From: Bacteroidota bacterium
Lineage (GTDB): Bacteria; Bacteroidota; Ignavibacteria; Ignavibacteriales; Ignavibacteriaceae
Length of the DNA stretch: 64,000 bases
Assembly: GCA_021813585.1 (NCBI GenBank)
Contig: JAKAJV010000015.1
Location: forward strand, 1 to 64,000
Reading direction: 5' to 3'
Shown: positions 1 through 64,000 of the stretch, piece by piece
How positions within the stretch are numbered: position 1 is the stretch's first letter
Layout: every line of letters begins with the position of its first letter
Made by a program: the position numbers and the translations under genes
Notes under the pieces: model-generated
Database searches by the model: none
What the model was told of the DNA's origin: nothing
The model's input: the letters and a program-made list of their open reading frames with translations, nothing else

Positions 1-78
1 AAACGACTAGACTCGCTGCTGAATGATATTATTTATTCATGCATTAAACAAGGACATTTTTAATCCGCCTTCCGAACG

Positions 79-197
79 AAGCCTGTTACACAACTCGAGT
101 GCAGGGCAGTCATGGTCCAAACCATGACTGAATTGTGAGTTTTTTATGTCACGGAATGGTCCGTGACATCCCAGTTTTACAGTTCTGCAACACGCTC
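79..197. repeat. 119-bp three-hairpin repeat (MITE/REP-like), copy 1
   Basis: First of five near-identical 119-120 bp copies in the window. It carries terminal inverted repeats (right end AGTTCTGCAACACGCTC; the left end is diverged here) and two internal hairpins: stem GTCATGGT with loop CCAA, and stem ATGTCACGGA with loop ATGG. It lies downstream of slyD and encodes no protein. Same orientation as copies 4 and 5, opposite to copies 2 and 3. The remaining bases 198-305 hold no gene I can see. Confidence 0.85.
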
Positions 198-305
198 GGA
201 AGGGCAGGTTCCCAGCAGCTTTTCCAAAGACTTCTTTGGAGCGGCAGAAGGTAGCCTGGAGCTGCCCAGAAAATACAGATAATGCACGTCTATCTGTTTA
301 AGCTT

Positions 306-797
306 TTAATGATGATGATGATGCCCGCCGGCTCCGTGTACATGTCCGTGAGCAAGCTCCTCTTGGGTTGCATCTCTAAGGTTAAGCAATTCAATATCAA
401 AAGTAAGCTGCTGGCCAGCCAGGGGGTGATTAAAATCCAACTCAATGTTATTTTCGTTTATACTTTTAATTGTAAACGGCATTTGTCCGCCGTCCGGAGT
501 ATCGGCAATAAATTCCATTCCTACTTTCAGCTCGCTTTCCTGCGGAAATTCCGAACGATCGACGACTTGAATGGCATCTTCTTCATAAATGCCGTAGGCA
601 TTTTCCGGCTCTAGCACAACAACACGTTTGCTGCCTATTAGCATTTCACCGATGATATGTTCAAGCATTGGTAAAACTTGGTCTGCGCCGCTTATAAATG
701 AAAACGGATTGTCTTTGGAAGTAGCTTCGATAATTTTTCCGTCTTGATTCTTTAATTCAAATGTAATTGTAACTACCTGGTTCTTTTTAAGAGGCAT
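306..797 (-). CDS. slyD: SlyD-type FKBP peptidyl-prolyl cis-trans isomerase
   Basis: 163-residue cytoplasmic prolyl isomerase and chaperone. The N-terminal 70 residues form the FKBP fold, split by the insert-in-flap domain (about 70-130) that gives SlyD its chaperone activity; the pattern FxFxxGxxQVLPxLE, followed by GSK and NAYG, is typical. The C-terminus is His-rich (GHVHGAGG then five His), as expected for the nickel/metal-binding tail of SlyD, though shorter than in E. coli. ATG start. It is a stand-alone gene on the minus strand, followed by repeat copy 1. A plain FKBP without the metal role is the only alternative. Confidence 0.93.
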   Translation of the reverse strand: MPLKKNQVVTITFELKNQDGKIIEATSKDNPFSFISGADQVLPMLEHIIGEMLIGSKRVVVLEPENAYGIYEEDAIQVVDRSEFPQESELKVGMEFIADTPDGGQMPFTIKSINENNIELDFNHPLAGQQLTFDIELLNLRDATQEELAHGHVHGAGGHHHHH

Positions 798-886
798 AAT
801 AATCCTTTATAGAGTTAATAAATTATTTTTTAGTGCCGAAAAAATTTTGATACAATTTAAGAAAGTCGATTAGAATAATATATAAG

Positions 887-1231
887 CTAGTCCTCAAAGA
901 AATCTTCGTTATTTACATCGGAGGATTTCGGTTCCCAGTCCAAACCCTCACACGGAAGAAAAGCTTTGGTCGGATGCTTGTCGTGCAGCATGCATAAAAC
1001 TGCCGACTCATCAAAGTGCGTACATGTAGAACAAAGAGTCGACTCAAGAACTTCCTGGTTTTTAGATCTGAAAGTCCTATACCGCAATATTGCCGGGTGA
1101 ATAATAACGCCATAGATGGAAATTACACAAACCGACCACCACAGCTGATGATTAATATATCCTTCAAGCACCCATAATGCGGGTATAAGCAGCGCCGTTC
1201 TAATTATTGTCCAATATACTATCTCTCCCAA
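887..1231 (-). CDS. Small membrane protein with Cys-rich cytoplasmic tail
   Basis: 114 residues, TTG start forced by an in-frame stop just upstream. Two hydrophobic segments (about 6-22 and 31-48) form a hairpin in the inner membrane. The tail carries a CxxC pair followed by two further cysteines (CSTC, then single Cys about 14 and 29 residues on) and ends in an acidic stretch. The spacing could bind zinc or an iron-sulfur cluster, but no family is recognised. The codon pattern and the absence of competing reading frames support a real gene; function unknown. Confidence 0.6.
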   Translation of the reverse strand: MGEIVYWTIIRTALLIPALWVLEGYINHQLWWSVCVISIYGVIIHPAILRYRTFRSKNQEVLESTLCSTCTHFDESAVLCMLHDKHPTKAFLPCEGLDWEPKSSDVNNEDFFED

Positions 1232-1757
1232 TTTCTCATCTTAAAATATTTTTATTTCAGCCGTATATTTTTCAACCAAACATAAGTATTGGGATGCTAA
1301 TAATAAAGTGAGTAATTTCATATCGGAAAAATTTTCTAGCCTTTGTAGAGTTATTTGGCAAAGACAGTGGCGATTAACAAAAGCCGGCACTTGCTGTTAT
1401 TTAAGTAATATAGTATTATTAGCAAAGAAAGATGAGGATTTTGTTAAATAAATCGAATAAATTTTTAAGAATATTTTTTCTATCTATAGATTAAATTATT
1501 CCCCGCTTGGCCGGGTAAAGTGAATATAAGATCCAAATACTTTATTTGATTATTTATAGTTTTCAATTTTTAGCTTATTTTTGTGTGTAGAATCAATAGG
1601 TCAAAATGCTTTTAATGGTATGTATAAAGTAGAGAGAGCCATTAGAAAAATAAAGAAAAATTTAATTCATTCGACTATAATAAAACACGCAGATTGTTTT
1701 TTATAATGAGGGAAATTATAATAAAGCAGACGGAAGTTGAGACTAGGGCAGAAATTG
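1232..1757. other. Non-coding spacer between membrane protein and tRNA cluster
   Basis: About 525 bp of AT-rich sequence with no convincing gene, promoter or repeat. A short open stretch near 1600-1705 on the plus strand could be a gene remnant, but I could not match it to any family. Confidence 0.5.
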
Positions 1758-1784
1758 AAAAAGCCCGATTGTTTAGCCGGGCTT
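1758..1784 (-). terminator. Rho-independent terminator of the tRNA-Lys transcript
   Basis: On the minus strand a 7-bp stem AAGCCCG/CGGGCTT with a 10-base loop is followed by a run of T. It lies immediately downstream of the tRNA-Lys and its two damaged copies, so it should end that transcript. Confidence 0.75.
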
Positions 1785-1787
1785 CGG

Positions 1788-1859
1788 TGAGCGCGGGTGG
1801 GCTCGAACCACCGACTCTCCCGATTAAATCGGGATGCTCTACCGGGCTGAATTGTACTT
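1788..1859 (-). pseudogene. tRNA-like pseudogene, distal copy
   Basis: Keeps the 3' acceptor strand, T-arm, variable region and anticodon arm of the neighbouring tRNA-Lys, but the 5' acceptor strand and D-arm are replaced by unrelated sequence, so the acceptor stem cannot pair. The anticodon loop reads ATTTAAT, i.e. anticodon TTA, which would pair with the stop codon UAA. It is one unit of a 99-bp tandem array starting at 1787, 1886 and 1985. Confidence 0.7.
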
Positions 1860-1886
1860 GTTTACAAGTTTTAATGTTTGATTTAG

Positions 1887-1958
1887 TGAGCGCGGGTGGG
1901 CTCGAACCACCGACCCTCCCGATTAAATCGGGATGCTCTACCGGGCTGAATTGTACTT
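1887..1958 (-). pseudogene. tRNA-like pseudogene, middle copy
   Basis: Same structure as the distal copy and differs from it at one position over the 99-bp unit. The 5' acceptor half is missing, and the anticodon arm again gives TTA in place of the Lys TTT. Both copies are presumably co-transcribed with the intact tRNA and left as trailer RNA. Confidence 0.7.
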
Positions 1959-1985
1959 GTTTACAAGTTTTAATGTTTGATTTAG

Positions 1986-2057
1986 TGAGCGCGGGTGGGC
2001 TCGAACCACCGACCCTCTGCTTAAAAGGCAGATGCTCTACCCCTGAGCTACGCGCCC
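1986..2057 (-). tRNA. tRNA-Lys (anticodon TTT)
   Basis: 72-nt cloverleaf without encoded CCA. Acceptor GGGCGCG pairs with CGCGCTC (one G-U), discriminator A; D-arm GCTC/GAGC; anticodon stem TCTGC/GCAGA around loop CTTTTAA, giving anticodon TTT; T-loop TTCGAGC. It reads AAA/AAG. The two damaged copies lie directly downstream in the same orientation, before a terminator. Confidence 0.93.
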
Positions 2058-2139
2058 GTTTTTTAGAGGTTCAAATATATGGAAGATCGAATTTTATTCC
2101 AAATAGATATTCCTTCAATTAATAAATAAACATAAAAGT

Positions 2140-3510
2140 ATGATGCAGAAAAATTCTAAGATTCTTGTTTGCGACGATGACGAAACATTATGTTATTTGC
2201 TTAAGGAACAGCTTTTGGAAGAGGGCTTCTCGGTAGATACGGTGTACGACGGAAAGTTTGCCATTGAAAATATCAAGAGAAAGAATTACGATCTTCTTCT
2301 GTTGGACCTTAATATGCGGGAAGTTCAAGGCGAAGAGGTGCTGAAATTTGTTACCGAATATAACTCTTCTATACAGGTGGTAATTCTCTCCGCGCAGTCC
2401 GAAATGAGAAAAGCGATTGATTGTATTAAGCAGGGCGCTTACGATTTTGTAACCAAGCCGTACAACTTTGAAGAATTACTTTTAACGGTAAACCGTTCCC
2501 TTGAGCATAAAGAGCTAATTGTTAAGACGGCGATTCTTTCCGAACAGGTAGATAAAAAGCTTCAAACCAGGATTATAGGAAACAGCAAGGAGCTTCAAAA
2601 GGTTATTAACCTCGCAAACAAATCGGCTATGTCCGATTCAAATATTCTGATTGAAGGCGAGACCGGAACCGGGAAAGAATTAATGGCGGAATATATTCAT
2701 AAGCATTCTGCCAGAAGCGATATGCCTTTCGTAGTTATCAACTGTGCGTCTCTGCCCGATCAATTAATCGAGAGCGAGCTGTTCGGCCACGAGAAAGGCG
2801 CGTTTACCGATGCAAAATCTACAAAGCAGGGCTTGGTAGAAATTGCTCACGGCGGAACTTTGTTCTTAGATGAAATTGGAGAGCTAAGCCTTGCGCTCCA
2901 GCCCAAACTGCTGCGCTTCTTGGAAAACGGAGAATACAGAAGAATAGGCGGGGTTACCAATCTAACTTCCAACGTTAGAGTAATAGGAGCGACGAACAGA
3001 AATCTTTTGGAAGAGACAGACAATAAAAATTTCAGAAGGGACCTTCTCTTTCGTCTTAATGTAATTACTTTAACTATACCTCCGTTGCGCGATAGAAAAG
3101 AAGATATCCTTCTGCTCGCGAATCATTTCCTGGAAACCAAGTCTCCCATAAGATCGCCCAAAAGGCTTTCGGCAGATGCCGAAAAGGTACTGTTCAGTTA
3201 TAACTTCCCGGGCAATATAAGGGAACTAGAACACATTATAGAGAGAGCGCTTATTTTTGCCGAGGGAGACTTCATTGAATCTGAGGATTTAAATTTGCCT
3301 CTTGAAAATTCAAAAGACTCCAGGAAGAAATCGCATTCCATATTCGACGAGGGCGAAGATATATTAAGCTTTTCCGAGCTTGAAAAAAAGTACATAGAGA
3401 AAGTATTAAGGTACTATGATTGGGACAGAGGGGAGACTGCAAGCAAGCTGGGAATAAGCGCCAAGACGTTGTATACTAAAATTAAAAAATATGCCATTAA
3501 ACAAGGATAG
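2140..3510 (+). CDS. NtrC-family sigma-54 activator (REC-AAA+-HTH)
   Basis: 456-residue cytoplasmic response regulator that opens sigma-54 promoters. Receiver domain 1-120 with acidic pocket CDDDE, phosphoacceptor D56 and K106; AAA+ domain about 145-380 with Walker A GETGTGKE (173-180), sigma-54 contact loop GAFTDA (220-225, G to D at the fifth position of the usual GAFTGA) and Walker B LFLDEIGE (241-248); C-terminal Fis-type HTH (ETASKLGISAKTLYTKIK). The next gene, 18 bp downstream, is a hybrid histidine kinase, its likely partner. The pilin-like cassettes with a sigma-54-like promoter at about 26.8 kb are plausible targets. Two ATG codons start the gene; the first is used here. Confidence 0.94.
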   Translation: MMQKNSKILVCDDDETLCYLLKEQLLEEGFSVDTVYDGKFAIENIKRKNYDLLLLDLNMREVQGEEVLKFVTEYNSSIQVVILSAQSEMRKAIDCIKQGAYDFVTKPYNFEELLLTVNRSLEHKELIVKTAILSEQVDKKLQTRIIGNSKELQKVINLANKSAMSDSNILIEGETGTGKELMAEYIHKHSARSDMPFVVINCASLPDQLIESELFGHEKGAFTDAKSTKQGLVEIAHGGTLFLDEIGELSLALQPKLLRFLENGEYRRIGGVTNLTSNVRVIGATNRNLLEETDNKNFRRDLLFRLNVITLTIPPLRDRKEDILLLANHFLETKSPIRSPKRLSADAEKVLFSYNFPGNIRELEHIIERALIFAEGDFIESEDLNLPLENSKDSRKKSHSIFDEGEDILSFSELEKKYIEKVLRYYDWDRGETASKLGISAKTLYTKIKKYAIKQG

Positions 3511-3528
3511 AATTCCCCGGCGGGCGGT

Positions 3529-5499
3529 ATGACTATTAAAAGAATTCTGGATAGCCTTTCTAATATTGAGGGCAACCCTTATGCGGTTGCAGACAAAAGT
3601 CTGAAAATAATATGGTATAATAAAAGCTTTAAGAATTATTTCCGCACTAAGAGAATAAACGGCGTATCAATACTAAAGTTGTTCAACCTTTCCTTAGCCG
3701 AAGAAATTTTACCGGCAAAAAAGAAGACGCGCGCAATTCCTTTTCCAGATGAAAAATTTATTTTGAAAACAACCAGACTTCTTTTCAATTACAAAACGGA
3801 CGGATATCTGCTCTATATAGAAAAAGAAGCCGATGCACAGTTAGAACAGGCGGACCAAAAAGAACAAACAGTAAAAAACCAGCAGTTTGCAGGAGAGCTG
3901 CGCCAGATTTTAACTCTTATGGCCAAGGAAAAATCTTTATTAAACCTTGCCGAAGAGATACTGATAAGATGCACCGAAATAGACAACAGTAAATTTGGTA
4001 TTTTATTGCTTAACGCCGAAAATAAAAAGTACGAATACATCTTTTACGATCCGCAAGAAAAGCTGGTAAATAAGGAAGAGATTAAGAGAGAAATAGAGAG
4101 TAACTTCAGCTTTATTTATAAATGGCTGAATGTAAACAAGCGGTCTTTGATTATTAAAAATAAGCATGAGAACCTTGGCTACAGCCTCTCCAAAGCGCTG
4201 GATACCGAGGCTGCACTGATAACCCCGTGCTTCTTCGAAGATAATCTTCTGGCTTCCGTAATAATCGGCAAGGAAGAAGGCTTTGCCGAAACTTCCGAAA
4301 TTAGCAACACAGAACAATTCGCCGCTCTGCTGGCGTTTGCAATTAACAGTATTAGAACGAGGGAACTGAATGACGCACTGGAAGCGAGATTATTGCAGGC
4401 ACAAAAGCTAGAGACAATCGGAAAGCTGAGCAGCGGAATGGCGCACGACTTCAGCAACCTTTTATCCAGCATCTTCGGCAGCCTAAATCTTCTGAAGAAA
4501 AGGGTGCCCGAAAGAGAGGATATTTACAGGCTGCTGGATAATATTGAAAACAGCTCGATAAGAGCCAAGGATTTAACAAAAGGCTTGTTATCGTTTGGCA
4601 AACCCACTCCCAAAAGAAAAGAATTAATTAAGCCGAACCTCCTGCTTTCCGAAATAGAAAAAGTAATTACTCAAACCTTTCCCTTAAACATTGGTTTCGA
4701 GTACGAGGTAGATGAAAATTTAAACAACATACTCGGCAACGGAACGGAAATTTACCAGGTTCTGTTAAACCTTTGCGTAAACGCGAAGGAATCAATTGAA
4801 GGCCGGGGAAAAATTACTCTTATCTCCAAGAACAGGACAATTAACGAATCGAACATTATAAATTATCCGCTGCTGGCAAAGGGAAATTACGTTTGGTTCT
4901 CCGTTATAGATACCGGCTCCGGTATAAAGGAAGAATATCTTTCCAGAATCTTCGATCCGTATTTTTCAACCAAAGACCGCCAGACCGGCTCCGGCTCGGG
5001 ACTGGGATTATATGTAACATACGGTATAATAAAAGCCCACAACGGCCACATAGACGTTTCGAGCGTTCCGGGTAAGGGAACAACTTTCGACGTCTTTATA
5101 CCTGCGTATGAGCCTACCGCTGCAAAAAAAATAATACCTGCCGAAAAAATTATTCTTCTTGCGGACGACGAGATTATGCTGCGGGATCTACTTGCCGAAC
5201 TGCTGGAGTCTTACGGCTATAATGTTATAAAGGTAAGCACCGGGACGGAGGTGTTGAAAGTTCTTATCGAAGAAATAAAAGTTGATCTTGTAATTATAGA
5301 CTATAATATGCCGGGCATGAACGGGCTCGACTGTATCCGCCAAATAAGAGGCCTGGAATTTAAGCTTCCCATTATTCTTTCATCGGGAAGCCTTTCTCTT
5401 CAATCCAACTTTGATTTTAAGAGCATGGGAATAAGCGACCTGCTGAACAAGCCGTATGAATTCGAAACCATGCTTGAGACAATACAGAGGCTAATCTGA
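3529..5499 (+). CDS. Hybrid sensor histidine kinase (GAF-HisKA-HATPase-REC)
   Basis: 656 residues, no membrane segment, so a soluble sensor. A PAS-like segment lies at about 1-95 and a GAF-like domain at about 125-280. The NtrB-type H-box GMAHDFSNLL carries H306. The ATPase domain has an N-box (NLCVNAKES), G1 box (DTGSGI) and G2 box (GSGSGLGLYV). A C-terminal receiver (about 540-655) has ADDE and phosphoacceptor D591. It probably phosphorylates the NtrC-type regulator directly upstream; the attached receiver may act as a phosphate sink. Its end overlaps the convergent gene at 5491-6162 by 9 bp. Confidence 0.93.
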   Translation: MTIKRILDSLSNIEGNPYAVADKSLKIIWYNKSFKNYFRTKRINGVSILKLFNLSLAEEILPAKKKTRAIPFPDEKFILKTTRLLFNYKTDGYLLYIEKEADAQLEQADQKEQTVKNQQFAGELRQILTLMAKEKSLLNLAEEILIRCTEIDNSKFGILLLNAENKKYEYIFYDPQEKLVNKEEIKREIESNFSFIYKWLNVNKRSLIIKNKHENLGYSLSKALDTEAALITPCFFEDNLLASVIIGKEEGFAETSEISNTEQFAALLAFAINSIRTRELNDALEARLLQAQKLETIGKLSSGMAHDFSNLLSSIFGSLNLLKKRVPEREDIYRLLDNIENSSIRAKDLTKGLLSFGKPTPKRKELIKPNLLLSEIEKVITQTFPLNIGFEYEVDENLNNILGNGTEIYQVLLNLCVNAKESIEGRGKITLISKNRTINESNIINYPLLAKGNYVWFSVIDTGSGIKEEYLSRIFDPYFSTKDRQTGSGSGLGLYVTYGIIKAHNGHIDVSSVPGKGTTFDVFIPAYEPTAAKKIIPAEKIILLADDEIMLRDLLAELLESYGYNVIKVSTGTEVLKVLIEEIKVDLVIIDYNMPGMNGLDCIRQIRGLEFKLPIILSSGSLSLQSNFDFKSMGISDLLNKPYEFETMLETIQRLI

Positions 5500-6162
5500 A
5501 GCGTTGTTATCAAACTCAACCATCTTGATGTTTTTTATGTAGTCCGAAAAAATCGGCTTCTTAATTGAGTTCAATTGGTTAAGTACGTCGTTTATTTCTT
5601 TAATTGCGGTTTCAATATACGAAAGCCGTTTTAGTATTGCTTCCTTCGATACTTCCTCTTTCTTCAGCTCGCGCTTAATTGCGGCCGAGGAAAGGCTCAT
5701 CAAAGTTAACGGTTGTTTTATTTTATGGTTGGTTGTTACAACCGTTGCGGCAAAAGTATTCCTTTGTTCTGCTTCCAGAAGCAGCTTGTGTGTTTCGGAA
5801 AGCTTGAGCGCCGAGTTTACCCTTGCCAAAAGCTCGATGCGGTTGAACGGCTTTTTTATATAATCGAAGGCGCCTGCTTCCAAGCCTTCCTTCGTATCTT
5901 CCGCACCGGATTTTGCAGTTACGAGAATGATGGGTATATTTAACGTTGCTTCGTTCTTTGCCAGCATCTTGCAAACTTCTATTCCCGACATTTCGGGCAT
6001 CATTACGTCCAGCAAGATCAAATCCGGATTTTCATTCAATGTTTTTTCTATACAAGATTTTCCGTCGTATGCGGTTATTACTTCGTACCCTTCATGCTCA
6101 AGTCTGTCCTGAAGCATAAACACATTCTCCGGCAAGTCGTCTACTACAAGTATCTTTTTCAT
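5491..6162 (-). CDS. Response regulator with C-terminal HisKA-like helix and no ATPase domain
   Basis: 223 residues. Receiver domain 1-122 with VVDD, phosphoacceptor D52 and a K-K-P-F motif at 103-106. The C-terminal 85 residues are helical and carry a histidine-kinase-like box (TNHKIKQPL, H146) resembling a dimerisation/phosphotransfer helix, but no HATPase domain follows. It could work as a phosphotransfer dimer between the kinase at 6164-9700 and a regulator. Last gene of the minus-strand pilus/signalling operon, 1 bp from the kinase gene. Confidence 0.85.
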   Translation of the reverse strand: MKKILVVDDLPENVFMLQDRLEHEGYEVITAYDGKSCIEKTLNENPDLILLDVMMPEMSGIEVCKMLAKNEATLNIPIILVTAKSGAEDTKEGLEAGAFDYIKKPFNRIELLARVNSALKLSETHKLLLEAEQRNTFAATVVTTNHKIKQPLTLMSLSSAAIKRELKKEEVSKEAILKRLSYIETAIKEINDVLNQLNSIKKPIFSDYIKNIKMVEFDNNASD

Positions 6163-6163
6163 T

Positions 6164-9100
6164 TTATATTATTTTAAATTTTGAAAACAGTCTTTCTATC
6201 TTAAATGCCATTACACCGGAATTAACGGGCTTTGCAATGTAGTCGTCAAATCCGTGTTTAAATATTACTTCCTTGTCTTCTAGCATGGCTTTGGCGGTAA
6301 CGGCAAAGATTGGAATGTTGGCCCACCGGCTGTTCTTCTTTATTGCCTTTATCGTTTGGAAGCCGTCCATCTCGGGCATCATTATATCCAGCAAAATCAA
6401 GTCCGGAATTTTTTGCTCTAATACCTTTATGCATTCTATGCCGTTTTTAGCCAAGGTTGTTTTACAGCTGCATGCTTGAACTATTTCGCTGATTGTAAAA
6501 AGGGTGTCGGGGTCGTCGTCCACAATTAGGACTTCTCCCTGGTAAATTTTGTTATCTTCATTAGGCGGCTGTTCCTGAACGACGCCGTTGCCGGGAACTT
6601 CCGTCTTTCTTTCTTCGGAAGAAGTATAGACTTCTTCCATCCTTATTATGTCCCTTACAATTTTCAGCACGTCTAGCGGATGCCCCTTGGATTTGACGGT
6701 AATTTCTTCGACGATGTTGTTAAGAGAATTTCTTTCCTCTTCGGTAAGGTCTTTCGCTGTGCTGATGATAATCGGAATGTGCTTCGTATCGTTGTTGGAT
6801 TTTAATCTGTACGAGAGGGTAATTCCGTCAACGTTCGGCATCATTAAATCGAGTATAATCAGGTCCGGCTGTACTTCCAGAATTTTGCTGAAGGCCAGCT
6901 CGCTGTCCTTTATGTATTCGATTCTCACCTTGTCGTCTCTAAAGGCGTTTTTAAATTTCTCAAACTCCTGCTCATCGTCGTCTACCAGTACAATCTTTTC
7001 CACCTTTTTTTGCGCAAGGCTTTCAAGCTTCCGGAAGGCGGAAAACAGATTTTCGGGCGCGATGGGCTTAATAAAATATTCAAACGCGCCCAGGCCGTAG
7101 CCTATATTTTTATCGCCCATTATTGAAATTAAAATAACGGGAATATCCTTGGTCGAAGGATTCTCCTTCAGTTCTTTCAGTATCGTCCAGCCGTCTTTTT
7201 CGGGCATCATAACATCCAGGGTAATTGCGAAAGGCTGCATTGTCTTTGCCTTCTGAATGCCTTCGTCGCCGGAGGAAGAGTATTCCACACCGTAGCCTTT
7301 TGATATGAGGTACTGTCCTATCGTGTACCTTACTTCTGCATCGTCGTCTATAATTAAAATAGGATTCTTTCTGTTCTTTATAAGAGTCTCAACATTTACC
7401 TTTACATTCTGTTTGTACTCATTTACCTTAACATAATTTAAAGGCACCAAAAAAGTGAATGTCGATCCTTTGCCGGGCGTGCTTTCAACGCTTATGCTGC
7501 CTTTAAGAAGGTCGGCTATTTTTTTACATATTGCCAGCCCCAACCCCGTGCCGCTGTATTTTCTGGTCGTAGTGCCGTCAATTTGCCTGAACTCTTCAAA
7601 GATAACGCTCTGGTACTGTTCGGAAATTCCTATGCCGGTATCCACAACGTCGAACTGCAGCATCTTGTTTTCGACGGAAGAAACCCGAAGCTCTACGAAT
7701 CCTTCATCTGTAAATTTAATTGCATTGCCGAGCAGGTTTATCAACACCTGCGTAATCTTACCGCGGTCGGCGTTAATAATTATATTGGTATTTATCTTTC
7801 TAACTATGCCGAAAGAAATTTCTTTCTGCTGAAGCAGAGGAAGGACGGAGTTTTCAACTTCGCGCAGCAGCTCATCCAGCTGGAGGTCTTCTTCGTGGAC
7901 TTCCATTTTTCCGGCCTCAATCTTGGAGAGATCGAGTATGTCGTTAATAAGGTTCATCAGCCTCTTACCGCTCTTAAGTACAACCTCTATTCTTTCGCGG
8001 TTCTTTCCCTGCAGGGTTTTATCTTCCAGAATTAATTCAGACAGCCCCAGTATCGAATTCATCGGTGTTCTAAGCTCGTGAGACATGCTGGCCAGGAAGT
8101 GGGACTTAAGCCTAGTTGCTTCTTCCGCTTTTTCTTTTTGTACTTCCAGCTCGGCGGCTTTTTCCTTTAGTTGATTGTGGAGCTCCAGCAGCGTTTCGTT
8201 CTGCTTTCTAATCTGGATGTTCTGTTTCTGGTAATCTTCATTCAGCTTCTTCAGCTCTGCAACAAGGTCTTCAAGCCGGCTTAATGCAATTGCGTTGGTA
8301 ATACCAATTGCAAGCTGTTCTTTAATTTTTGTTAGATAGTCCCTTACCTGCCCGTCGGGCTTGTTAATTGATCCGAGCTCAAGAACGGCAATTACCTTGT
8401 TGTTATAAACTATTGGCTGGATCAATAAGTTTTTAATCTTAATGGAAAGCATTCCGGAAGATACGACCGGAAGATCATCTCCCGAGTTTATTTCAATTGT
8501 TTCCCGGTTATTAACCACAGCATCAAAGCTGTCGGGCTTAATGTTTAGAGAATAATCCTTACTTAACCCGTAGGTGCTGGCAGGCTTTAGGCTACCGTCC
8601 TCTACGGTATAGAGCACGCCGACGGTAAACCCGCATGTATATATAATTTTTTTAAGTGCGGCATCAGAGACTTCAACCAGGGTGGGATTGCGGTTAATAA
8701 GTGTTATGAATTCAGAGTATTCGTTCTTCGCCTTTTCGTTTTTCTCAAGCTCATCCAGCATAAGATTAAACGCCCCGGCTAGGTGTCCCAGTTCATCCTT
8801 GCTTTGAACTTTTATTTTGTTCTGGAAGTTCCCTTCCTTGGTTATTTTTGTAGCGTCGCTAAGCTTGGTAATCTGCTTCCTTATTTTGTCCGTAAAGAGC
8901 AGGGTAAGTATTAACGATAAGGATATGCCTGCAAAGCCGATTATTATAAGAAGGTATTTTATGCTGTTCCTTAAGTCGTTGGTTTCGCTTAAGCCGGTAA
9001 ATATAAGGAACCGGAAATCGCTTTCTTTCACATACTCGGAAGAAGGCTTGTAGATTGTCGCTATTATGTCTGAGGATTCCGTATTTAGCGAATAAATATC

Positions 9101-9700
9101 GTAGTTGTTTTTTGTAGAAAGCTCCCTGTACGCTTTATTCAATGCAAGAAGGTACCTCTGGTTTAGAGAAGCGTTGGAAATTTCTACCGCGGTCCCTTTC
9201 CAGATTAAGGCAATGTCGGCATTTATTTTTTTTGAAATATTATCAAGTAAGGAGCCGGAGATTATTCTGCCGAAATAATATTTTTTACCGCCGGGCAGCT
9301 GCTCGCTGCTGATAAGCGCGAAAGGATTGTTCTGTTCAAAATCTTGTATCGTAACGGCAGAGGCCGGAAGGTACACGTTGTTCTTTCCGGTTTTTTTTGT
9401 AATAACACCGGAAGTGCTGTCTTTGGTCTCCAGTATGAAGTCTATGTTCTTGGCATTTGCAAGCGAGTTGTCGAACTCTCGGTCTATTCCGTTCTCGGCA
9501 AGAAACCGGAACTCGTCCTCGGTATCCTGCATTAGGCCGCTGTATGTATAAATAAACTGGTTTGCAGAATTAAGCAGATATTTGGAATGCTGCGAAGATA
9601 GGACATTGTACATTATTGAGTAATATGCAACGGCGGAACTACCAAGTATTAAAGCGACAATGGCAAAATTTATAATTAAAATTCTTAAACTTATTTTCAT
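6164..9700 (-). CDS. Membrane hybrid histidine kinase with three receivers
   Basis: 1178 residues. TM1 about 8-30 and TM2 about 249-270 enclose a periplasmic sensor region of about 215 residues; then HAMP (about 271-325), GAF-like domain (about 345-480), coiled coil (about 480-530), HisKA with H541 in SHELRTPMNS, HATPase (about 600-770), and three receivers with D829, D951 and D1105. The middle receiver lacks the usual K-P switch motif (ITVKSKGHP). It lies downstream of the secretin and a CheY-like regulator, so it probably controls pilus-linked behaviour. The stimulus is unknown. Gene order and 3-bp spacing show it is co-transcribed with the motor genes. Confidence 0.93.
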   Translation of the reverse strand: MKISLRILIINFAIVALILGSSAVAYYSIMYNVLSSQHSKYLLNSANQFIYTYSGLMQDTEDEFRFLAENGIDREFDNSLANAKNIDFILETKDSTSGVITKKTGKNNVYLPASAVTIQDFEQNNPFALISSEQLPGGKKYYFGRIISGSLLDNISKKINADIALIWKGTAVEISNASLNQRYLLALNKAYRELSTKNNYDIYSLNTESSDIIATIYKPSSEYVKESDFRFLIFTGLSETNDLRNSIKYLLIIIGFAGISLSLILTLLFTDKIRKQITKLSDATKITKEGNFQNKIKVQSKDELGHLAGAFNLMLDELEKNEKAKNEYSEFITLINRNPTLVEVSDAALKKIIYTCGFTVGVLYTVEDGSLKPASTYGLSKDYSLNIKPDSFDAVVNNRETIEINSGDDLPVVSSGMLSIKIKNLLIQPIVYNNKVIAVLELGSINKPDGQVRDYLTKIKEQLAIGITNAIALSRLEDLVAELKKLNEDYQKQNIQIRKQNETLLELHNQLKEKAAELEVQKEKAEEATRLKSHFLASMSHELRTPMNSILGLSELILEDKTLQGKNRERIEVVLKSGKRLMNLINDILDLSKIEAGKMEVHEEDLQLDELLREVENSVLPLLQQKEISFGIVRKINTNIIINADRGKITQVLINLLGNAIKFTDEGFVELRVSSVENKMLQFDVVDTGIGISEQYQSVIFEEFRQIDGTTTRKYSGTGLGLAICKKIADLLKGSISVESTPGKGSTFTFLVPLNYVKVNEYKQNVKVNVETLIKNRKNPILIIDDDAEVRYTIGQYLISKGYGVEYSSSGDEGIQKAKTMQPFAITLDVMMPEKDGWTILKELKENPSTKDIPVILISIMGDKNIGYGLGAFEYFIKPIAPENLFSAFRKLESLAQKKVEKIVLVDDDEQEFEKFKNAFRDDKVRIEYIKDSELAFSKILEVQPDLIILDLMMPNVDGITLSYRLKSNNDTKHIPIIISTAKDLTEEERNSLNNIVEEITVKSKGHPLDVLKIVRDIIRMEEVYTSSEERKTEVPGNGVVQEQPPNEDNKIYQGEVLIVDDDPDTLFTISEIVQACSCKTTLAKNGIECIKVLEQKIPDLILLDIMMPEMDGFQTIKAIKKNSRWANIPIFAVTAKAMLEDKEVIFKHGFDDYIAKPVNSGVMAFKIERLFSKFKII

Positions 9701-9703
9701 TGT

Positions 9704-10069
9704 TTATGAATCTCTTTGTAACACCTTTCTTATCGTAATCAGCAATTCATCAAAATCATATGGTTTGCTTATAAAATCGTTTGCGCCGAGCTTTGCGGAA
9801 TCGATCGCGCTTTTAACATCCGCGTATGCGGTAAGAACAATTACCTTCGTCTTTATTCTTTTTTCGTATAATTCCCTAAGAACATCAAAGCCGTTCTTGC
9901 CGGGCATCTTTAAATCCAACAATATCAGGTCGGCTGAGTTATTCTGCAGGAACTCAAATGCTGCGTCGCCGCTGTTCACGTATTCGGCGCTGTAGCCAAC
10001 CTCGGACAATTCTTCCTTTAGGACCGTACAGAGATTAATATCGTCATCAACAATTAATATAGATTCCAT
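9704..10069 (-). CDS. CheY-like single-domain response regulator
   Basis: 121 residues, one receiver domain only: acidic pocket VDDD (7-10), phosphoacceptor D52, T/A switch region VLTAYAD and K-P at about 104-105. It has no output domain, so it should act by protein-protein contact, in the way PilG/PilH or CheY do. It lies between the secretin gene (8 bp upstream in transcription order) and the large hybrid kinase (3 bp downstream), pointing to control of the pilus motor. Confidence 0.93.
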   Translation of the reverse strand: MESILIVDDDINLCTVLKEELSEVGYSAEYVNSGDAAFEFLQNNSADLILLDLKMPGKNGFDVLRELYEKRIKTKVIVLTAYADVKSAIDSAKLGANDFISKPYDFDELLITIRKVLQRDS

Positions 10070-10077
10070 TTTAAAAC

Positions 10078-11382
10078 CTACTGGTCTTTGTTGGTTGTAT
10101 TATTAGATTGATATTCTTTTAATTTTTCTCTTTGAAGCTGCAGCTCATCCTTTAACGGCGATTTTGAAAATGGCTCGGCAAGCCGTTCCTTTATTGTAGG
10201 TATTAGCGTAGCCTTGATTAATATAACCAGCTCTTTTTTGTTCAATATAGTATCGTCGTAACCGAAGATATATCTTAACCCGAAGAACCACCAGGGCAGG
10301 TCTTTTAGAATCGGGATGCCGTCTCTAACCTTGGTAGATTGGTTGAAAAACATTCCGCCTATTACGGTTTCTTCTCCGTTTAGCATTACCACCCTGGTAT
10401 CTGCAGAAGTTTTATTAATTATTGTATTGGTGGGATCGGGAACGAACGAGCTTCTTTCTACGTGAATGTTAAGCAGTATATAGTTTATTCCATCCTGATG
10501 AAGGATATGCGGGGTTACTGTTACTATTGAGCCGATGGAATAGAATTTCTGAATGATGTTGCCGGAAAAATCTCTCTGGTTATAAGCAATATCCTGCCCG
10601 TCCTGCAGCCTGGCTTCCGTGCCGTCTAGTACTGTAACATTTGGACTTGAGATAATGTCGCCGGCATTTTCGCTTTCAAAAAATTTGAATATTGCGGTAG
10701 CTTTGCCGAAGTAACCGCCTAGGTTAAATTCGGAGCTGGCGTTTATATTAAAATCGGGTGTTTGCTGTGTGTTGGTTCCGCTGGTACCGGTTCCGGTAGT
10801 ACCGGTTCCTGAGGTCCCGCCGGTAGTTCCGCCGGAGGTACCGCTGTTGGTGCTGGAGGATTGTTGAACGAAAGAGTTAAATGTTCCGCCGATGTTCAGT
10901 CCCTGCTTCTGGAACAGAGTCTGCCAGTTCAAGCCCAATTGTTTTTCTTTGCTTACGTCGGCTTCAAAGAACACGGCAGAGATTTTTACTTCTCTGGCAT
11001 TAATAGAAACATAATTGTCTTTGGTCCTTTGCTCCTGTTCCTGTACGCCCGGTGCTTTAACAATAATTACATCAGGCTTTTCTTCGTACACCAAACCCGA
11101 CATCTTGACCAGCACGACTAGAGCCTTCATGTAATTCATGTTTTTTATTTCAACTCCGATAGAGGTATCGATGCTGACGGTTGAGACTATTTTTCTCCCG
11201 GTGGTCTTTTCGCTAACCTTGCTCAACAGCTCAATGGCTTGATTAAAAGGCAGCTTGGCGGAAAGCGTTACGAGCTCATCGGGATTTTGATAGCTGTTTA
11301 AAGTCTTTTCCAAATATTCCTGAGAGAAGATTTGAGTCGAAATAATCATGAATAAAACTGCGGTGTAAATAAATTTTTTCAT
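10078..11382 (-). CDS. Secretin of a type IV pilus/type II secretion-like system
   Basis: 434 residues with an N-terminal signal peptide (hydrophobic 5-20, cut near FSQ). An STN-like N0 segment spans about 45-110, an N1-like segment 115-170, then a Gly/Thr/Ser linker at 174-208 and the C-terminal secretin domain (about 215-415) with the conserved VLDGTEARL, VTPHI, VVMLNGEETVIGGM and GIPILKDLPWW blocks. It should form the outer-membrane channel, as PilQ does. It is shorter than most PilQ (no AMIN domains seen). Directly after the PilO-like gene, the usual PilMNOQ order. Confidence 0.9.
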   Translation of the reverse strand: MKKFIYTAVLFMIISTQIFSQEYLEKTLNSYQNPDELVTLSAKLPFNQAIELLSKVSEKTTGRKIVSTVSIDTSIGVEIKNMNYMKALVVLVKMSGLVYEEKPDVIIVKAPGVQEQEQRTKDNYVSINAREVKISAVFFEADVSKEKQLGLNWQTLFQKQGLNIGGTFNSFVQQSSSTNSGTSGGTTGGTSGTGTTGTGTSGTNTQQTPDFNINASSEFNLGGYFGKATAIFKFFESENAGDIISSPNVTVLDGTEARLQDGQDIAYNQRDFSGNIIQKFYSIGSIVTVTPHILHQDGINYILLNIHVERSSFVPDPTNTIINKTSADTRVVMLNGEETVIGGMFFNQSTKVRDGIPILKDLPWWFFGLRYIFGYDDTILNKKELVILIKATLIPTIKERLAEPFSKSPLKDELQLQREKLKEYQSNNTTNKDQ

Positions 11383-11396
11383 TTTAAATCTCTCTA

Positions 11397-12287
11397 TTAT
11401 TTTTTCTTACTTGTACCGTCTTTTTCTAAGCTTAAGTCAACCTTTTCAATTATGCCGCCTTTATTAAGAATAAAGCTGACTATATTATGGTCGTAATCAA
11501 TCTTTGTTAGATAGCCTAAATATACTTGCTGACCTTCCCATAACAAATAGGTGTTCCCTTTGCTGTCTGCCAGGAATGCGCCTTCGGGAATAAGCGCCAG
11601 AAGCTTAGCGCCTTGAACATCGAGCAGGTTATCTACGTTGGGCGGTATCTGGCTTCTTATAAGCGGATAGAAAACATCGAAAACAGGATTTGTGTTCAAG
11701 TTGTTTTCCACAAACTCGGTTGTAGAAAATCTGTTGTCGCTAGAATAATAAACATTTACCAGAATGGTAAAATTAACCAGGAACTTAGGGAAGCCTTCCT
11801 TATCCGTAGTAATAAGATTATTAAGAGTAACGGAGGTAACTTTCTTCAGCTCTTTGCTTTGCTCGATTGCGTAGATAAGCTTGTAAACATCGTTGTATTC
11901 TCCGCCGCCTTTTAGCTGATAGGTATAATAGTAGAATTCTTTATCTTTCTTCTTATCCATAAATTCCACATCCATTTGCGTGTTGGTATCAAAGCCGGCG
12001 CTTATGTTGTTTACAAAATTAAAGAAGCTTATAGAGGATAAATTTTGCGGTATGTTAAACTTTCTTGCTGCAAGAACCGAGTCCAAAACCGATGCTTTCT
12101 TTAACAGGCTTTGATACTGCAAATTAAGCTGGCCGGAATTGTAGTGATATGATTGCAGCCTGGCCAGCTCGCTTTTATCCTTGTTCAGTTTTCCGCGCTG
12201 AAAAACGAAAATGTATACTCCGCCTGCTAGGAGTATTATAAGCAATAAGCCGAAAAGCGCGAGTGTGTTTTTTATTTTCCTGTTCAT
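11397..12287 (-). CDS. PilO-like inner-membrane alignment protein
   Basis: 296 residues: one N-terminal TM segment (about 8-29), a coiled coil (about 33-75) and a periplasmic alpha/beta domain, the layout of PilO/GspM. The C-terminal part (about 205-290), predicted to be beta-rich, resembles the PilP-type small domain, so it may be a PilO-PilP fusion; this is inference. It overlaps the PilM-PilN fusion gene by 4 bp (ATGA) and precedes the secretin, the place of PilO(P) in pilus operons. Confidence 0.75.
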   Translation of the reverse strand: MNRKIKNTLALFGLLLIILLAGGVYIFVFQRGKLNKDKSELARLQSYHYNSGQLNLQYQSLLKKASVLDSVLAARKFNIPQNLSSISFFNFVNNISAGFDTNTQMDVEFMDKKKDKEFYYYTYQLKGGGEYNDVYKLIYAIEQSKELKKVTSVTLNNLITTDKEGFPKFLVNFTILVNVYYSSDNRFSTTEFVENNLNTNPVFDVFYPLIRSQIPPNVDNLLDVQGAKLLALIPEGAFLADSKGNTYLLWEGQQVYLGYLTKIDYDHNIVSFILNKGGIIEKVDLSLEKDGTSKKK

Positions 12288-13828
12288 TCTAAACTTTTCT
12301 GATAGTTTAGTAAATTAAAAATTAAATTAAATTTGTAAGCGTTCTTGTCTCTAATTGCCTCGTAATTAACACTTTTAAGTTCGGCAGATTTAATAGAGAA
12401 CGCAAGAGTAGTTAGAACCCTTCTGTTAAGCGCATAACCGTCCAGCACAATGTTTCCTCCGCCTTCGTTGGTCAGCTTGGTCAGCCAGACATCTTTATTT
12501 TTCTGGAAGAAGTCCGAAAGCCGCCCCAGTGCCTGCGACCAAACTTCCGTGCCGACAGACGCGGAGTCCAGTATAGCCTGTGTTTGGGAGAAGCCGTTAA
12601 TTTTTGTCTCCAGGTCAGAAATTTTACTGAGTGTTGCCTGGTTCTGCCTTACAAGAATATTCTGTTCGGCAATCTTATCGTCAAGCTTGGATATTTCTTT
12701 GTTGTTCGAAAGAATTTTTAATGTTATATAAAAAGTAGCAAAGAACAATAAAGGCAGCATAGCAAATCCGTGCCATGCAAACTGAAATGCTTTCTGTTCT
12801 TCCCTAACATACCGTGGTAAAAGATTAATCCCCTTGTGGATTTCTTCTATATCGTCAAAATAATCAATGGCCACGGCAGCCGGTATACTATAGGCTGATA
12901 ACCTTTCTTTTGCATTAGAGTCTAGTGCAGATAAATCCAGATCGTCAAACTCGAGCCTTGTAACGTTTGCTTCGGGGAATGTTCCGTAGAAAGAAAGTAT
13001 CAGGTTTTCAGAATCATCCTCGCCGCATACAATGATGTTATCCAGCGAAGATATTCCGCCGTTTTCCATTTCAAGCAGAATCTTGGAAAAGTAAACATCG
13101 TATGTATGCAGGTTAAGAGTGCCTATATCCAGGGTAGACCCGATGTGTTTTAATTTTCTGCCGTGAAGAAAAATTAATTTACTGTATTCCTTGCCGATAT
13201 AAACAACCAGCGATTGGTCGTCTGGGAAAAACTTTTTCCTCTTTGCAATATAATATGCCAAAGAAATTTCGGCGCTCTTGACGGAAGGAATTTTGTAATA
13301 CCTTCTGCCGTTATACCTGGCAAGGGAATTAATAAGTTTTATGCAGGCAACTTCGCCGCTAAGGAACACAGCCAGAAGGGATTTATCCGACAGCTCAACG
13401 TAGCCCAAGTTTTCTTTATCAATGGATACGTTCTTTGAGTCCTGGATGTCGTTTATTATCTCCTGTGTAATCTTGGAAGACTTGGCAACCTTTGAACCTT
13501 CAAAAAGGTGGTAATAAATTGCGGGCTCGGTTAAAGCAGGTACGAATAGAGTCTTCTTAAGATTAAAATCCTTTAAAGAGGAACTCATTAAACTTACGCT
13601 GGAAAGCGCAGCCTGCCTTTCGGCCGAAGATTTGCTGCCGCCTTCACCCACAAAGGCTAAGTCTTCGCCCTCTATTTTTAAGCCGGTTATTGCATCTTCC
13701 ATATCTATTGCAGGCTGAACCACTTCGAAAGTATCAGCCTTCAGTACTTTTATTTTATCTTTTTCTTTTGTAACGACCGCTATTTTAGTGTCGTTGCCCT
13801 CGCAGTACGTAAAAATTATATTTTTCAT
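12284..13828 (-). CDS. PilM-PilN fusion protein
   Basis: 514 residues. The first 325 have the features of an actin-like PilM/GspL cytoplasmic domain. They are followed by the motif INLLP (334-338), which in ordinary systems is the N-terminal tail of PilN that docks onto PilM, then a TM segment (351-371), a coiled coil (about 375-415) and a periplasmic ferredoxin-like PilN domain. So PilM and PilN are joined in one chain. GspL is the nearest known analogue. Starts 1 bp after the pilT stop and overlaps the PilO-like gene by 4 bp. Confidence 0.85.
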   Translation of the reverse strand: MKNIIFTYCEGNDTKIAVVTKEKDKIKVLKADTFEVVQPAIDMEDAITGLKIEGEDLAFVGEGGSKSSAERQAALSSVSLMSSSLKDFNLKKTLFVPALTEPAIYYHLFEGSKVAKSSKITQEIINDIQDSKNVSIDKENLGYVELSDKSLLAVFLSGEVACIKLINSLARYNGRRYYKIPSVKSAEISLAYYIAKRKKFFPDDQSLVVYIGKEYSKLIFLHGRKLKHIGSTLDIGTLNLHTYDVYFSKILLEMENGGISSLDNIIVCGEDDSENLILSFYGTFPEANVTRLEFDDLDLSALDSNAKERLSAYSIPAAVAIDYFDDIEEIHKGINLLPRYVREEQKAFQFAWHGFAMLPLLFFATFYITLKILSNNKEISKLDDKIAEQNILVRQNQATLSKISDLETKINGFSQTQAILDSASVGTEVWSQALGRLSDFFQKNKDVWLTKLTNEGGGNIVLDGYALNRRVLTTLAFSIKSAELKSVNYEAIRDKNAYKFNLIFNLLNYQKSLE

Positions 13829-15058
13829 TTATACTGCCGATAATATTTGCTGAATTCGTGTTTTATTGTTTGCATATGCAATTGCATTTTCCAGCGATAT
13901 TTTTTTACTCAGATATAACCGTTTAAGGTCTTGTTCCATTGTAATCATTCCGCTTTGCGAGCCCTGGTTTATCATCATATATATTTCGCTTGTGTTATTG
14001 TTTTTAATTGCAGCCTTAACGCTAGGAGTAACGATAAGAACTTCTTTTGCCAGTACGCGCTTGCCGTCTAAACTAGGCACCAGCTTTTGGGAGACGATTG
14101 CTATTAAAACATCGGCCAACCTGTTCCTTACGCGCTCCTGTTCATTAGGGTGCATCTCGGCTACAATTCTGTCTATCGATTCTACGGCTGAAGAAGTGTG
14201 TAAGGTTGAAAATACTTTGTGCCCGGTATCTGTTACTTCCATTGCTGCAAGTATAGTTTCCGGGTCCCTCATTTCGCCTATTACAATTATATCGGGGTCC
14301 TGTCTTAGCGATTGAATTACTCCGTCCTTAAATGTTAACACGTCTCTGCCAACTTCCCTATGTTTAATTATAGATACATTCGATCTGTGAACATATTCAA
14401 TGGGGGAGGCTATTATTACTATATGTGCGGGGTCTACGTTATTATGAGCGTCAATAATCGCATCTAGCGTTGTGGATTTACCTGATCCCGTTATTCCGGT
14501 TACAAGAGTTAAGCCGAATTTTATATATGTATGACTGAGAGTCTTAATTACGTTCTGATGAAAGCCAAGGCTGTCCAGCGGTCTAATTACGGAATTGATG
14601 GCTCTCATGTTCAAGGCGAGAGTATCCAGGTCGAAGTATGCATCGGCTCTAAACCTTACATTTATATTTTTTCTTTCATAAAGAAATGTATAGCTGAAGT
14701 CAAGGTTTTTAGTTACCGCCAAATATTTCCGCTGATTGGAATTTAAAAGATTGATAATAATTATAGCCGCTTCGTCGTTGTTCAGTTGCGGAAAATCTTT
14801 TACTCTTTCCTTTTTACCGAAGGTTCTTAGCCAGATATATCCGCCGTTGCCGTGCCCTCCAATTTCAATATCCGACGAATCGCGCTCTATCATGCTGGTT
14901 AAGAATTTATTTACCGTATTTTTCAGTGTAAGCTTCTCTTCCGGCTTAAGCTGATCGATGTTTTCCAGAAGATAGAGCATGCGGTCTGGCCCGGTAAGAT
15001 ATACCGGTACGGTTTTAATAAAATCACCTAATGTTTTTTTTGCATCATTAAACAGCAA
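13829..15058 (-). CDS. pilT: PilT-like retraction ATPase
   Basis: 409-residue hexameric AAA-type motor of the PilT/VirB11 family. Walker A GITGSGKST (188-196), Walker B with GEMRD (261-265) and His box STLHT (284-288) are present. The Asp box, normally IEDPIE, reads IASPIE (216-221), so both acidic residues at its start are lost; activity may differ from standard PilT. The N-terminal 60 residues are a helical extension not typical of PilT. It sits 93 bp after pilB. Confidence 0.9.
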   Translation of the reverse strand: MLFNDAKKTLGDFIKTVPVYLTGPDRMLYLLENIDQLKPEEKLTLKNTVNKFLTSMIERDSSDIEIGGHGNGGYIWLRTFGKKERVKDFPQLNNDEAAIIIINLLNSNQRKYLAVTKNLDFSYTFLYERKNINVRFRADAYFDLDTLALNMRAINSVIRPLDSLGFHQNVIKTLSHTYIKFGLTLVTGITGSGKSTTLDAIIDAHNNVDPAHIVIIASPIEYVHRSNVSIIKHREVGRDVLTFKDGVIQSLRQDPDIIVIGEMRDPETILAAMEVTDTGHKVFSTLHTSSAVESIDRIVAEMHPNEQERVRNRLADVLIAIVSQKLVPSLDGKRVLAKEVLIVTPSVKAAIKNNNTSEIYMMINQGSQSGMITMEQDLKRLYLSKKISLENAIAYANNKTRIQQILSAV

Positions 15059-15151
15059 TACTATAATTCCTATTTTGTAACAAACAAGCCCGCATATTTG
15101 CAGGGTTAATTTTTAATTAATCAAATAAGGTAAACACCCGAACATATTTTT

Positions 15152-16942
15152 TTATTCTTCCGAAGTAGATGCAATTACCTCTTCAATAGAGCTTAATCCT
15201 AGTTTTACTTTTTCAAATCCCGCTTCTCTTAAGCTTAAAGTGCCGTCTTTCTTTGCTTGAATACGAATCTTTTCTTCATCGACATCGGCGCCTGAGCGTA
15301 CAATAATCTGTCTTATCTCTTTTGTTAAATATAATGCTTCGTGAATGGCAATGCGGCCGCGGTAACCTGTGTTGTTGCATTTTTCGCAGCCGCGCGGCTC
15401 ATAGATTTTATAGTTTCTCCATTCGGCAATATTAAGTCCTGCTGCCTTCATTACATCTTCATCAAAATTCACAACCCGTTTTTTGCAGTCGGGGCACAAT
15501 CTTCTAATCAGCCTTTGGGCAACAATAATATTTATTGCATACGCAATTAAGAAGGGTTCAATACCCATCTTATAAAGCCTGGCAACAGCGCTTGCAGCAT
15601 CGTTGGTGTGAAGAGTGGAAAAAGTTAAGTGGCCTGTGTTTGCAAGTTTAATTGCAATCTCAGCGGTTTCCCGGTCTCTCATCTCGCCCACTAGTACTAT
15701 GTCGGGGTCATGTCTTAATATCGATCTGATTGCCTGTTCAAAGTTCATCTTGTAACCGATCTTTAATTGACGTGCGCCCTCAATTACATATTCAACCGGA
15801 TCTTCAACAGTTAGAACATTTACGGTCGGATCTATAACCTGGTAAAGTGCGGCAACAAGAGTTGTGCTTTTTCCGCTGCCGGTTGGCCCCGTTAAAATTA
15901 CCATTCCCTGCGGCTGGCTAATAGCTTTTTCGAATGATGTTTTTGCATAGCCTGTTAATCCCAGCTTATCCAGGTCTTTTATTACTTTTCTATCGTCCAG
16001 AATTCTTATTACAACGCTTTCAAATTTATTTTTTAACTCGGTGCCGACTGTAGGAAGAACGGAAACACGGAAACGGATAATATGATTATCAATATCCCTT
16101 TGTATAAATCCGTCCTGAGCCCTTTCTCTTTCAAACCTGTCCATTCCCTTCGATCTGTCCTTAACAACTGCAATAACAGCTTCCGGCAGAGTATTCTCCT
16201 GTACATGCCAAGGCTGAAGATTACCGTCAATTCGGATTAATATTTCGGTCCGGTTGCCTGCCTTTGGAACGAAGTGAATATCGCTGGCACCCTTTCTAAC
16301 TCCTTCAACAAGCGCCCCCTCAACAAGGTTTATCAACGCGCTTTTATTTATTTCGGCGTCAAGGGCTTCTTCGTCTAAGGCATTTTCATCCTTTTCAATT
16401 TGAATTTCGGGTTCCGCCTCTTCCATCATTTTTAAATAGACATTCTCGGGCGGCAGGATGATATGAATTAGTCTCTCATAATCTTTTTTGCGGATATAAA
16501 TTACTTCATATTTTTTTGCGTTTAATCCGAAAGCAATTTTGGGAATATTTCTGTCGGTAGGGTCTATGGCTGCTAGAATTAATTTATCCTTTATTCTTTC
16601 ATCATACATAAAGGGAATTACTTTATGTTCCAGCATTTGTCCCTTTAATTGTTCTCCGGCTCCGTTTATCATTTGTTTTATGGAATCGATTCTCTCCTGA
16701 GGAAATTCTTCGGGGTGTACTTCCAATTCCCTGAATGCATAAAGGATGGCTACTTCTCTAAAGATAGAATCATGGTCATATTTGAAATCCTGAACAAGAA
16801 TCTGCGCCAGGTTTCTTTTTATTTTGCTTTTATCGTTCGCCTTTGCGAATAAGGCCTTCTCCAGCATCGCTGCATCGATTATACCCTTTTTAAAGAGCAA
16901 GTAACCGATCTTATCTGTCATTTCCAGGTTACTGTCTATCAT
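15152..16942 (-). CDS. pilB: PilB/GspE-type assembly ATPase
   Basis: 596 residues. N-terminal GspE-II/MshEN-like domain (about 1-165), acidic linker (175-200) and ATPase core with ASDIHF, Walker A GPTGSGKST (352-360), Asp box VEDPVE (379-384), Walker B with GEMRD (419-423) and STLHT. A four-cysteine zinc module (CPDC then CEKC, about 480-520) follows as in PilB/GspE. It drives pilin extraction and polymerisation at the inner membrane. ATG overlaps the pilC stop by 4 bp. Confidence 0.95.
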   Translation of the reverse strand: MIDSNLEMTDKIGYLLFKKGIIDAAMLEKALFAKANDKSKIKRNLAQILVQDFKYDHDSIFREVAILYAFRELEVHPEEFPQERIDSIKQMINGAGEQLKGQMLEHKVIPFMYDERIKDKLILAAIDPTDRNIPKIAFGLNAKKYEVIYIRKKDYERLIHIILPPENVYLKMMEEAEPEIQIEKDENALDEEALDAEINKSALINLVEGALVEGVRKGASDIHFVPKAGNRTEILIRIDGNLQPWHVQENTLPEAVIAVVKDRSKGMDRFERERAQDGFIQRDIDNHIIRFRVSVLPTVGTELKNKFESVVIRILDDRKVIKDLDKLGLTGYAKTSFEKAISQPQGMVILTGPTGSGKSTTLVAALYQVIDPTVNVLTVEDPVEYVIEGARQLKIGYKMNFEQAIRSILRHDPDIVLVGEMRDRETAEIAIKLANTGHLTFSTLHTNDAASAVARLYKMGIEPFLIAYAINIIVAQRLIRRLCPDCKKRVVNFDEDVMKAAGLNIAEWRNYKIYEPRGCEKCNNTGYRGRIAIHEALYLTKEIRQIIVRSGADVDEEKIRIQAKKDGTLSLREAGFEKVKLGLSSIEEVIASTSEE

Positions 16943-18312
16943 GCTATCGTTCTTTCAATAATAATGTTGCTCGTAACTCCGGGCTGCTTTGGGTGAATAG
17001 TTGCGGTTTCGGCAGAGACGAGAGTTAATAAAATCATTACAATCATAATTATCATTGCAATAAATACCTGTACTAATTCAATTAGATTTTTAAGCCTATA
17101 TACCGTTTCGCTCTCATAATAATTTGCCAGTTGAAGAGAAGTATTTTTTATTGTTCCTGTTTCTTCTCCTGAGTGCAGTCTGGACAACGCAGTTTCGGTA
17201 AATACGCCTGTTGCTTCAAAAGCATCCGTTATTCCGGTACCTTTTTTAATCATCAATGGAATAGCTATGGTTTTAATTTTCTCTTCAAAGTATTTATTCC
17301 CGGTGGCTTCCGAGGCGATCCTAATGGGTTCAATACTCTCTGCAGAGCCGCTGTAAAGAGTATAAAAAACACGGCAATAAACTTCTATAACCGTTTTATG
17401 TATTAAAGAGCCCAGCACCGGAATCTTAAGTATATATTTGTCTATTAAGAACCCGCCCTTTTTCGTTTTGGACAATCTCCAAAAAACAATTGGCGGAAGA
17501 ATAAGAAGTAACACAACTAGGATAATATGGGCGGCTAAGAAATCGCTCATCTTTAAAGTAAAAGCCGTCATTGGAGGCAATGGTATATTAAACCGAACAA
17601 ACAACTTGGCTGTTTGCGGAAAGATATAGCCGACATAAAATAGAACGGCGGCAAAAAGTACAATTAATGTTACTATAGGCGTAATTAATGCACTCCTTAG
17701 ATTTTTCTTAAACTCTTGTCTTCTCTCCAAAAATTTAGCTGTCGCCTTGTATATTTCAGTCATGTTACCGCTTTTAGATGCCAGGCCAAGCATATATGCG
17801 GTAAACTTACCGAATACCGATTGATATTTAAGAAAAGTTACCTCGCTGTCGGCTCCTTTTTTTAAATCGTTGTTAATTTCCTTTAGAGTGTCTTTTAAAG
17901 TTTTATTCTGGGTGTCGTTAATTAATAGCGTAAGTATTTCGCTGTACGGCAGCTTTTGGTCCAGCAGCTCGGCACTTATTTTAACAAAGGTTACTATCTC
18001 AGCCGTAGGCGGAGCGAATTGAACATCTATAAGCTTTTTATTTACGGAAAGTACTTCGTAACCAAGTCTAGACAGCGCATCTTCCACTTCCTTTTTGGAA
18101 AATGCCTTCTGCTCTCCGTGAATCGGCTTTTCCCTACCACGGCGGACACGATAAAGATAGGTCGATTTTTTATCTATCTTTTTTACCTTAAGCTGATTTT
18201 TTTCGGCAAGGCGGTAAATTTTCTTTTTCCCTTCGGAAACAGAATTGGCCGACAAAGAACCGCTGATAACCTGTCCGTTTAATTTTTCCGCTGTAAATTT
18301 AAATTCGATCAT
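16939..18312 (-). CDS. pilC: PilC/GspF inner-membrane platform protein
   Basis: 457 residues with two T2SSF domains (about 145-270 and 300-430) and three TM segments (about 212-232, 258-280, 415-438). The conserved GEETG stretch lies in the second domain. The first 120 residues are a basic cytoplasmic extension. It is the first gene of the minus-strand pilus operon and overlaps pilB by 4 bp. Confidence 0.93.
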   Translation of the reverse strand: MIEFKFTAEKLNGQVISGSLSANSVSEGKKKIYRLAEKNQLKVKKIDKKSTYLYRVRRGREKPIHGEQKAFSKKEVEDALSRLGYEVLSVNKKLIDVQFAPPTAEIVTFVKISAELLDQKLPYSEILTLLINDTQNKTLKDTLKEINNDLKKGADSEVTFLKYQSVFGKFTAYMLGLASKSGNMTEIYKATAKFLERRQEFKKNLRSALITPIVTLIVLFAAVLFYVGYIFPQTAKLFVRFNIPLPPMTAFTLKMSDFLAAHIILVVLLLILPPIVFWRLSKTKKGGFLIDKYILKIPVLGSLIHKTVIEVYCRVFYTLYSGSAESIEPIRIASEATGNKYFEEKIKTIAIPLMIKKGTGITDAFEATGVFTETALSRLHSGEETGTIKNTSLQLANYYESETVYRLKNLIELVQVFIAMIIMIVMILLTLVSAETATIHPKQPGVTSNIIIERTIA

Positions 18313-18403
18313 AATGCAGTTTATCTATCAACACTTAAATAATTTTAGAAAAATTCAGAAAGTTTTTAATTTCAACTATAAATTCTTTCTTCGTCTTTTA
18401 GTG

Positions 18404-18724
18404 TCAAGCATATACTCCATGTGTTAGAGCGTTATAATAGATTGCTTGCCTGCCTCTTAAAGAATGTATCTCTGATTTTGAGATTATATGAGCATCAATT
18501 AGTATGTTATATTGTAAGTCTATATCATAACAGATATCCAAAATATTATCTTCATCTTTTCTATTATAAACATCATCTAAAACTATTAGCACATCAAAAT
18601 CCGAGTCTTCCTTAATTTTTCCCGTTGCCTGGGAGCCAAAGAGAATAACATCCACAATGTGCTTTGTACTATTTTTCTCAAGATGATTTTTCAAATCCTT
18701 TAATATTTTTAGTTTATCATTCAT
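18404..18724 (-). CDS. MNT-type nucleotidyltransferase (antitoxin-like), solitary
   Basis: 106 residues with the minimal nucleotidyltransferase signature GSQATG...SDFDV (metal ligands in DxD form). Proteins of this size usually pair with a HEPN toxin and inactivate it by adding AMP. No HEPN gene follows within the 90 bp before pilC, so the partner is lost or elsewhere. A complete MNT/HEPN pair lies at 32330-33048. Confidence 0.85.
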   Translation of the reverse strand: MNDKLKILKDLKNHLEKNSTKHIVDVILFGSQATGKIKEDSDFDVLIVLDDVYNRKDEDNILDICYDIDLQYNILIDAHIISKSEIHSLRGRQAIYYNALTHGVYA

Positions 18725-18909
18725 AACTTAAAAGTTAAAATAATAACATATCTGTTTAGTTTTTCTATTATTGCCTCCAGACTGTAAACAAAGTCAATTT
18801 CAATTTTAATAAAAACAAGATACCGAATAAGCCGGAAACGATTTAAGAATTATCCAAAACTTTTTTATTACATTTTAAGAAAGCACAGTTAGTTTTATTA
18901 AATCACCCA

Positions 18910-19230
18910 TTACTCTCCCATAGAACTAAGCTGCTGGGTAATAAAATTATTTATACTTTGACCATTCTTTACAGCCTTAATATAAATTTTCCTGTGCAGT
19001 TCTTTCGGTATGCGAAGAACGAATTTACCTGAAAATGGTTTATCGGGTTCTTCGCCTCTTTTTTTACAGAATGCAATATAATCATCAACAGAATCTTTAA
19101 AAGCTTTCTTAAGCTCGGTTACAGAGGTGCCTTGAAAGGTAATAACATCCTTAGTATCTAATACTTCACCATGAAAAATCCCGGCATCTTCATCAAACTC
19201 TATATATGCCGAATATCCTTTGTAAATCAT
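18910..19230 (-). CDS. hicB: HicB-family antitoxin
   Basis: 106 residues: an N-terminal HicB partial-RNase-H-like fold (GEVLD, then TFQGTSVTELKKAFKDSVDDY) and a C-terminal ribbon-helix-helix (KFVLRIPKELHRKI...NNFITQQL) for binding the operon's own promoter. It overlaps the HicA stop by 1 nt, in the order hicA-hicB. Confidence 0.93.
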   Translation of the reverse strand: MIYKGYSAYIEFDEDAGIFHGEVLDTKDVITFQGTSVTELKKAFKDSVDDYIAFCKKRGEEPDKPFSGKFVLRIPKELHRKIYIKAVKNGQSINNFITQQLSSMGE

Positions 19231-19481
19231 TATTTTACTCCTGCTGTTGTTAAAAATCTTCTTACAGATTTTAAGGCAGCTTTTTCTGTTATGTTCTGAG
19301 GATGAGGCCTATGAAAAACAGCCCGTACTCCATTTAATGCTACTCTTACACGGGAACCGCTACCTTCCGTAACTTCAGCACCAAGAGCTTTGAACAGGTA
19401 CTCTATTTCTTTCCAATAAAACTCCGAACGAATAGGCTCCTGAGAAATTGCCGTAAGGGTTTTCCTGTTTTTTGCATTCAT
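19230..19481 (-). CDS. hicA: HicA-family mRNA interferase toxin
   Basis: 83 residues with the small dsRBD-like HicA fold. The catalytic His is in FHRPHP and the basic GSGSRVRV strand precedes it. Longer than minimal HicA (about 60) by an N-terminal helix, typical of the HicA subgroup that precedes a DUF1778-like HicB. Start ATG at 19481; first gene of the pair. Confidence 0.9.
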   Translation of the reverse strand: MNAKNRKTLTAISQEPIRSEFYWKEIEYLFKALGAEVTEGSGSRVRVALNGVRAVFHRPHPQNITEKAALKSVRRFLTTAGVK

Positions 19482-19648
19482 CCTAATACTAAGTTATGAT
19501 ACTGCTATCCTAAAATCAAGTTTGCTTTTCATATTTTATTTTTCATGAAATAACTTTAAGAAAAAAATTCGACGTAATAACCCTTAACAATTTTTTTATC
19601 ATACCTTCTTTATTTCGCTGTCTTCCATAAAATGGGAAATCTATATTT

Positions 19649-20083
19649 TTATAACGAACTAACTTTAATTGGTACTGCTTTCATTAAACGTAAAAAATCC
19701 TTAGGATTTAAAGTCAGTATTTCATCAGCATTAGCCTTCAAAGCACATTCAGCTATCAGTGCATCATAAATAATTCCGTCGCTTAGATTTGAATTAAACA
19801 TTTTCTCAACTAAAGCGAAATAATCTTTATCAGTAAGGTAAATGGTTGTTGCGATATTTTTAATGTTATTGTTGATTAATCTTTTGGCAATTGCCGGCGA
19901 TATTTTAGGTTTAAAAGGAGCGCTTGTTAAGACACTATAGATTTCTAATATTGTATGCGATGCTACTATTAATTCATATTCCTTATCCTTTGCCTTTATT
20001 AAGGCTGATAGCGCAGATTTATGTTTGGGGTGCGATTCAATAAAAGCAGCGATTAGCACAGAACTATCGAATAGAATTTTCAA
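19649..20083 (-). CDS. vapC: VapC-type PIN-domain RNase toxin
   Basis: 144 residues, TTG start 2 bp after the antitoxin stop. PIN-domain acidic residues are visible: D6 in LFDSSVLIAAF, E47 in HTILEIYSVL, D-x-x-x-D near 97-103 (LSDGIIYDALI) and a C-terminal D. It should cleave RNA; controlled by the AbrB-type antitoxin upstream. Confidence 0.92.
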   Translation of the reverse strand: MKILFDSSVLIAAFIESHPKHKSALSALIKAKDKEYELIVASHTILEIYSVLTSAPFKPKISPAIAKRLINNNIKNIATTIYLTDKDYFALVEKMFNSNLSDGIIYDALIAECALKANADEILTLNPKDFLRLMKAVPIKVSSL

Positions 20084-20085
20084 CT

Positions 20086-20346
20086 TTAGTCTCCTTTTGT
20101 AACTAACTTCTTTATTCTTTTATTCCTATCGTGTTTTATCAAATCACTTTTCTTGTCATCTAACTTTCCGGTAAAGACAAGTATTCCATTTCTATCAACT
20201 AAAGCTTCCTTTTCCTGAACTAATTCTATAACAATTCGCTTACCATCTTCGGAAATGTTTAAGGCAGATTTAACATTTATTCCGAGGCGCTCCCGTAATC
20301 TCTTAGGAATTATTACTCTGCCAAACTTATCTAACGTAGTTACCAT
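20086..20346 (-). CDS. vapB: AbrB/VapB-type antitoxin
   Basis: 86 residues with an N-terminal SpoVT/AbrB swapped-hairpin DNA-binding domain (DKFGRVIIPKRLRERLGI) and a C-terminal tail that would wrap the toxin. A good ribosome binding site (GGGAGG) precedes the ATG. An inverted repeat at 20369-20396 lies just upstream and is the probable self-operator. Confidence 0.92.
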   Translation of the reverse strand: MVTTLDKFGRVIIPKRLRERLGINVKSALNISEDGKRIVIELVQEKEALVDRNGILVFTGKLDDKKSDLIKHDRNKRIKKLVTKGD

Positions 20347-20368
20347 AGTTATCCTCCCATATTTACGA

Positions 20369-20396
20369 TTGGCAATTTAGAGTAATATTTTGCCAA
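20369..20396. promoter_or_regulatory. Probable VapB operator
   Basis: Perfect 7-bp inverted repeat TTGGCAA-N14-TTGCCAA, 23-50 bp upstream of the vapB start. Position and symmetry fit autoregulation by the VapBC complex. Confidence 0.55.
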
Positions 20397-20587
20397 ATTC
20401 AAATTTGTAGTTTGTAACCAATCAATTCACTCTCCGTCTTATAGATGTTGAGTGTTTAAAATAATCACTGAAGCAGCAAAAGTATTTGAAAAATGAGGAA
20501 TGAAATGCCCTATGAAAAGATCGATGGAAATAATTGTTAATATTACACTCCGTGAAATTTGTTGGAATCTATACCAAAGGCGAAAGG

Positions 20588-20884
20588 CTATACCAGTTTT
20601 CTAAATATAGTTTTCGGATCCAGACTGTTTGATAATACTGCATAAATAACAACCTCATTACCCGGCTCTACCTTATAATAAATAGAGTATGGAAAGTTGG
20701 TTAACACAGCCCTCCGAAATTCGTCGCGTACCTTGATAGGAAAGGATAAAGGAAGCAGAGCAATGTCCGAAATTTTATTGTTCAGTGCGTCCAGAAACCT
20801 GTGGGCTAATTCTGCATCTTTTCTGGCATATTCTGCCATTGTAGCTATTACATCGTAGTAAGCTTCTTCACGCGTGGTTATCAT
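20588..20884 (-). CDS. RelE/ParE-superfamily toxin
   Basis: 98 residues with the ParE/RelE pattern: helical N-terminus (AELAHRFLDALNNKISDIA), FPIKVRDEFRRAVLTNFPYSIYY and a C-terminal strand VVIYAVLSNSLDP. ParE-like gyrase poison is more likely than mRNase, given the sequence RRAVLTNFPYSIYY. Overlaps its antitoxin by 4 bp. Confidence 0.9.
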   Translation of the reverse strand: MITTREEAYYDVIATMAEYARKDAELAHRFLDALNNKISDIALLPLSFPIKVRDEFRRAVLTNFPYSIYYKVEPGNEVVIYAVLSNSLDPKTIFRKLV

Positions 20885-21090
20885 TTGAAAAGATCTTTAA
20901 TTTTTTCGCTAGCTGTTTCCCACGAAATTGTTTTCCCTACAGTCTTTGTACGTTCCATCAAAATTTGGATATGTGCGTCATCTACCGGAAGGCTGTTATC
21001 TTTATCTTCAATGCTTGCCCAGATAATATTAATCAGGTTTAGCTTTTCGACATCTGATAGCTTTTCTAAATTTATTTCCATAATTATCAT
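20881..21090 (-). CDS. Addiction-module antitoxin (CHP02574-like)
   Basis: 69 residues, almost all helical, acidic, with the pattern of short 'putative addiction module component' antitoxins (KLNLINIIWASIED... ending SWETASEKIKDLF). Partner of the ParE-type toxin with 4-bp overlap. Its ATG at 21090 is chosen by the spacing; an upstream ATG is not in frame. Confidence 0.85.
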   Translation of the reverse strand: MIIMEINLEKLSDVEKLNLINIIWASIEDKDNSLPVDDAHIQILMERTKTVGKTISWETASEKIKDLFK

Positions 21091-21262
21091 TCACTGTTTA
21101 TTGAATGAACTAAGTTAATAAATAAATGAACAAAATGCTTCTTACTTTGGCTGTTGGCTGTAGCACAGGTACGTTAAAAACTTCGGTATATAAATCTGTT
21201 GTCTGCTGGTTTTTGTCAATCACCAACAACTACCCACCATCAATCACCAGGGTTAAACTCCC

Positions 21263-21370
21263 CTTCAATATTTCAAAGAACCGTTTTATCTAATTCTATT
21301 CTTTTGTGCAGCCCTTAAAATTACCCGCCGTTTGCAATGTATAAACCTTGAAGTTACATAAAACCTGATT
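21263..21370. repeat. Toxin-island repeat, copy A
   Basis: About 105-bp segment whose parts (CTTCAATAT-TCAAAGAAC, GCAGCC-TTA, TTACCCGC-GTTTGCA, AACCTTGAAGTT) recur at 22051-22148, 22783-22803 and 23713-23807. Lies in the 344-bp gap between two toxin-antitoxin modules. Contains a TTTGCA/TGCAAA-type inverted repeat. No protein. Confidence 0.6.
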
Positions 21371-21408
21371 GATAGTTACTAAAATAAATCATATAATTGT
21401 ACTGAAAT

Positions 21409-21418
21409 TGTAATTACA
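21409..21418. promoter_or_regulatory. Possible RelB operator
   Basis: 10-bp perfect palindrome TGTAATTACA, 17 bp before the RelB start; suits binding by a ribbon-helix-helix antitoxin. Confidence 0.4.
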
Positions 21419-21434
21419 CAAATATAGGTTTAAT

Positions 21435-21695
21435 ATGAATAAGTCGGCTATTATACAAGCAAGAATTGATCCAGAAGTAAAGAATAAGGCACAGAAAATT
21501 CTTAACAAGCTAAACATTTCTATGTCCGAAGCTATTTCAATTTTTCTTACTCAGGTTTCTTTAAATAAAGGAATTCCTTTTGAAGTAAGAATCCCAAATG
21601 ATTTAACTGAAGAGACTCTTCGTAAATCTGAAAAAGGCGAAGAGCTACATGAGGTATCCGGTATCAAACAACTTTTCAAGGAACTTAATAGTTGA
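21435..21695 (+). CDS. RelB/DinJ-family antitoxin
   Basis: 86 residues with an N-terminal ribbon-helix-helix (IQARIDPEVKNKAQKILNKL, then MSEAISIFL) typical of RelB/DinJ and a C-terminal tail for toxin binding. Overlaps the YafQ-type toxin by 4 bp. The only plus-strand module inside the toxin island. Confidence 0.92.
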   Translation: MNKSAIIQARIDPEVKNKAQKILNKLNISMSEAISIFLTQVSLNKGIPFEVRIPNDLTEETLRKSEKGEELHEVSGIKQLFKELNS

Positions 21696-21958
21696 GGTTA
21701 ATATATTCTTCCCAGTTTAAGAAAGATTTTAAGAAAGTTCAAAACCAGGGAAAAAATACCACTCAACTTGAAATAGTGATTGAAAAATTACTGAACAATG
21801 AATCGCTAGAGCCTAAATATAGAAATCATAAATTAGCCGGCAAATGGAAAAATTTTAACGATTGCCACATTGAACCGGACTGGGTTCTGATTTACAAGCG
21901 TACAAAAGAAGCTCTATTCTTAGAAAGAACAGGCACTCATTCTGAACTTTTCAAATAA
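21692..21958 (+). CDS. YafQ-family mRNA interferase toxin
   Basis: 88 residues, RelE superfamily, YafQ group: SSQFKKDFKKVQNQGK at the N-terminus, HKLAGKWKNFNDCHIEPDW with the catalytic His residues, and a C-terminal LERTGTHSELF. TTG start overlapping the antitoxin end. Should cut ribosome-bound mRNA. Confidence 0.93.
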   Translation: MRLIYSSQFKKDFKKVQNQGKNTTQLEIVIEKLLNNESLEPKYRNHKLAGKWKNFNDCHIEPDWVLIYKRTKEALFLERTGTHSELFK

Positions 21959-22050
21959 AGATAGCAGCAGCGCTTAACTTGAGATTATTTCTTCATCCAT
22001 TCAATCCCGCCATAAGAGATTGCTTTCATTATTTCTGCCAAAGGCATCAC

Positions 22051-22148
22051 TATGTGAAAAGAACTGTTTTATCCTATACTATTCTTTTTACGCAGCCTTT
22101 AAGATTACCTGCTGTTTGCACTGTGCAAACCGAAGGTTACGCAATACT
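22051..22148. repeat. Toxin-island repeat, copy B
   Basis: Second copy: AAAGAACTG-TTTAT, CGCAGCCTTTAAGATTACC, GTTTGCACTGTGCAAAC (perfect inverted repeat) and GAAGGTTACGCAATA. Lies between the RelB/YafQ module and the decayed DUF4160 gene. Confidence 0.6.
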
Positions 22149-22224
22149 ATTATGTTTTGATATTCATTTACATTTTTTGTAACATTGTAACAAATTACTT
22201 AACTAAAGAAAAATATTTTTCTTA

Positions 22225-22460
22225 ATGCCGACAATAAAAAGTATTTCTAACGGTCTAAGATTTTTCTTCTTTAGCTTTGATTGCAATGAACCAATGCATG
22301 TACACGTGAATAAAGAAAACAAGACTTGTAAGTTTTGGCTCCAGCCCTTACTTTAGCAAAGAATCACGGTTTTTCAGCTAAAGAATTAAATAATATCAGA
22401 AAAATTAAAAGCAATAATATAGATATAATAGAAGAGGCATGGTATGAACACTGTGGTTAA
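22225..22460 (+). pseudogene. DUF4160 gene, frameshifted
   Basis: Starts ATG-CCG-ACA-ATA and reads MPTIKSISNGLRFFFFS, then MHVHV and KFWLQP, all typical of DUF4160, but stops at about 22356. The rest (LAKNHGFSAKELNNIRK ... IIEEAWYEH) continues in another frame to the stop at 22458-22460. So one frameshift near 22350. DUF4160 usually pairs with DUF2442, which follows with the normal overlap. Confidence 0.75.
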
Positions 22461-22720
22461 CATTGAACCGCGAAAAAAAAATTACCATTAGTGAAGATAC
22501 GATTAATGCCCAACTAGACGATGGCCGCACCATCAGCGTTCCTTTAGCATGGTCCTGGCGTTTATCTGAAGCTACTAAAAAACAAAGAGAAAATTACATT
22601 ATTATTGGCGATGGTATTGGAGTACACTGGCCGGATATTGATGAGGATATAAGCGCCGAAGGAATGCTTACGAGTATTCCTGCCAAACATACCAAGAAGA
22701 TTAAGAGAAAATCTGCATAA
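22444..22720 (+). pseudogene. DUF2442 gene, possibly frameshifted at an A9 run
   Basis: The ATG at 22444 overlaps the end of DUF4160 and reads MNTVVNIEPR, the usual DUF2442 start, but a run of nine A (22473-22481) shifts the frame. The remaining ITISEDTINAQLDDGRTISVPLAWSWRL ... continues in the next frame, which can also be read from a TTG at 22463 (85 residues). Either a real indel, a sequencing error in the homopolymer, or translation from TTG or by slippage on A9. Confidence 0.6.
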
Positions 22721-22782
22721 TCTTAAATAAGCCCAATCTTTCTTGCAGCCTAAGTTAAAATCGTTGCAATAAACAGATTGCA

Positions 22783-22803
22783 TTTCAATATGTCAAAGAA
22801 CTC
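22783..22803. repeat. Toxin-island repeat, fragment C
   Basis: Only the TTTCAATATGTCAAAGAACT segment of the island repeat is present, between the DUF2442 remnant and the DUF3368 gene. Confidence 0.5.
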
Positions 22804-22890
22804 TAAATTGATCAGCCTTCAAAGATTGACGGCGTTACCTGTAGTGTTAAGGATTATGATAGATACGTACTCTTGTTATTTGCGGTATGT

Positions 22891-23379
22891 TTACAATTCA
22901 CCAGCCGTTTCCAAAACCTTTTGGATAAGATTACTGCTCATCCAAAACCCGGCTTTAGATATTAAATCATTGATTAAAGGTTCAAGTTTTGGAATTATAC
23001 CTTTATGTTTGGATTCCATTAGAATACCAAGAATTCCAATACATTTAATATCAAACCGACTCGCTACATTTCTACCTTTTCTCTCATCGATAAGTAAAAG
23101 GCCTGCTTTATTCTCTAATGATAAAATTATTGCCTCGGACTCGCCATAGTCCAATTCCAGGCTTAATGAAGTAAATAATTTCTTATTTGAAATTGGTATG
23201 ATATCAATCCATCCCAATTTGTATATTTCTAATATAGGGAATTTGCCTTTACTGCAATTCCTAATTTCAAAATTCACAGCTTCGGGAATATAAATTTTAT
23301 CATACAATTGCTTCAGCAATTCGAGCTTATCAATAGCGGCTAAGTTTATAATGGGGGAAGTATTACTTACTATGATCAC
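22891..23379 (-). CDS. DUF3368 PIN-like toxin
   Basis: 162 residues of the DUF3368 PIN-domain group: N-terminal VSNTSPIINLAAIDKLELL, central LDYGESEAIILSLE, LLIDERKGRNVA and GILGIL motifs with the acidic PIN residues. The usual partner, UPF0175, lies directly upstream with a 4-bp overlap. Probably an RNase toxin. Confidence 0.9.
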   Translation of the reverse strand: MIIVSNTSPIINLAAIDKLELLKQLYDKIYIPEAVNFEIRNCSKGKFPILEIYKLGWIDIIPISNKKLFTSLSLELDYGESEAIILSLENKAGLLLIDERKGRNVASRFDIKCIGILGILMESKHKGIIPKLEPLINDLISKAGFWMSSNLIQKVLETAGEL

Positions 23380-23624
23380 AAACGACCTAAGCTTTTTAGC
23401 GTCTGTAAATCCTCTTCAAATTCTGCTGTATCATAATGTATCTGAATTTGGCGGCTGGCTAACAAATGTTGAAATTGCAGATTACTCATTCCCGCAAACC
23501 TGCTCGCCTGCCCTAAAGTAAGTCTTTCTTTTGCAAACAACATTACGGCTATTTCTTGAAAGAATTCTTTCTCGGACATTCTCGATGCTTGAAATATTTC
23601 CTCAGGGATTGTTATTGTTTTCAT
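23376..23624 (-). CDS. UPF0175-family antitoxin
   Basis: 82 residues: N-terminal TIPEEIFQAS..., then AVMLFAKERLTLGQASRFAGMSNLQFQHLLASRQI, the helix-turn-helix of UPF0175 antitoxins, and a C-terminal toxin-binding tail. ATG start; pairs with the DUF3368 gene. Confidence 0.92.
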   Translation of the reverse strand: MKTITIPEEIFQASRMSEKEFFQEIAVMLFAKERLTLGQASRFAGMSNLQFQHLLASRQIQIHYDTAEFEEDLQTLKSLGRL

Positions 23625-23712
23625 ATCTTATTAAGCTATTTATTAATTTACCTTTGCTATGTTAATAATATTAAATGCAATAATCAACCCGCAACACACT
23701 TTGTTTATCTCT

Positions 23713-23807
23713 CCTTCAATATGTCAAAGAACTGCTTTGCTAAACTGCCTTCATGCTTACCCGCTATTTGCAAGGTGCAAACCTTGATAGTTGCATAAGA
23801 CCTGATT
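23713..23807. repeat. Toxin-island repeat, copy D
   Basis: Best match to copy A: CTTCAATATGTCAAAGAACTG, TTACCCGCTATTTGCAAGGTGCAAACCTTGATAGTTGCATAAGACCTGATT (split here only for description). Lies at the edge between the toxin island and the pilin-like genes. Confidence 0.6.
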
Positions 23808-23879
23808 CCCTTTTACAACAATAGGCTGATAAAATATAATAATCTTATCAGCCTAAGAAATTAATTCAAAAACTACGAT

Positions 23880-24260
23880 CTAATGAACAACCGAATTAAT
23901 AGAGTCCGGTTTAACAGTAGTAACACACGTCCAAGTATAAGAAGTATTCGTAGGTGTACCTGTAATCGCAATTGAAGTTGTTGTCCCTGTACCAATTACC
24001 CAATTTGCATCCGATGAATGTAATAAAGCTGAACTTACTTTTGTAGAATCAAAGCCAGCAAAAGTATTTCCGCCGCCGCCCATGGATGTTGGTTTCTTAT
24101 AAAATTGCTGTGCAAGCGCACCGATATTTGTCCCTTCTGAGACAAGAGAATCTTTTGTTGATGATTCTGCGTTTGCATTAAAAAGATTGATGCCTACTAC
24201 TACCGCGATACCTACAATAATTACCCCAAGAACGATTAAAAGAAGTTGTTGTTGACCCAT
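23880..24260 (-). CDS. Pilin-like protein with MG leader, paralogue 1
   Basis: 126 residues. Begins MGQQQLLLIVLGVIIVGIAVVVGIN: a hydrophobic helix right at the N-terminus with no basic prepilin leader and no Glu at position 5. A GGGGN turn at about 61-65 follows the helix and a beta-rich domain fills the rest, the general plan of a small major pilin or pseudopilin. Its paralogue lies 167 bp upstream in the same orientation. If processed, cleavage after the Gly at position 2 would be needed. Ribosome binding site GGAGC precedes the ATG. Confidence 0.7.
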   Translation of the reverse strand: MGQQQLLLIVLGVIIVGIAVVVGINLFNANAESSTKDSLVSEGTNIGALAQQFYKKPTSMGGGGNTFAGFDSTKVSSALLHSSDANWVIGTGTTTSIAITGTPTNTSYTWTCVTTVKPDSINSVVH

Positions 24261-24330
24261 ATTTTGCTCCTAAGTTTTGTTTTTAATAAAGTTAATTTAA
24301 TTGAACATGTCGTACAAAAAATTTATTAAT

Positions 24331-24400
24331 TGGAATAATTAAGTAGTGGGGAAAACAGTATATTCCATTACTCCAACACTCTACAATTCCAACACTCCGT
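24331..24400. repeat. GGAGT-type repeat, copy 1
   Basis: Contains ATTCCATTACTCCAACACTC and AATTCCAACACTCCG preceded by a weakly complementary arm. One of four such loci (also 43622-43730, 46727-46822, 52673-52735). Lies between the two paralogous pilin-like genes. Confidence 0.55.
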
Positions 24401-24427
24401 TTTTCAAAGAACTAAAACCTATTATTT

Positions 24428-24808
24428 TTAATTTATAATTACTGTTGTCATTGAATTAGGGAATACAGTTGTTCTGGCTTTAACAGAATCAGTACCGGTG
24501 ACTACTTCATTACCCGTTCCTATAATTACAACGCTGTCCGAATATACTGTGGCCACGTGCGTTCCGCTGGCTGTTGTCTGCATATCAGAAGGCAGGGTCC
24601 ATCCGATAAATGAATTACCGCCGCCGCCCATATTCTTAGCTTTTTTATAGTACTGAATTGCTAAATTTCCAAGACTGTTGTTTTCATTCATAATTAAGTC
24701 TCTTTTTGAATCTATGGCGGCTTGCCTAAACAATGATATACTAAAGGCTATGGCTACAGCAACAATTATTAACCCTAATACGATTAACAATAACTGCTGC
24801 TGGCCCAT
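24428..24808 (-). CDS. Pilin-like protein with MG leader, paralogue 2
   Basis: 126 residues, same length and plan as the protein at 23880-24260: MGQQQLLLIVLGLIIVAVAIAF, then a helix (AAIDSKRDLIMNENNSLGNLAIQYYKKAKN), the shared MGGGGNSF turn and a beta domain. No canonical leader or Glu5. The most likely main subunits of a fibre driven by the PilB/PilC/PilT machinery 6-10 kb away. GGTAA-N3-TTACC sites lie 117-325 bp upstream. Confidence 0.72.
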   Translation of the reverse strand: MGQQQLLLIVLGLIIVAVAIAFSISLFRQAAIDSKRDLIMNENNSLGNLAIQYYKKAKNMGGGGNSFIGWTLPSDMQTTASGTHVATVYSDSVVIIGTGNEVVTGTDSVKARTTVFPNSMTTVIIN

Positions 24809-24924
24809 CCAATTTTACCTTGGTTGTTATTAAAGAACTATTTAAATATTAAAATTCATGCCAATTAAATAAATGCCATAAACGGCTGTAAAACAAGACA
24901 AGTATAGTTTTTATTTAAAGTCGA

Positions 24925-24968
24925 CGTAAATTTTACCGGTAATATTTACCTTCACGGTAAAAATTACC
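24925..24968. promoter_or_regulatory. Triple GGTAA-N3-TTACC operator array
   Basis: Three 13-bp near-palindromes: CGTAAATTTTACC (24925-24937), GGTAATATTTACC (24938-24950, directly abutting) and GGTAAAAATTACC (24956-24968). They lie about 117 bp upstream of the start of the pilin-like gene at 24808. Each is a probable site for one dimeric regulator. Confidence 0.65.
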
Positions 24969-25107
24969 GGCACTTCCGGCATATCCTTTTTAGTCATACT
25001 TATTTCATATTTTAAGCCAATTTTATGGCGAAGTATATTCTAATAAATATCGTGCCAATGTCTTTTGCCCATAATTTTTGTTTTTAATGACTTTTTAAAC
25101 TTAGGGA

Positions 25108-25133
25108 TGTAAATTTTACGAGTAATATTTACC
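25108..25133. promoter_or_regulatory. Double GGTAA-N3-TTACC operator
   Basis: TGTAAATTTTACG (25108-25120) directly abutting AGTAATATTTACC (25121-25133), the same pair arrangement as 24925-24950. Confidence 0.55.
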
Positions 25134-25290
25134 TGTTGGCTAATAGTATTAAGGATACGGTTATTACGTGCTAAAATTAGTGCGGGATGGAAAATAATAT
25201 ACCGATTATGGTTATTAATTTATGTTTTGGGGTTTTGAATTCATCTTTTAATAACTCATGTTACGCAGGAATACATTTTGATGTCTGCAT

Positions 25291-25367
25291 TGTCATTCCC
25301 ACGAAAGAGGGAATCCATTTTTTATCATATTTTCGCATCTTGGATACCCGCTTTCGCGGGTATGACA
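25291..25367. repeat. REP-like hairpin
   Basis: Long imperfect inverted repeat: arms TGTCATTCCCACGAAAGAGG and CCGCTTTCGCGGGTATGACA around a central TGGAT/ATCCA. Resembles widely spread intergenic palindromes of many bacterial genomes. No gene. Confidence 0.8.
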
Positions 25368-25463
25368 CTCAAGCTTTATAATTTTGCGTAATATGAGTTA
25401 ATAATATGAATTTCACATTTCTAAATTTCATAAATCCGCAGTACAAACATAAGCTTGCCTGAC

Positions 25464-25582
25464 GAGCGTGTTGCAGAACTGTAAAACCGGGATGTCACGG
25501 ACCATTCCGTGACATAAAAAACTCACAATTCAGTCATGGTTTGGACCATGACTGCCCTGCACTCGAGTTGTGCAACAGGCTC
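25464..25582. repeat. 119-bp three-hairpin repeat, copy 2
   Basis: Inverted relative to copy 1. Left end GAGCGTGTTGCAGAACT, right end AGTTGTGCAACAGGCTC; both internal hairpins intact. Confidence 0.88.
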
Positions 25583-25683
25583 TGACGGCACCTGTCTACC
25601 GATAGGTAGAGGCAGGTCTATGTTACGATTTATAATATGGTTAGACAAACATTGCTGAAATTTTAAAAAAAGGAGCTTTTTAA

Positions 25684-25990
25684 ATTCCCGAAAATATTCA
25701 GGGAAAGCCCAGAAACATCCTGTCAAAGTCCTGGAAAATTCCGACTTGGGTCTAAAGGCAATGGGCAAATCCTGCAACATCTTTACAAAGTCCTGAAAAA
25801 TTCCTGCCGGTGACAGAAACATTCTTACAAAGTCCAGAAAGTATCCGGTCGTAATCTGAATGCTTAAACCGAGGATAGAAATATTTAGAGAAAGGTTTAA
25901 AAGGTGCGGGAAAAGTCCAGAAATATTCGGGCAAAATTCTGAAAATATCCTTAGATGTATTATAAACACGGCGTTGAATTCCGAAAATAT
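25684..25990. repeat. Degenerate tandem repeat
   Basis: At least eight variants of a motif close to AAAGTCCNGAAANATTCC, spaced roughly 20-40 bp apart, e.g. at about 25730, 25785, 25825, 25910 and 25935. Identity between units is moderate. No clear protein; reading frames through it are low-complexity. Origin unknown. Confidence 0.6.
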
Positions 25991-26103
25991 CCCCAACAAT
26001 CATTCGCCCCAAAGGCACCTAGCCGCAAAGGCAGTAAGGCTTCTTCGACGAGGGGGCTATATCTTATCAAAACGTGAATGAAAAATTTTTTCAGTAATCT
26101 ACC

Positions 26104-26116
26104 GGTAAATTTTACC
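26104..26116. promoter_or_regulatory. GGTAA-N3-TTACC palindrome
   Basis: Perfect GGTAAATTTTACC. The flanks (AATCTACC before, TTGCAxAATGAAAAT after) are shared with the copy at 26783-26795, so a segment of about 35 bp is duplicated. Confidence 0.6.
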
Positions 26117-26289
26117 TTGCAGAATGAAAATTGTCCTGAATTCTGACGCTCATCTAAATGAGTGGGTAACGAGTCTGTAAGACATTGATTTATAGTCGAT
26201 TAATTTTTCAGCTTGCCTGTATTTACCACACTAATGATTACCATTTAGATGATAAGAAAGACAGAAAAAACCTTATCTAATTATTAATC

Positions 26290-26340
26290 CAACCTTAGTA
26301 ACAGACAAGAACAGTACATACACTAACCTTATTGCTTTTA
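26290..26340. repeat. Dispersed CCAACCTTAGTAAC repeat, direct copy
   Basis: About 50 bp running from CCAACCTTAGTAAC to ACTAACCTTATTGC. A related inverted copy lies at 26441-26493 and a third at 57682-57729. Confidence 0.5.
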
Positions 26341-26440
26341 TCGAGGAATATGATCCATTGATGAAATTTTATCAGATGACTTTTCGCATAGCGATCAATT
26401 CTGAGAAATCATTTAAGTCGGAGTTAATACACAGAATTAG

Positions 26441-26493
26441 GCAATAAGGTTATCACAAAGGGGGGAATAAGCTTTTGTTACGAAGGTTAGTAC
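26441..26493. repeat. Dispersed CCAACCTTAGTAAC repeat, inverted copy
   Basis: Reverse complement reads GTACTAACCTTCGTAAC ... AACCTTATTGC. With the copy at 26290-26340 it brackets about 100 bp without a gene. Confidence 0.45.
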
Positions 26494-26782
26494 ATCAAAT
26501 AAGGTTTGAAGTAGGATTTTGAATTTTGTATAGAACTAAAATCTAAAAGCCGAAAGAAAACATATCAATACCAATTTGCCAGAGATATTCCAACGATTAA
26601 ACGAGAGAGCGCCTAACAGAATTGGTGGAACTTTTCCCCAAGGGATGTCCGAAGGACTCCTTTCGGAGGATTCCCAGGAAATTCTTACCGCACTAATTGT
26701 CAGAACTCAGGAATAATATTATACGAAACATTCAATAATATTTATTATCATGTTGATAAATAATATTGTTACATAATCTACC

Positions 26783-26795
26783 GGTAAATTTTACC
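26783..26795. promoter_or_regulatory. GGTAA-N3-TTACC palindrome before pilin-like cassette 1
   Basis: Perfect GGTAAATTTTACC, ending 51 bp upstream of the sigma-54-like -24 element and about 100 bp before the first gene of cassette 1. Position suits an activator site. Confidence 0.65.
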
Positions 26796-26846
26796 TTGCA
26801 TAATGAAAATAGTATTTAATTTTTTGTAAAAATTGTTTTTATTTAA

Positions 26847-26862
26847 TGGCATAAATGTTGTT
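26847..26862 (+). promoter_or_regulatory. Sigma-54-like -24/-12 promoter
   Basis: TGGCATAAATGTTGTT matches the -24/-12 pattern TGGCAY-N5-TTGCW with correct GG-to-G spacing of 12, but has GT in place of GC at -12. It lies 34 bp before the ATG of cassette 1. A sigma-54 activator is encoded at 2140-3510. Confidence 0.45.
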
Positions 26863-26895
26863 AATTTAAGTTACTTAAATAAAATGAATTAAATT

Positions 26896-27381
26896 ATGAG
26901 CGGCTCACAAATGATGCTGGTGCTGGCAGGCTTAGTGCTGCTGGGATTGCTGACGATAAATATAAACAGAGTAATTTCCAGTTCGCAGGGTCAAACCAAC
27001 AACTCCGAATATTTAGCTGTTGCTACGGAAGTTGGTCAAAATCTTCTGAATAAAATCTCATCAAAATCTTTTGATCAGGGTACGGTTTCCAATCCTGTAT
27101 TTAACGACAGCTTGTTGACACCTGCAAACGCTCTTGGGTACGAGACAGGCGAGACGCCGGCTACTTATAATGATGTTGATGATTATAACAATTATACCGA
27201 AAACGATACAACACCTAGAGCAGGGGTTTTTCACTTAAAAGTTTTTGTTAATTATGTAGACAGTACAAATGCAAATACTATCCTTACGTCTTCAGTTTCT
27301 AGAACCAAAAGAATACTGGTAGATGTAGCGAGCGACTTTATGAAGGATACCGTTAAACTTTACTATTATAAAAGCTATTAA
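26896..27381 (+). CDS. Pilin-like protein, cassette 1 gene A
   Basis: 161 residues. Starts MSGSQMMLVLAGLVLLGLLTININ, a TM helix with only three residues before a possible cleavage after Gly3; no Glu5. The segment after the helix (QTNNSEYLAVATEVGQNLLNKISSKSFDQGT) continues as an amphipathic helix, then a short beta domain with EXGE and DVDDYNNY motifs that recur in the paralogue at 29820-30332. First gene of a three-gene unit; 14 bp before gene B. Probably a minor pilin or pseudopilin. Confidence 0.7.
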   Translation: MSGSQMMLVLAGLVLLGLLTININRVISSSQGQTNNSEYLAVATEVGQNLLNKISSKSFDQGTVSNPVFNDSLLTPANALGYETGETPATYNDVDDYNNYTENDTTPRAGVFHLKVFVNYVDSTNANTILTSSVSRTKRILVDVASDFMKDTVKLYYYKSY

Positions 27382-27395
27382 AAAGCCGAAAAAAT

Positions 27396-27926
27396 ATGAG
27401 TGAACTTTTAGATACTATAGGCTCTTACGTAATAGGCGGGGTTGTGCTTTTATTAATTGTAGGCTTTATACTATATTTTAACGATCAATCGCAGGAAACG
27501 AAGCTCAGTCAGATTTCTCAGGTATCAATAATTGAAGTAGGTAAGATTATAGAGAACGATTTTAACAAACTGGGTTACCGGGTTACCAGCGGAAGCAAAA
27601 TCCAAGCGATAACTTCAGATTCAATTTCGTTTAACGGCGACGTAGATAATGACGGAATAATAGATACTATTACATATTCTACGTATACGCAGAATCAAAC
27701 ATTGTATTTAAAGAGAAGCACAAAAGGATCTGTAACCGGACAGTGGTCTATGCCTATTAAGAGTTTTACGGTTCAGGGTTACGATAGTTCGGGCACAGCG
27801 ACGACACAAATATCTAATATAAAAAGTATTTCTTTTACGCTGGTAATTTCAGAACAAACGTACAGCAGTTCACCTACACAAGTCGGTGCCTCGTGGGTTC
27901 GGGTATTTTATCCAAAAAATTTATAA
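27396..27926 (+). CDS. Pilin-like protein, cassette 1 gene B
   Basis: 176 residues. N-terminal TM helix (about 9-29, SYVIGGVVLLLIVGFILYFN), helix with the pattern VGKIIENDFNKLGYR, then a beta domain with a DVDNDGIIDT calcium-loop-like motif and a W near the end. The plan is that of a PilW/GspJ-type minor pilin but without a leader or Glu5. Paralogue of 30340-30939, which has the same VEILENDFRKIGY and DVNNDGNVDT motifs. Confidence 0.7.
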   Translation: MSELLDTIGSYVIGGVVLLLIVGFILYFNDQSQETKLSQISQVSIIEVGKIIENDFNKLGYRVTSGSKIQAITSDSISFNGDVDNDGIIDTITYSTYTQNQTLYLKRSTKGSVTGQWSMPIKSFTVQGYDSSGTATTQISNIKSISFTLVISEQTYSSSPTQVGASWVRVFYPKNL

Positions 27927-27941
27927 CTAACGGAATTTATT

Positions 27942-29099
27942 ATGGGCAGGTTAATAATTATTATGTTGCTGGGTGCGGGAGTATTATTCTCTATTGCCAG
28001 CATTAATAGCACTAACAGCAACCTGGTTATGGCTTCTGCTACTTATTCTGAAAATCAAAGGCTGCAGGCTAAAGACAATGCAGAAAGCGGCATTGAAATG
28101 GCAATTATGAAACTGTCCGCAGATACAACCTGGACGGGGATAACAAGCAAGCAGCTAGAGAGCGGTGTTGTTACAATATCCGTTGAAAATACTACAAGCG
28201 AATTTTATAACGGGCCAAATACAAATTTAGTTAGTGCAAGACTTATTACTTCAGTCGGTAATGTCGGTGATCAATATGATACTATTAGATCTGTTATCCA
28301 ACTGCCTGTTGCAGGAACTCCGAACAACGGTGTGCCCGGATTTATGGATTATGCAGTATGTACCGGAAATAACTTGACGATGAACGGTAATGTGTCAATT
28401 CAAGATGACAATAATACGCAGTGGAATGCCAACGTCCATACAAATGCGGAATTTCAGATGAACGGCAATAATACTATTAAAGGATTTATGACGTATTACA
28501 GCGAGGCGCATTCCAATCCGCAATCTAGATTAACAACCAATATAGTTCCAAATCAAAATCCCCAAAATCTTCCCCATTTTTACCAGGATTCGATAGTAAC
28601 TATTCCAACTTTTAATCCGGACGACTATAAAAGTTCAGCTTCCATTGTTTATACTACTAACAAAACACTTAATGGTAATATTGTGCTAGGCACAAAAGAT
28701 AATCCGCAAATTATATATGTAGGAGGAGATTTAACTCTTAACGGCAATGTTACAGGCTATGGCGTATTTATAGTAAAGGGAAATATATTGATAAACGGAA
28801 ATGTTACCGTTAATTCTGTGGATGCGAACGGAAGCAACGTCGGTTTATATACAGCGGGGGATCTAAATGCAAACGGCAATGTTAAAATATATGCTCAAAT
28901 TTTAACAGGCGGTAATGCTAACTTAAATGGTAATTGCAAAGTATACGGCAGTGTTACTACAAAAGGAACGGTTAATTTTAATGGTAATGTAAATATATAT
29001 TATCGCCCAGCTACAGGAGCTCTTACTACTCCCTTCTGGACATCAACAAACTCAAGCGGTAATGGATTAATAAGACCCCAAATTCTATCTTATTATTAA
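27942..29099 (+). CDS. PilX-like tip or shaft protein with NGN beta-helix
   Basis: 385 residues. TM helix at 1-22 (MGRLIIIMLLGAGVLFSIAS), then the PilX-type helix ending in DNAESGIEMAIMKLSADTTW. The C-terminal 240 residues contain eight hNGN motifs at intervals of about 15-25 residues (MNGN, LNGN, INGN, ANGN, FNGN), which suggests a right-handed beta-helix or beta-roll. The large domain could be exposed at the fibre tip and bind a surface or glycan; this is inference. Third gene of cassette 1; paralogue at 30950-32242. Confidence 0.7.
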   Translation: MGRLIIIMLLGAGVLFSIASINSTNSNLVMASATYSENQRLQAKDNAESGIEMAIMKLSADTTWTGITSKQLESGVVTISVENTTSEFYNGPNTNLVSARLITSVGNVGDQYDTIRSVIQLPVAGTPNNGVPGFMDYAVCTGNNLTMNGNVSIQDDNNTQWNANVHTNAEFQMNGNNTIKGFMTYYSEAHSNPQSRLTTNIVPNQNPQNLPHFYQDSIVTIPTFNPDDYKSSASIVYTTNKTLNGNIVLGTKDNPQIIYVGGDLTLNGNVTGYGVFIVKGNILINGNVTVNSVDANGSNVGLYTAGDLNANGNVKIYAQILTGGNANLNGNCKVYGSVTTKGTVNFNGNVNIYYRPATGALTTPFWTSTNSSGNGLIRPQILSYY

Positions 29100-29304
29100 A
29101 AAGATTATTCCGGTCTTCTTTCTATTATTATTACTTGCCTAGGTTTAAAACTACCCATTTGGAAGTATGGGTTAGCTTAATTTTAAATACCAAACAATAT
29201 TTTAATAGAAAATATAAGATTGAACTGCTTATTTAAATGGATGACATATCATAACGCGGCAGGCCGCAATTCAAAATTAAAAATGAAAAACCTGTCTGCC
29301 GATA

Positions 29305-29424
29305 GGGTCTTTTGCAGAACTGTAAAACTGGGATGTCACGGACCATTCCGTGACATAAAAAACTCACAATTCAGTCATGGTTTGGACCATGACTGCCCTG
29401 CACTCGAGTTGTTGCAACAGACTC
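29305..29424. repeat. 119-bp three-hairpin repeat, copy 3
   Basis: Inverted relative to copy 1; 120 bp because of one extra T in the right end. The left end is diverged (GGGTCTTTTGCAGAACT) but the two internal hairpins are intact. Confidence 0.85.
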
Positions 29425-29618
29425 GGCAGGCAAGATTAAAAATTGAAGACACTTAAAATATCTTTACACAAAAAATCCCGAAGGGATCACAATGTGACAA
29501 AAATTTAACTGGCAATACTATAAGTAGTTGAATATTTTTGATTCATTTTGAAATTAATTCTCAAATTGAATTAGATTTTGCATAATCATTTAATTTGTCT
29601 TATTCTTAATTTCCTACC

Positions 29619-29631
29619 GGTAAATATTACA
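29619..29631. promoter_or_regulatory. GGTAA-N3-TTAC site before cassette 2
   Basis: GGTAAATATTACA, 12 of 13 matches to GGTAA-N3-TTACC. About 190 bp upstream of the first gene of cassette 2. Confidence 0.5.
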
Positions 29632-29680
29632 ATCCTTTTTACATTATTTAGAAAGCGAACGGCGAATAAATTATTTTAAA

Positions 29681-29724
29681 CGTAAAATTTACTTGCGGCT
29701 TTAAAAACACAAGTAAAAATTATC
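29681..29724. promoter_or_regulatory. Two weak GGTAA-N3-TTACC-like sites before cassette 2
   Basis: CGTAAAATTTACT (29681-29693) and AGTAAAAATTATC (29712-29724), spaced 31 bp start to start (about three helical turns), 95-140 bp before the ATG of cassette 2. Confidence 0.4.
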
Positions 29725-29819
29725 TAATTAACTCTTTGCCGAATTCTGGTCTGCTATTTGAATAACCGGTTGAGTCAATTGTCGCTGTTTTTATAATAAT
29801 AAAATTGGGTTAAACAACA

Positions 29820-30332
29820 ATGAATACGGGACAAAGTTTATTGACTATATTATCGATGGTGTTACTCTCTGTTTTAATACTAAGGGTTAACAACACCTTT
29901 CTAACAACGGGCTCTGTCTTGGTCGATTCCAAATTTGTTATTACCGCTACCTCCCTGGCAACTTCGCAGCTTCAAGATATTACCGGCCTAGCTTTCGACA
30001 ATTACACTGCGTCTAGTTCAACGACAAATTTGAGCGATTTGACATCTCCGGGATTGCTGGGCGCTGAATCCGGCGAAACAACAGATAGCTTATATAACGA
30101 TATTGATGATTATAACGGTTGGTCTAAAACAGTTCCGATTGTTATGGAGAATAATAAGCCTGCAGAGAATTTTAGAGTAGCCTGCAAGGTTGTTTATGTT
30201 TCTTCGTCCAACCCGGATGTAACCTCGAGCGTAGCGACCTGGAATAAAAAGATTACTGTAACGGTATCTAATCCTTTTATGCCCGATACGGTTAAAGTAT
30301 CTACTATTTATAGTTATTGGGTATTTAGGTGA
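29820..30332 (+). CDS. Pilin-like protein, cassette 2 gene A
   Basis: 170 residues. MNTGQSLLTILSMVLLSVLILRVN: TM helix with a possible Gly4 cleavage site and no Glu5. It shares with cassette 1 gene A the order helix, TSQLQDITGLAFDN, ESGETTDSLYNDIDDYN and the closing NPFMPDTVKVS (compare DFMKDTVKL). 7 bp before gene B. Probably a minor pilin. Confidence 0.7.
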   Translation: MNTGQSLLTILSMVLLSVLILRVNNTFLTTGSVLVDSKFVITATSLATSQLQDITGLAFDNYTASSSTTNLSDLTSPGLLGAESGETTDSLYNDIDDYNGWSKTVPIVMENNKPAENFRVACKVVYVSSSNPDVTSSVATWNKKITVTVSNPFMPDTVKVSTIYSYWVFR

Positions 30333-30339
30333 AATAATT

Positions 30340-30939
30340 ATGGGCTATTCAACAATAATAGATATTATAGGCTCCACAATAATAGGTGGATTGCTTTTAT
30401 TGGTTCTTTTAAGAACCAATTCGGCTGCGGTTGAAAACACGTATTTAAATGGGCAGGATTTGGTTGTACAGGAAAATCTAACTACCGTAGTGGAAATTCT
30501 TGAAAATGACTTTAGAAAGATTGGCTATTGTAGAGATTGGACAAAGATAGCAGACCCGAGTAAATCGATCATCTCGGCGGATTCAACAAGTATAAAATTT
30601 TTAACGGATGTTAACAACGACGGTAATGTTGATACGCTATATTATTATCTTGGCCCAACCAGCCAGTTATCCAATACACCCAATCCAAGAGATAGACTAT
30701 TATACCGTGTTATAAATAACGAAACGCCCAAGAGTGCAAACCTGGGCGTTACGGAATTTAATCTAATTTATTTTAATTCATTTGACGATACGCTTAGTTT
30801 TCCAATAACCTCTCCCAGCGAAATTGCATCTATACAAATAAGCGTTAGAGTGGAAAATACCGACGCGTATAATAACAAATATGTAACGGGATTCTGGCGT
30901 CAAATAAGAATGTCGGCCCCGAATTTAAGTAATAGATAG
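30340..30939 (+). CDS. Pilin-like protein, cassette 2 gene B
   Basis: 199 residues. TM helix (about 9-23, GSTIIGGLLLLVLL), VVEILENDFRKIGYC helix, DVNNDGNVDT loop and a beta domain ending in FWRQIRM. Closest relative in the window is 27396-27926. One Cys in the helix-adjacent region. Same position between genes A and C as in cassette 1. Confidence 0.7.
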   Translation: MGYSTIIDIIGSTIIGGLLLLVLLRTNSAAVENTYLNGQDLVVQENLTTVVEILENDFRKIGYCRDWTKIADPSKSIISADSTSIKFLTDVNNDGNVDTLYYYLGPTSQLSNTPNPRDRLLYRVINNETPKSANLGVTEFNLIYFNSFDDTLSFPITSPSEIASIQISVRVENTDAYNNKYVTGFWRQIRMSAPNLSNR

Positions 30940-30949
30940 GAGGTCTTCT

Positions 30950-32242
30950 ATGGGCGGAAGAGCAATATTACTTTTAATTGTTGGTTTCAGTCTTATATTT
31001 TTACTCATGGGACAAAACTTTGGCCGCATATCAACGGAAGCGGTTACCAATTTTAGCCAATATTATTCAAAAGATATATCTCACAATATCGCGTTAAGCG
31101 GAGCCAATATGGCTGCCAATGAGATTTTTTTGGACCCGACATGGACTGCGGGCTTCAGCAATTTAAGCTTTCAGGACGGCACCATGAACGTAACCGTAGA
31201 TATTGTTGATGCTTTTAAAAACATAAGACGAATAAATTCTACTGGAATTTTTAGAGGTGATACCTCCTTGGTTCAAGTAACTTTGCAGCCTAGTAAGTTT
31301 TCCAAGTTTGCTTATTATTCTGTTGATGAAAATGGAATTTGGTGGACTACCGGCGATACCGTTTCCGGGCCTTTCCATACGCAGGATTATATGAGAGTAG
31401 CAGGACATCCGGTATTTAACGGAAAAACCTCTACCAAGATGGGAATTATAAGATATAATAGCCAAAGTTCCAGAGGCAGCGGAAGACGTGGCGGCGGGGG
31501 TGGTCATATAGTGGACGATCCTATAATTAACGGGCAGTTTGAGCAGGGTGTTGATTTACCGATGCCTCCCACAGGTTTGCCTAATTTACAAACGGCCGCC
31601 GGTTCCGGCGGTTATACTTTTACTAATCACGATACTGTTTATTTAACCTTTGCAGGCGACAGCATAAAATATAAATTTTCTTATAGAGGTGCAGAAACAA
31701 CAAGGCTTGCTTCATCATTTGCACCCAACGGAGTAATCTTTGCGAATAATGCGACCGTGAGATTAAAAGGAGTAGTTAAGGGGCAGTATACTGTTAGTGC
31801 ATCAGATTCTACTATATATAGACGCTGGGGCGGATCGCAATCTAACGGAAGAGGAAATATTTATATTGATGACGATATCGTTTATAATTCAGACCCTAGA
31901 ACCAATCCCGCATCTACGGATATGCTGGGTATAGTTGCAAAGAATAATGTTTATGTAACAAATAATACTCCCAATCGCAGCGATGTAAAAATAGATGCAG
32001 CCATCTACGCAGAGACGGGCGGCTTTGGCGCAGAAGATTATGATAGCAGGCCAGTAAGCGGAACTATTTATTTGCTTGGAGGCATAACACAGCATACTAG
32101 GCAGGCCGTAGGTACTTTTAATTCATCGGGAATAAGCACCGGATTTCAAAAAAGCTATAGTTATGATAATCGTTTGCTCTCCAGCTTTCCTCCGAGCTTT
32201 CCGGATACAGGTTCCTTTGAAATAGTATCCTGGTACGAATAG
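30950..32242 (+). CDS. PilX-like large protein, cassette 2 gene C
   Basis: 430 residues, preceded by a good ribosome binding site (AGGAGG). TM helix 1-22 (MGGRAILLLIVGFSLIFLLMG), then ALSGANMAANEIFLDPTW, matching the ESGIEMAIMKL...TTW segment of cassette 1 gene C. The passenger region has GPFHTQDYMRVAGHPVFNG, a Gly-rich loop (RRGGGGGH, about 177-185) and NDD-type turns, and lacks the regular NGN series. So the two C proteins share a helix and differ in the exposed domain. Confidence 0.7.
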   Translation: MGGRAILLLIVGFSLIFLLMGQNFGRISTEAVTNFSQYYSKDISHNIALSGANMAANEIFLDPTWTAGFSNLSFQDGTMNVTVDIVDAFKNIRRINSTGIFRGDTSLVQVTLQPSKFSKFAYYSVDENGIWWTTGDTVSGPFHTQDYMRVAGHPVFNGKTSTKMGIIRYNSQSSRGSGRRGGGGGHIVDDPIINGQFEQGVDLPMPPTGLPNLQTAAGSGGYTFTNHDTVYLTFAGDSIKYKFSYRGAETTRLASSFAPNGVIFANNATVRLKGVVKGQYTVSASDSTIYRRWGGSQSNGRGNIYIDDDIVYNSDPRTNPASTDMLGIVAKNNVYVTNNTPNRSDVKIDAAIYAETGGFGAEDYDSRPVSGTIYLLGGITQHTRQAVGTFNSSGISTGFQKSYSYDNRLLSSFPPSFPDTGSFEIVSWYE

Positions 32243-32329
32243 ATAGAATAGTAAATAAAAAATTTAAACCGTATCTTAGCTAATCTCCGTTAGAAGATAG
32301 AGTCTGTTTTTCCGGATAATAATTTAGTT

Positions 32330-32734
32330 TCATTTGCCTTCCCAGATAATTTTCTTGATGTCATCAATAAAGTTTTTTGCTTGATTCAAATATTCTATTA
32401 CGTCTGTTTTCAGAAATTCGATAAAAATCTCATAATCTGCTTCCATTCTTTTATTAAATAAATCATGCACAAGGCGTCCATACCCTTTCTTAACTTTTTC
32501 TGTATAAACATAATTTTTATTAAACCAACCAATAAGCTGTTTATGCTTAGATGAACTATAATTGTTTCTTACACCTAAAGCAGAAATTATATAAAACACT
32601 GAATAATAAATTCTACTTACAGCAGCAGAAAGCCTCCTATTTTCAATAAGTAATTCTGCCTCTTCAATAGTTCTTTGAGACTGTTCAATACGATGCTTTA
32701 TTATCTCATCCCTTTCCAAGCCGGTAAGTGTCAT
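32330..32734 (-). CDS. HEPN-domain protein (UPF0332), toxin of an MNT/HEPN pair
   Basis: 134 residues, all-helical. The pattern NRRLSAAVSRIYYSVFYIISALG, SSKHKQLIGWFNK and LFNKRMEADYE is that of UPF0332 HEPN proteins. Such proteins often act as RNases; the RLVHD segment may hold the catalytic R and H but the spacing is not canonical. Overlaps the MNT gene by 4 bp. Confidence 0.87.
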   Translation of the reverse strand: MTLTGLERDEIIKHRIEQSQRTIEEAELLIENRRLSAAVSRIYYSVFYIISALGVRNNYSSSKHKQLIGWFNKNYVYTEKVKKGYGRLVHDLFNKRMEADYEIFIEFLKTDVIEYLNQAKNFIDDIKKIIWEGK

Positions 32735-33048
32735 AATGTTAGTCCATATTCGAAAGCTTCAAGGATGAAAGGCTGTTTGCCTTTTATCGTTTTTAATTCA
32801 TCTTGTGAAATAACTTTAACATCTGTTAGAATATCATACTTCAAATCAAAATCATATAAAATTTCAAGAATTCTATTTTTAAGTTTCCAGTCATAATCAG
32901 TATTAACAACGACAAGGATATCATGATCTGAATTTTCTGTAGCATTGCCTTTTGCCTGAGAGCCGAATAAAATTACTTTGTCGATAATATCTGGAAATTC
33001 TTGCTGAAGAGCTTGCTTAATCTCGGTTATTAATTCTAAATTATTCAT
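32731..33048 (-). CDS. MNT-type nucleotidyltransferase antitoxin
   Basis: 105 residues with the signature LFGSQAKGNATENSDHDILV; relative of the solitary gene at 18404-18724 (same length, same KGKQPFILEAFEYG / RGRQAIYYNALTHG end). In SDHDI the middle residue is His where SDxD usually has D/I/L. Upstream partner of the HEPN gene; likely silences it by AMP transfer. Confidence 0.88.
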   Translation of the reverse strand: MNNLELITEIKQALQQEFPDIIDKVILFGSQAKGNATENSDHDILVVVNTDYDWKLKNRILEILYDFDLKYDILTDVKVISQDELKTIKGKQPFILEAFEYGLTL

Positions 33049-33136
33049 AGTATGTAGCTTGAAATTATTCTATTAAAAGGTACAAAATAAAATAATTCTT
33101 TAAATTAAGTTATTCAAGGTTGAGTAACGAGGAGAA

Positions 33137-34903
33137 TTATCTGATTTTTATATGTAATTCTTTAAGCTGCTCTTCATCAACAGTAGAGGGTGCATCATCC
33201 ATAATTGAAACTGCACTTGCGGTTTTGGGAAAAGCGATTACTTCTCTAATTGATTTTTCACCGGCAAAAATCATCGCCAGCCTGTCGAACCCGAAAGCAA
33301 TTCCACCATGAGGCGGGGCGCCGTATTTAAATGCATTCATTAAGAATCCGAATTTGTACTCGGCTTCTTCATCTGAAATGCCGAGGGCTTTGAACATTTT
33401 TGCCTGCAGCTCCGCATTATGGATTCTGATGCTTCCCCCGGCAATTTCGCTTCCGTTCAGTACCAAATCGTAAGCTCTCGCTCTAACTCTTGCCGGGTCG
33501 GATTCCATGAACTCGATATCTTCAAGTTTTGGTGAAGTGAAGGGGTGGTGCATTGCGTAATATCTGTGTGTTTGTTCATCCCACTCGAACAGCGGGAAAT
33601 CTGTAATCCACAATAATTTCGGAGCGGAGTCGGCATTTATTAAATCGAGTCGTCTCGCCATTTCCGTTCTTAATGATCCCATTATAGAAAGGGCTTTATG
33701 TCTGGGGCCGGTTAAAATGAAGATTAGATCTCCGGGCTTAGCCTTTAGGGCAGCTATTAAATTTTTCTTTTCCTCTCCGGTTAAAAATTTTGCAATCGGA
33801 GCTTCTAGATCGTTATCTTTAACTCGCATCCAGATTAGTCCGCCGGCTCCGAGTTTCTTTACGAAATCCGTAATTACATCCAACTGGTTACGTGTATATT
33901 CTCCGCAGCTCGGGGCGAGCAGACCCGTAATTATCCCTTTGTTCTTAATATGGTCCTGAAAGACTTTGAAAGTAGTGTTTGCAAAAACGTTGTTTAATGT
34001 TACCATTTCAAGGCCATATCTAAGGTCGGGCTTATCGCTGCCGTATTTTTCTAGTGCTTCATCAAAGGTTAAGCGGGGAATCGGCAAATCAAGCTCGCAG
34101 TTCCAAATTTCTTTGTAGAATACTTTCATCAATCCTTCAACTATTCCGAAAATATTTTCCTGATCGATGAAAGACATTTCAACATCTATCTGAGTAAACT
34201 CCGGCTGTCTGTCTGCGCGCAGGTCTTCATCTCTAAAGCATTTTACAATTTGAAAGTATCTATCGAGGCCCGAGACCATTAAAAGTTGTTTATACTGCTG
34301 TGGAGACTGGGGCAGAGCATAAAACTTTCCTTTATGCAGTCTGCTCGGTACAAGATAGTCCCTGGCGCCTTCGGGAGTGCTTTTCATAAGCACGGGAGTT
34401 TCAACTTCAACAAAATTATTATTATCAAAATATTTGCGAGCAACCTGGTACATCTTGTGCCGCATCAAAATATTTTTTTGAACTAGAGGTCTGCGTAAAT
34501 CCAGGTACCTGTATTTTAACCTTATGTCTTCACTGGTATCTATCTCATCCTTAATTGAAAAAGGCGGAGTCTTGGCTTCGTTTAAAATAACAAGCTTATT
34601 AACCATAACATCAACCTGACCGGTGGGCAAAGCCGGGTTTTCAGTCCCTTCGGGTCTCTTGCGTACTTTGCCTTCAACAGAGATTACGAACTCGCTTCTC
34701 AGGCTTCCGGCCGCTTCGTGAGCTTCTTTATTAAAGTTTGGTTCAAAAACTATTTGGGTAATACCATAACGGTCGCGTAAATCGATAAAGATTAAACCGC
34801 CTAAATCGCGCCTGGTATCTACCCATCCGTTAAGCACAACATTTTCGTCGATATTATTTTCCCGCAGTTCCCCGCAAGTGTGTGTTCTGGTTTTAAAATA
34901 CAT
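33137..34903 (-). CDS. aspS: Aspartyl-tRNA synthetase
   Basis: 588 residues, bacterial type. N-terminal OB-fold anticodon-binding domain (GWVDTRRDLGGLIFIDLRDRYG), class II motif 2 (FRDEDLRADRQPEFTQID), the bacterial GAD insertion (about 290-410) and motif 3 (GIAFGFDRLAMI). Charges tRNA-Asp with aspartate; the bacterial length and insert leave open whether it also charges tRNA-Asn. Single gene. Confidence 0.97.
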   Translation of the reverse strand: MYFKTRTHTCGELRENNIDENVVLNGWVDTRRDLGGLIFIDLRDRYGITQIVFEPNFNKEAHEAAGSLRSEFVISVEGKVRKRPEGTENPALPTGQVDVMVNKLVILNEAKTPPFSIKDEIDTSEDIRLKYRYLDLRRPLVQKNILMRHKMYQVARKYFDNNNFVEVETPVLMKSTPEGARDYLVPSRLHKGKFYALPQSPQQYKQLLMVSGLDRYFQIVKCFRDEDLRADRQPEFTQIDVEMSFIDQENIFGIVEGLMKVFYKEIWNCELDLPIPRLTFDEALEKYGSDKPDLRYGLEMVTLNNVFANTTFKVFQDHIKNKGIITGLLAPSCGEYTRNQLDVITDFVKKLGAGGLIWMRVKDNDLEAPIAKFLTGEEKKNLIAALKAKPGDLIFILTGPRHKALSIMGSLRTEMARRLDLINADSAPKLLWITDFPLFEWDEQTHRYYAMHHPFTSPKLEDIEFMESDPARVRARAYDLVLNGSEIAGGSIRIHNAELQAKMFKALGISDEEAEYKFGFLMNAFKYGAPPHGGIAFGFDRLAMIFAGEKSIREVIAFPKTASAVSIMDDAPSTVDEEQLKELHIKIR

Positions 34904-35030
34904 TTTTCTTTACGGACTCCTTAAAAAGATTGAGTTGCAAAAATAAACAAATAGATAAGGCAGTACAAATATTTCGTAATTCGAGATAGTTAGTGTTAAA
35001 TAGCGGCTAAGAACCAAGCTACCAATTACA

Positions 35031-36857
35031 CTAATTAGACTGTGTGAATAATTGATCGACCTTTATTTCGCCCCGCAGTGAGTTAGTCAAAACGATTTCT
35101 TCGGAGTTAAATAAATCTTCATAAGCAATTTGGGTTTCGATTACATACGGGTGGTTTTGGCTAATGAAATGCTTTCTGTAAACTCCTGGAAGTATTCCGC
35201 AATCTAAAGCCGGAGTAATCCATTTGCCGTTCTTTTTAATAAAAATATTAGTTATCGCGCCTTCAGTTAGATGGCCGTTTTCGTTAAAAAACAAAACGTC
35301 AAAAAAGCCTTGTCCGGAATATTTACGATACTCATCATCATAAAGCTTTCTGTTTGTGGTTTTGAAATATTGAAAACGATTTTGCGAAGAAATTATATTG
35401 GCAGAAATAATGACCTTAATTTTCCCGGCAAACGGAAAATATTCTTTAAGAGAGTAAGAACAATTTCCCCATTTATTCAGATTAAGCTTTAACCGGTATT
35501 TTTTTGCCTTGTTTGTTTTTTCCAATATATGGAAGACTTCACTCTTTATTTTGCGTTCGTCATATTTGAACAGAAAATAGTTTGCGGCATCTTTTAGTCT
35601 TTCTAAGTGCATATCGAAAAGAAAAATTTTTTTATTCTCAACGAGCATGGTTTCAAATAATTCGAAATAATCATCCGGCTCTAAAATGAATTTGCTTTTA
35701 AGCAGTGTCTCGTTGTATTCATCGGCAGGGCCGCTGTCCCACACTATACCGCTGCCAAGCCCAATTTCTCCTGCCCCGCTTTTCTTATTGATTTTCAGAG
35801 TACGAATTGCGACATTAAAAATCATTTTATCTTTTTCAACCAACCCGATTGTGCCGGTATAAATTCCTCTTTCCGCATTTTCAAGCTCATGAATAATTTC
35901 CATAGTTCTAATTTTAGGCGCGCCAGTAATTGAACCGGAAGGAAAAATATTCGTCAAAATTTCCTTAAAGCCCATCCCCTTTTGCAAGGTTGATCTTGTT
36001 TCAGAAATCATCTGGAAAAGGGATTCGTATTTTTCTACCTTGAACAAATCTGTTACTTTTACAGTGCCGAATTTGCTTATTCGCCCAGCATCGTTACGCA
36101 GCAAATCCAGGATCATTAAATTTTCGGCTTTATTCTTTTCACTATTTTGTAGCGTGTTGATATTTCGCCGGTCGTAAAGATTGTTTATCCCGCGGCTAAT
36201 CGTTCCTTTCATGGGCTTGGTAATAATTTCATTTTTCAGCACAGAAAAAAATAGCTCGGGGGAAACTGAAATTATAACTTCATCTTTATTGTTTATGAAC
36301 GCAGTGTAGCGCGCAGACTGATTAAATACCAGAGTCTTGAACAGGCTCGAATAGCTGCCAGAAAATTTAAAGCTTCCCCGGACGGTATAATTAACCTGGT
36401 AAGTATCGCCATGCGAAATATAATTTTTTATTCGCGCTATATCTTCTTCAAAATCTTCTTTACTTTTATTAAGATTGAAATTGGAAACATCATAATTTTT
36501 TTGATTATCTCCCGAAACGAAATCTAATTCTTCCGGTTTTACTATTCTTACTTTCGTATTATCGAAGAAACAAAACCGGAGAAGCACCGAATTATTTTCT
36601 GTTCCTAGCTGCAAAAGTTTTTCTTCAAAAAAGTGCCCGGCTTCATAAGTAAGAAACCCGTATCCAATCCTTCCATTTTCAATTTGTTTCTGGATTAAAT
36701 CGAACGCCTCAAACAATTCATCTCGATTTCGGGCAGTAATAACTTCGTCTGGTTCGACAAATAAATAGCAATTACCCTTTTCATAAACCGGCGGAGTATA
36801 AAATAGTGCCGAGTATTCTTTAGCTAAATATTCGTTGAAGATTTTTTCAATGGTCAT
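35031..36857 (-). CDS. pabB: Fused aminodeoxychorismate synthase component I / aminodeoxychorismate lyase
   Basis: 608 residues. Residues 1-390 are the chorismate-binding PabB domain (DLLRNDAGRISKFGTVKV, FPSGSITGAPKIRTMEII, YTGTIGLV); residues 395-608 are a class IV PLP-dependent lyase (PabC-like; FETMLVENKKIFLFDMHLERL, LTEGAITNIFI, GILPGVYR). The first forms aminodeoxychorismate from chorismate with a PabA glutaminase (not in the window), the second releases p-aminobenzoate for folate. The fusion is common in several phyla. Divergent from the pyrimidine phosphorylase gene. Confidence 0.93.
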   Translation of the reverse strand: MTIEKIFNEYLAKEYSALFYTPPVYEKGNCYLFVEPDEVITARNRDELFEAFDLIQKQIENGRIGYGFLTYEAGHFFEEKLLQLGTENNSVLLRFCFFDNTKVRIVKPEELDFVSGDNQKNYDVSNFNLNKSKEDFEEDIARIKNYISHGDTYQVNYTVRGSFKFSGSYSSLFKTLVFNQSARYTAFINNKDEVIISVSPELFFSVLKNEIITKPMKGTISRGINNLYDRRNINTLQNSEKNKAENLMILDLLRNDAGRISKFGTVKVTDLFKVEKYESLFQMISETRSTLQKGMGFKEILTNIFPSGSITGAPKIRTMEIIHELENAERGIYTGTIGLVEKDKMIFNVAIRTLKINKKSGAGEIGLGSGIVWDSGPADEYNETLLKSKFILEPDDYFELFETMLVENKKIFLFDMHLERLKDAANYFLFKYDERKIKSEVFHILEKTNKAKKYRLKLNLNKWGNCSYSLKEYFPFAGKIKVIISANIISSQNRFQYFKTTNRKLYDDEYRKYSGQGFFDVLFFNENGHLTEGAITNIFIKKNGKWITPALDCGILPGVYRKHFISQNHPYVIETQIAYEDLFNSEEIVLTNSLRGEIKVDQLFTQSN

Positions 36858-37017
36858 TAGTACTAAAAAATTGTTTGGTAATAACTATTTTAAAATAACA
36901 TAAATATAAATCTTTCCTCTCTCTTTTCTAACAGAAATTTTTCCATCATACTTTTATTTGCAAGAATAACAGCATAATTTTGCTTTCAACAAAATTATCA
37001 CAAGGGATAGGGCGGCA

Positions 37018-38322
37018 ATGAACACAGTTGAATTAATAAGAAAGAAGCGAGATGGAAAAGCTCTCGATGAAAAGGAAATTGACTTTATAATTTCTTCTTA
37101 TACGAAAAATAAAATTCCCGACTACCAGTTCTCTGCTTTTTTAATGGCAGCATTCCTTAAAGGAATGAATAAGGAAGAAACTTCAGCCTTAACAGAAGCA
37201 ATGCTTTACAGCGGGCTGGTTATCGATCTAAAATCTATTCCAGGTTCAAAGATAGATAAGCATTCAACCGGCGGTGTGGGAGATAAGACATCCTTAATAC
37301 TCGCGCCAGTTGCAGCGGCTGCCGGCATAAACGTTCCGATGATTTCCGGAAGAGGTCTCGGGCATACCGGCGGAACCCTGGATAAACTGGAATCAATCCC
37401 CGGCTTTAGAACCGATTTAAATTTATCAGAATATAAAACTGTAATTAAAAAATGCGGCGCAGTTTTAATTGGGCAGACGAAGGACATTGCCCCGGCAGAC
37501 AAGCTAATTTATTCGCTTCGCGATGTAACTGCAACAGTAGAATCAATTCCGCTCATCACTGCAAGCATAATGAGTAAGAAACTAGCAGAAGGCATTGACG
37601 GTCTGGTGCTTGATGTTAAAACCGGCAGCGGTGCATTTATGAAGAAACAAAAAGATTCCGAGCTGCTGGCAACATCGTTAATTGAAACCGCAAAATCGTT
37701 TGATAAAAAAGTAATCGCATTTATAACAGATATGAACCAGCCTCTGGGGAATTATATCGGCAACTGGCTCGAAGTATTTGAATCGATTAAAGTGCTGCGA
37801 GGCGAAGTTAAAGGTGATCTGCTTAATTTGAGCACCGCGCTTTCAGGTGCGATGATATACCTTGGAGGTAAAGCAACTTCGATTAAAGAAGGCATTGAAA
37901 TTTCAAATGAGTTAATTAAGAACGGCAAGGCATTTGAAAAATTTGTAGAGATTGTAAAATATCAGGGTGGAGATATTAAGGCCATTGAGAATCCTGAAAA
38001 ATATCCTAAAGCTAAGTACGTTGAAAGTGTATATAGTAATGAGGAAGGATATTTGGCCGGTATGGATAATTATGCTATCGGCGTGGCCGCACTTGAATTG
38101 GGTGCAGGCAGAAAGACAAAAGAAGATAAAATAGATCCTAAAGCCGGAATAATTCTTAATATCAAAATAGGAGATTATATAAAAAAGGGAGAGGTTATAG
38201 CCGAGATACATTCGTCCTCTAAAGCTGGGATTAGTTCAGCGAAAGAAAAGTTAATAAATATTTTGGAATTTGATTCTAATCCTGTTAAAAAATCCAAATT
38301 GATTAAAAAGGTAATCGAGTAG
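37018..38322 (+). CDS. Pyrimidine-nucleoside/thymidine phosphorylase
   Basis: 434 residues. Family signature KHSTGGVGDKTSLILAP and SGRGLGHTGGTLDKLE; C-terminal domain typical of the class. Cleaves thymidine and/or uridine to base and sugar-1-phosphate for salvage. Length matches both Pdp and DeoA, so substrate range is open. Followed by a 115-bp gap and the heme cluster. Confidence 0.95.
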   Translation: MNTVELIRKKRDGKALDEKEIDFIISSYTKNKIPDYQFSAFLMAAFLKGMNKEETSALTEAMLYSGLVIDLKSIPGSKIDKHSTGGVGDKTSLILAPVAAAAGINVPMISGRGLGHTGGTLDKLESIPGFRTDLNLSEYKTVIKKCGAVLIGQTKDIAPADKLIYSLRDVTATVESIPLITASIMSKKLAEGIDGLVLDVKTGSGAFMKKQKDSELLATSLIETAKSFDKKVIAFITDMNQPLGNYIGNWLEVFESIKVLRGEVKGDLLNLSTALSGAMIYLGGKATSIKEGIEISNELIKNGKAFEKFVEIVKYQGGDIKAIENPEKYPKAKYVESVYSNEEGYLAGMDNYAIGVAALELGAGRKTKEDKIDPKAGIILNIKIGDYIKKGEVIAEIHSSSKAGISSAKEKLINILEFDSNPVKKSKLIKKVIE

Positions 38323-38410
38323 AAGGAACAATGTTTATCTTAAAGGCAGACGTTTGGCTGACCGGCGGGTCAAAAATATATTGATTGATAATCTGATATT
38401 GTTTATTTTT

Positions 38411-38434
38411 GAACCTATTAGTCAGTAAAGGTTC
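38411..38434 (+). promoter_or_regulatory. Small hairpin over the hemX ribosome binding region
   Basis: GAACCT-N12-AGGTTC ends 3 bp before the ATG of hemX and includes the only purine-rich segment (AAAGG) that could serve as ribosome binding site. Could affect translation of the first heme-cluster gene; weak evidence. Confidence 0.3.
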
Positions 38435-38437
38435 TTT

Positions 38438-39262
38438 ATGAAAGATATAATAGATTTTTCCAATATTCTTTTGCCCTTTCTTTATATCATAACTTTCGTG
38501 TTTTATTCGTACGATTTTATGAAGGGAGGCAAGAGGTTTGTTAATTCTAAAAGATTGTTTTTGTTCCTTACAATTTTCTTCCATCTTTTTTACCTTTTAT
38601 TACGAACCATTTATTTCGATCATCCGCCGATTACAAACGTATTCGAAATTTTTACCGTACTGGCTTTCGCAATCAGCTTTTCATATTTTATACTGGAGCT
38701 TGTAACCGACATAAGAGGAACCGGCCCGTTCATAATAATTATCTCAATTGTATTTCAAACTATTTCGTCTTTTTATATTCCGGATCTGTTTCAGGTAAAG
38801 GAAGTTTTGAGGAATCATCTTCTCGGCATCCATGTTTTTACCGCGCTCATCGGTTATTCTGCAATTACAATTTCGGCCGTGTACGGGTTCTTATATTTAA
38901 CTCTTTACAAAGATATTAAGCTGAATAAGTTCGGGCTGATCTTCGATAGGCTGCCAAGCCTGGATGTTCTAGAAAAATTAAGCTTCTATTCGGCGGTAAT
39001 AGGCTTTGTTCTTTTAACATGGACAATTATAATAGGGATTATCTGGCTACCCAAAGCATTCCCTAAATTCTCTTATGCAGATCCCAAACTGATAGGCACA
39101 TTTGCCGTATGGGTTTTATACGGTATCGGTCTCTTTAGCAAAATTTTCGGGAAGCTGCAGGGAAAGAAAGTTATTATACTTTCGATCCTCGGATTTGTTA
39201 TTGCGATTATTTCGACAATAATTACGAACTTTTTAGCCAAAAGCTTTCATTCATTCTATTGA
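38438..39262 (+). CDS. HemX/CcsA-type cytochrome c assembly membrane protein
   Basis: 274 residues, about eight TM helices. The GIHVFTALIGYSAITISAVYGFLYLTLYK segment (two parts) matches the CcsA/HemX family, and the gene directly precedes hemA as hemX does in Firmicutes. HemX modulates glutamyl-tRNA reductase levels; CcsA handles heme for cytochrome c. Its short length and location favour HemX. Confidence 0.85.
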   Translation: MKDIIDFSNILLPFLYIITFVFYSYDFMKGGKRFVNSKRLFLFLTIFFHLFYLLLRTIYFDHPPITNVFEIFTVLAFAISFSYFILELVTDIRGTGPFIIIISIVFQTISSFYIPDLFQVKEVLRNHLLGIHVFTALIGYSAITISAVYGFLYLTLYKDIKLNKFGLIFDRLPSLDVLEKLSFYSAVIGFVLLTWTIIIGIIWLPKAFPKFSYADPKLIGTFAVWVLYGIGLFSKIFGKLQGKKVIILSILGFVIAIISTIITNFLAKSFHSFY

Positions 39263-39268
39263 GATAGC

Positions 39269-40549
39269 ATGAAGTTATTAGCAGTTTCCATAAACCATAG
39301 GACCGCCCCGGTTGAATTAAGAGAAGCATTGCATTTAAGCGACAATGAAGTTCAGTCTTATATTCAAAAGATTAAAGGCAAACTGTTTTCCGAAGGCGTT
39401 GTTATTTCCACTTGCAACCGCACAGAGATTTACGGGATTCCCGTACGGCAGGATTTAACGCACGACGATATAAAGAACACACTGGGTAATATTAAATCAG
39501 TCGATTATCTTCAGCCGGAACATTTCCAGTACTACCGTTCCGACGAAGCGATTCATCATTTATTCAGCTTAGCTACCGGGATAGACTCCCTGCTTATTGG
39601 CGACAACCAGATTTTTAAACAGGTAAAAGATTCTTTTCAGATCGCAGAGGAAAACGGTTTCGTAGGCTTCTTAATGAAGAGGATTTTCGATTCTACTGTT
39701 AAAGCCGGCAAGCGGGCAATTACCGAAACTCTTATTAGCGAAGGCGCAGTTACCGTAAGCTATGCCGCAGTTCAACTGATTGAAAAAATATTTTCAAACT
39801 TAAGCAAGAAATCGGCTCTCGTTATAGGGGCGGGCGAGACCGGCGAGATAGCTGCAAAGCATCTTAGCGAAAGAGGGATAGGGAAACTGGCGATAACAAA
39901 CAGAACTAAAGAGCGCGCCGAAAAGTTAGCCGGTAAGATCAACGCAAAAATAATTCCGTTTGAAATCCTTAAAGAGCAGCTTTACGAATATGATATTATC
40001 CTGAGCGCAACAAGTGCGGAAAACATAATTCTTGGCAAGGAAGAAATTAAGGCGGCGATGAAAAAAAGGAATTATAATCCGTGCGTAATTATGGATATCG
40101 CCGTACCGAGAGATGTTGATCCCGCAGTTAAGGAAATTGATTACGTATTTTACAACGACATTGATTCCCTTAGCATAATCGTCCAGCAGAACCTGAATAA
40201 GAGAAAAGATCAAATTCCCAAAGTACAAAATATTATTGAAGAGGAATTAAAAGCTTTCATCAACTGGTATAAATCCCTTGATGCCGCACCCACAATAAAA
40301 AATCTTAGGGATTATTTCGAATCGATACGCGCAGAGGAAGTTGATAAAAACAAAAACAGGTTTTCTATGGAGGACCAGGAGAAGCTTGATATAATTACCA
40401 AAAGGATAATCAACAAGATTCTTCATCATCCGACCGTTGAGCTTAAGAAGTATGCAGAGTCGGATGTGGATTCCAACGAAGCAGCAATGAAGATAAGCAT
40501 TATTAAGGAATTGTTCGGGATAGACATTAACAACAACAAGGAAACATAA
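39269..40549 (+). CDS. hemA: Glutamyl-tRNA reductase
   Basis: 426 residues. Catalytic Cys49 in VVISTCNRTEIY, NADP-binding domain with ALVIGAGETGEIAAKHL, and the C-terminal dimerisation helix. Reduces glutamyl-tRNA to glutamate-1-semialdehyde, the first committed step of the C5 heme pathway. 6 bp after hemX, 1 bp before hemC. Confidence 0.97.
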   Translation: MKLLAVSINHRTAPVELREALHLSDNEVQSYIQKIKGKLFSEGVVISTCNRTEIYGIPVRQDLTHDDIKNTLGNIKSVDYLQPEHFQYYRSDEAIHHLFSLATGIDSLLIGDNQIFKQVKDSFQIAEENGFVGFLMKRIFDSTVKAGKRAITETLISEGAVTVSYAAVQLIEKIFSNLSKKSALVIGAGETGEIAAKHLSERGIGKLAITNRTKERAEKLAGKINAKIIPFEILKEQLYEYDIILSATSAENIILGKEEIKAAMKKRNYNPCVIMDIAVPRDVDPAVKEIDYVFYNDIDSLSIIVQQNLNKRKDQIPKVQNIIEEELKAFINWYKSLDAAPTIKNLRDYFESIRAEEVDKNKNRFSMEDQEKLDIITKRIINKILHHPTVELKKYAESDVDSNEAAMKISIIKELFGIDINNNKET

Positions 40550-40550
40550 T

Positions 40551-41492
40551 TTGATCAAGAAAATTATTATAGGCTCCCGCGGCAGCGAGCTTGCCTTATG
40601 GCAATCTAGCTTTGTTAAAAAAGAAATCGAGAAGGCCAATAAGAATTTAAAAGTCGAAATAAAAATAATTAAAACCACCGGCGATAAAATTCTTGATGTT
40701 GCTCTTTCAAAGATCGGCGACCGAAGCTTGTTCACCAAAGAGCTTGAAGCTGCTCTCTTAAAAAACGAAATAGATCTTGCTGTCCACAGCCTGAAAGACC
40801 TTCAAACACAGCTGCCTAAAGGACTGAAACTGGCTGCCGTAACAAAGCGGCATCCTGTTGAAGATGTTCTGATTGCCGGGAAGAAAGGAACTACACTCCA
40901 GTCGCTTCAAGAAAATGCGGTTATCGCCACCGGCTCGCTCCGTAGAAGATGCCAGATTCTGCATTTGCGTCCGGACATTAAAATTGAAGAGCTCCGCGGT
41001 AATGTTCCTACCAGGATCGAAAAATTTTTGAAATCAAAATGGGATGGGATAATTCTTGCGCGGGCCGGAGTAGAGAGGCTGAAGCTTCAAAAATATATTT
41101 CGTCTGTTATAAGCGCCGAAGAAATTATGCCTGCTGTAGGCCAGGGCGCACTTGGAATTGAGACAAGCGAAGAGAACAATTTTGTAAGTGAAATTTTGCA
41201 GTCAATCCACCACGAAGATACATACAAAGCAGTGCTTGCCGAAAGAGCTTTGCTTAGAACACTTGAAGGTGGATGCCAGGTACCCATCGGCGCATTTGCC
41301 GAAGTTAAATCAAACGGGTTGTATTTGGATTCGCTTGTCGGCTCGATTGACGGTACAATTACATTCAGAAAAAAAATAAGAGGCAGTAAAACAAATCCGG
41401 AAGGCCTGGGGAAAAGATTGGCTAAGGATTTGTTGAAAGCCGGAGCCAAGGGCATTCTTGATGAAATTTATTTAACCGCGAGGACGAAATGA
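40551..41492 (+). CDS. hemC: Hydroxymethylbilane synthase (porphobilinogen deaminase)
   Basis: 313 residues, TTG start 1 bp after the hemA stop. Conserved IGSRGSELALWQ, KDLQT and LEGGCQVPIGA, with cofactor cysteine C242 carrying the dipyrromethane. Joins four porphobilinogens. Overlaps the following lipoprotein gene by 4 bp. Confidence 0.97.
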   Translation: MIKKIIIGSRGSELALWQSSFVKKEIEKANKNLKVEIKIIKTTGDKILDVALSKIGDRSLFTKELEAALLKNEIDLAVHSLKDLQTQLPKGLKLAAVTKRHPVEDVLIAGKKGTTLQSLQENAVIATGSLRRRCQILHLRPDIKIEELRGNVPTRIEKFLKSKWDGIILARAGVERLKLQKYISSVISAEEIMPAVGQGALGIETSEENNFVSEILQSIHHEDTYKAVLAERALLRTLEGGCQVPIGAFAEVKSNGLYLDSLVGSIDGTITFRKKIRGSKTNPEGLGKRLAKDLLKAGAKGILDEIYLTARTK

Positions 41493-42109
41493 CGATTAAA
41501 AGTAAAAATATAATAACGGGGGCATTCATGTTTTTACTTTCTATTTCGATTTTGTTCGGGCTTAACTCATGCAGCTGCGGCTGCGGCACGGCAGACGCTT
41601 CGGATGTGCCGCTGAGCGTTCTTAACAAAGCAAATAATTTTATAATAACCCGCACAGGCAAGGAGTTTTTTGATAAGTATATAACGCCGGATTTTTCCCT
41701 GATTACTTACAAAGACCCGTATTATAAAATGGCGTATAAATTTTTTATGCCCGAAAAACCTTATGTAAATACTGTAATAACTTTTTCAATAGATAAGGAT
41801 GGGAAGATTGACGGGAAAGATGAGATAGCCGGAATACCGGAATATTTAAAAGACCCGGCCTCCTGCCGATTTAATATAGACGACAAGCAGGCTATAAAAA
41901 TAGCTAAGGAAAACGGGTTGAAAGAAGGCGTGTCCAAATGGAAGGTCGGGCTGCTCTGGGATAGTTCTTATAATCAATACATATGGCATGTTCTGTCTAC
42001 GTATTCGGAATCCGGCAAGGATAAGAACTATAAAGGCAGCGGTAAAGAATTTCTTATCGATCCCAATACCGGTCAGGTTATTTCGGCAAACTTATGGCAT
42101 ATTCCGTAA
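41489..42109 (+). CDS. Lipoprotein of unknown function in heme cluster
   Basis: 206 residues. Signal peptide with a lipobox ending in SCSCGCG (several cysteines at 28-32), so probably lipid-anchored in the envelope. The central part (DDKQAIKIAKENGLKEG ... and GKEFLIDPNTGQVISANLW) has the look of a PepSY-like fold, often found in secreted protease inhibitors or cofactor proteins. The 4-bp overlap with hemC shows co-transcription. Its heme role is unknown. Confidence 0.7.
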   Translation: MTIKSKNIITGAFMFLLSISILFGLNSCSCGCGTADASDVPLSVLNKANNFIITRTGKEFFDKYITPDFSLITYKDPYYKMAYKFFMPEKPYVNTVITFSIDKDGKIDGKDEIAGIPEYLKDPASCRFNIDDKQAIKIAKENGLKEGVSKWKVGLLWDSSYNQYIWHVLSTYSESGKDKNYKGSGKEFLIDPNTGQVISANLWHIP

Positions 42110-42179
42110 CGCCGTTAATGGCAGTTGGTAAAAATTCGAATAAAAATTTTAATAAAAATGTATTGCGCAGATAATTTAA

Positions 42180-43571
42180 ATGTCAGCAGAATCGAAAATA
42201 GAAAACAAGAAAGACTTTAAAAGGAAGAAAATCGTTGAGTCTGCCCTTATTCTTTTCTCAAAGAAAAGCTATCACGAAGTAATGATGGAAGACGTGGCAA
42301 AGCTTTCTTCAATTGCCAAGGGTACGGTATACAACTACTTCAGCTCAAAGGAAGAATTGTACTTTTCAATAATGAACATGAGGATGGAGAAGCTGATCCT
42401 TTCGCTTAAAGAAAAAATTAAAAGCGAGATGAGCAGTATAGACTCTCTTCACTCGTTCATCATACACCTTTACATGTTCATGATGAAATACCAGAGCTTC
42501 TTCTTAATTTATCAAAAGGAATCTCTCAATGCTTCTCACGAGCTTTGTTCGGAAATTGTTTCGCTTGAAAAAGATTTGAGGAATATACTTGCCGGAATTA
42601 TAAGGGCAGGCGAAACGGATAATTTGTTCAGGGAAATTGACGAAGGCTTTGCCGTGGACCTGATTCTGGGAAGTATTTACGGCGCAATACAGAGAGGAAT
42701 AGAGAATAATTATACGGAAAAGCAGATGGAATGCGACCGCGAAAAAATTTACGACTTTGTATTGCACGGCCTGTTCTCCGGCTTTGAGGAGAATAATATG
42801 TTCCCGCTTAGAGGCAAGACGATTGTAATTACCAGGACAGTTGAGCAGTCAAAAGAATCTTCGGAAATTTTTAGGCAGCTAGGCGCGAGTGTTATAATCT
42901 TCCCCACTCTCGATATTGTTCCGCCGGACAGCTGGCGGGAATTTGATATGGTTGTAAAAGGCAAGGCAAAGATTGATTTTATTATTCTAACTTCTGCGCA
43001 CGCGGTTAAGATGTTTGTAAAGCGAATTGAAGAGCTCGGAATTTTATTTGATTTCAATCGCACAAAGATTGTTGCCGTTGGCAATAAGACTGCGGCGGTA
43101 TGTGAGAAAAATAAAATACCGGTAAATATTATTCCCAAAAAGTTCAGTGCGGAGGGTGTAATAGAAGAGTTGTCGGCGTACGATCTTGAGAACAAAGTAA
43201 TTTTTATTCCCCGCTCGGCTATCGGCAGGGAAGAGCTGCCGGAGGGGCTTGAGAAGCTCGGTGCTATTATGAAGACCGCTCCCGTTTACAATGTTTCTCT
43301 TCCTTCTGAAGATAAAGTTGCTAACAGCAGAGAGCTGCTTAATCAAACCAAGCCGGACCTTTTCATCTTCACCAGTCCGTCTACTTTTGAAAACTTTCTT
43401 CAGATACTGAAAATTTCCGACCCCGTAAAATACTTTGACAATTATAAGATTGCTGCTATAGGTCCTACTACAAAAACAGCAATAGAGAACAAAGGTGTTC
43501 ATGTAAATATTATGCCGGCAGAATATACTATTGACGGGCTGGCAAAAGCCATCCTCAATTATTACAAATAA
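42180..43571 (+). CDS. hemD: TetR-family regulator fused to uroporphyrinogen-III synthase
   Basis: 463 residues in one open frame. Residues 1-200 are a TetR-type regulator: helix-turn-helix 36-60 (MEDVAKLSSIAKGTVYNYFSS) and a helical ligand domain. Residues 207-463 are a uroporphyrinogen-III synthase (LRGKTIVITRTVEQS, TSAHAVKMF, NKTAAV, IIPKKFSAEG, FTSPSTFENF, AIGPTTKTAIE). An in-frame ATG at 42798 is preceded by GAGGAG, so HemD may also be made alone. Position between hemC and hemE fits hemD. The regulator part may sense a porphyrin or heme; inference. Confidence 0.88.
   Translation: MSAESKIENKKDFKRKKIVESALILFSKKSYHEVMMEDVAKLSSIAKGTVYNYFSSKEELYFSIMNMRMEKLILSLKEKIKSEMSSIDSLHSFIIHLYMFMMKYQSFFLIYQKESLNASHELCSEIVSLEKDLRNILAGIIRAGETDNLFREIDEGFAVDLILGSIYGAIQRGIENNYTEKQMECDREKIYDFVLHGLFSGFEENNMFPLRGKTIVITRTVEQSKESSEIFRQLGASVIIFPTLDIVPPDSWREFDMVVKGKAKIDFIILTSAHAVKMFVKRIEELGILFDFNRTKIVAVGNKTAAVCEKNKIPVNIIPKKFSAEGVIEELSAYDLENKVIFIPRSAIGREELPEGLEKLGAIMKTAPVYNVSLPSEDKVANSRELLNQTKPDLFIFTSPSTFENFLQILKISDPVKYFDNYKIAAIGPTTKTAIENKGVHVNIMPAEYTIDGLAKAILNYYK
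42786..42800 (+). promoter_or_regulatory. Internal ribosome binding site and start for HemD domain
   Basis: GAGGAG (42786-42791), six bases, then ATG (42798-42800), codon 207 of the fusion and exactly at the start of the HemD domain. One of the better ribosome binding sites in the window, though placed inside an open frame. Confidence 0.55.
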
Positions 43572-43621
43572 GTATTTTGGGCGGCAAGGTATTAAATTTT
43601 TTATGATCGTAAAATATTAAG

Positions 43622-43730
43622 AGGAATAATGGAGTATTGGAGTAGTGGAATTATACCATACCAGCATTTACTCCTTTACTCCATTATTCCTCCGAAGGAG
43701 TCTTTCGGACAATATTCAATTACTCCTTTT
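43622..43730. repeat. GGAGT-type hairpin repeat, copy 2
   Basis: Left arm GGAATAATGGAGTATTGGAG, right arm CTCCTTTACTCCATTATTCC, followed by the CCGAAGGAGTCTTTCGGACA hairpin. Lies between hemD and hemE, inside the heme cluster, and is the only long spacer there besides 46665-46844. Confidence 0.75.
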
Positions 43731-43787
43731 TCATAGGAATTGTTTTTAATATGAAGAATTAAAAAATTAATTGAGACTAAATATATA

Positions 43788-44855
43788 ATGATAAAGAACG
43801 ATCTATTTTTAAGAGCATGTAAAAAGCAACCGGTGGAAAGAACGCCGGTATGGATTATGCGTCAGGCGGGCAGGTATTTGCCCGAGTACCGGGCGGTGAG
43901 AGAGAAAGCGGATTTCCTTACCATGTGCCGCACTCCTGAGCTTGCTGCCGAGGTTACTATTCAGCCGGTAGATATTATCGGAGTTGATGCGGCAATTATT
44001 TTTTCCGATATACTTGTCATTCCCGAAGCAATGGGAATGGAGCTTGAAATGATAGAGTCCAAAGGTCCGGTCTTTCATCATCCCGTAAGAACCGATGAAG
44101 ACGGAGCCGTGCTGAAGCAAATTGATCCAGCAAAGGATCTTAAATATGTAATGGATGCTGTTACACTGGCAAAAAGAGAATTGAGCGGAAGAGTACCGCT
44201 GATCGGCTTTAGCGGCTCGCCGTGGACTTTGCTAACTTACATGGTTGAAGGCAGCGGGATGAAGAATTTTTCCGTTGTGAAAAAGCTTATGTACAACAAT
44301 CCTCTGCTGGCGCATAAAATTCTGGATAAACTCGCCGTTACTGTTGCCGATTATCTTTCGGCAAAAATTGAAGCCGGCGCTGATGCGGTGCAAATTTTCG
44401 ATACGTGGGGAGGGCTGCTCTCGCCGGAAGATTATAAGGAGTTTTCGCTTTCGTATATTTCAAAAATCATTTCGCTGATAAAGAGAAAGCAGCAGCCGGT
44501 AATAGTTTTTTCAAAAGGTGTGCATCAGTCGCTGGAAGAACTTGCTTCATCCGGCGCCGATGTAGTTGGGCTGGATTGGACAATCGATATCGGTACCGTG
44601 AGAAAAACGATCGGCGAGAAGGTTGCACTGCAGGGCAACATGGACCCTACTTTGCTTTATGCCCCCGATGAAAAGATAAGGGACGAGGTAAAGAGAATTC
44701 TTGGTGCCTACGGCAGCGGCAGCGGACATGTGTTTAATCTTGGGCATGGCATACTGCCGGATGTAGAACCGGAAAAAGCCAAAGCCCTTGTGCAGTTTGT
44801 TAAGGACGAAAGCAAAGCTTTTCACCGCAAAGTCGCGGAGGCGCAAAGGGAATGA
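43788..44855 (+). CDS. hemE: Uroporphyrinogen decarboxylase
   Basis: 355 residues. Conserved WIMRQAGRYLPEYR, IIFSDILVIPEAMG, GFSGSPWTLLTYM, QIFDTWGG and GHGILPDVEPE. Converts uroporphyrinogen III to coproporphyrinogen III. Overlaps the following GxxExxY gene by 4 bp. Confidence 0.97.
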   Translation: MIKNDLFLRACKKQPVERTPVWIMRQAGRYLPEYRAVREKADFLTMCRTPELAAEVTIQPVDIIGVDAAIIFSDILVIPEAMGMELEMIESKGPVFHHPVRTDEDGAVLKQIDPAKDLKYVMDAVTLAKRELSGRVPLIGFSGSPWTLLTYMVEGSGMKNFSVVKKLMYNNPLLAHKILDKLAVTVADYLSAKIEAGADAVQIFDTWGGLLSPEDYKEFSLSYISKIISLIKRKQQPVIVFSKGVHQSLEELASSGADVVGLDWTIDIGTVRKTIGEKVALQGNMDPTLLYAPDEKIRDEVKRILGAYGSGSGHVFNLGHGILPDVEPEKAKALVQFVKDESKAFHRKVAEAQRE

Positions 44856-45238
44856 ATAATGAGGAACTAAATAGATTAAGTAAAATTATTTTGGATGCCT
44901 CTATTGAAGTTCATAGAAATTTGGGTCCGGGATTATTAGAAAGTGTTTATGAAGTTTGTCTTTGCAAAGAATTGAATGCCAGAAATGTTAACTCTAAAAG
45001 ACAAGTCGAACTGCCTGTTTTTTATAAAAATGATAAACTGGATGCAGGATTCCGAATAGATATATTAGTAGAAAATGAAATAGTATTGGAGCTAAAATCA
45101 GTTGATGTATTACTGCCAGTTCATGAAGCGCAATTAATAACTTATTTGAAGCTGGCGGATAAAAGACTTGGGTTTTTAATTAATTTTAATGTGCCCAAAC
45201 TAATTGAAGGATTTAAACGAAAGGTAAATAATTTTTAA
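44852..45238 (+). CDS. GxxExxY-family protein inserted in heme cluster
   Basis: 128 residues. Carries the family signature GPGLLESVY, then E-x-x-V-x-L and FRIDILVENEIVLELKSVD with D and ExK residues of a PD-(D/E)xK nuclease-like core, and ends LINFNVPKLIEGFKRKVNNF. The gene is unrelated to heme synthesis. The sequence after its stop (CTTTGCGTCTTAGCGTCATT) is part of a dispersed GCGTC-type repeat commonly seen with this family, so gene and repeat may have arrived together. Confidence 0.9.
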   Translation: MNNEELNRLSKIILDASIEVHRNLGPGLLESVYEVCLCKELNARNVNSKRQVELPVFYKNDKLDAGFRIDILVENEIVLELKSVDVLLPVHEAQLITYLKLADKRLGFLINFNVPKLIEGFKRKVNNF

Positions 45239-45287
45239 TTCTTTGCGTCTTAGCGTCATTGCGGTGAAGAATGAAGGAGATGATAAT

Positions 45288-46664
45288 ATGTTCGAAGTAG
45301 ATTTGAAAAAATTTAAAAAATACGATAAGCCGGGACCGAGGTACACAAGCTACCCAACAGCTCCGCACTTTAACGAAAGCTTTAAGCACGAAGAATTTCT
45401 GGATGAAATAATAAAGACAAATTACGGCGAAGGTCTGCCGGACTTATCGCTTTACTTTCATCTTCCTTTCTGCGATACGCTTTGCTACTTCTGCGGCTGC
45501 AACATGATAATAACCCGCAACCGCGACAGAGTAAAAGAGTACATAAAGTATCTTAAGAAAGAAATCGATATGGTGCGGACTTACCTGTTGGCAGACCGCA
45601 AAGTTACGCAGCTTCACTGGGGCGGCGGCACTCCAACTCATCTCAAGCCGGAAGAGATTGATGAGCTCGGCTCATTCATTAAAGCTTCGTTTAATTTTGA
45701 TGATAACTCCGAGAACGGCTGCGAGATCGATCCGCGCGAGTTGACACGGCAGCACCTTGAAGCTCTCCGAAGCAACGGCTTTAACCGCATTAGCATGGGC
45801 GTGCAGGACTTTAACGAAAAAGTTCAGAAGGCTACAAACAGAATTCAGCCTGAAGATATTACCAGACAAACTGTTCAGTGGGTAAGAGAGCTTGGGTTCA
45901 GCAGTATCAACCTTGACTTGATGTACGGGCTTCCGTTTCAAACTCTGGAAACTTTTGAAGAAACCCTCGATAAGACAATCGACATCTCGCCGGATAGAAT
46001 CGCCGTATTTAACTATGCGCATGTGCCGTGGCTAAAGAAGCATATGTCTCTTATTCATCCTGAAGACCTGCCTGTGCCCGAAGTAAAATTAAACATCCTT
46101 AAAATGACAATTGAAAAGCTGACCGGCGCGGGATATGTATTTATCGGTATGGATCATTTTGCAAAGCCGGACGACGAGCTTGCCATCGCTCTTAAAGAGA
46201 AAAAGCTTTACCGCAATTTTCAGGGTTACAGTACTCACTCCGGCACCGACTTATACGCAATGGGTGTAACGGCAATAAGCCAGCTTCAAAAAGTTTATGC
46301 ACAGAACTATAAGACCGAGAAAGAATATTTCCATGCAATAGATAACGAGATTCTTCCCGCTGCAAAAGGCTATAGACTTAATGAAGACGATATTCTCCGC
46401 CGAGACGTGGTGATGAAGCTTATGTGCAACTTCGGGCTGGACTTTAAGACGATAGAAGATAAGTATAAAATAAATTTTAAAGAATACTTTGCCTGGGGCT
46501 TGAATAACCTGAAGGAAATGGAACAGGACGAGCTTTTAACCTTAAGCGATGATAAAATTGAAGTAACTCAGATGGGCAAGCTTCTAATACGCAACATTGC
46601 CATGAACTTTGACGGCTACATTGAGCGGAAGGAAGATACCGCGAAGTATTCACGTACGGTTTAG
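45288..46664 (+). CDS. hemN: Oxygen-independent coproporphyrinogen III oxidase
   Basis: 458 residues from the ATG at 45288, which has a strong ribosome binding site (AAGGAG, 8 bp). An upstream in-frame ATG at 45243 lies in repeat sequence and is rejected. Radical SAM motif C62-x3-C66-x2-C69 (FCDTLCYFCGC), HWGGGTPT, and the HemN C-terminal domain. Makes protoporphyrinogen IX without oxygen, so the organism can grow anaerobically. Confidence 0.96.
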   Translation: MFEVDLKKFKKYDKPGPRYTSYPTAPHFNESFKHEEFLDEIIKTNYGEGLPDLSLYFHLPFCDTLCYFCGCNMIITRNRDRVKEYIKYLKKEIDMVRTYLLADRKVTQLHWGGGTPTHLKPEEIDELGSFIKASFNFDDNSENGCEIDPRELTRQHLEALRSNGFNRISMGVQDFNEKVQKATNRIQPEDITRQTVQWVRELGFSSINLDLMYGLPFQTLETFEETLDKTIDISPDRIAVFNYAHVPWLKKHMSLIHPEDLPVPEVKLNILKMTIEKLTGAGYVFIGMDHFAKPDDELAIALKEKKLYRNFQGYSTHSGTDLYAMGVTAISQLQKVYAQNYKTEKEYFHAIDNEILPAAKGYRLNEDDILRRDVVMKLMCNFGLDFKTIEDKYKINFKEYFAWGLNNLKEMEQDELLTLSDDKIEVTQMGKLLIRNIAMNFDGYIERKEDTAKYSRTV

Positions 46665-46726
46665 TAAAATATTCTTGTTGACCTTTAATTTTAACAATGA
46701 AAAACAATAGAACTGAAATGGAATAT

Positions 46727-46822
46727 TGTCCGAAGGACTCCTTCGGAGGAGTAATGGAGTGTTGGAGTAATTGAATATAAACCGATTTGTATTCTCCAAC
46801 ATTCCATTATTCCATTACTCCT
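46727..46822. repeat. GGAGT-type hairpin repeat, copy 3
   Basis: TGTCCGAAGGACTCCTTCGG hairpin followed by left arm GGAGTAATGGAGTGTTGGAG and right arm TCTCCAACATTCCATTATTC-CATTACTCC. Fills most of the hemN-hemY gap. Confidence 0.8.
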
Positions 46823-46844
46823 TTTTATCATGTGAAAATAATCT

Positions 46845-48233
46845 ATGAATAAAAATATTGTTATACTAGGTGCAGGCATCTCCGGATTAACAACGGCATA
46901 TCTTCTTAACAAGGCAGGTTATGGTGTAACAGTGCTTGAGAAAAATAAAGAAGTCGGCGGCTCGATGGAAAGCGTTTTTGAAAACGGGTATATGTTCGAT
47001 AGAGGTCCTAACAGCGGGCTTGAAACTACACCTTTGATCGGGCAGCTTGTTGATGAACTCGGACTTCATGATCAATTATGCTACGCTAACAAGGAGGGGA
47101 ATAAAAGATACATTCTCAGGAATAACCAGCTTCATCCTTTGCCGATGAATCCCCCGGCATTTTTAAAGACAAAACTATTTTCCGGTAAAGCAAAATTAAG
47201 GCTGCTCGTTGAGCCGTTAATCGGAAGATCAAATGATGGTTATTACCAGAGCATCTCAGATTTTGTTAAACGCAGGCTCGGCAGGGAATTTTTAGATTAC
47301 GCAATAAACCCGTTCGTTGCAGGTGTGTATGCAGGCAATCCGGAGGAGCTAAGCGTAAAGTCGGCTTTCCCAAAATTATATGCCCTGGAAGAAAAGTACG
47401 GCGGGTTGATTATCGGAACAATAAAGAGTATTAAGGAAAGGAAACAGAGAGCGGAAAAGTCGAAGCAGAGTGCAAAGATGTTTTCGTTTGTAAACGGGAT
47501 GCAGACTCTGCCCAGACGCATTGCTGATAGCCTTGGCGGAAAGGTAATCACTTCGGCGCAAGTTTCATCAATTGAAAAGATGAACACAGGATTTACGGTT
47601 ACTTATAAGAAGGAAAACAATATAGAGCAAATAGGCAGCGATATAGTGCTTTCAACAATTCCTGCTTACGCTGCTGCGGAAGTATTTAACGGATGGGATG
47701 ATGAACTTACAAAGCATCTTTCACAGATTTATTATCCGCCGGTTCTTGTATTGTACGTTGGCTATAACAAGCATGCAATAAAGCAGCCGCTGGATGGATT
47801 CGGTTTTTTAATCCCGTCTAAAGAAAAGAAATCTTATCTCGGTGCAATCTGGAGTTCTGTAATTTTTCCTAACCGGACTGAAAACGGCAAAGCAACATTC
47901 ACTTTGTTTGTGGGAGGTTCAAGGTCTCCGGAAATTGCAGATGCAGATAAAGAGACCGTAATAAAGAAAGTGCTGGGCGAATTTGAAAGCCAGATGGAAA
48001 TTTCAGAAAAGCCGGTTTATACCTCTTACCGGTTCTGGGCGAGGGCAATCCCGCAGTACAATATCGGCTACATTGAACATGAAAATTATTTTGACGAATT
48101 TGAAAAGAAGAATCCCGGCATTTTTCTGGGAGGCAATTACCGCGGCGGAATATCCGTGGGTGACTGTATTAAAAATTCCGAATTTATAGTGAACAAAATA
48201 AATACTCTTTGCGACTCAGCGGCTTTGCGGTAG
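46845..48233 (+). CDS. hemY: Protoporphyrinogen oxidase, HemY/HemG flavoprotein type
   Basis: 462 residues. FAD-binding GAGISGL (9-15), [21 protein letters not shown] and the C-terminal [16 protein letters not shown]. Oxidises protoporphyrinogen IX to protoporphyrin IX. The last residues (TLCDSAALR) are coded by a GCGTC-type repeat that begins about 48203, so the original C-terminus may have been replaced. Confidence 0.94.
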
Positions 48234-48273
48234 AATTTTTTACCGCAATGACGCAAAGACACAAAGGAAAGGA
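48203..48273. repeat. GCGTC-type palindromic repeat at the hemY end
   Basis: CTTTGCGACTCAGCGGCTTTGCGGTA and, after a short loop, TACCGCAATGACGCAAAG form a hairpin. The same words recur after the GxxExxY gene (45241-45268). It overlaps the last nine codons of hemY. Confidence 0.65.
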
Positions 48274-48282
48274 GTAAAAACA

Positions 48283-49269
48283 ATGGCAACATATCCTGTA
48301 AAGAGACTAAGAAGACTACGTTACAATCCGTTGATAAGAGACATGGTAAGAGAGACCGAACTAGCGAAGAACGATTTTATCTACCCGTTGTTTGTAGTTC
48401 CCGGTGAAAAAGTTAAGAAGCCGATTAAATCCATGCCCGGCGTTTTCCAGCTATCGATAGACAATCTTGTTGTAGAATGCAAAGAGGTTGCAGAGCTTGG
48501 AATACCGGCGGTAATTTTATTCGGTATACCTGCGCATAAAGATGAAAGAGGCTCGGAGGCATATGATCCGGAAGGTATAGTTCAGCGTGCAATTAGAGCA
48601 ATTAAAAAAGAAGTAAAAAATCTTCTTATTATTACTGACGTGTGCATGTGCGAATATACATCACACGGACATTGCGGCTTACTAGACGGCGAAGAAATCC
48701 TAAATGATGAAACGGTTGAACTGCTGGCTAAGGAGGCTTTAACTCATGCACAGGCTGGCGCAGATATAATTGCACCTTCGGACATGATGGACGGAAGGAT
48801 TGCAGCAATTAGAAAAATTCTGGACGCGAACGGATTTAATAAAATTCCGATCTTGAGCTATGCCGCTAAATATTCTTCCGGTTATTACGGACCTTTTAGA
48901 GAAGCAGCAGAATCGGCACCCGCATTCGGCGACAGGCGCTCGCATCAAATGGATATTGCAAACGGCGATGAAGCTTTGCGCGAAGTTGAATCCGATATTG
49001 AAGAAGGCGCAGATATAGTTATGGTTAAGCCCGCCGGTCCTTATCTTGATATTATAAGAAGAGTGAAAGACAGGTTCGGTATGCCGACATGCGCTTACCA
49101 GGTAAGCGGCGAATACGCTATGATAAAAGCCGCCGGTATTAACGGCTGGATAGATGAAGAGCGTGTAATGATCGAATCTCTTATCGCTATTAAGCGCGCC
49201 GGAGCGGATATGTTCCTTACATACTTTGCTAAAGACGCGGCACTGTGGATTGAAAAGAACAAAAAATAG
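48283..49269 (+). CDS. hemB: Delta-aminolevulinic acid dehydratase (porphobilinogen synthase)
   Basis: 328 residues. Zinc cysteines C121, C123, C131 in [13 protein letters not shown] show a zinc-dependent form; Schiff-base lysines lie in SYAAKYSS and [10 protein letters not shown]. Condenses two 5-aminolevulinates to porphobilinogen. Last heme gene of the cluster. Ribosome binding site GGAAAGGAG. Confidence 0.97.
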
Positions 49270-49301
49270 AATTATCTTTCATAAAAAATTAGGAGGTAGT
49301 T

Positions 49302-49538
49302 TTGAATAACCTTCTTGAAAGAATAACTGTAAATCCAAAAGTATGTTTTGGTAAGCCTTGCATAAAAGGCACAAGAATATGGGTTTCGCTAATCCTTGAC
49401 TTTATGGCAAACGGAATGTCCATTGAGGAGATTCTGGAGGAGTATCCTCATTTGACTGAAGAGGATATTCGTGCATGTTTTGCCTACGGAGCGGAAATGT
49501 CACGCGAAAAATTTGTTGAAATAAAATTAGTGCACTGA
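49302..49538 (+). CDS. DUF433 antitoxin-like protein
   Basis: 78 residues, TTG start after AGGAGG. DUF433 signature: NPKVCFGKPCIKGTRIWVSLILDFMANGMS..ILEEYPHLTEEDIRACFAYGA, a small winged-helix DNA-binding fold. Pairs with the next gene at 1 bp. Confidence 0.93.
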   Translation: MNNLLERITVNPKVCFGKPCIKGTRIWVSLILDFMANGMSIEEILEEYPHLTEEDIRACFAYGAEMSREKFVEIKLVH

Positions 49539-49539
49539 G

Positions 49540-49911
49540 ATGAAATTCAAGCTTGATGAGAATTTCGGGAAGAAGCTGCATGAATTATTTATCAATAGCG
49601 GGCATGACGTAACTTCAGTCCGAAGTCAAAATTTAGGAGGCAGCTCAGACGAAGAGATTTATAAAATTTGCTGCTCTGAAAAACGCTGTTTGGTTACTCT
49701 GGATAAAGACTTTTCTGATATTATAAGATTTCCCCCGATAAATTCCGCTGGAATTATTGTAGTAAGGCTTCCAATAAATCCGTCATTTCCTTTATTAGAA
49801 CAATTAATTATTTCTGCTCTGGAAGAATTAAAAAAGAATTCTATTTTAAAACAATTATGGATTGTTGAACCCGGTAGAATTAGAATCCGGGAGACCGATG
49901 AGGATGATTAG
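49540..49911 (+). CDS. DUF5615 PIN-like toxin
   Basis: 123 residues. FKLDENFGKKLHELF, GHDVTSVR, SDEEIYKICCSEKRCLVTLDKDFSD: the acidic residues and the order match the DUF5615 PIN-like group, the common partner of DUF433. Probable RNase toxin. Confidence 0.92.
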   Translation: MKFKLDENFGKKLHELFINSGHDVTSVRSQNLGGSSDEEIYKICCSEKRCLVTLDKDFSDIIRFPPINSAGIIVVRLPINPSFPLLEQLIISALEELKKNSILKQLWIVEPGRIRIRETDEDD

Positions 49912-49913
49912 TT

Positions 49914-50291
49914 TTGGATTTAGAAACCATCCGCGAGCATTGCCTAAAGAAAAAAGGCGTTACCGAAAGTCTGCCCTTCGGTGAGGACAGTCCGGTCTAC
50001 AAGGTGATGGGGAAAATATTTTTAATTGCCAGCATCGAGCCCCCTGTAAGCATCAACATAAAATGCGATCCCGAAACCGCTGTTGAACTTAGGGAAAGAT
50101 ACAATAGCGTTATTCCCGGCTACCATATGAATAAGCTGCACTGGAATACGGTATACCTCGACAATACAAACTCCGATTTCAACGATTCTATACCGGAAGA
50201 ATTAATCTTAAAGTGGATAGATGATTCCTACCGGCTGGTAGTAGAGGGATTAAGAAAATCCGAAAAAGATGCCCTGCAAAAGCTTCAATAG
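49914..50291 (+). CDS. MmcQ/YjbR-family protein
   Basis: 125 residues, TTG start 2 bp after the toxin stop. ETIREHCLKKKGVTESLPFGEDSPVYKVMGKIFLI, then the NIKCDPE and HWNTVYLD motifs, are typical of the MmcQ/YjbR double-wing DNA-binding-like fold. Function of the family is not settled. Confidence 0.92.
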   Translation: MDLETIREHCLKKKGVTESLPFGEDSPVYKVMGKIFLIASIEPPVSINIKCDPETAVELRERYNSVIPGYHMNKLHWNTVYLDNTNSDFNDSIPEELILKWIDDSYRLVVEGLRKSEKDALQKLQ

Positions 50292-50371
50292 CTATTTCTG
50301 ATTAAACCAAGCCAAAGTATCCAAGGAAATTGACAAAAGACACAACATTAATTTCTTATAACAAATTTTGC

Positions 50372-50400
50372 TTGACATATTAGACGTTATAACGTAAGTT
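50372..50400 (+). promoter_or_regulatory. Promoter and palindromic operator of the YceI gene
   Basis: TTGACA (50372-50377), 17 bp, TAAGTT (50395-50400). The spacer contains the perfect 12-bp palindrome ACGTTATAACGT (50384-50395), so a bound dimer would block RNA polymerase. The MarR gene at 51997 is a candidate binder. Confidence 0.6.
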
Positions 50401-50441
50401 TGAATTGAAACCAATTAAATTTATTTATTACGGAGGTAAAT

Positions 50442-50993
50442 ATGGATACAGCAATGAATATAGCGGAAAAGACAGTGTGGAACCTGGATAAAAGTCATTC
50501 CAAGCTTCAGTTCTCGGCAAGGCACATGATTATTTCTGAAGTGACCGGTCATTTTAACAGTTTTGAAGTTTCGGTAAAAGCAGGCGGCGATTTTTTAGAC
50601 AGTGAGATTGAAGTAAATATCGACTCAAAAAGCATTGACACCGGCATTACGGATAGAGACAACCACCTTAAGAGCCCTGACTTTTTTGATGTTGAGCATT
50701 ATCCGGAGATCACTTTCAAGAGCACCAAGGTTGAAAAAGTAGATGACGAGAATTATAAACTCTACGGCGACTTTACTATTAGAAATATTACCAAGCCGGT
50801 AGTATTAGATGTAGCATACGGAGGAACGATTAAAGATCCGTGGGGACTTACAAGGGCCGGATTCAAAGTACAGGGAAAGATAAACCGATTTGACTACGAT
50901 TTAAAATGGAACGCACTTATGGAGACAGGCGGCGCAGTTGTAAGCAAGAATATAAACATTACCTGTGATATTGAATTTACCAAGGCGAATTAA
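50442..50993 (+). CDS. YceI-family lipid-binding protein, cytoplasmic form
   Basis: 183 residues, ATG after GGAGG. YceI beta-barrel signature: VWNLDKSHSKLQFSARHM, VTGHFNSFEV, DNHLKSPDFFDVEHYPEITFKS, YGDFTIRNITKPV. Such proteins bind isoprenoid-type lipids. No signal peptide, unlike E. coli YceI. Followed by a terminator. Confidence 0.95.
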   Translation: MDTAMNIAEKTVWNLDKSHSKLQFSARHMIISEVTGHFNSFEVSVKAGGDFLDSEIEVNIDSKSIDTGITDRDNHLKSPDFFDVEHYPEITFKSTKVEKVDDENYKLYGDFTIRNITKPVVLDVAYGGTIKDPWGLTRAGFKVQGKINRFDYDLKWNALMETGGAVVSKNINITCDIEFTKAN

Positions 50994-51070
50994 TTCTTTC
51001 GTCTTTAAAATTTTTTTTATGCACGCATTTAGCTGAAGAATTAGGAACCATAATCATACCGGTTTATTGA

Positions 51071-51096
51071 GGCGGCAGGGTGGGCGCCGCCTTTAA
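51071..51096 (+). terminator. Terminator after the YceI gene
   Basis: GGCGGC stem, 9-base loop, GCCGCC, then TTTAAT. The T tract is short. Confidence 0.55.
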
Positions 51097-51162
51097 TAGA
51101 CCGGGAATGAACAAGAAATTCTTGGAAACAATAAAACGGCTTAAGAGAAAGCTGAGAAAACA

Positions 51163-51873
51163 ATGAAGAAGATAATACACAGAGCGAATGAAAGAGGAAT
51201 TGCCGAACACGGATGGCTGCACAGCAGGTTCAGCTTTAGCTTTGCAGATTATTACAATCCCGATAAAATGGGATTCGGTTTGCTGCGTGTAATAAATGAC
51301 GACGAGGTTGAACCCGGTTCAGGATTCGGAACGCACCCGCATAACAACATGGAGATAATAACCATCGTTCAGGAAGGAACGCTTACACACAAAGACAGCA
51401 TGGGTAGCGTCTCCCAAATTACTCCGGGAGAAATTCAAGTTATGTCTGCCGGCAGCGGGATTACCCATTCGGAATACAACCATTCGGCGGTTGAGGCTGT
51501 AAAGCTTTTGCAGATCTGGATATTTCCGAGGGAAAGAAATCTAAAGCCAAGGTACGACCAGAGACGGTTTGATCTAAGCGGTATTAGCAGCGGGATTAAA
51601 ACCGTGGTCTCCGGTGTAAAAGACGAGTCGACTTTATATATAAACCAGGATGCGGCTATTTCGCTCGGCAGACTTGAGAAAGACAAATACTGCAACTACA
51701 AAAATTATTTTAAAGGCAACGGCGCTTATCTTTTTGTATTGGACGGAAGCATTAACATTGATAAAGAAGAGCTAAAGACAAGAGACGCTGCGGGAATTTA
51801 TGATACCGATGAATTCGCATTTAATGCTTCTTCCGATACAAACTTTATCGTGTTCGAAGTCCCGATGAACTAA
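51163..51873 (+). CDS. Pirin-family (YhhW-like) cupin protein
   Basis: 236 residues. HGWLHSRFSFSFADYYNP, GFGTHPHNNMEIITIVQEGTLTHKDS and SAGSGITHSEYN with the His/His/Glu/His metal set of bacterial pirins. Members are putative quercetin-type dioxygenases or redox-sensing co-regulators. Lies between YceI and MarR genes; likely part of the same stress-responsive group. Confidence 0.94.
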   Translation: MKKIIHRANERGIAEHGWLHSRFSFSFADYYNPDKMGFGLLRVINDDEVEPGSGFGTHPHNNMEIITIVQEGTLTHKDSMGSVSQITPGEIQVMSAGSGITHSEYNHSAVEAVKLLQIWIFPRERNLKPRYDQRRFDLSGISSGIKTVVSGVKDESTLYINQDAAISLGRLEKDKYCNYKNYFKGNGAYLFVLDGSINIDKEELKTRDAAGIYDTDEFAFNASSDTNFIVFEVPMN

Positions 51874-51996
51874 CCGGTTGGAATTCTATTCCTGCTTTTA
51901 GAATTAATTCGCATCATTTGATTTTATTATTTAATTTAGTAGTGGGACTTCCACTTAATCAAAAGCAGATTTCAAATAACTTTTACAATTTAAGTT

Positions 51997-52446
51997 ATGC
52001 GTTTAGAAGATGAAATAGTTCAACGGAGCTTTAAGAACGAATATGAGAAAGCCATCGTCAACATGGTCTTTTCATACAACTGGCTGGTTAACTTCCACAT
52101 AAATTTACTTAAGCCTTACGGCATTACTATCCAGCAGTATAATATCCTTAGGATTTTAAGAGGGCAGCGCTCGAAGCCGGCAACAATTAAGCTGATTAAA
52201 GAAAGGATGCTCGACCGCATGTCGGATGCATCCCGCATAGTAGAAAAGCTTCGGGTAAAAGGACTGGTTGAAAGGAACATATGTGCAAGCGACAGACGCA
52301 ACGTGGACGTGCTGATTACCGAAAAGGGTTTGAACCTGCTATCTGAAATAGATAAGTATGAAGACGAGATGGAAAAAAGACTGTCAGCTCTTAATAACAA
52401 TGAAGTTAAGCAGCTAAACGACCTGCTGGATAAAATGAGAGGCTAA
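51997..52446 (+). CDS. MarR-family transcriptional regulator
   Basis: 149 residues with a winged helix (IQQYNILRILRG, LIKERMLDRMSDASRIVEKL, KGLVERNICASDRRNVDVLITEKGL, the MarR wing with DRR). No cysteine sensor pair is obvious (one Cys in the wing). Possible repressor of the YceI gene through the palindrome at 50384-50395. Confidence 0.93.
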   Translation: MRLEDEIVQRSFKNEYEKAIVNMVFSYNWLVNFHINLLKPYGITIQQYNILRILRGQRSKPATIKLIKERMLDRMSDASRIVEKLRVKGLVERNICASDRRNVDVLITEKGLNLLSEIDKYEDEMEKRLSALNNNEVKQLNDLLDKMRG

Positions 52447-52533
52447 GCCTTCCGACTCGCTATAAATTTTTTTATTACACAGAGAACACAAAGTAGCACT
52501 AAGAACCACAGAGAAATTTCAAACCTGCCGGTA

Positions 52534-52652
52534 GAGCGTGTTGCAGAACTCGAGTGCAGGGCAGTCATGGTCCAAACCATGACTGAATTGTGAGTTTTTT
52601 ATGTCACGGAATGGTCCGTGACATCCCAGTTTTACAGTTCTGCAACACGCTC
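52534..52652. repeat. 119-bp three-hairpin repeat, copy 4 (best preserved)
   Basis: Perfect 17-bp terminal inverted repeats GAGCGTGTTGCAGAACT / AGTTCTGCAACACGCTC and both internal hairpins. In the 341-bp gap between the MarR gene and the phosphoesterase gene. Confidence 0.92.
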
Positions 52653-52672
52653 GGTAGGCAAGTATCTTTGGC

Positions 52673-52735
52673 TGGAGTATTGGAGTGATGGAATGTTAAC
52701 TTTGGTTCTATATTTCACAACTCCGTTATTCCATA
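52673..52735. repeat. GGAGT-type repeat, copy 4
   Basis: Left arm GGAGTATTGGAGTGATGGAA and right arm CAACTCCGTTATTCCATAAA. Directly follows copy 4 of the 119-bp element. Confidence 0.6.
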
Positions 52736-52787
52736 AATTACACAATGTTTGAATTAAACAATTTCATTCCTTTTTAATACCTGAAAT

Positions 52788-55277
52788 TCAATCGTTGTCT
52801 TTATCCTGATCTATCTTATGCACAACCTTTACGAATGCGCTTCTGACCGGGGGAGGCATAACCGAGTTCTTGCCTTTAATCGCCTTCCACAGAATTTCGT
52901 TGAACAGCATATCCGGTACTGCATCTTCCCTGGTAAAGTTAAGCTTCCCGCATTCAGATGAGCCGTAAGCACTTGCAAGGTTGGTTTCGTTTATATCGAT
53001 AAGCGGCTTTGTTACGGTGTAAGGCGCATAGTCCGGCTTTTCGCTTATCGAAAATAAAATAGGAGTAGCGGAAAGATCGTACTGCGTCATAGGCGGCAGC
53101 CCTAGAATAAGCTCAATCGTTTTAAGCACGCTGGAAGTAGAGTACATTGTATGGTCTACATAATGCCTTTTTATGTACGGGCCTATTACCAGCAATGTAG
53201 ATCGGTGTGCATCCACGTGGTCCGATCCGTCCTGCGCATCGTCTTCCAGAACAAATATAACGGAGCTCTTCCAGTCCTTGCTGTGAGAGATAGTCTGAAC
53301 AATCAGCCCGAGAGCATAATCGTTTTGTGCAGCGTAAGCCTGCGGTGTAAGCTTGCCTTTTCTGGTGCCGTAAGTATGATCGTTCGGTAGGCGCATAATA
53401 TTTAATGCCGGCAGAGCATCTTCCTTTTCGAGCTTTTCAAAGTCCTCTTTCCAGTTTTCATAGCGGACAACATCGCTAAGGTCCAGGTCCCAGCCCGGAT
53501 AAGAATGGCAAGTGTACTTATTCAAATCCTCATCCCTGGCATCGTACACACCTTTTTCTGTCTTTGCTTCCTCAACAAACTCGCCGTAGTTTCTAAGCGA
53601 CTTATTATGATTGAAGCAGTCGTTCCAGATATACCCGGAAGACGGAGCGGCAAGCGGGTAGCCGCCCTCGAACCTGTACGGCTCGCCGCGCCCGCCGTAG
53701 TTTGCCGGCCATTCCTTTTCAACATAATCCGAGGCATAAGCAGCGGTTGACCAGTTATGCCCGTCGGCGCTTACTTCGGCATCGGCGTAGAAATTATCGT
53801 AAAGAGTATAACCGGTTACAAGATTATGTTCGTTGGGAGTAATCTTATACGGGAAGAAGCAGAGCGCTGAGTCGCCATTGCCTTCCTTAATATCCCCGAA
53901 TACTTCGTCGTAGGTCCTGTTCTCTTTGATTATGTAGAAGACGTGCTTTATCTCTTTGCTTCCTTCCTCATCGTGCTTGTCCGGTATAACATTCTGAATT
54001 CCTACCCAGTCCTTTTTCTTATAAACATACGGAGTGTTGTCGTATACCTGTTTGCTGTATTCGCCTAGAGCTTTTTCATCCGGATTATTTATAATAGACA
54101 AAGTGCCTTTGAACAGGGAGCCGATATACTGCTTATCCCGGTATCCTTTAATCAAGGGGTGCGGGCCTTCCGGGTTAGCCATTGAAGTTAAGCCCTTCCC
54201 GTTAGCTACGAGTATCTGCCCGGAGGCGGCATCAAACTTTACAGCAGTAGGATACCAGCCTACTGGTATAAAACCCAGGCTCTTGGCTCTATCCGGCTCG
54301 CTTATATCGAACAGAGCCAGATAATTGTTATCTGCGTTCGCAACGTAAAGAACGGACTCATCTTTATTAAAACAGACAGCATTGGTAGTGCTGCCGTATG
54401 GAACGTCCGGGGACAGTGCGGAGTTTATGGTTTCGGTTACCTTATCCGTTTTTAAATTTATAACCGATACGGAGTTGTTGTTTGCGTTGGCAGCAAACAG
54501 GCGCGAGCCGTCCTTTGTTAACAGAATCTGGCACGGATGATCGCCGACTTTAATTATGCCGGTAATAGTCCGGCTTGTCAAGTCAACTACAGCAATAGAA
54601 GCCTTACCCCAAATAGAAACGTAAGCAGTAGTTCCGGCCTCGTTGCTTTTAACGTCGTAGCACTCGCCTTCCAGCTTAACGGTGCCGGTTACTTTAAGAG
54701 TTGCCGCATCGCAGATGTAAAGCGAATTGCTTTCCTTGGAAACAGCGAGGATAAGGTTTTTGTTTTTATTATAGTCGATGCCGGTGACGGAGATATTTTC
54801 TTTAGGGTACGGCTTGCCCAGCAGAACAGAGTCGCCGAGTGAGAGCTTGCCGCCGTTGAAGTTGTAAATGTAAATTAAGTTTTTGTTGCTGCCGGATACG
54901 AACAGTTTAGAATCGTTGCCGTTAAAAGCGAGCCCGTACCACGTCTGCTGAAGGACGATTCTCTGCACTTCTTTCATTTCTTTCACATCTACAACGGAGA
55001 GTGAGTTCTGGCCGAGCCCGCTGTTTGAAGTAATTGCATAGCGGCCGTCGTTTGTAACAATCATGTTTAACGGCAGCTCGCCAATGCCCACCTGTTCGCC
55101 GGCAGGCGAGAGCCGCCAGCCGTTGGGAAGCAGAGTATAGCCGTTATACCTGCCGGGCCAGACTTCTTTGCCGCCGGTTCCGGACCGGTCGATATTGTTT
55201 GAGCCGGAACAGCCCAGCGGTAAAATTGAAATTACAAGGAGAGAAAGTGCTGCAAATATGTAAAGCTTAGTTTTCAT
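52788..55277 (-). CDS. Secreted lipoprotein: YVTN beta-propeller plus phosphoesterase
   Basis: 829 residues. Lipoprotein signal (hydrophobic 6-20, lipobox LPLGC with Cys23). Residues 40-400 are a seven-blade YncE/YVTN-type propeller (repeated SVVDVK, LFVSGSN, LFAANANNNSVSVINLKT, LYVANADNN). Residues 430-800 are an alkaline-phosphatase-superfamily phosphoesterase (YIIKENRTYDEVFG, EVSADGHNWSTAAYASDY, VIFVLEDDAQDGSDHVDAHR). Phosphatase or phospholipase-C-like activity outside the cytoplasm is likely; substrate unknown. Confidence 0.92.
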   Translation of the reverse strand: MKTKLYIFAALSLLVISILPLGCSGSNNIDRSGTGGKEVWPGRYNGYTLLPNGWRLSPAGEQVGIGELPLNMIVTNDGRYAITSNSGLGQNSLSVVDVKEMKEVQRIVLQQTWYGLAFNGNDSKLFVSGSNKNLIYIYNFNGGKLSLGDSVLLGKPYPKENISVTGIDYNKNKNLILAVSKESNSLYICDAATLKVTGTVKLEGECYDVKSNEAGTTAYVSIWGKASIAVVDLTSRTITGIIKVGDHPCQILLTKDGSRLFAANANNNSVSVINLKTDKVTETINSALSPDVPYGSTTNAVCFNKDESVLYVANADNNYLALFDISEPDRAKSLGFIPVGWYPTAVKFDAASGQILVANGKGLTSMANPEGPHPLIKGYRDKQYIGSLFKGTLSIINNPDEKALGEYSKQVYDNTPYVYKKKDWVGIQNVIPDKHDEEGSKEIKHVFYIIKENRTYDEVFGDIKEGNGDSALCFFPYKITPNEHNLVTGYTLYDNFYADAEVSADGHNWSTAAYASDYVEKEWPANYGGRGEPYRFEGGYPLAAPSSGYIWNDCFNHNKSLRNYGEFVEEAKTEKGVYDARDEDLNKYTCHSYPGWDLDLSDVVRYENWKEDFEKLEKEDALPALNIMRLPNDHTYGTRKGKLTPQAYAAQNDYALGLIVQTISHSKDWKSSVIFVLEDDAQDGSDHVDAHRSTLLVIGPYIKRHYVDHTMYSTSSVLKTIELILGLPPMTQYDLSATPILFSISEKPDYAPYTVTKPLIDINETNLASAYGSSECGKLNFTREDAVPDMLFNEILWKAIKGKNSVMPPPVRSAFVKVVHKIDQDKDND

Positions 55278-55497
55278 CTTATCGTCCGCGTTAATGTGAA
55301 ATTTTTCTTTTAATAAAAATATTAAAAAATATTATTAACTGTTAAACATGATAGACTGATAAATATTAAAATATAATTAACAAAGCAAATAAGACCGGCG
55401 TCTCTGTATAAAATTATCTCCGTATCCATAAACTTTCTTCAAATAGAAAATTTAATTGTAAAGCGTTAGCTAAATAGATATTTCATCATTGCTTGAA

Positions 55498-55638
55498 ATG
55501 GTTAGAAGAGCATCCGCCGGGTCGGTTAATTCTTTCCTTACCGCAACATACTGGGAGATTGACAGAAGGATTGTAAAATATCAACTCAATTTTACGAGCG
55601 GACACTTCTTTCCGGAAACAAGAATGCAATGCTTATGA
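55498..55638 (+). pseudogene. DUF1016 (YhcG-like) N-terminal fragment
   Basis: 46 codons reading MVRRASAGSVNSFLTATYWE then IDRRIVKYQ, which resembles the start of DUF1016/YhcG nucleases (AxxxAVNxxLxxTYWEIGRxIVExEQ). The frame is open back to an upstream stop and ends soon after, so only a fragment remains. The rest of 55278-55497 holds nothing I recognise. Confidence 0.5.
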
Positions 55639-55847
55639 AAGATGAAAAACCTAAAGCCGGAGATAATGTAAGTGCGGAGGAAGAGCTTAGGAAGACGATA
55701 GACAACGAGCTGGATACTGCTGTGGAAGCCGCATTGAGCGATGAACACCCGAGCCTGTTGGCCAAGTATGAGAAGGTTCGACAGGTAACCGACTACGGCG
55801 TAAGACACGAGGATAAGCCGGCCGAAAGTACTGCGCAGCCGCAGTAA
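55629..55847 (+). CDS. Small acidic protein, uncertain
   Basis: 72 residues, hydrophilic and acidic (AEEELRKTIDNELDTAVEAA), no membrane segment or family match. No clear ribosome binding site. It overlaps the DUF1016 fragment by 10 bp. It may be real or a chance frame. Confidence 0.35.
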   Translation: MLMKDEKPKAGDNVSAEEELRKTIDNELDTAVEAALSDEHPSLLAKYEKVRQVTDYGVRHEDKPAESTAQPQ

Positions 55848-55864
55848 TAACGGAGGAAGAAACC

Positions 55865-55937
55865 GCACGCCGATGACGCAGATTTACAAGGATATAAAAA
55901 TCCGCTTGAATACATATTACCGGCGTCATCTGCGTGC
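55865..55937. repeat. GCACGC-type long hairpin
   Basis: GCACGCCGATGACGCA and GGCGTCATCTGCGTGC pair at 14 of 15-16 positions around a 40-base loop; a REP-like intergenic palindrome between two convergent genes, which could act as a two-way terminator. Confidence 0.65.
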
Positions 55938-55980
55938 AGGGTTCATTAAATACTAAAAAGTTTTTCTTAAGCTGCCGCCG

Positions 55981-56574
55981 TTAGTCGGCAGCAGATATCT
56001 TAAAAGGCACCTTTAGTTTTTCCCACTGCAGGTAAGCGGTGCACGAAGTTCCTGCCAGGTCGTCGAAGCCGTAAGAGAGCCATTCGTGGAAAGGGACCTC
56101 AACCGGAGTAACCATTATCCTTAAGGCGTCATCCTTCTTATCGTACAAGAAGCTTCCCCACAGCTTTGTGTTCTTGTTGAATATTACGGTCCATTCTTTC
56201 TCTTCGGGAATAAATTGCATGCTGTATTTGCCTGCCGGCAGCTTATGCCCGTCAATGGTAACATCCTTGCTGAATTCGATAGTAGTGCATTCGTTAGCCC
56301 CGCCGCGCCAGGGGAAAGGCTTGTTGTCGGATTCCTTGGTTCCCGGCGCCAGGCCGTAAGGAACCAATCCTCCCCAAATCTTTCTTCCTTTAACACCGGG
56401 CCTGCTGTAAGAGATATTTATGTCCGTATCAACACCTATCCTTTGGTAGACGCCGGCTTTTAAGCTTAGGCGCGGCTTCTTAGCCTTTTCCATCTGGCCT
56501 GAAGCAGTGATTGAAAGAATAAATATTAATGAGAATAAAAAAACAATACCGCTGAAAAGTTTGTTTTGTTTCAT
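55981..56574 (-). CDS. DUF2911 secreted protein
   Basis: 197 residues with an N-terminal signal peptide (about 1-26, ends ASGQ). DUF2911 blocks: YQRIGVDTDINISYSRPGVKGRKIWGGLVPYG, ANECTTIEFSKDVTIDGHKLPAGKYSMQFIP, WTVIFNKN. Periplasmic or surface; function unknown. Strong ribosome binding site GGAGG. A 16-bp palindrome lies 30 bp upstream. Confidence 0.93.
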   Translation of the reverse strand: MKQNKLFSGIVFLFSLIFILSITASGQMEKAKKPRLSLKAGVYQRIGVDTDINISYSRPGVKGRKIWGGLVPYGLAPGTKESDNKPFPWRGGANECTTIEFSKDVTIDGHKLPAGKYSMQFIPEEKEWTVIFNKNTKLWGSFLYDKKDDALRIMVTPVEVPFHEWLSYGFDDLAGTSCTAYLQWEKLKVPFKISAAD

Positions 56575-56603
56575 AACCTCCTCGGATTTTAGATATAGGG
56601 ATT

Positions 56604-56619
56604 TTAAACCGCGGTTTAA
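56604..56619. promoter_or_regulatory. 16-bp palindrome upstream of DUF2911 gene
   Basis: TTAAACCGCGGTTTAA, perfect, centred 37 bp before the start codon. Looks like the operator of a dimeric repressor. Confidence 0.55.
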
Positions 56620-56740
56620 TAATAGAAATATTCCGGTAATAATTCAATAACGGCAGGAACAATAGAACACGGATTACACTGATAGCACTGATTTACGCAG
56701 ATAAAAATTTTGCACGGCTGCTAAGCCCGCCTGCCTCAGC

Positions 56741-56859
56741 GAGCATGTTGCACAACTCGAGTGCAGGGCAGTCATGGTCCAAACCATGACTGAATTGTGA
56801 GTTTTTTATGTCACGGAATGGTCCGTGACATCCCAGTTTTACAGTTCTGCAACACGCTC
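56741..56859. repeat. 119-bp three-hairpin repeat, copy 5
   Basis: Same orientation as copies 1 and 4. Left end GAGCATGTTGCACAACT, right end AGTTCTGCAACACGCTC. Confidence 0.88.
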
Positions 56860-56918
56860 TCAGCGCCAGACGGGTTGAATCAATTGTACGCTGCCTATTT
56901 AGAAGGGAAAATATTTTT

Positions 56919-56966
56919 ATGAACACAAGAAAAGTATTATCAAACGGAAGAGTAACTACTGCATAG
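56919..56966 (+). pseudogene. AbrB-type antitoxin fragment 1
   Basis: Reads MNTRKVLSNGRVTTA then a stop. The words SNGRVT and the DNA match the fragment at 57846 (ATCAAxCGGAAGAGTAAC). Too short to be functional. Confidence 0.45.
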
Positions 56967-57055
56967 CAACTATGTTTAGTTTTGTATAATTTTATCATAT
57001 GAAATGAATTCTAGTATAATTTATACTGTAATCTAAATAGTTTAGAGGCTCGGTC

Positions 57056-57253
57056 ATGGCTGAACTAAAAACAAGAGAAAAAATATTTTATTCTAAGGAT
57101 GGGAAGCCTGAGAGCGTCCTTTTAGATTATGAGGTTTACCTGGAAATGCTTGAACTAATCGAGGATAACGAATGCATCAAAATAATTGAAGAAAGAAAAA
57201 ATGACAAAAACCTCTCAGAGGATGAATTCCTTAAAAAAGTAAAAGTGAGTTAA
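57056..57253 (+). CDS. Phd/RelB-type antitoxin, partner truncated
   Basis: 65 residues: KTREKIFYSKDGKPESVLLDYEVYLEMLELIED..., the Phd/YefM-like layout with a C-terminal helix for toxin binding. ATG start. The toxin that follows (TAATG overlap) is truncated, so this is an antitoxin without a working partner. Confidence 0.75.
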   Translation: MAELKTREKIFYSKDGKPESVLLDYEVYLEMLELIEDNECIKIIEERKNDKNLSEDEFLKKVKVS

Positions 57254-57363
57254 TGTATTTGCTTGAACTTAATGAAAAGGTTGTCAAAGATTTTAACAAA
57301 ATCCCTCTTAAAGCCAGGTCTAAAATATGGAAAGTCAAAACCTTATCAAGTAAAGCAAATTAG
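57253..57363 (+). pseudogene. RelE-family toxin, truncated
   Basis: Begins MYLLELNEKVVKDFNKIPLK as RelE does and stops after 36 codons at 57361-57363. A shifted piece (KPYQVKQIRNMILKY) runs on up to about 57402. The catalytic C-terminal half is missing, so the toxin is dead. Confidence 0.65.
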
Positions 57364-57402
57364 AAATATGATATTGAAATATAAATTAAATGAAGATTCA
57401 TA

Positions 57403-57615
57403 ATGCAGAAGTACGAAGTAATTATCTATTGGAGTGAAGAGGACCAGGCGTATATTTCCGAAGTGCGTGAGCTTCCCGGCTGTATGGCTGACGGTAATGA
57501 TTATAATGAGGCGCTTCAAAATGTACAGACCGTTATAAATGAATGGATTGAAACAGCGAAGCAGTTGGGAAGGGAAATACCAAAGCCTAAAGGAAGAAAA
57601 CTGCAGTACGCATAG
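57403..57615 (+). CDS. HicB-like antitoxin, solitary
   Basis: 70 residues: KYEVIIYWSEEDQAYISEVRELPGCMADGNDYNEAL, the compact HicB fold without a DNA-binding tail. No hicA gene is next to it. Confidence 0.87.
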   Translation: MQKYEVIIYWSEEDQAYISEVRELPGCMADGNDYNEALQNVQTVINEWIETAKQLGREIPKPKGRKLQYA

Positions 57616-57681
57616 TTTGTAGAGATGGAATCTTTCTACAAGATTCCATCTCTTAAAGAAGGAGTAAACCTTATCGCTTTT

Positions 57682-57729
57682 CCAACCTTAGTAACAACCA
57701 ACAAAATCCTAATACAAACCTTATTGCCT
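57682..57729. repeat. Dispersed CCAACCTTAGTAAC repeat, third copy
   Basis: TCCAACCTTAGTAACAACCA ... CAAACCTTATTGC, close to 26290-26340. The 57616-58084 gap also holds the antitoxin fragment at 57846. Confidence 0.5.
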
Positions 57730-57845
57730 TATAATAAAATTAAATGATGTTGTCTTGCACCTTCTGTGCAGATTAATTTTTATTATTTTTACTCCATACC
57801 TTTATACCCGTATACCCATATACCATAATCCACAAAAGCAGTTTC

Positions 57846-57938
57846 ATGCTTGCAAGTGAAATTTTATCAAGCGGAAGAGTAACAATACCAGCAGAGCTAA
57901 GGAAGAGGTACAGAATAAAACCAGGAACGAAACCGTAA
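57846..57938 (+). pseudogene. AbrB-type antitoxin fragment 2
   Basis: 30 codons reading MLASEILSSGRVTIPAELRK then RYRIKPGTKP before a stop: the DNA-binding half of an AbrB/VapB antitoxin, truncated. No toxin follows. Confidence 0.65.
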
Positions 57939-58084
57939 GCCTCCGGCTTAAATATTGTTTAATGTAGAGAAATATGGAATTGTATCATATCCCAAAACAA
58001 ATAAATCTAATGAAAAAGATTAAGTATTGGGAAGACATGGTATATAACCTCACACCCATGTTATTAAGTATTACAAAATTAATA

Positions 58085-58122
58085 TTGACTTACCTAGTTT
58101 GATATCGTATATTTGTATCAAA
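58085..58122 (+). promoter_or_regulatory. vapBC promoter and operator
   Basis: TTGACT (58085-58090), 17 bp, TATATT (58108-58113). An inverted repeat TTTGATA-N11-TATCAAA (58098-58122) covers the -10 element, as expected for autorepression. Confidence 0.65.
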
Positions 58123-58134
58123 AAAAGTAAGAAT

Positions 58135-58365
58135 ATGGAGACATCAGTAATAACAACCAAGGGACAGGTAGTAATTCCGGTTAAGATACGAAAGAAGTAC
58201 GGGATGAAAGGCGGCACTAAGGTCGCTTTCATAGAAAAAGACGGCAGAGTAATTATGCAGCCGCTTGATAAGGATTATTTTGAAAACCTTGCCGGCATTT
58301 TAGATGAAAAAGGCAAAATGCTTAAATCTTTAATGGAAGATAAAAAGAAAGAAAGGGAACTTTGA
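58135..58365 (+). CDS. vapB: AbrB/VapB-type antitoxin
   Basis: 76 residues from the ATG at 58135 (METSVITTKGQVVIPVKIRK); an in-frame ATG at 58099 falls inside the promoter and is rejected. SpoVT/AbrB domain at 1-47 and a charged C-terminal tail. Stop overlaps the toxin start. Confidence 0.93.
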   Translation: METSVITTKGQVVIPVKIRKKYGMKGGTKVAFIEKDGRVIMQPLDKDYFENLAGILDEKGKMLKSLMEDKKKEREL

Positions 58366-58760
58366 GAAACATAGTATTGGACAGCTATGCAGTCATTTCT
58401 TATTTAAATAAGGAAGAGGGTTATTCAAAGGTTGCCGAAGTTTTCACTGAATGCGTCGCAGATAATAAAAAAGCTTTTTTATGCGTTGTAAATCTTGGCG
58501 AAGTATATTACCATGCATTAAGGGTGGGCGGCGAAACTAAAGCTAACTTAGCACTGGAAGCTGTAAGAATATTACCAATAGAAATAGTAGAAGCAAACTT
58601 TCATCTCACAATAAGTGCGGCAGAGTATAAAGCCTTCCATAAAATGTCGTATGCTGATGCTTACGCCGCCGCTTTGGCAAAGACCAAAAAAGCTGTTCTA
58701 GTTACTGGTGATAAAGAGTTTAAGGCTTTAGAGAAGGAAATAAAAATTAATTGGATATGA
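58362..58760 (+). CDS. vapC: VapC-type PIN-domain toxin
   Basis: 132 residues, TTG start overlapping the antitoxin stop by 4 bp. PIN residues D6 (VLDSYAVISYL), E47 (NLGEVYYHAL), D-x-x-x-A near 99 (SYADAYAAALA) and D116 (LVTGDKEF). Directly upstream of the AT-rich operon but on its own promoter. Confidence 0.93.
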   Translation: MRNIVLDSYAVISYLNKEEGYSKVAEVFTECVADNKKAFLCVVNLGEVYYHALRVGGETKANLALEAVRILPIEIVEANFHLTISAAEYKAFHKMSYADAYAAALAKTKKAVLVTGDKEFKALEKEIKINWI

Positions 58761-58779
58761 GGAAATAAATAGATAGACA

Positions 58780-61278
58780 ATGGTGAAAGAAGTCGACGAT
58801 ATTGTTAAAGTTCTTGAGCATACTCCTTTTTATATGGGGAAAGAAGGGATGCTTCTGGAAAAAAATTCATCGCTTACAAAAGTTCCAATTAGTTTTATAA
58901 AATTTACAGTTAGATTTAGACATGTTATTGAAGTTTTCCATTTTAAATATCTATATGAATTATTAAATACAGATTATGATAGAGTTCTAACAATAAGGAA
59001 CTGTGGTGGAAAAAGTATATCAGATGCGCAAAGGGATATAATAAAATTTTTTGAAAGTGGAAGATTTTGTGAAGCCGAATCGAAAAATGACAATACTGAG
59101 AGTATAAAATCTAATCCTTTGTTAAAAGATATATTTACTATAGAGGAAAAGATAAAAATTCAAAAAGTTCTTAAGATTGATATTCATAATCTTTCTATAA
59201 ATTCCCACTCACATTTAGATAAATTCCTAGCATTCAATAATCAGATTAAAACTATTGGCGATTTATTAAATATTGAACAGAATTATTTTCATAATATTAA
59301 TACTGACAACGGCGTAAGAGAGCAACTAAATATAAGTACTTTAATTAAAAGATATCCTTATACAAAAATTCAATCACAAATACTTTTAAGTGAAATAAAA
59401 GAATTAGTACAAGGTTTATTAACTAAAAATGAACAAGAAATTATCATTGACTACACTAATGAAATAGTACCTTTATTAGATTTAATTGAGTATTTCCTAA
59501 ATAAACTTACTAGAAGAGATTTAGACATTATAATTAAAAGATGGGGTGGTAATGAAATTAAATCTCTTCAAGAAATAGCCAACAGATATGGACTTACTAG
59601 AGAAAGAATACGACAAATCTTAGATAGACTGATTTCTAAATTAAAACTGAGACTAAAACCCAATTTAAAATATTATAAAGAACAATTTTTATATATATTA
59701 ATATCTAGTCCCAACCCTATAACTCTTGAAAAGTTAGCGGAAAGGCCTCTAATAAGAAGTAAGTATAATAAAAATATTTACCTCGGATTGTTGTCTGAAA
59801 TTTTTGTTGATATTCCTTTCTATAATTTCATCCCCAAATCATTTGATAATTATTTAAATAGAAACAACAATGGAAATAATAGATCAGGTATACTTTATAA
59901 TAAATTATTACAATGTAATTTCCCATTTAAAACGATAACATTAGAGAATTTATTTGAACTGAATGATGTCAAGGATGTCATAGATAAACTGCTTATTTGT
60001 AAGATTGTAATGTTATCACGTAGATTTAGGATAATTCATCACGAAAAGGATTATTATATTATTAAACTTGGGAACTTACATGAAGTTACGATTAATATTT
60101 TAGAAGAAGATGAATGTCCTAAAAATTTAAATAATATTATTACAATAATTAAAAAATACTATTTAATAAATTACAAATACAACAGTAGGGCGTCAATTGT
60201 TTCAAACCTTAAACAGAACAAAAAAATAATACAACTTGATAGATACGTCTTTGGTTTAGAAAAGCATTTCAGCTATTCGAAAGAGCAATGGGGAAATATT
60301 TGCAACACTGTCAAAGAAATCATAAATAAATATCAAAGACAAACTAATGTTATAGAAATATTTCAGCACATTATAAATTTATTTCCAAAATTGAGATCAA
60401 AATATGAATTAGTTTATATAATTAGATCAGACCATGAAATTGTAGACCTAGGCTTTTTCAATTTTGGTTTACTCGATTTTAGTAACAAGGAAAGACTTAA
60501 AATAGTAGATGAAATAAAAAATATATTTTCTCAGAATTCATCTCCAAAACATTTTTCAGAAATTCAAAGAGAGATATCTGAAAAAAGGTTTTTACGAATA
60601 GAAGGAATGGGATGTATTTTAAATTCTCAAGAGTATTTAATTAATTATTCAGGCGGTTTTTTCGGGCTAAAAGGAAATCATTTCGACAATTTAGTTTATT
60701 TATCCCAAAACGAATTATATTTAACTAAACTCATTGATGATAAATTATTCCCAGAATCTACCATAAGACTTTTATTAGACTCTTTTGAAAATATTATTAC
60801 GTATGAAGGGCTAATAAATTTCATTAAACAAAGTCCTTCTTTAATATTAATTACTGACATTACCTTTGCTGAGGATTTTGTGATTTCTAAGAGGTGGTCT
60901 TTGATAAGAATTGTTCGATGCATTTTATATAATTCTAAAGAACCTATTTATTGGGATGAACTTTTGTGGATATTAAAAGATGTTGGATTAGACATAGATA
61001 ATAGTGAAAAATCTAAGATCAGAAATGATAAGTATATTAAGATCAATAATAATAAATTATCCTACCTTAATATTGAAATTCAATCAGAGGATTCGAAAGT
61101 CATTATTGATGAATGTTATAATTTACTATTAAATTCTTCGACAATGTGGACACTTGAAAGATTAAATTCTTTCATAAACTCGGAATTCATCGAAATAGAT
61201 TATGGCCAACTTGAATTCCTCTTAAATGACGATAGCAGATTTTTAGTTACAGAAAATAAAATTGTTACTATAAAATAA
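58780..61278 (+). CDS. RNAP alpha-CTD-like and sigma-4-like DNA-binding protein
   Basis: 832 residues, strongly AT-rich. Residues about 38-95 resemble the RNA polymerase alpha C-terminal helix-hairpin-helix domain (FTVRFRHVIEVFHFKYLYEL ... LTIRNCGGKSISD), perhaps again at 130-195. Residues 243-292 match sigma-70 region 4 (LQEIANRYGLTRERIRQILD). The rest (about 300-832) shows several winged-helix-like units (e.g. 302-345, 590-640, 720-770), of the HARE/RpoE type. First gene of a coupled four-gene operon. It could recognise DNA or regulate the operon; no catalytic residues are visible. Function unknown. Confidence 0.8.
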   Translation: MVKEVDDIVKVLEHTPFYMGKEGMLLEKNSSLTKVPISFIKFTVRFRHVIEVFHFKYLYELLNTDYDRVLTIRNCGGKSISDAQRDIIKFFESGRFCEAESKNDNTESIKSNPLLKDIFTIEEKIKIQKVLKIDIHNLSINSHSHLDKFLAFNNQIKTIGDLLNIEQNYFHNINTDNGVREQLNISTLIKRYPYTKIQSQILLSEIKELVQGLLTKNEQEIIIDYTNEIVPLLDLIEYFLNKLTRRDLDIIIKRWGGNEIKSLQEIANRYGLTRERIRQILDRLISKLKLRLKPNLKYYKEQFLYILISSPNPITLEKLAERPLIRSKYNKNIYLGLLSEIFVDIPFYNFIPKSFDNYLNRNNNGNNRSGILYNKLLQCNFPFKTITLENLFELNDVKDVIDKLLICKIVMLSRRFRIIHHEKDYYIIKLGNLHEVTINILEEDECPKNLNNIITIIKKYYLINYKYNSRASIVSNLKQNKKIIQLDRYVFGLEKHFSYSKEQWGNICNTVKEIINKYQRQTNVIEIFQHIINLFPKLRSKYELVYIIRSDHEIVDLGFFNFGLLDFSNKERLKIVDEIKNIFSQNSSPKHFSEIQREISEKRFLRIEGMGCILNSQEYLINYSGGFFGLKGNHFDNLVYLSQNELYLTKLIDDKLFPESTIRLLLDSFENIITYEGLINFIKQSPSLILITDITFAEDFVISKRWSLIRIVRCILYNSKEPIYWDELLWILKDVGLDIDNSEKSKIRNDKYIKINNNKLSYLNIEIQSEDSKVIIDECYNLLLNSSTMWTLERLNSFINSEFIEIDYGQLEFLLNDDSRFLVTENKIVTIK

Positions 61279-61868
61279 TGGACAGAATTACAAAGAAACA
61301 AAAAATATTATATGTAATCTACAAAATGAGTCTAGGTTCTATTAAAAATGTTAGATATGAAGATATATTAGTTGAATCGTTTAAATTGTTTCCAAAGGAA
61401 TTTCAAATTAGGTATTATCCCAAATATCCAGATACTGATACGATAAGAAGAAATTTATACCAATTGATTCCTGATGGATTCTTGAAAATTTCACAACGGA
61501 AATGTGTTCTAACTGACTTTGGTATTTCAAAAGGGAAAGAATTAAAAGAGCTTATAGAGGGAACTGAAATTAAAAAGGATGAACGAGTTGACTATATTAT
61601 GCAAAGAGAAATCAATCGTCTTCTATATCTTCAAGGGTTTAAAATGTTTATTAATAATAGGACAGACAAAATAATTGAAAGAGATTTTTATGAGTTTTAC
61701 AAGGTTACCGTTCGTACAAGAAATTTAGAAATTAAAGGAAATATTAGGACAATCGATCATTTTATTTCACATTATCTAAAAAAGGAGAAGGTGCTAGGCA
61801 AGCGCTTGGAAAAATATTCTAGTTTTCTTAAAAGTAAATTTGATAACTTGATTAAAGAGGAAAATTAA
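61278..61868 (+). CDS. Winged-helix protein of the AT-rich operon
   Basis: 196 residues; ATG overlaps the stop of the previous gene by 1 nt. The N-terminal 80 residues look like a winged helix (KILYVIYKM ... DTIRRNLYQLIPDGFLKIS ... VLTDFGISKG), the C-terminal half is helical and basic. No family name recognised. Tight coupling to the ATPase gene (0 bp) suggests the two proteins work together. Confidence 0.72.
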   Translation: MDRITKKQKILYVIYKMSLGSIKNVRYEDILVESFKLFPKEFQIRYYPKYPDTDTIRRNLYQLIPDGFLKISQRKCVLTDFGISKGKELKELIEGTEIKKDERVDYIMQREINRLLYLQGFKMFINNRTDKIIERDFYEFYKVTVRTRNLEIKGNIRTIDHFISHYLKKEKVLGKRLEKYSSFLKSKFDNLIKEEN

Positions 61869-63650
61869 ATGGATATTAAAGTAGAGCAACATAAAATAGA
61901 TGCAGCCGCAGTATTAGATTTATTGGAAAAAGAATTCAAATTTGATCACTCAAAAGGTATTGCTGAATTGATCAAAAACTCAGTTGATGCCTATAGTCTC
62001 GAAAGTACACCTGATGACCAACAGTATATTTTCATTTTATTAAAAACAGGTGCCAATAATGTAATAAAAACTATTGAAGTGGTAGATTTCGTTGGGATGA
62101 GTCATGTTAAAATTGATAAGGCTTTTAAAATTTGGTTTGATAAAAATGCTGCGAGAAGATTAAATGATGAAACATTAAAAGACGCAAAGGTATTAGGAGG
62201 ACATGGAAATGGCGGTAAATTTTATATGCGTGGAATGTTTAGAACTTCTAAAATAATAACCTATCGCGATGGTAGATTAAATTGTTTCGGTTTTAATGAA
62301 AAAAAAGAATATGGCTTTGATAGACAAATGGATAATATTAAAGTGCCAATTGAGGGGGCAATTGAATTGGCTGGTATAAACACAAATATTGGTCTGTTTG
62401 ATTTTACAAAGGATGCATTATTAAGATTGAAGAGATTTACTATAATTAGAGGAGAAAATCCAAAAAAAATTCATAAAACAAATAATATTCAGTCCTTGAT
62501 TGATAATCTAGTAATACACCCCCAGGTGCGCCGGATTATTCAGCGAAAAAAGATTTATATTATTCTCGGCAACAACTATAAACCGAAGCAGCTAATAATA
62601 CCTACATTATCTGCTAAAAAAGGATTTGAAGAAAACTTTAGATATAAATGTCCTGTAGAATTACTAATTGATAATGAAAAAATTATAATGTATAAAAATG
62701 TTCCGATAACACTTACCCTTTCTACGTCTGAGGAACCATTAAGAAGAAATAAATATCGAGGAATGAACAGCATTGACTTTCTAAGTGAGGTTGGTGTCAT
62801 TGCAAATTATGAAATTGATGAACTAGGTAGCTTTAGAACTTTTATGTATAGTGAATTTATTTATGGAGAATGTTTTGCTCAAGTTATGGAAGATGATGAC
62901 TATGTTACTAATGATAGAAGTAAATTCGTTCCAAGTTTAAAGACTAAAGCACTGTTAAATTGGATTCGGGAATGCGTAGAAGAATTATGTAACAAGATGG
63001 AGGAAGCTACTCGAAAGGAAAGCAAGAAAAGAAATTTGTTACAAACATCCGAGTTTAATAAACTACTAAATAAATGGAAGAATCGATTCTTACAAAAATT
63101 GCTAAGGGAAAAACTAGCCGGGATCGGTAATTTTGGGATTGAAGGTAATGAAAATTCGGAATGGAATATTTTAACAAATAAAAAAAATTCTACTGATACA
63201 AAAGATTCTAAACAAAAGTCCGGGACATCAGGTGGAAGCCAGAAAAAAAGAGCAAGTGGATTTCCCGATGTCAAAATTTCAGGCAATGATCCTGACCCAT
63301 TTTTAGATCCTCCTTCTACCGAACCTTTCCAAGTAGATGCTAGAGAATCAGCCATTTATCAAAGACCAATTGATTTTAAAAATGGTATATATTGGATCAA
63401 TACGTCTAAAAAATTAGCAAGTATGATATTAGAAAAAGAAGGAGATAAGTCAGTAAGATGGAGGGACTATTTGTTTCAGAGATATATTGATATTATTGTA
63501 AAAGAAGCTGTATATGCAATAGGGAAAACCGATGTTATTCTGTCATCCGACTTTTTAAGTAATGAAATTGATCGTGTTACTTCAGATGTTTTGGATTTAG
63601 CCGCTGATGACCTTGAAGCATTTTTATTTGAATCCGAGTATAAAATATAA
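61869..63650 (+). CDS. GHKL (Hsp90/MORC-like) ATPase
   Basis: 593 residues. Bergerat ATP-binding fold: N-box with E33 and N37 (GIAELIKNSVDAY), G1 with D73 and G76 (VVDFVGMS) and glycine lid GGHGNGGK (110-117). The middle (about 200-370) may be the S5-like transducer; a basic, coiled-coil stretch follows (about 375-430), a Ser/Lys-rich linker (about 440-465) and a C-terminal conserved-looking block (485-590). MORC and MutL-type ATPases clamp DNA; the neighbours with DNA-binding domains agree with such a role. Confidence 0.85.
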   Translation: MDIKVEQHKIDAAAVLDLLEKEFKFDHSKGIAELIKNSVDAYSLESTPDDQQYIFILLKTGANNVIKTIEVVDFVGMSHVKIDKAFKIWFDKNAARRLNDETLKDAKVLGGHGNGGKFYMRGMFRTSKIITYRDGRLNCFGFNEKKEYGFDRQMDNIKVPIEGAIELAGINTNIGLFDFTKDALLRLKRFTIIRGENPKKIHKTNNIQSLIDNLVIHPQVRRIIQRKKIYIILGNNYKPKQLIIPTLSAKKGFEENFRYKCPVELLIDNEKIIMYKNVPITLTLSTSEEPLRRNKYRGMNSIDFLSEVGVIANYEIDELGSFRTFMYSEFIYGECFAQVMEDDDYVTNDRSKFVPSLKTKALLNWIRECVEELCNKMEEATRKESKKRNLLQTSEFNKLLNKWKNRFLQKLLREKLAGIGNFGIEGNENSEWNILTNKKNSTDTKDSKQKSGTSGGSQKKRASGFPDVKISGNDPDPFLDPPSTEPFQVDARESAIYQRPIDFKNGIYWINTSKKLASMILEKEGDKSVRWRDYLFQRYIDIIVKEAVYAIGKTDVILSSDFLSNEIDRVTSDVLDLAADDLEAFLFESEYKI

Positions 63651-63658
63651 TTTTGTTT

Positions 63659-64000
63659 ATGAAATCATTTCTCCTAAAAACCACATTTAAAACCGATGAC
63701 ATAATCTCGTACACAGAATTAGTTGCGGCAGAACAAATCAATCTTCAAAAGGGAATGAACTTTAATGTTAAGTCGGAGTATTCCGTACTTCTAATGTCTT
63801 TAAGAAAAAATGCACCTTACGCTAATCAAGTTGATGAGAAAACGGGAACTCTTATTTATGAAGGACATGATGTCCCAAGTAATTTAGCAGACGATCCAAA
63901 GAAAGTAGATCAACCTTTACTAACACCCAAAGGTTCTTTAACAGAAAACGGAAAATTCTTTACTGCTGCTCAATCGTATAAAATGAAATTGATAGAACCT
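63659..64000 (+). CDS. Probable SRA-like/HNH endonuclease, N-terminal part
   Basis: 114 codons, open to the end of the window, so partial. The pattern SVLLMSLRKNAPYANQV, TGTLIYEGHDVPS and DQPLLTPKGSLTENGKFF resembles the SRA/YDG-like N-terminal domain of a group of HNH endonucleases that read modified DNA. The nuclease domain would lie beyond base 64000. Starts 8 bp after the ATPase gene. Confidence 0.6.
   Translation, partial: MKSFLLKTTFKTDDIISYTELVAAEQINLQKGMNFNVKSEYSVLLMSLRKNAPYANQVDEKTGTLIYEGHDVPSNLADDPKKVDQPLLTPKGSLTENGKFFTAAQSYKMKLIEP

Follow-up and report, generated by a model that had tools for sequence, protein, structure and literature searches.

The window analysed here, a 64,000-nucleotide stretch of DNA from the order Ignavibacteriales, encodes a 463-residue protein in which a TetR-type regulator and uroporphyrinogen-III synthase (HemD) form one chain. 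We propose, at a probability of roughly 0.75, that this TetR–HemD protein is a bifunctional enzyme and regulator that controls its own heme operon through a predicted operator, TGACY-N4-RGTCA, at the promoter of ccsB, the operon's first gene (Table 1). The open frame had been read in the preliminary description and holds, running from TetR into HemD with no stop between the domains.

Three Pfam domains lie along the chain: TetR_N (18–62; 6.3e-12), TetR_C_24 (85–166; 6.5e-7) and HEM4 (227–455; 1.4e-51). The N-terminal half opens with the TetR_N helix-turn-helix (HTH; PF00440, 45.5 bits against a cut-off of 24), whose G-T-x-Y-x-Y-F..K core is invariant or nearly so in 44 homologues, and continues into an all-helical ligand and dimer domain (TetR_C_24, 30.1 bits against a cut-off of 26.4; helices 57–198 in the AF2 model). 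The HemD half covers HEM4 end to end (PF02602 positions 3–230 of 231, 175 bits).

Table 1 Features of the heme operon and the fused gene, in window coordinates.
Feature	Position	Strand	Basis or remark
Operator O1 (predicted), TGACCGGCGGGTCA	38359–38372	+	just 5′ of the ccsB promoter's −33 element
Bacteroidota-type promoter: TTG 38381–38383, TATTTTTG 38404–38411	38381–38411	+	conserved within genus
Operator O2 (predicted, weaker), GAACCTATTAGTCA	38411–38424	+	on predicted transcription start; relatives have stronger versions there
ccsB (cytochrome c assembly), first gene of operon	38438–39262	+	profile matches
hemA (glutamyl-tRNA reductase)	39269–40549	+	our own reading of the sequence; order conserved
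hemC (porphobilinogen deaminase)	40551–41492	+	our own reading of the sequence; order conserved
Lipoprotein-like gene between hemC and fusion, weak PepSY match	41489–42109	+	match below cut-off; present in part of relatives
Fused TetR–HemD gene, 463 aa	42180–43571	+	ATG to TAA, no internal stop; homologues
TetR half, residues 1–198 (HTH 13–62, FadR-like ligand domain 63–198)	42180–42773	+	Pfam/NCBIfam, solved chains, AF2 model, VIA-align
Linker, residues 199–211	42774–42812	+	weakly conserved, low pLDDT; pN/pS, pLDDT
GAGGAG 42786–42791 and in-frame ATG (codon 207) 42798–42800, possible internal start	42786–42800	+	not conserved
HemD half, residues 212–463 (uroporphyrinogen-III synthase)	42813–43571	+	PF02602 1.4e-51; UROS structures; sole HEM4
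hemE	43788–44855	+	TIGR01464
hemN	45243–46664	+	TIGR00538
hemY/hemG-type protoporphyrinogen oxidase	46845–48233	+	TIGR00562
hemB (ALA dehydratase)	48283–49269	+	our own reading of the sequence; order conserved

The same fusion recurs well beyond the window. Within the order, 46 of 164 genomes have full-length or nearly full-length matches in frame, 45 of them without a stop, and family f13, elsewhere in the class, adds four at 37–46% identity. This brings the total to about 50 genomes of the class Ignavibacteria in three families. A sequencing or assembly error is rejected, the frame being open in about 50 independent genomes, and this in-frame recurrence, with the stop between the domains absent, marks the fusion as genuine. 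The one interrupted frame belongs to a same-genus metagenome-assembled genome (MAG; G010, loci L006/L034), with TAA at residue 142 within the TetR half and the HemD frame still open. Named relatives are all Ignavibacteriales MAGs. One locus that looked unfused (L027, genome G007) was rejected as a contig edge. Among 395 sampled genomes of the phylum, searched with the fused profile and also with the TetR half, no TetR–HemD was found outside the class; two-half matches to the fused profile fell solely in the window's own order.

AF2, run on 44 window and locus sequences, predicts two confident halves (mean pLDDT 88.8, pTM 0.51) joined by a loose linker, in which pLDDT drops below 50 at residues 203–205; with the low pTM and the floppy linker, nothing indicates that the halves pack against each other in a fixed way. 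The HemD half aligns with UROS folds at VIA-align Z 18.8–20.9, the structures 3re1, 4es6 and 3mw8 scoring about 20–21; alignments at about 20–21 cover 237–246 residues. The solved chains closest to the TetR half are Bacillus FadR (YsiA, 1vi0) with 5gpa and 3whb, at Z 20.9 over 184 residues. FadR and KstR2 both score about 21 over 184–188 residues, and other TetR proteins match too; with Z values within 1 of each other, the TetR half is assigned to neither FadR nor KstR2. The FadR equivalog NF053878 scores 78.6 bits, below its cut-off of 200, which places the TetR half outside the fatty-acid FadR subfamily. The FadR proteins differ further in being free-standing fatty-acid regulators, with 20–24% identity to the TetR half.

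Both halves are held by purifying selection, whereas the joint is not: in the same-genus nucleotide comparison, pN/pS reaches 0.43 in the linker, against 0.14 (HTH), 0.18 (TetR ligand domain) and 0.21 (HemD) elsewhere in the chain. HTH residues A46, K47, G48, T49, Y51, K57 and Y61 are invariant across 44 sequences. The ligand domain has three conserved polar residues, H96, Y98 and K103. Of these, H96 occurs in 39 of 44 sequences and Y98 in 38 of 44, and both are retained where TetR is a separate protein; of the free-standing TetR proteins, the nearest three were compared and have no histidine equivalent to H96. H96 and Y98 are candidates for ligand binding.

The GAGGAG and in-frame ATG at the junction had been put forward as a possible source of HemD alone. 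Both are present as described, and similar SD-like runs occur in L032, L033 and L040; a separate HemD product finds no support, since the arrangement is confined to the window and its three or four nearest relatives. Met207 is missing from most fused homologues, none of the other six same-genus sequences offers another start preceded by an SD-like run, and GAGGAG at this point simply spells two Glu codons. Ignavibacteria, going by Bacteroidota in general, may depend little on SD sequences, which we also count against an internal start. That the gene yields two products, full-length TetR–HemD and HemD from the ATG at 42798, strikes us as quite improbable.

The operon runs ccsB-hemA-hemC-lipoprotein-[TetR–HemD]-hemE-GxxExxY-hemN-hemY-hemB, and the place of the fusion in it is common to all fused relatives (ccsB-hemA-hemC-[TetR–HemD]-hemE-hemN-hemY-hemB). 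The GxxExxY (PDDEXK_3) gene, at 44852–45238 between hemE and hemN, recurs there in several relatives (L063, L073, L083, L089, L094 and L096), though not in every one. The window's genome has no second HEM4, and the same holds for nearly every fused relative, so the HemD half must be a working enzyme if the pathway works. Its setting is that of a working HemD, as the sole copy in the genome with hemC and hemE in the same operon.

The chain also matches NF005568 (PRK07239), which we take to be the NnaR family, over the HemD part only and at 42.6 bits, below the cut-off of 273. The nearest precedents for TetR–HemD are trigger enzymes and this actinobacterial NnaR. NnaR of Streptomyces and mycobacteria likewise combines HemD with a DNA-binding domain in a single polypeptide; it is a transcription regulator of nitrate and nitrite use and has no HemD activity (PMC6277429), a precedent for reading the HemD fold here as a non-catalytic sensor. 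In NnaR, however, HemD is N-terminal and the DNA-binding domain, a winged HTH of the orphan response-regulator type, C-terminal, and the host has another HemD. TetR–HemD has the reverse order and a TetR domain. It belongs to a complete hem operon, keeps the conserved HemD motifs and is the genome's only HemD, which makes a non-catalytic HemD half very hard to credit.

Aligning same-genus sequence ahead of ccsB uncovered a conserved palindrome, consensus TGACY-N4-RGTCA, next to a promoter that resembles the Bacteroidota consensus (−7 TAnnTTTG, −33 TTTG; PMC7366714). Its upstream copy, O1, is the window's sole match to TGACCN4GGTCA when one mismatch is allowed; as shuffles expect 0.55 such matches in 64 kb, it is conservation rather than rarity that gives O1 weight. 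In many fused genomes a further palindrome sits on the predicted transcription start, 44–53 bp from the first, so that the two sites flank the promoter. Families f13, f22 and f11 have a single palindrome, the one on the predicted start. The Thermus FadR operator, TTRNACYNRGTNYAA (PMC5597230), has an ACY..RGT core similar to that of the site predicted here.

We trained a position weight matrix on the upstream (O1) sites of fused loci only and applied it at a threshold of 10 within 150 bp of ccsB. At this threshold 33 of 35 TetR-bearing loci have a site, against 0 of 23 TetR-less loci (background 0.006 per 150 bp), the training set being part of the positive set. The matrix also picks up the site in f13 and in the lineages with split genes, at −19 to −39. 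Seven independent contrasts on the operon tree gave five with the association, none against and two ties (sign test p 0.0625, the minimum that five contrasts can give, independent losses being few). The palindrome at the ccsB promoter is likely the operator of the TetR half, and this likely operator, co-occurring with that half, is the new element here. The proposal that the fused protein regulates the heme cluster, made when the frame was first described, thereby gains support.

The palindrome could instead belong to another regulator, the TetR half having some other target or none. The genome encodes six further TetR_N proteins, and two fused genomes depart from the pattern: G013, with a weak downstream site only, and G030 (L080/L138), without the site. 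In G030, H96 and Y98 were lost together with the operator, the TetR half still being fused; its siblings G084 and G085 are entirely without a TetR half, and G030 looks like decay of the TetR half in progress. Since the site otherwise follows the TetR half through the contrasts, split forms included, with none contrary, ownership by another regulator appears rather improbable to us. Exact TGACYN4RGTCA matches number four in the window's genome, equal to the reversed control; the three besides ccsB comprise two within genes and one intergenic after a gene's end. TGACCN4GGTCA was not above control in ten relatives either. The link between TetR half and operator thus rests on one conserved promoter. 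Operator-like palindromes also stand at the same place after hemB in two same-genus genomes, G001 and G004 (L033:12815–12828 and L040:12741–12754), some 300 bp ahead of a YceI-like gene; the window has none there.

Family f2 and parts of f1 and f3 have HemD without TetR, in the operon position that the fusion takes elsewhere. Many relatives thus keep HemD without the TetR half, which is therefore not essential. The outlying families f22 and f11 have a separate tetR directly before hemD with a 4–8-nt overlap. Such split overlapping genes occur in G171 (hemD ATG at 5438, tetR stop ending at 5441; L112, reversed), G253 (hemD ATG at 5371, tetR stop ending at 5378; L113) and G235. A quick, midpoint-rooted tree of five operon proteins places f22 just outside, then the fused f13, then the order with its fused and unfused members, which are mixed even within genus g19. 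The HemD-only tree is too poorly resolved to settle the order of events, and counts alone cannot separate gain from loss of the TetR half. Read most simply, these trees and gene orders would mean that overlapping genes fused once and that the TetR half was then lost several times.

Some hem loci are unusual in other ways. L068 (G019) and L131 (G096), both in TetR-less relatives, have two tandem HemD domains in one frame of about 570 residues at the hemD place. A HemC match is absent from G080, G081, G077, G035, G101 and G093, several of them near complete; same-genus siblings of some of these have the hem operon, which gives the appearance of pathway loss. G025 has a second hem operon (L066, contig G025:C27, 7.8 kb) all but identical to the one in G100 (L125), probably a stray or contaminant contig, or else a recent transfer.

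We infer the workings of TetR–HemD, from dimer state and DNA binding to repression, enzyme activity and signal, along the following lines. The C-terminal half would act as the cell's only uroporphyrinogen-III synthase and catalyse the pathway's usual fourth step. The N-terminal half, of TetR/FadR fold, would bind as a dimer to the TGACY-N4-RGTCA palindromes flanking the single ccsB promoter, and with that promoter fronting ccsB-hemACDENYB the protein would control its own operon. TetR–HemD probably represses the heme operon, which would place the pathway under negative feedback. The one basis for preferring repression to activation is site position: the site lies on the predicted transcription start in f13, f22 and f11, and a second site lies there in others. 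O1, just upstream of the −33 element, may tighten repression or add control. Release might come through a ligand in the TetR pocket, for which heme or a porphyrin would be our first guess and acyl-CoA, as in FadR, our second, or with a change in the loading of the HemD half.

These two modes of release correspond to two versions of the enzyme-regulator proposal. The TetR half may autoregulate with a ligand of its own, HemD being a passenger without a sensing role that was joined when the overlapping genes lost a stop. In its favour, split overlapping pairs carry similar operators, the loose linker combines relaxed selection with low pLDDT, and the TetR ligand domain has its own conserved H96, Y98 and K103, the first two retained in split forms. 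Against it, though not decisively, the fusion has been retained in three families at 37–77% identity although refission would be easy. We place this version, origin included, a little short of even odds. By analogy with BirA and PutA, occupancy of HemD by hydroxymethylbilane or uroporphyrinogen III might instead set binding of TetR to its operator. A pathway enzyme that is the sole HemD, fused inside its own pathway operon and long conserved as such, would fit a sensing role. Split forms, however, do without the covalent link, an interface is not predicted and the TetR half retains a ligand domain of its own; we find this version doubtful.

BirA and PutA regulate genes of their own pathways. 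Together with NadR they are trigger enzymes, metabolic enzymes with an added DNA-binding domain (PMC8249747). These are other enzymes with other DNA-binding folds, and their ligand coupling is proven, whereas TetR–HemD fits the class by domain make-up alone. As a candidate heme-operon repressor, TetR–HemD also resembles HrtR, FhtR and HatR, heme-sensing TetR repressors of heme export, FhtR having two 14-nt palindromes at its promoter (PMC7858072); unlike it, they control export, are separate proteins and are not described as enzyme fusions. In-frame HemD fusions are known as HemC–HemD and uroporphyrinogen-III methyltransferase–HemD (PMC4921024), and HemD–HemX forms an NCBIfam family (NF005411), but in none of these is the partner of HemD a transcription regulator: it is another enzyme or a membrane protein. 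In the open-access literature, which is the part of the literature we searched, we found no report of a TetR–HemD fusion.

The tuning of heme synthesis in Ignavibacteria, a group that has received little study, is undescribed as far as open-access literature searches show, and here a whole module can be read from sequence: a sole HemD with its regulator, and a predicted operator at the operon promoter. Living families offer overlapping-gene, fused and TetR-less versions of it for comparison. The TetR half would represent a hem-specific TetR family with a conserved histidine, H96, as a possible heme or porphyrin ligand, and the TetR–HemD chain with its predicted 14-bp site would be a natural start for tetrapyrrole biosensors. 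TetR–HemD offers a testable case of a pathway enzyme acting as its pathway's transcription regulator. If HemD occupancy does prove to be the signal, heme gene transcription would be under direct enzyme-level feedback, a form of control for which we found no report in the literature searched: uroporphyrinogen-III synthase would sense tetrapyrrole flux, and the TetR half would open or shut the heme operon promoter.

Follow-up and report, generated by a model that had tools for sequence, protein, structure and literature searches.

The window, by which we mean the whole 64,000-nucleotide stretch analysed here (positions 1-64000 of a 190,563-base contig), carries five adjacent genes that we consider somewhat probable to form a single operon, in which a VapBC toxin-antitoxin pair heads a nuclease-less, paraMORC-type defence cassette, SIG-WH-GHKL. 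Behind the toxin gene lie ORFs at 58780-61278 (SIG), 61278-61868 (WH) and 61869-63650 (GHKL), followed by a fourth ORF from an ATG at 63659; SIG and WH overlap by 1 nt, WH and GHKL abut (0 bp), and 8 bp lie between GHKL and the fourth ORF. Both the coordinates and the tight spacing given for these four genes in an earlier note on this DNA were reproduced, as was their AT-richness, with GC contents of 0.257, 0.274, 0.315 and 0.327 for ORFs 1 to 4 versus 0.382 for the whole window. The SIG and WH genes of relatives are also low in GC (0.25-0.30 versus 0.35-0.37 for their own loci), which indicates that low GC characterises the family, or reflects where it came from, and is not peculiar to the window copy. 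The operon boundary drawn around these four ORFs needs revision: three of them are conserved together, but the fourth falls outside the set, and the true additional partners, AbrB and PIN, lie upstream. That upstream region had been described as a toxin-antitoxin graveyard, which is only partly right, as the AbrB-PIN pair (58135-58760) is intact and conserved with the system. Farther upstream of VapBC, at 57056-57253 and 57403-57615, are small antitoxin-like genes (by eye Phd/YefM-like and HicB-like) without evident toxin partners.

That the conserved unit consists of the five genes AbrB, PIN, SIG, WH and GHKL is well supported. Among the 164 genomes of the order that were searched for GHKL, the family is found in six, and in none of the 12 other congeners of the window genome. 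The order AbrB-PIN-SIG-WH-GHKL is shared by the window and loci L006, L014 and L048, which represent four genera of one order, and at all four the downstream genes overlap or abut. L006 belongs to a genome recorded as Melioribacter sp. (G176; Melioribacteraceae, Ignavibacteriota), of the same order as the window genome. A fifth genus (G581) has the system split, with AbrB-PIN-SIG on L088 and GHKL on L015, whose linkage is presumed. The earlier suggestion to look for the same gene order in other genomes was therefore borne out for three of the four genes, in at least four genera plus the split fifth. A genome_contigs scan returned one relative, and all SIG-WH-GHKL loci found lie within one order. 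The sixth GHKL-positive genome (G492, locus L016) has AbrB-PIN-GHKL(763 aa)-WH(229 aa)-N6/N4 methyltransferase-intact HNH. The AbrB, PIN and HNH of the window are closest to those of L016 (76%, 70% and 72% identity). Its SIG, WH and GHKL, by contrast, resemble those of the other loci and not L016. By these identities, the central part of the window locus looks to have been swapped, leaving a nuclease end behind.

The head of the operon comprises an AbrB/MazE-type antitoxin gene (VapB; 58135-58365, forward strand; Pfam MazE_antitoxin, E 2.8e-6) and, overlapping it, the gene for a PIN-domain RNase toxin (VapC; 58362-58760, forward strand; Pfam PIN, E 7e-14, and alignment). The catalytic residues D7, E47, D99 and D117 of the window PIN are intact, and a VapBC pair is recognised by such a combination: a PIN protein bearing acidic catalytic residues, encoded just after an antitoxin gene that overlaps its own. 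An antitoxin gene immediately precedes PIN at each of the five loci compared, and at most of those in the wider set. About 50 bp before the antitoxin start is a promoter/operator-like element, TTGACTTAC (58085-58093, forward strand). This core or its variant TAATACTTG is found 49-70 bp 5' of the antitoxin in 33 of 35 related loci, which share kinship and so are not independent, where shuffles expect 0.25. Near the core, TTAC/GTAA repeats occur at about twice expectation; together, core and repeats would fit an autoregulated AbrB-type promoter. A stricter -35/-10 pattern has no match in the window, and the promoter-like element is therefore claimed by its position and conservation only. The gap between PIN and SIG is 7-28 bp in the window, L006, L014 and L048, a spacing into which a terminator or a second promoter would hardly fit. 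The five genes are probably co-transcribed, and an AbrB-controlled promoter 5' of the antitoxin may drive the whole operon.

What follows the toxin gene is variable. The PIN subfamily of the window occurs in 40 of the 164 genomes, nearly always as one copy. Its downstream side was read at 37 loci (one further locus has no PIN frame), of which five were too short, leaving 32 readable loci. At 16 of these 32, with cargo classified partly by eye and motif, PIN is followed by defence-type genes or relics, mostly GHKL-based, and at 15 of the 16 the cargo starts -10 to +100 bp from the PIN stop on the same strand. Six are SIG-type (five SIG cassettes and the SIG remnants of L100). The rest comprise a restriction-modification set (L016); a methyltransferase with WH-like and GHKL-like genes (L082 and L097); a C5 methyltransferase-GHKL-HNH_2 array (L085); a GHKL of the PADLOC candidate family PDC-M33A (L092); an HNH behind the remnant of an L092-like gene (L087); a Schlafen-type helicase, PDC-S41 (L101), and a similar helicase at 1.1 kb (L099); RhuM-Fic PDC-S23 (L090); and a remnant plus a RhuM-like gene (L084). 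At L082 and L097 the methyltransferase and PIN genes share 10 bases, the WH-like part is the N-terminal portion of a 227-aa protein, and the GHKL-like N-box belongs to a protein of 792 or 796 aa with no Pfam match. Intact GHKL or GHKL-like genes are present in 11 loci, including L106, whose further protein with a GHKL-type N-box was scored as unknown in the 16/32 count. The L092 operon (1270-5512) also encodes, beside its PDC-M33A-like GHKL, a protein that by eye is ParB-like and two of 257 and 236 aa that have no match in Pfam; it is possibly a further undescribed defence set. As a control we took 20 other PIN genes of these genomes, roughly by score order where the contig was long enough. 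None carries defence cargo and their neighbours are ordinary; in this control set a ClpB-like protein and a secreted protein matched PADLOC profiles, which we discarded as cross-hits. The difference between 16/32 and 0/20 gives a Fisher p of 1e-4, and without the SIG-type loci (10/26 versus 0/20) p is 0.002, values that are optimistic because the loci are related.

The cargo does not track the toxin tree. Grouping the SIG-linked PINs as one clade was rejected (AU p 5e-70), with six changes needed on the PIN tree, and the four-member clade that contains the window PIN carries three cargo types. Cassette-free sister loci with the same downstream flank are found in G176 (L081 and L083, where PIN is followed by truA), G483 (L109) and G581 (L093), and scars of lost cargo are present at L109 and L087. 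L109 retains the first SIG codons, so the cassette was lost there and not absent from the start; it is the only locus at which the direction of cargo change can be read. Since empty loci retain VapBC, the toxin does not need the cassette. We put forward, tentatively, a broader reading of these loci as quite possible: VapBC with its own operator-promoter would be a chassis, from which swapped, mostly GHKL-based defence cassettes would gain a promoter and a toxin guard, and SIG-WH-GHKL would be one of them, a nuclease-less paraMORC defence with an RNA-polymerase-like recognition protein. The PIN RNase could serve as an addiction guard, or as an abortive back-up, should the antitoxin or the operon be lost or silenced.

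Alternatively, the cassette could be a defence unit and VapBC an independent marker of a hotspot, with no regulatory or guard coupling between them and with islands collecting both. The persistence of the pair at the roughly half of PIN loci that have no defence cargo would be expected in that case, as would the uncoupled PIN and cargo phylogenies. The close, same-strand placement of cargo behind PIN in 15 of 16 cases (-10 to +100 bp), seen at none of the 20 other PINs, and the presence of one conserved promoter-like element before the AbrB-PIN pair both speak for coupling, and we regard an uncoupled hotspot as rather unlikely.

We turn to the cassette itself. SIG (58780-61278, forward strand) has two alpha-CTD-like domains, a sigma region 4 helix-turn-helix (HTH) and winged-helix-like repeats, as read from Pfam and hhalign. 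Sigma70_r4 (E 1e-10) and RNA_pol_A_CTD (E 2e-5) both match the window SIG above the Pfam cutoff, in agreement with the earlier proposal that alpha-CTD-like and sigma-4 parts are joined in one protein. Sigma70_r4 is present in all full SIG copies, RNA_pol_A_CTD is found twice in the SIG of L006, L014, L048 and L088, and a PDB sequence search with SIG returned sigma factors. Comparison within SIG by hhalign gave 97% for aCTD1-aCTD2 and 73% for w2-w3. The winged-helix-like repeats are suggested by this repeat-repeat similarity, by a HARE-HTH match below cutoff in the L048 SIG (21.4 bits versus 25.9; weaker in L014), and by the helix/strand pattern of a poor model. AlphaFold models from two-sequence alignments were unusable (pLDDT 36 for SIG and 31 for GHKL), and the domain readings of both proteins accordingly rest on sequence. 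A SIG-related sigma-region-4 protein of about 760 aa is encoded among housekeeping genes at L027 (7791-10070) and L028 (8968-11244). These loci come from two genomes of a single genus and have the same gene surroundings; the protein is possibly a SIG family member with a chromosomal location.

WH (61278-61868, forward strand; about 200 aa) is a probable winged-helix protein and a family of its own. Its adjacency in relatives points to a dedicated GHKL partner: wherever an intact locus of this family was read, a WH homologue adjoins GHKL. The window WH has no Pfam match and the L031 homologue a weak one to HTH_45; PDB sequence searches gave one chance-level match for WH and none for GHKL. GHKL (61869-63650, forward strand) is a paraMORC-like ATPase with a conserved C-terminal extension. 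Its HATPase_c_3 match (E 3.9e-5) is just below the Pfam cutoff (24.1 versus 25 bits), and its ATP-binding motifs (N-box ELIKNSVDA, DFVGM, GGHGNGGK) are intact and kept in relatives, so that the earlier identification of gene 3 as a GHKL ATPase holds. A regular-expression search found no MORC S5-domain motif (GhXhhpXXRhl) in the window GHKL or six others. Distant WH-GHKL pairs on IMG/VR contigs (L031-L035) and on an Ensifer plasmid have DNA methyltransferases nearby: L031 has WH-GHKL followed by a C5 methyltransferase-Vsr fusion, and L032-L035 have N6/N4 methyltransferases. This methyltransferase/nuclease association, seen in the homologues at L016 and L031-L035, is absent at SIG-type loci. The occurrence of WH-GHKL near DNA methyltransferases on phage-like contigs and the Ensifer plasmid suggests that the pair is a paraMORC-type, restriction-linked module; in the window operon SIG occupies the methyltransferase's place and no recognisable nuclease is left. 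The IMG/VR search found GHKL relatives and no SIG, and plasmid and phage collections yielded one distant GHKL (Ensifer) and no SIG or WH, these two being searched in plasmids.

From this make-up we infer a defence activity that would proceed as follows. SIG, with its multiple HTH and alpha/sigma-4-like parts, would be the DNA-recognition subunit in the stead of a methyltransferase and HNH/Vsr nucleases, binding invading DNA or its promoters. WH would form the bridge, and a GHKL dimer could close into an ATP-driven clamp, which would block or remodel the bound DNA and leave it uncut. The same domains, and the housekeeping-linked sigma-4/winged-helix protein of L027 and L028, would also suit a transcriptional or chromosome-organising regulator, in which SIG contacts RNA polymerase and GHKL remodels chromosomal DNA. 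Such a role is improbable given the patchy presence of GHKL (6/164 genomes and 0/12 other congeners), the low GC, the defence-type alternatives in the same slot and the restriction-linked relatives.

The fourth ORF (63659-64000 in the window, forward strand, with its frame ending at contig 64270) is an HNH restriction nuclease relic, as alignment with the 72% identical, intact L016 HNH reveals. The frame ends as ...CQCVKCGSTENLHFD-stop, just short of where the L016 homologue has its catalytic His; that homologue reads on as ...NLHYDHDLPFSKGG... into the catalytic H-N-H. The N-terminal domain is intact and the first zinc knuckle is kept; the stop codon lies in a short insertion, and unrelated sequence has taken the place of the original 3' part. 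Readthrough into a working nuclease was considered and rejected, since no frame contains the remaining HNH positions or the second zinc pair. HNH is absent after GHKL in L006, L014, L015 and L048. Gene 4 is a dead relic and not part of the conserved cassette. The earlier note had called it an SRA-like/HNH nuclease, expected an HNH motif beyond position 64000, and supposed that the set cuts invading DNA. No SRA domain was detected in gene 4 or its intact homologue, reading on met the stop and the lost tail, and with gene 4 dead and outside the conserved set there is no recognisable nuclease to do the cutting, nor another recognisable effector in the operon. Just 3' of the relic is an MntA-like nucleotidyltransferase and HEPN-like pair (L002:8591-8938 and 9069-9332; contig 64590-65331), by eye another toxin-antitoxin pair. 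An intergenic short repeat of the type TTTGCGTCNTTGCGG is found at contig 65452-65473, at window positions 45250 and 48243, and in more copies elsewhere in the genome.

The relic, the orphan antitoxins nearby and the scars and relics in several relatives raise the question of whether the whole locus is a decaying restriction-modification leftover, its methyltransferase and nuclease gone and the rest drifting. We think this very unlikely: SIG, WH, GHKL and PIN are full-length with motifs kept in several genera, and conservation of a full-length cassette at 32-61% identity to the window copies needs selection. Least credible of all is a system of four genes that recognises modified DNA and cleaves it with its own nuclease, to which the 8-bp spacing behind GHKL and the intact N-terminal domain of gene 4 lend some appeal, but whose nuclease has lost its catalytic half, is missing from the other loci, and has its intact homologues in a methyltransferase system (L016) or standing alone (L087).

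If the reading of VapBC as chassis and guard is true, toxin-antitoxin pairs of unclear purpose would be tied to swappable defence cassettes, two things usually treated apart. One toxin-antitoxin family would be the fixed promoter, and possibly the guard, of many defence systems, which makes a testable case. The cassette would also offer an entry to bacterial relatives of the eukaryotic MORC ATPases that appear to work without a nuclease.

Among known systems, PADLOC-DB 2.0.0 returned only partial SIG matches, to MzaA (E 0.0019) and PDC-S63 (E 0.024); in that database nothing beyond a weak sigma-region-4 cross-match speaks against the earlier view that this is no named anti-phage system. SIG shares sigma-region-4 with MZA (MzaABCDE), a system that has a GHKL/MutL-type ATPase partner. 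Membership in MZA was rejected, the MzaA match scoring 30.9 bits against a cutoff of 800 over the sigma-4 stretch only, with no MzaB-E among the neighbours (by eye); two better MzaA matches in the same genome are below cutoff and of ordinary sigma factor length. Bacterial proteins combining alpha-CTD with sigma-type HARE-HTH parts were reportedly described by Aravind and Iyer in 2012. SIG resembles them in its two alpha-CTD-like domains, sigma-4 HTH and weak HARE-HTH match, but differs in that this match is sub-cutoff and its further winged-helix-like repeats are only suggested. A Type II restriction-modification system was likewise rejected, as the operon has no methyltransferase and the HNH is truncated.

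The paraMORC GHKL families occur in restriction-modification-linked contexts (Iyer, Abhiman, Aravind 2008, PMC2292703). Like paraMORC and prokaryotic MORC proteins, the window GHKL has conserved motifs and a C-terminal extension, and its WH-GHKL relatives adjoin DNA methyltransferases and HNH and Vsr nucleases (L016, L031, L032). Unlike paraMORC restriction-modification operons, the window operon is without methyltransferase, helicase and intact nuclease and has SIG and VapBC; unlike MORC proper, its GHKL lacks the MORC-specific motif. Because GHKL-WH pairs beside methyltransferases fit these families, the operon is not quite unprecedented, and the candidate defence operon first proposed survives as probable in its three conserved genes, without its fourth. 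For the coupling to a toxin there are also precedents. In the RptR/DarTG/type I restriction-modification island a toxin-antitoxin pair is coupled with a defence system, and in the RptR case a repressor site made up of repeats stands at the head of the defence operon (PMC12255303); the CreTA toxin-antitoxin guards CRISPR-Cas (PMC9458426); and endoRNases act as back-up effectors beside defence systems (PMC10853773). These cases are precedents for the window system and not tests of it. As in the RptR/DarTG island and CreTA, a toxin-antitoxin pair appears coupled with defence; unlike in either, VapBC itself heads the operon and stays while the defence cassettes behind it vary.
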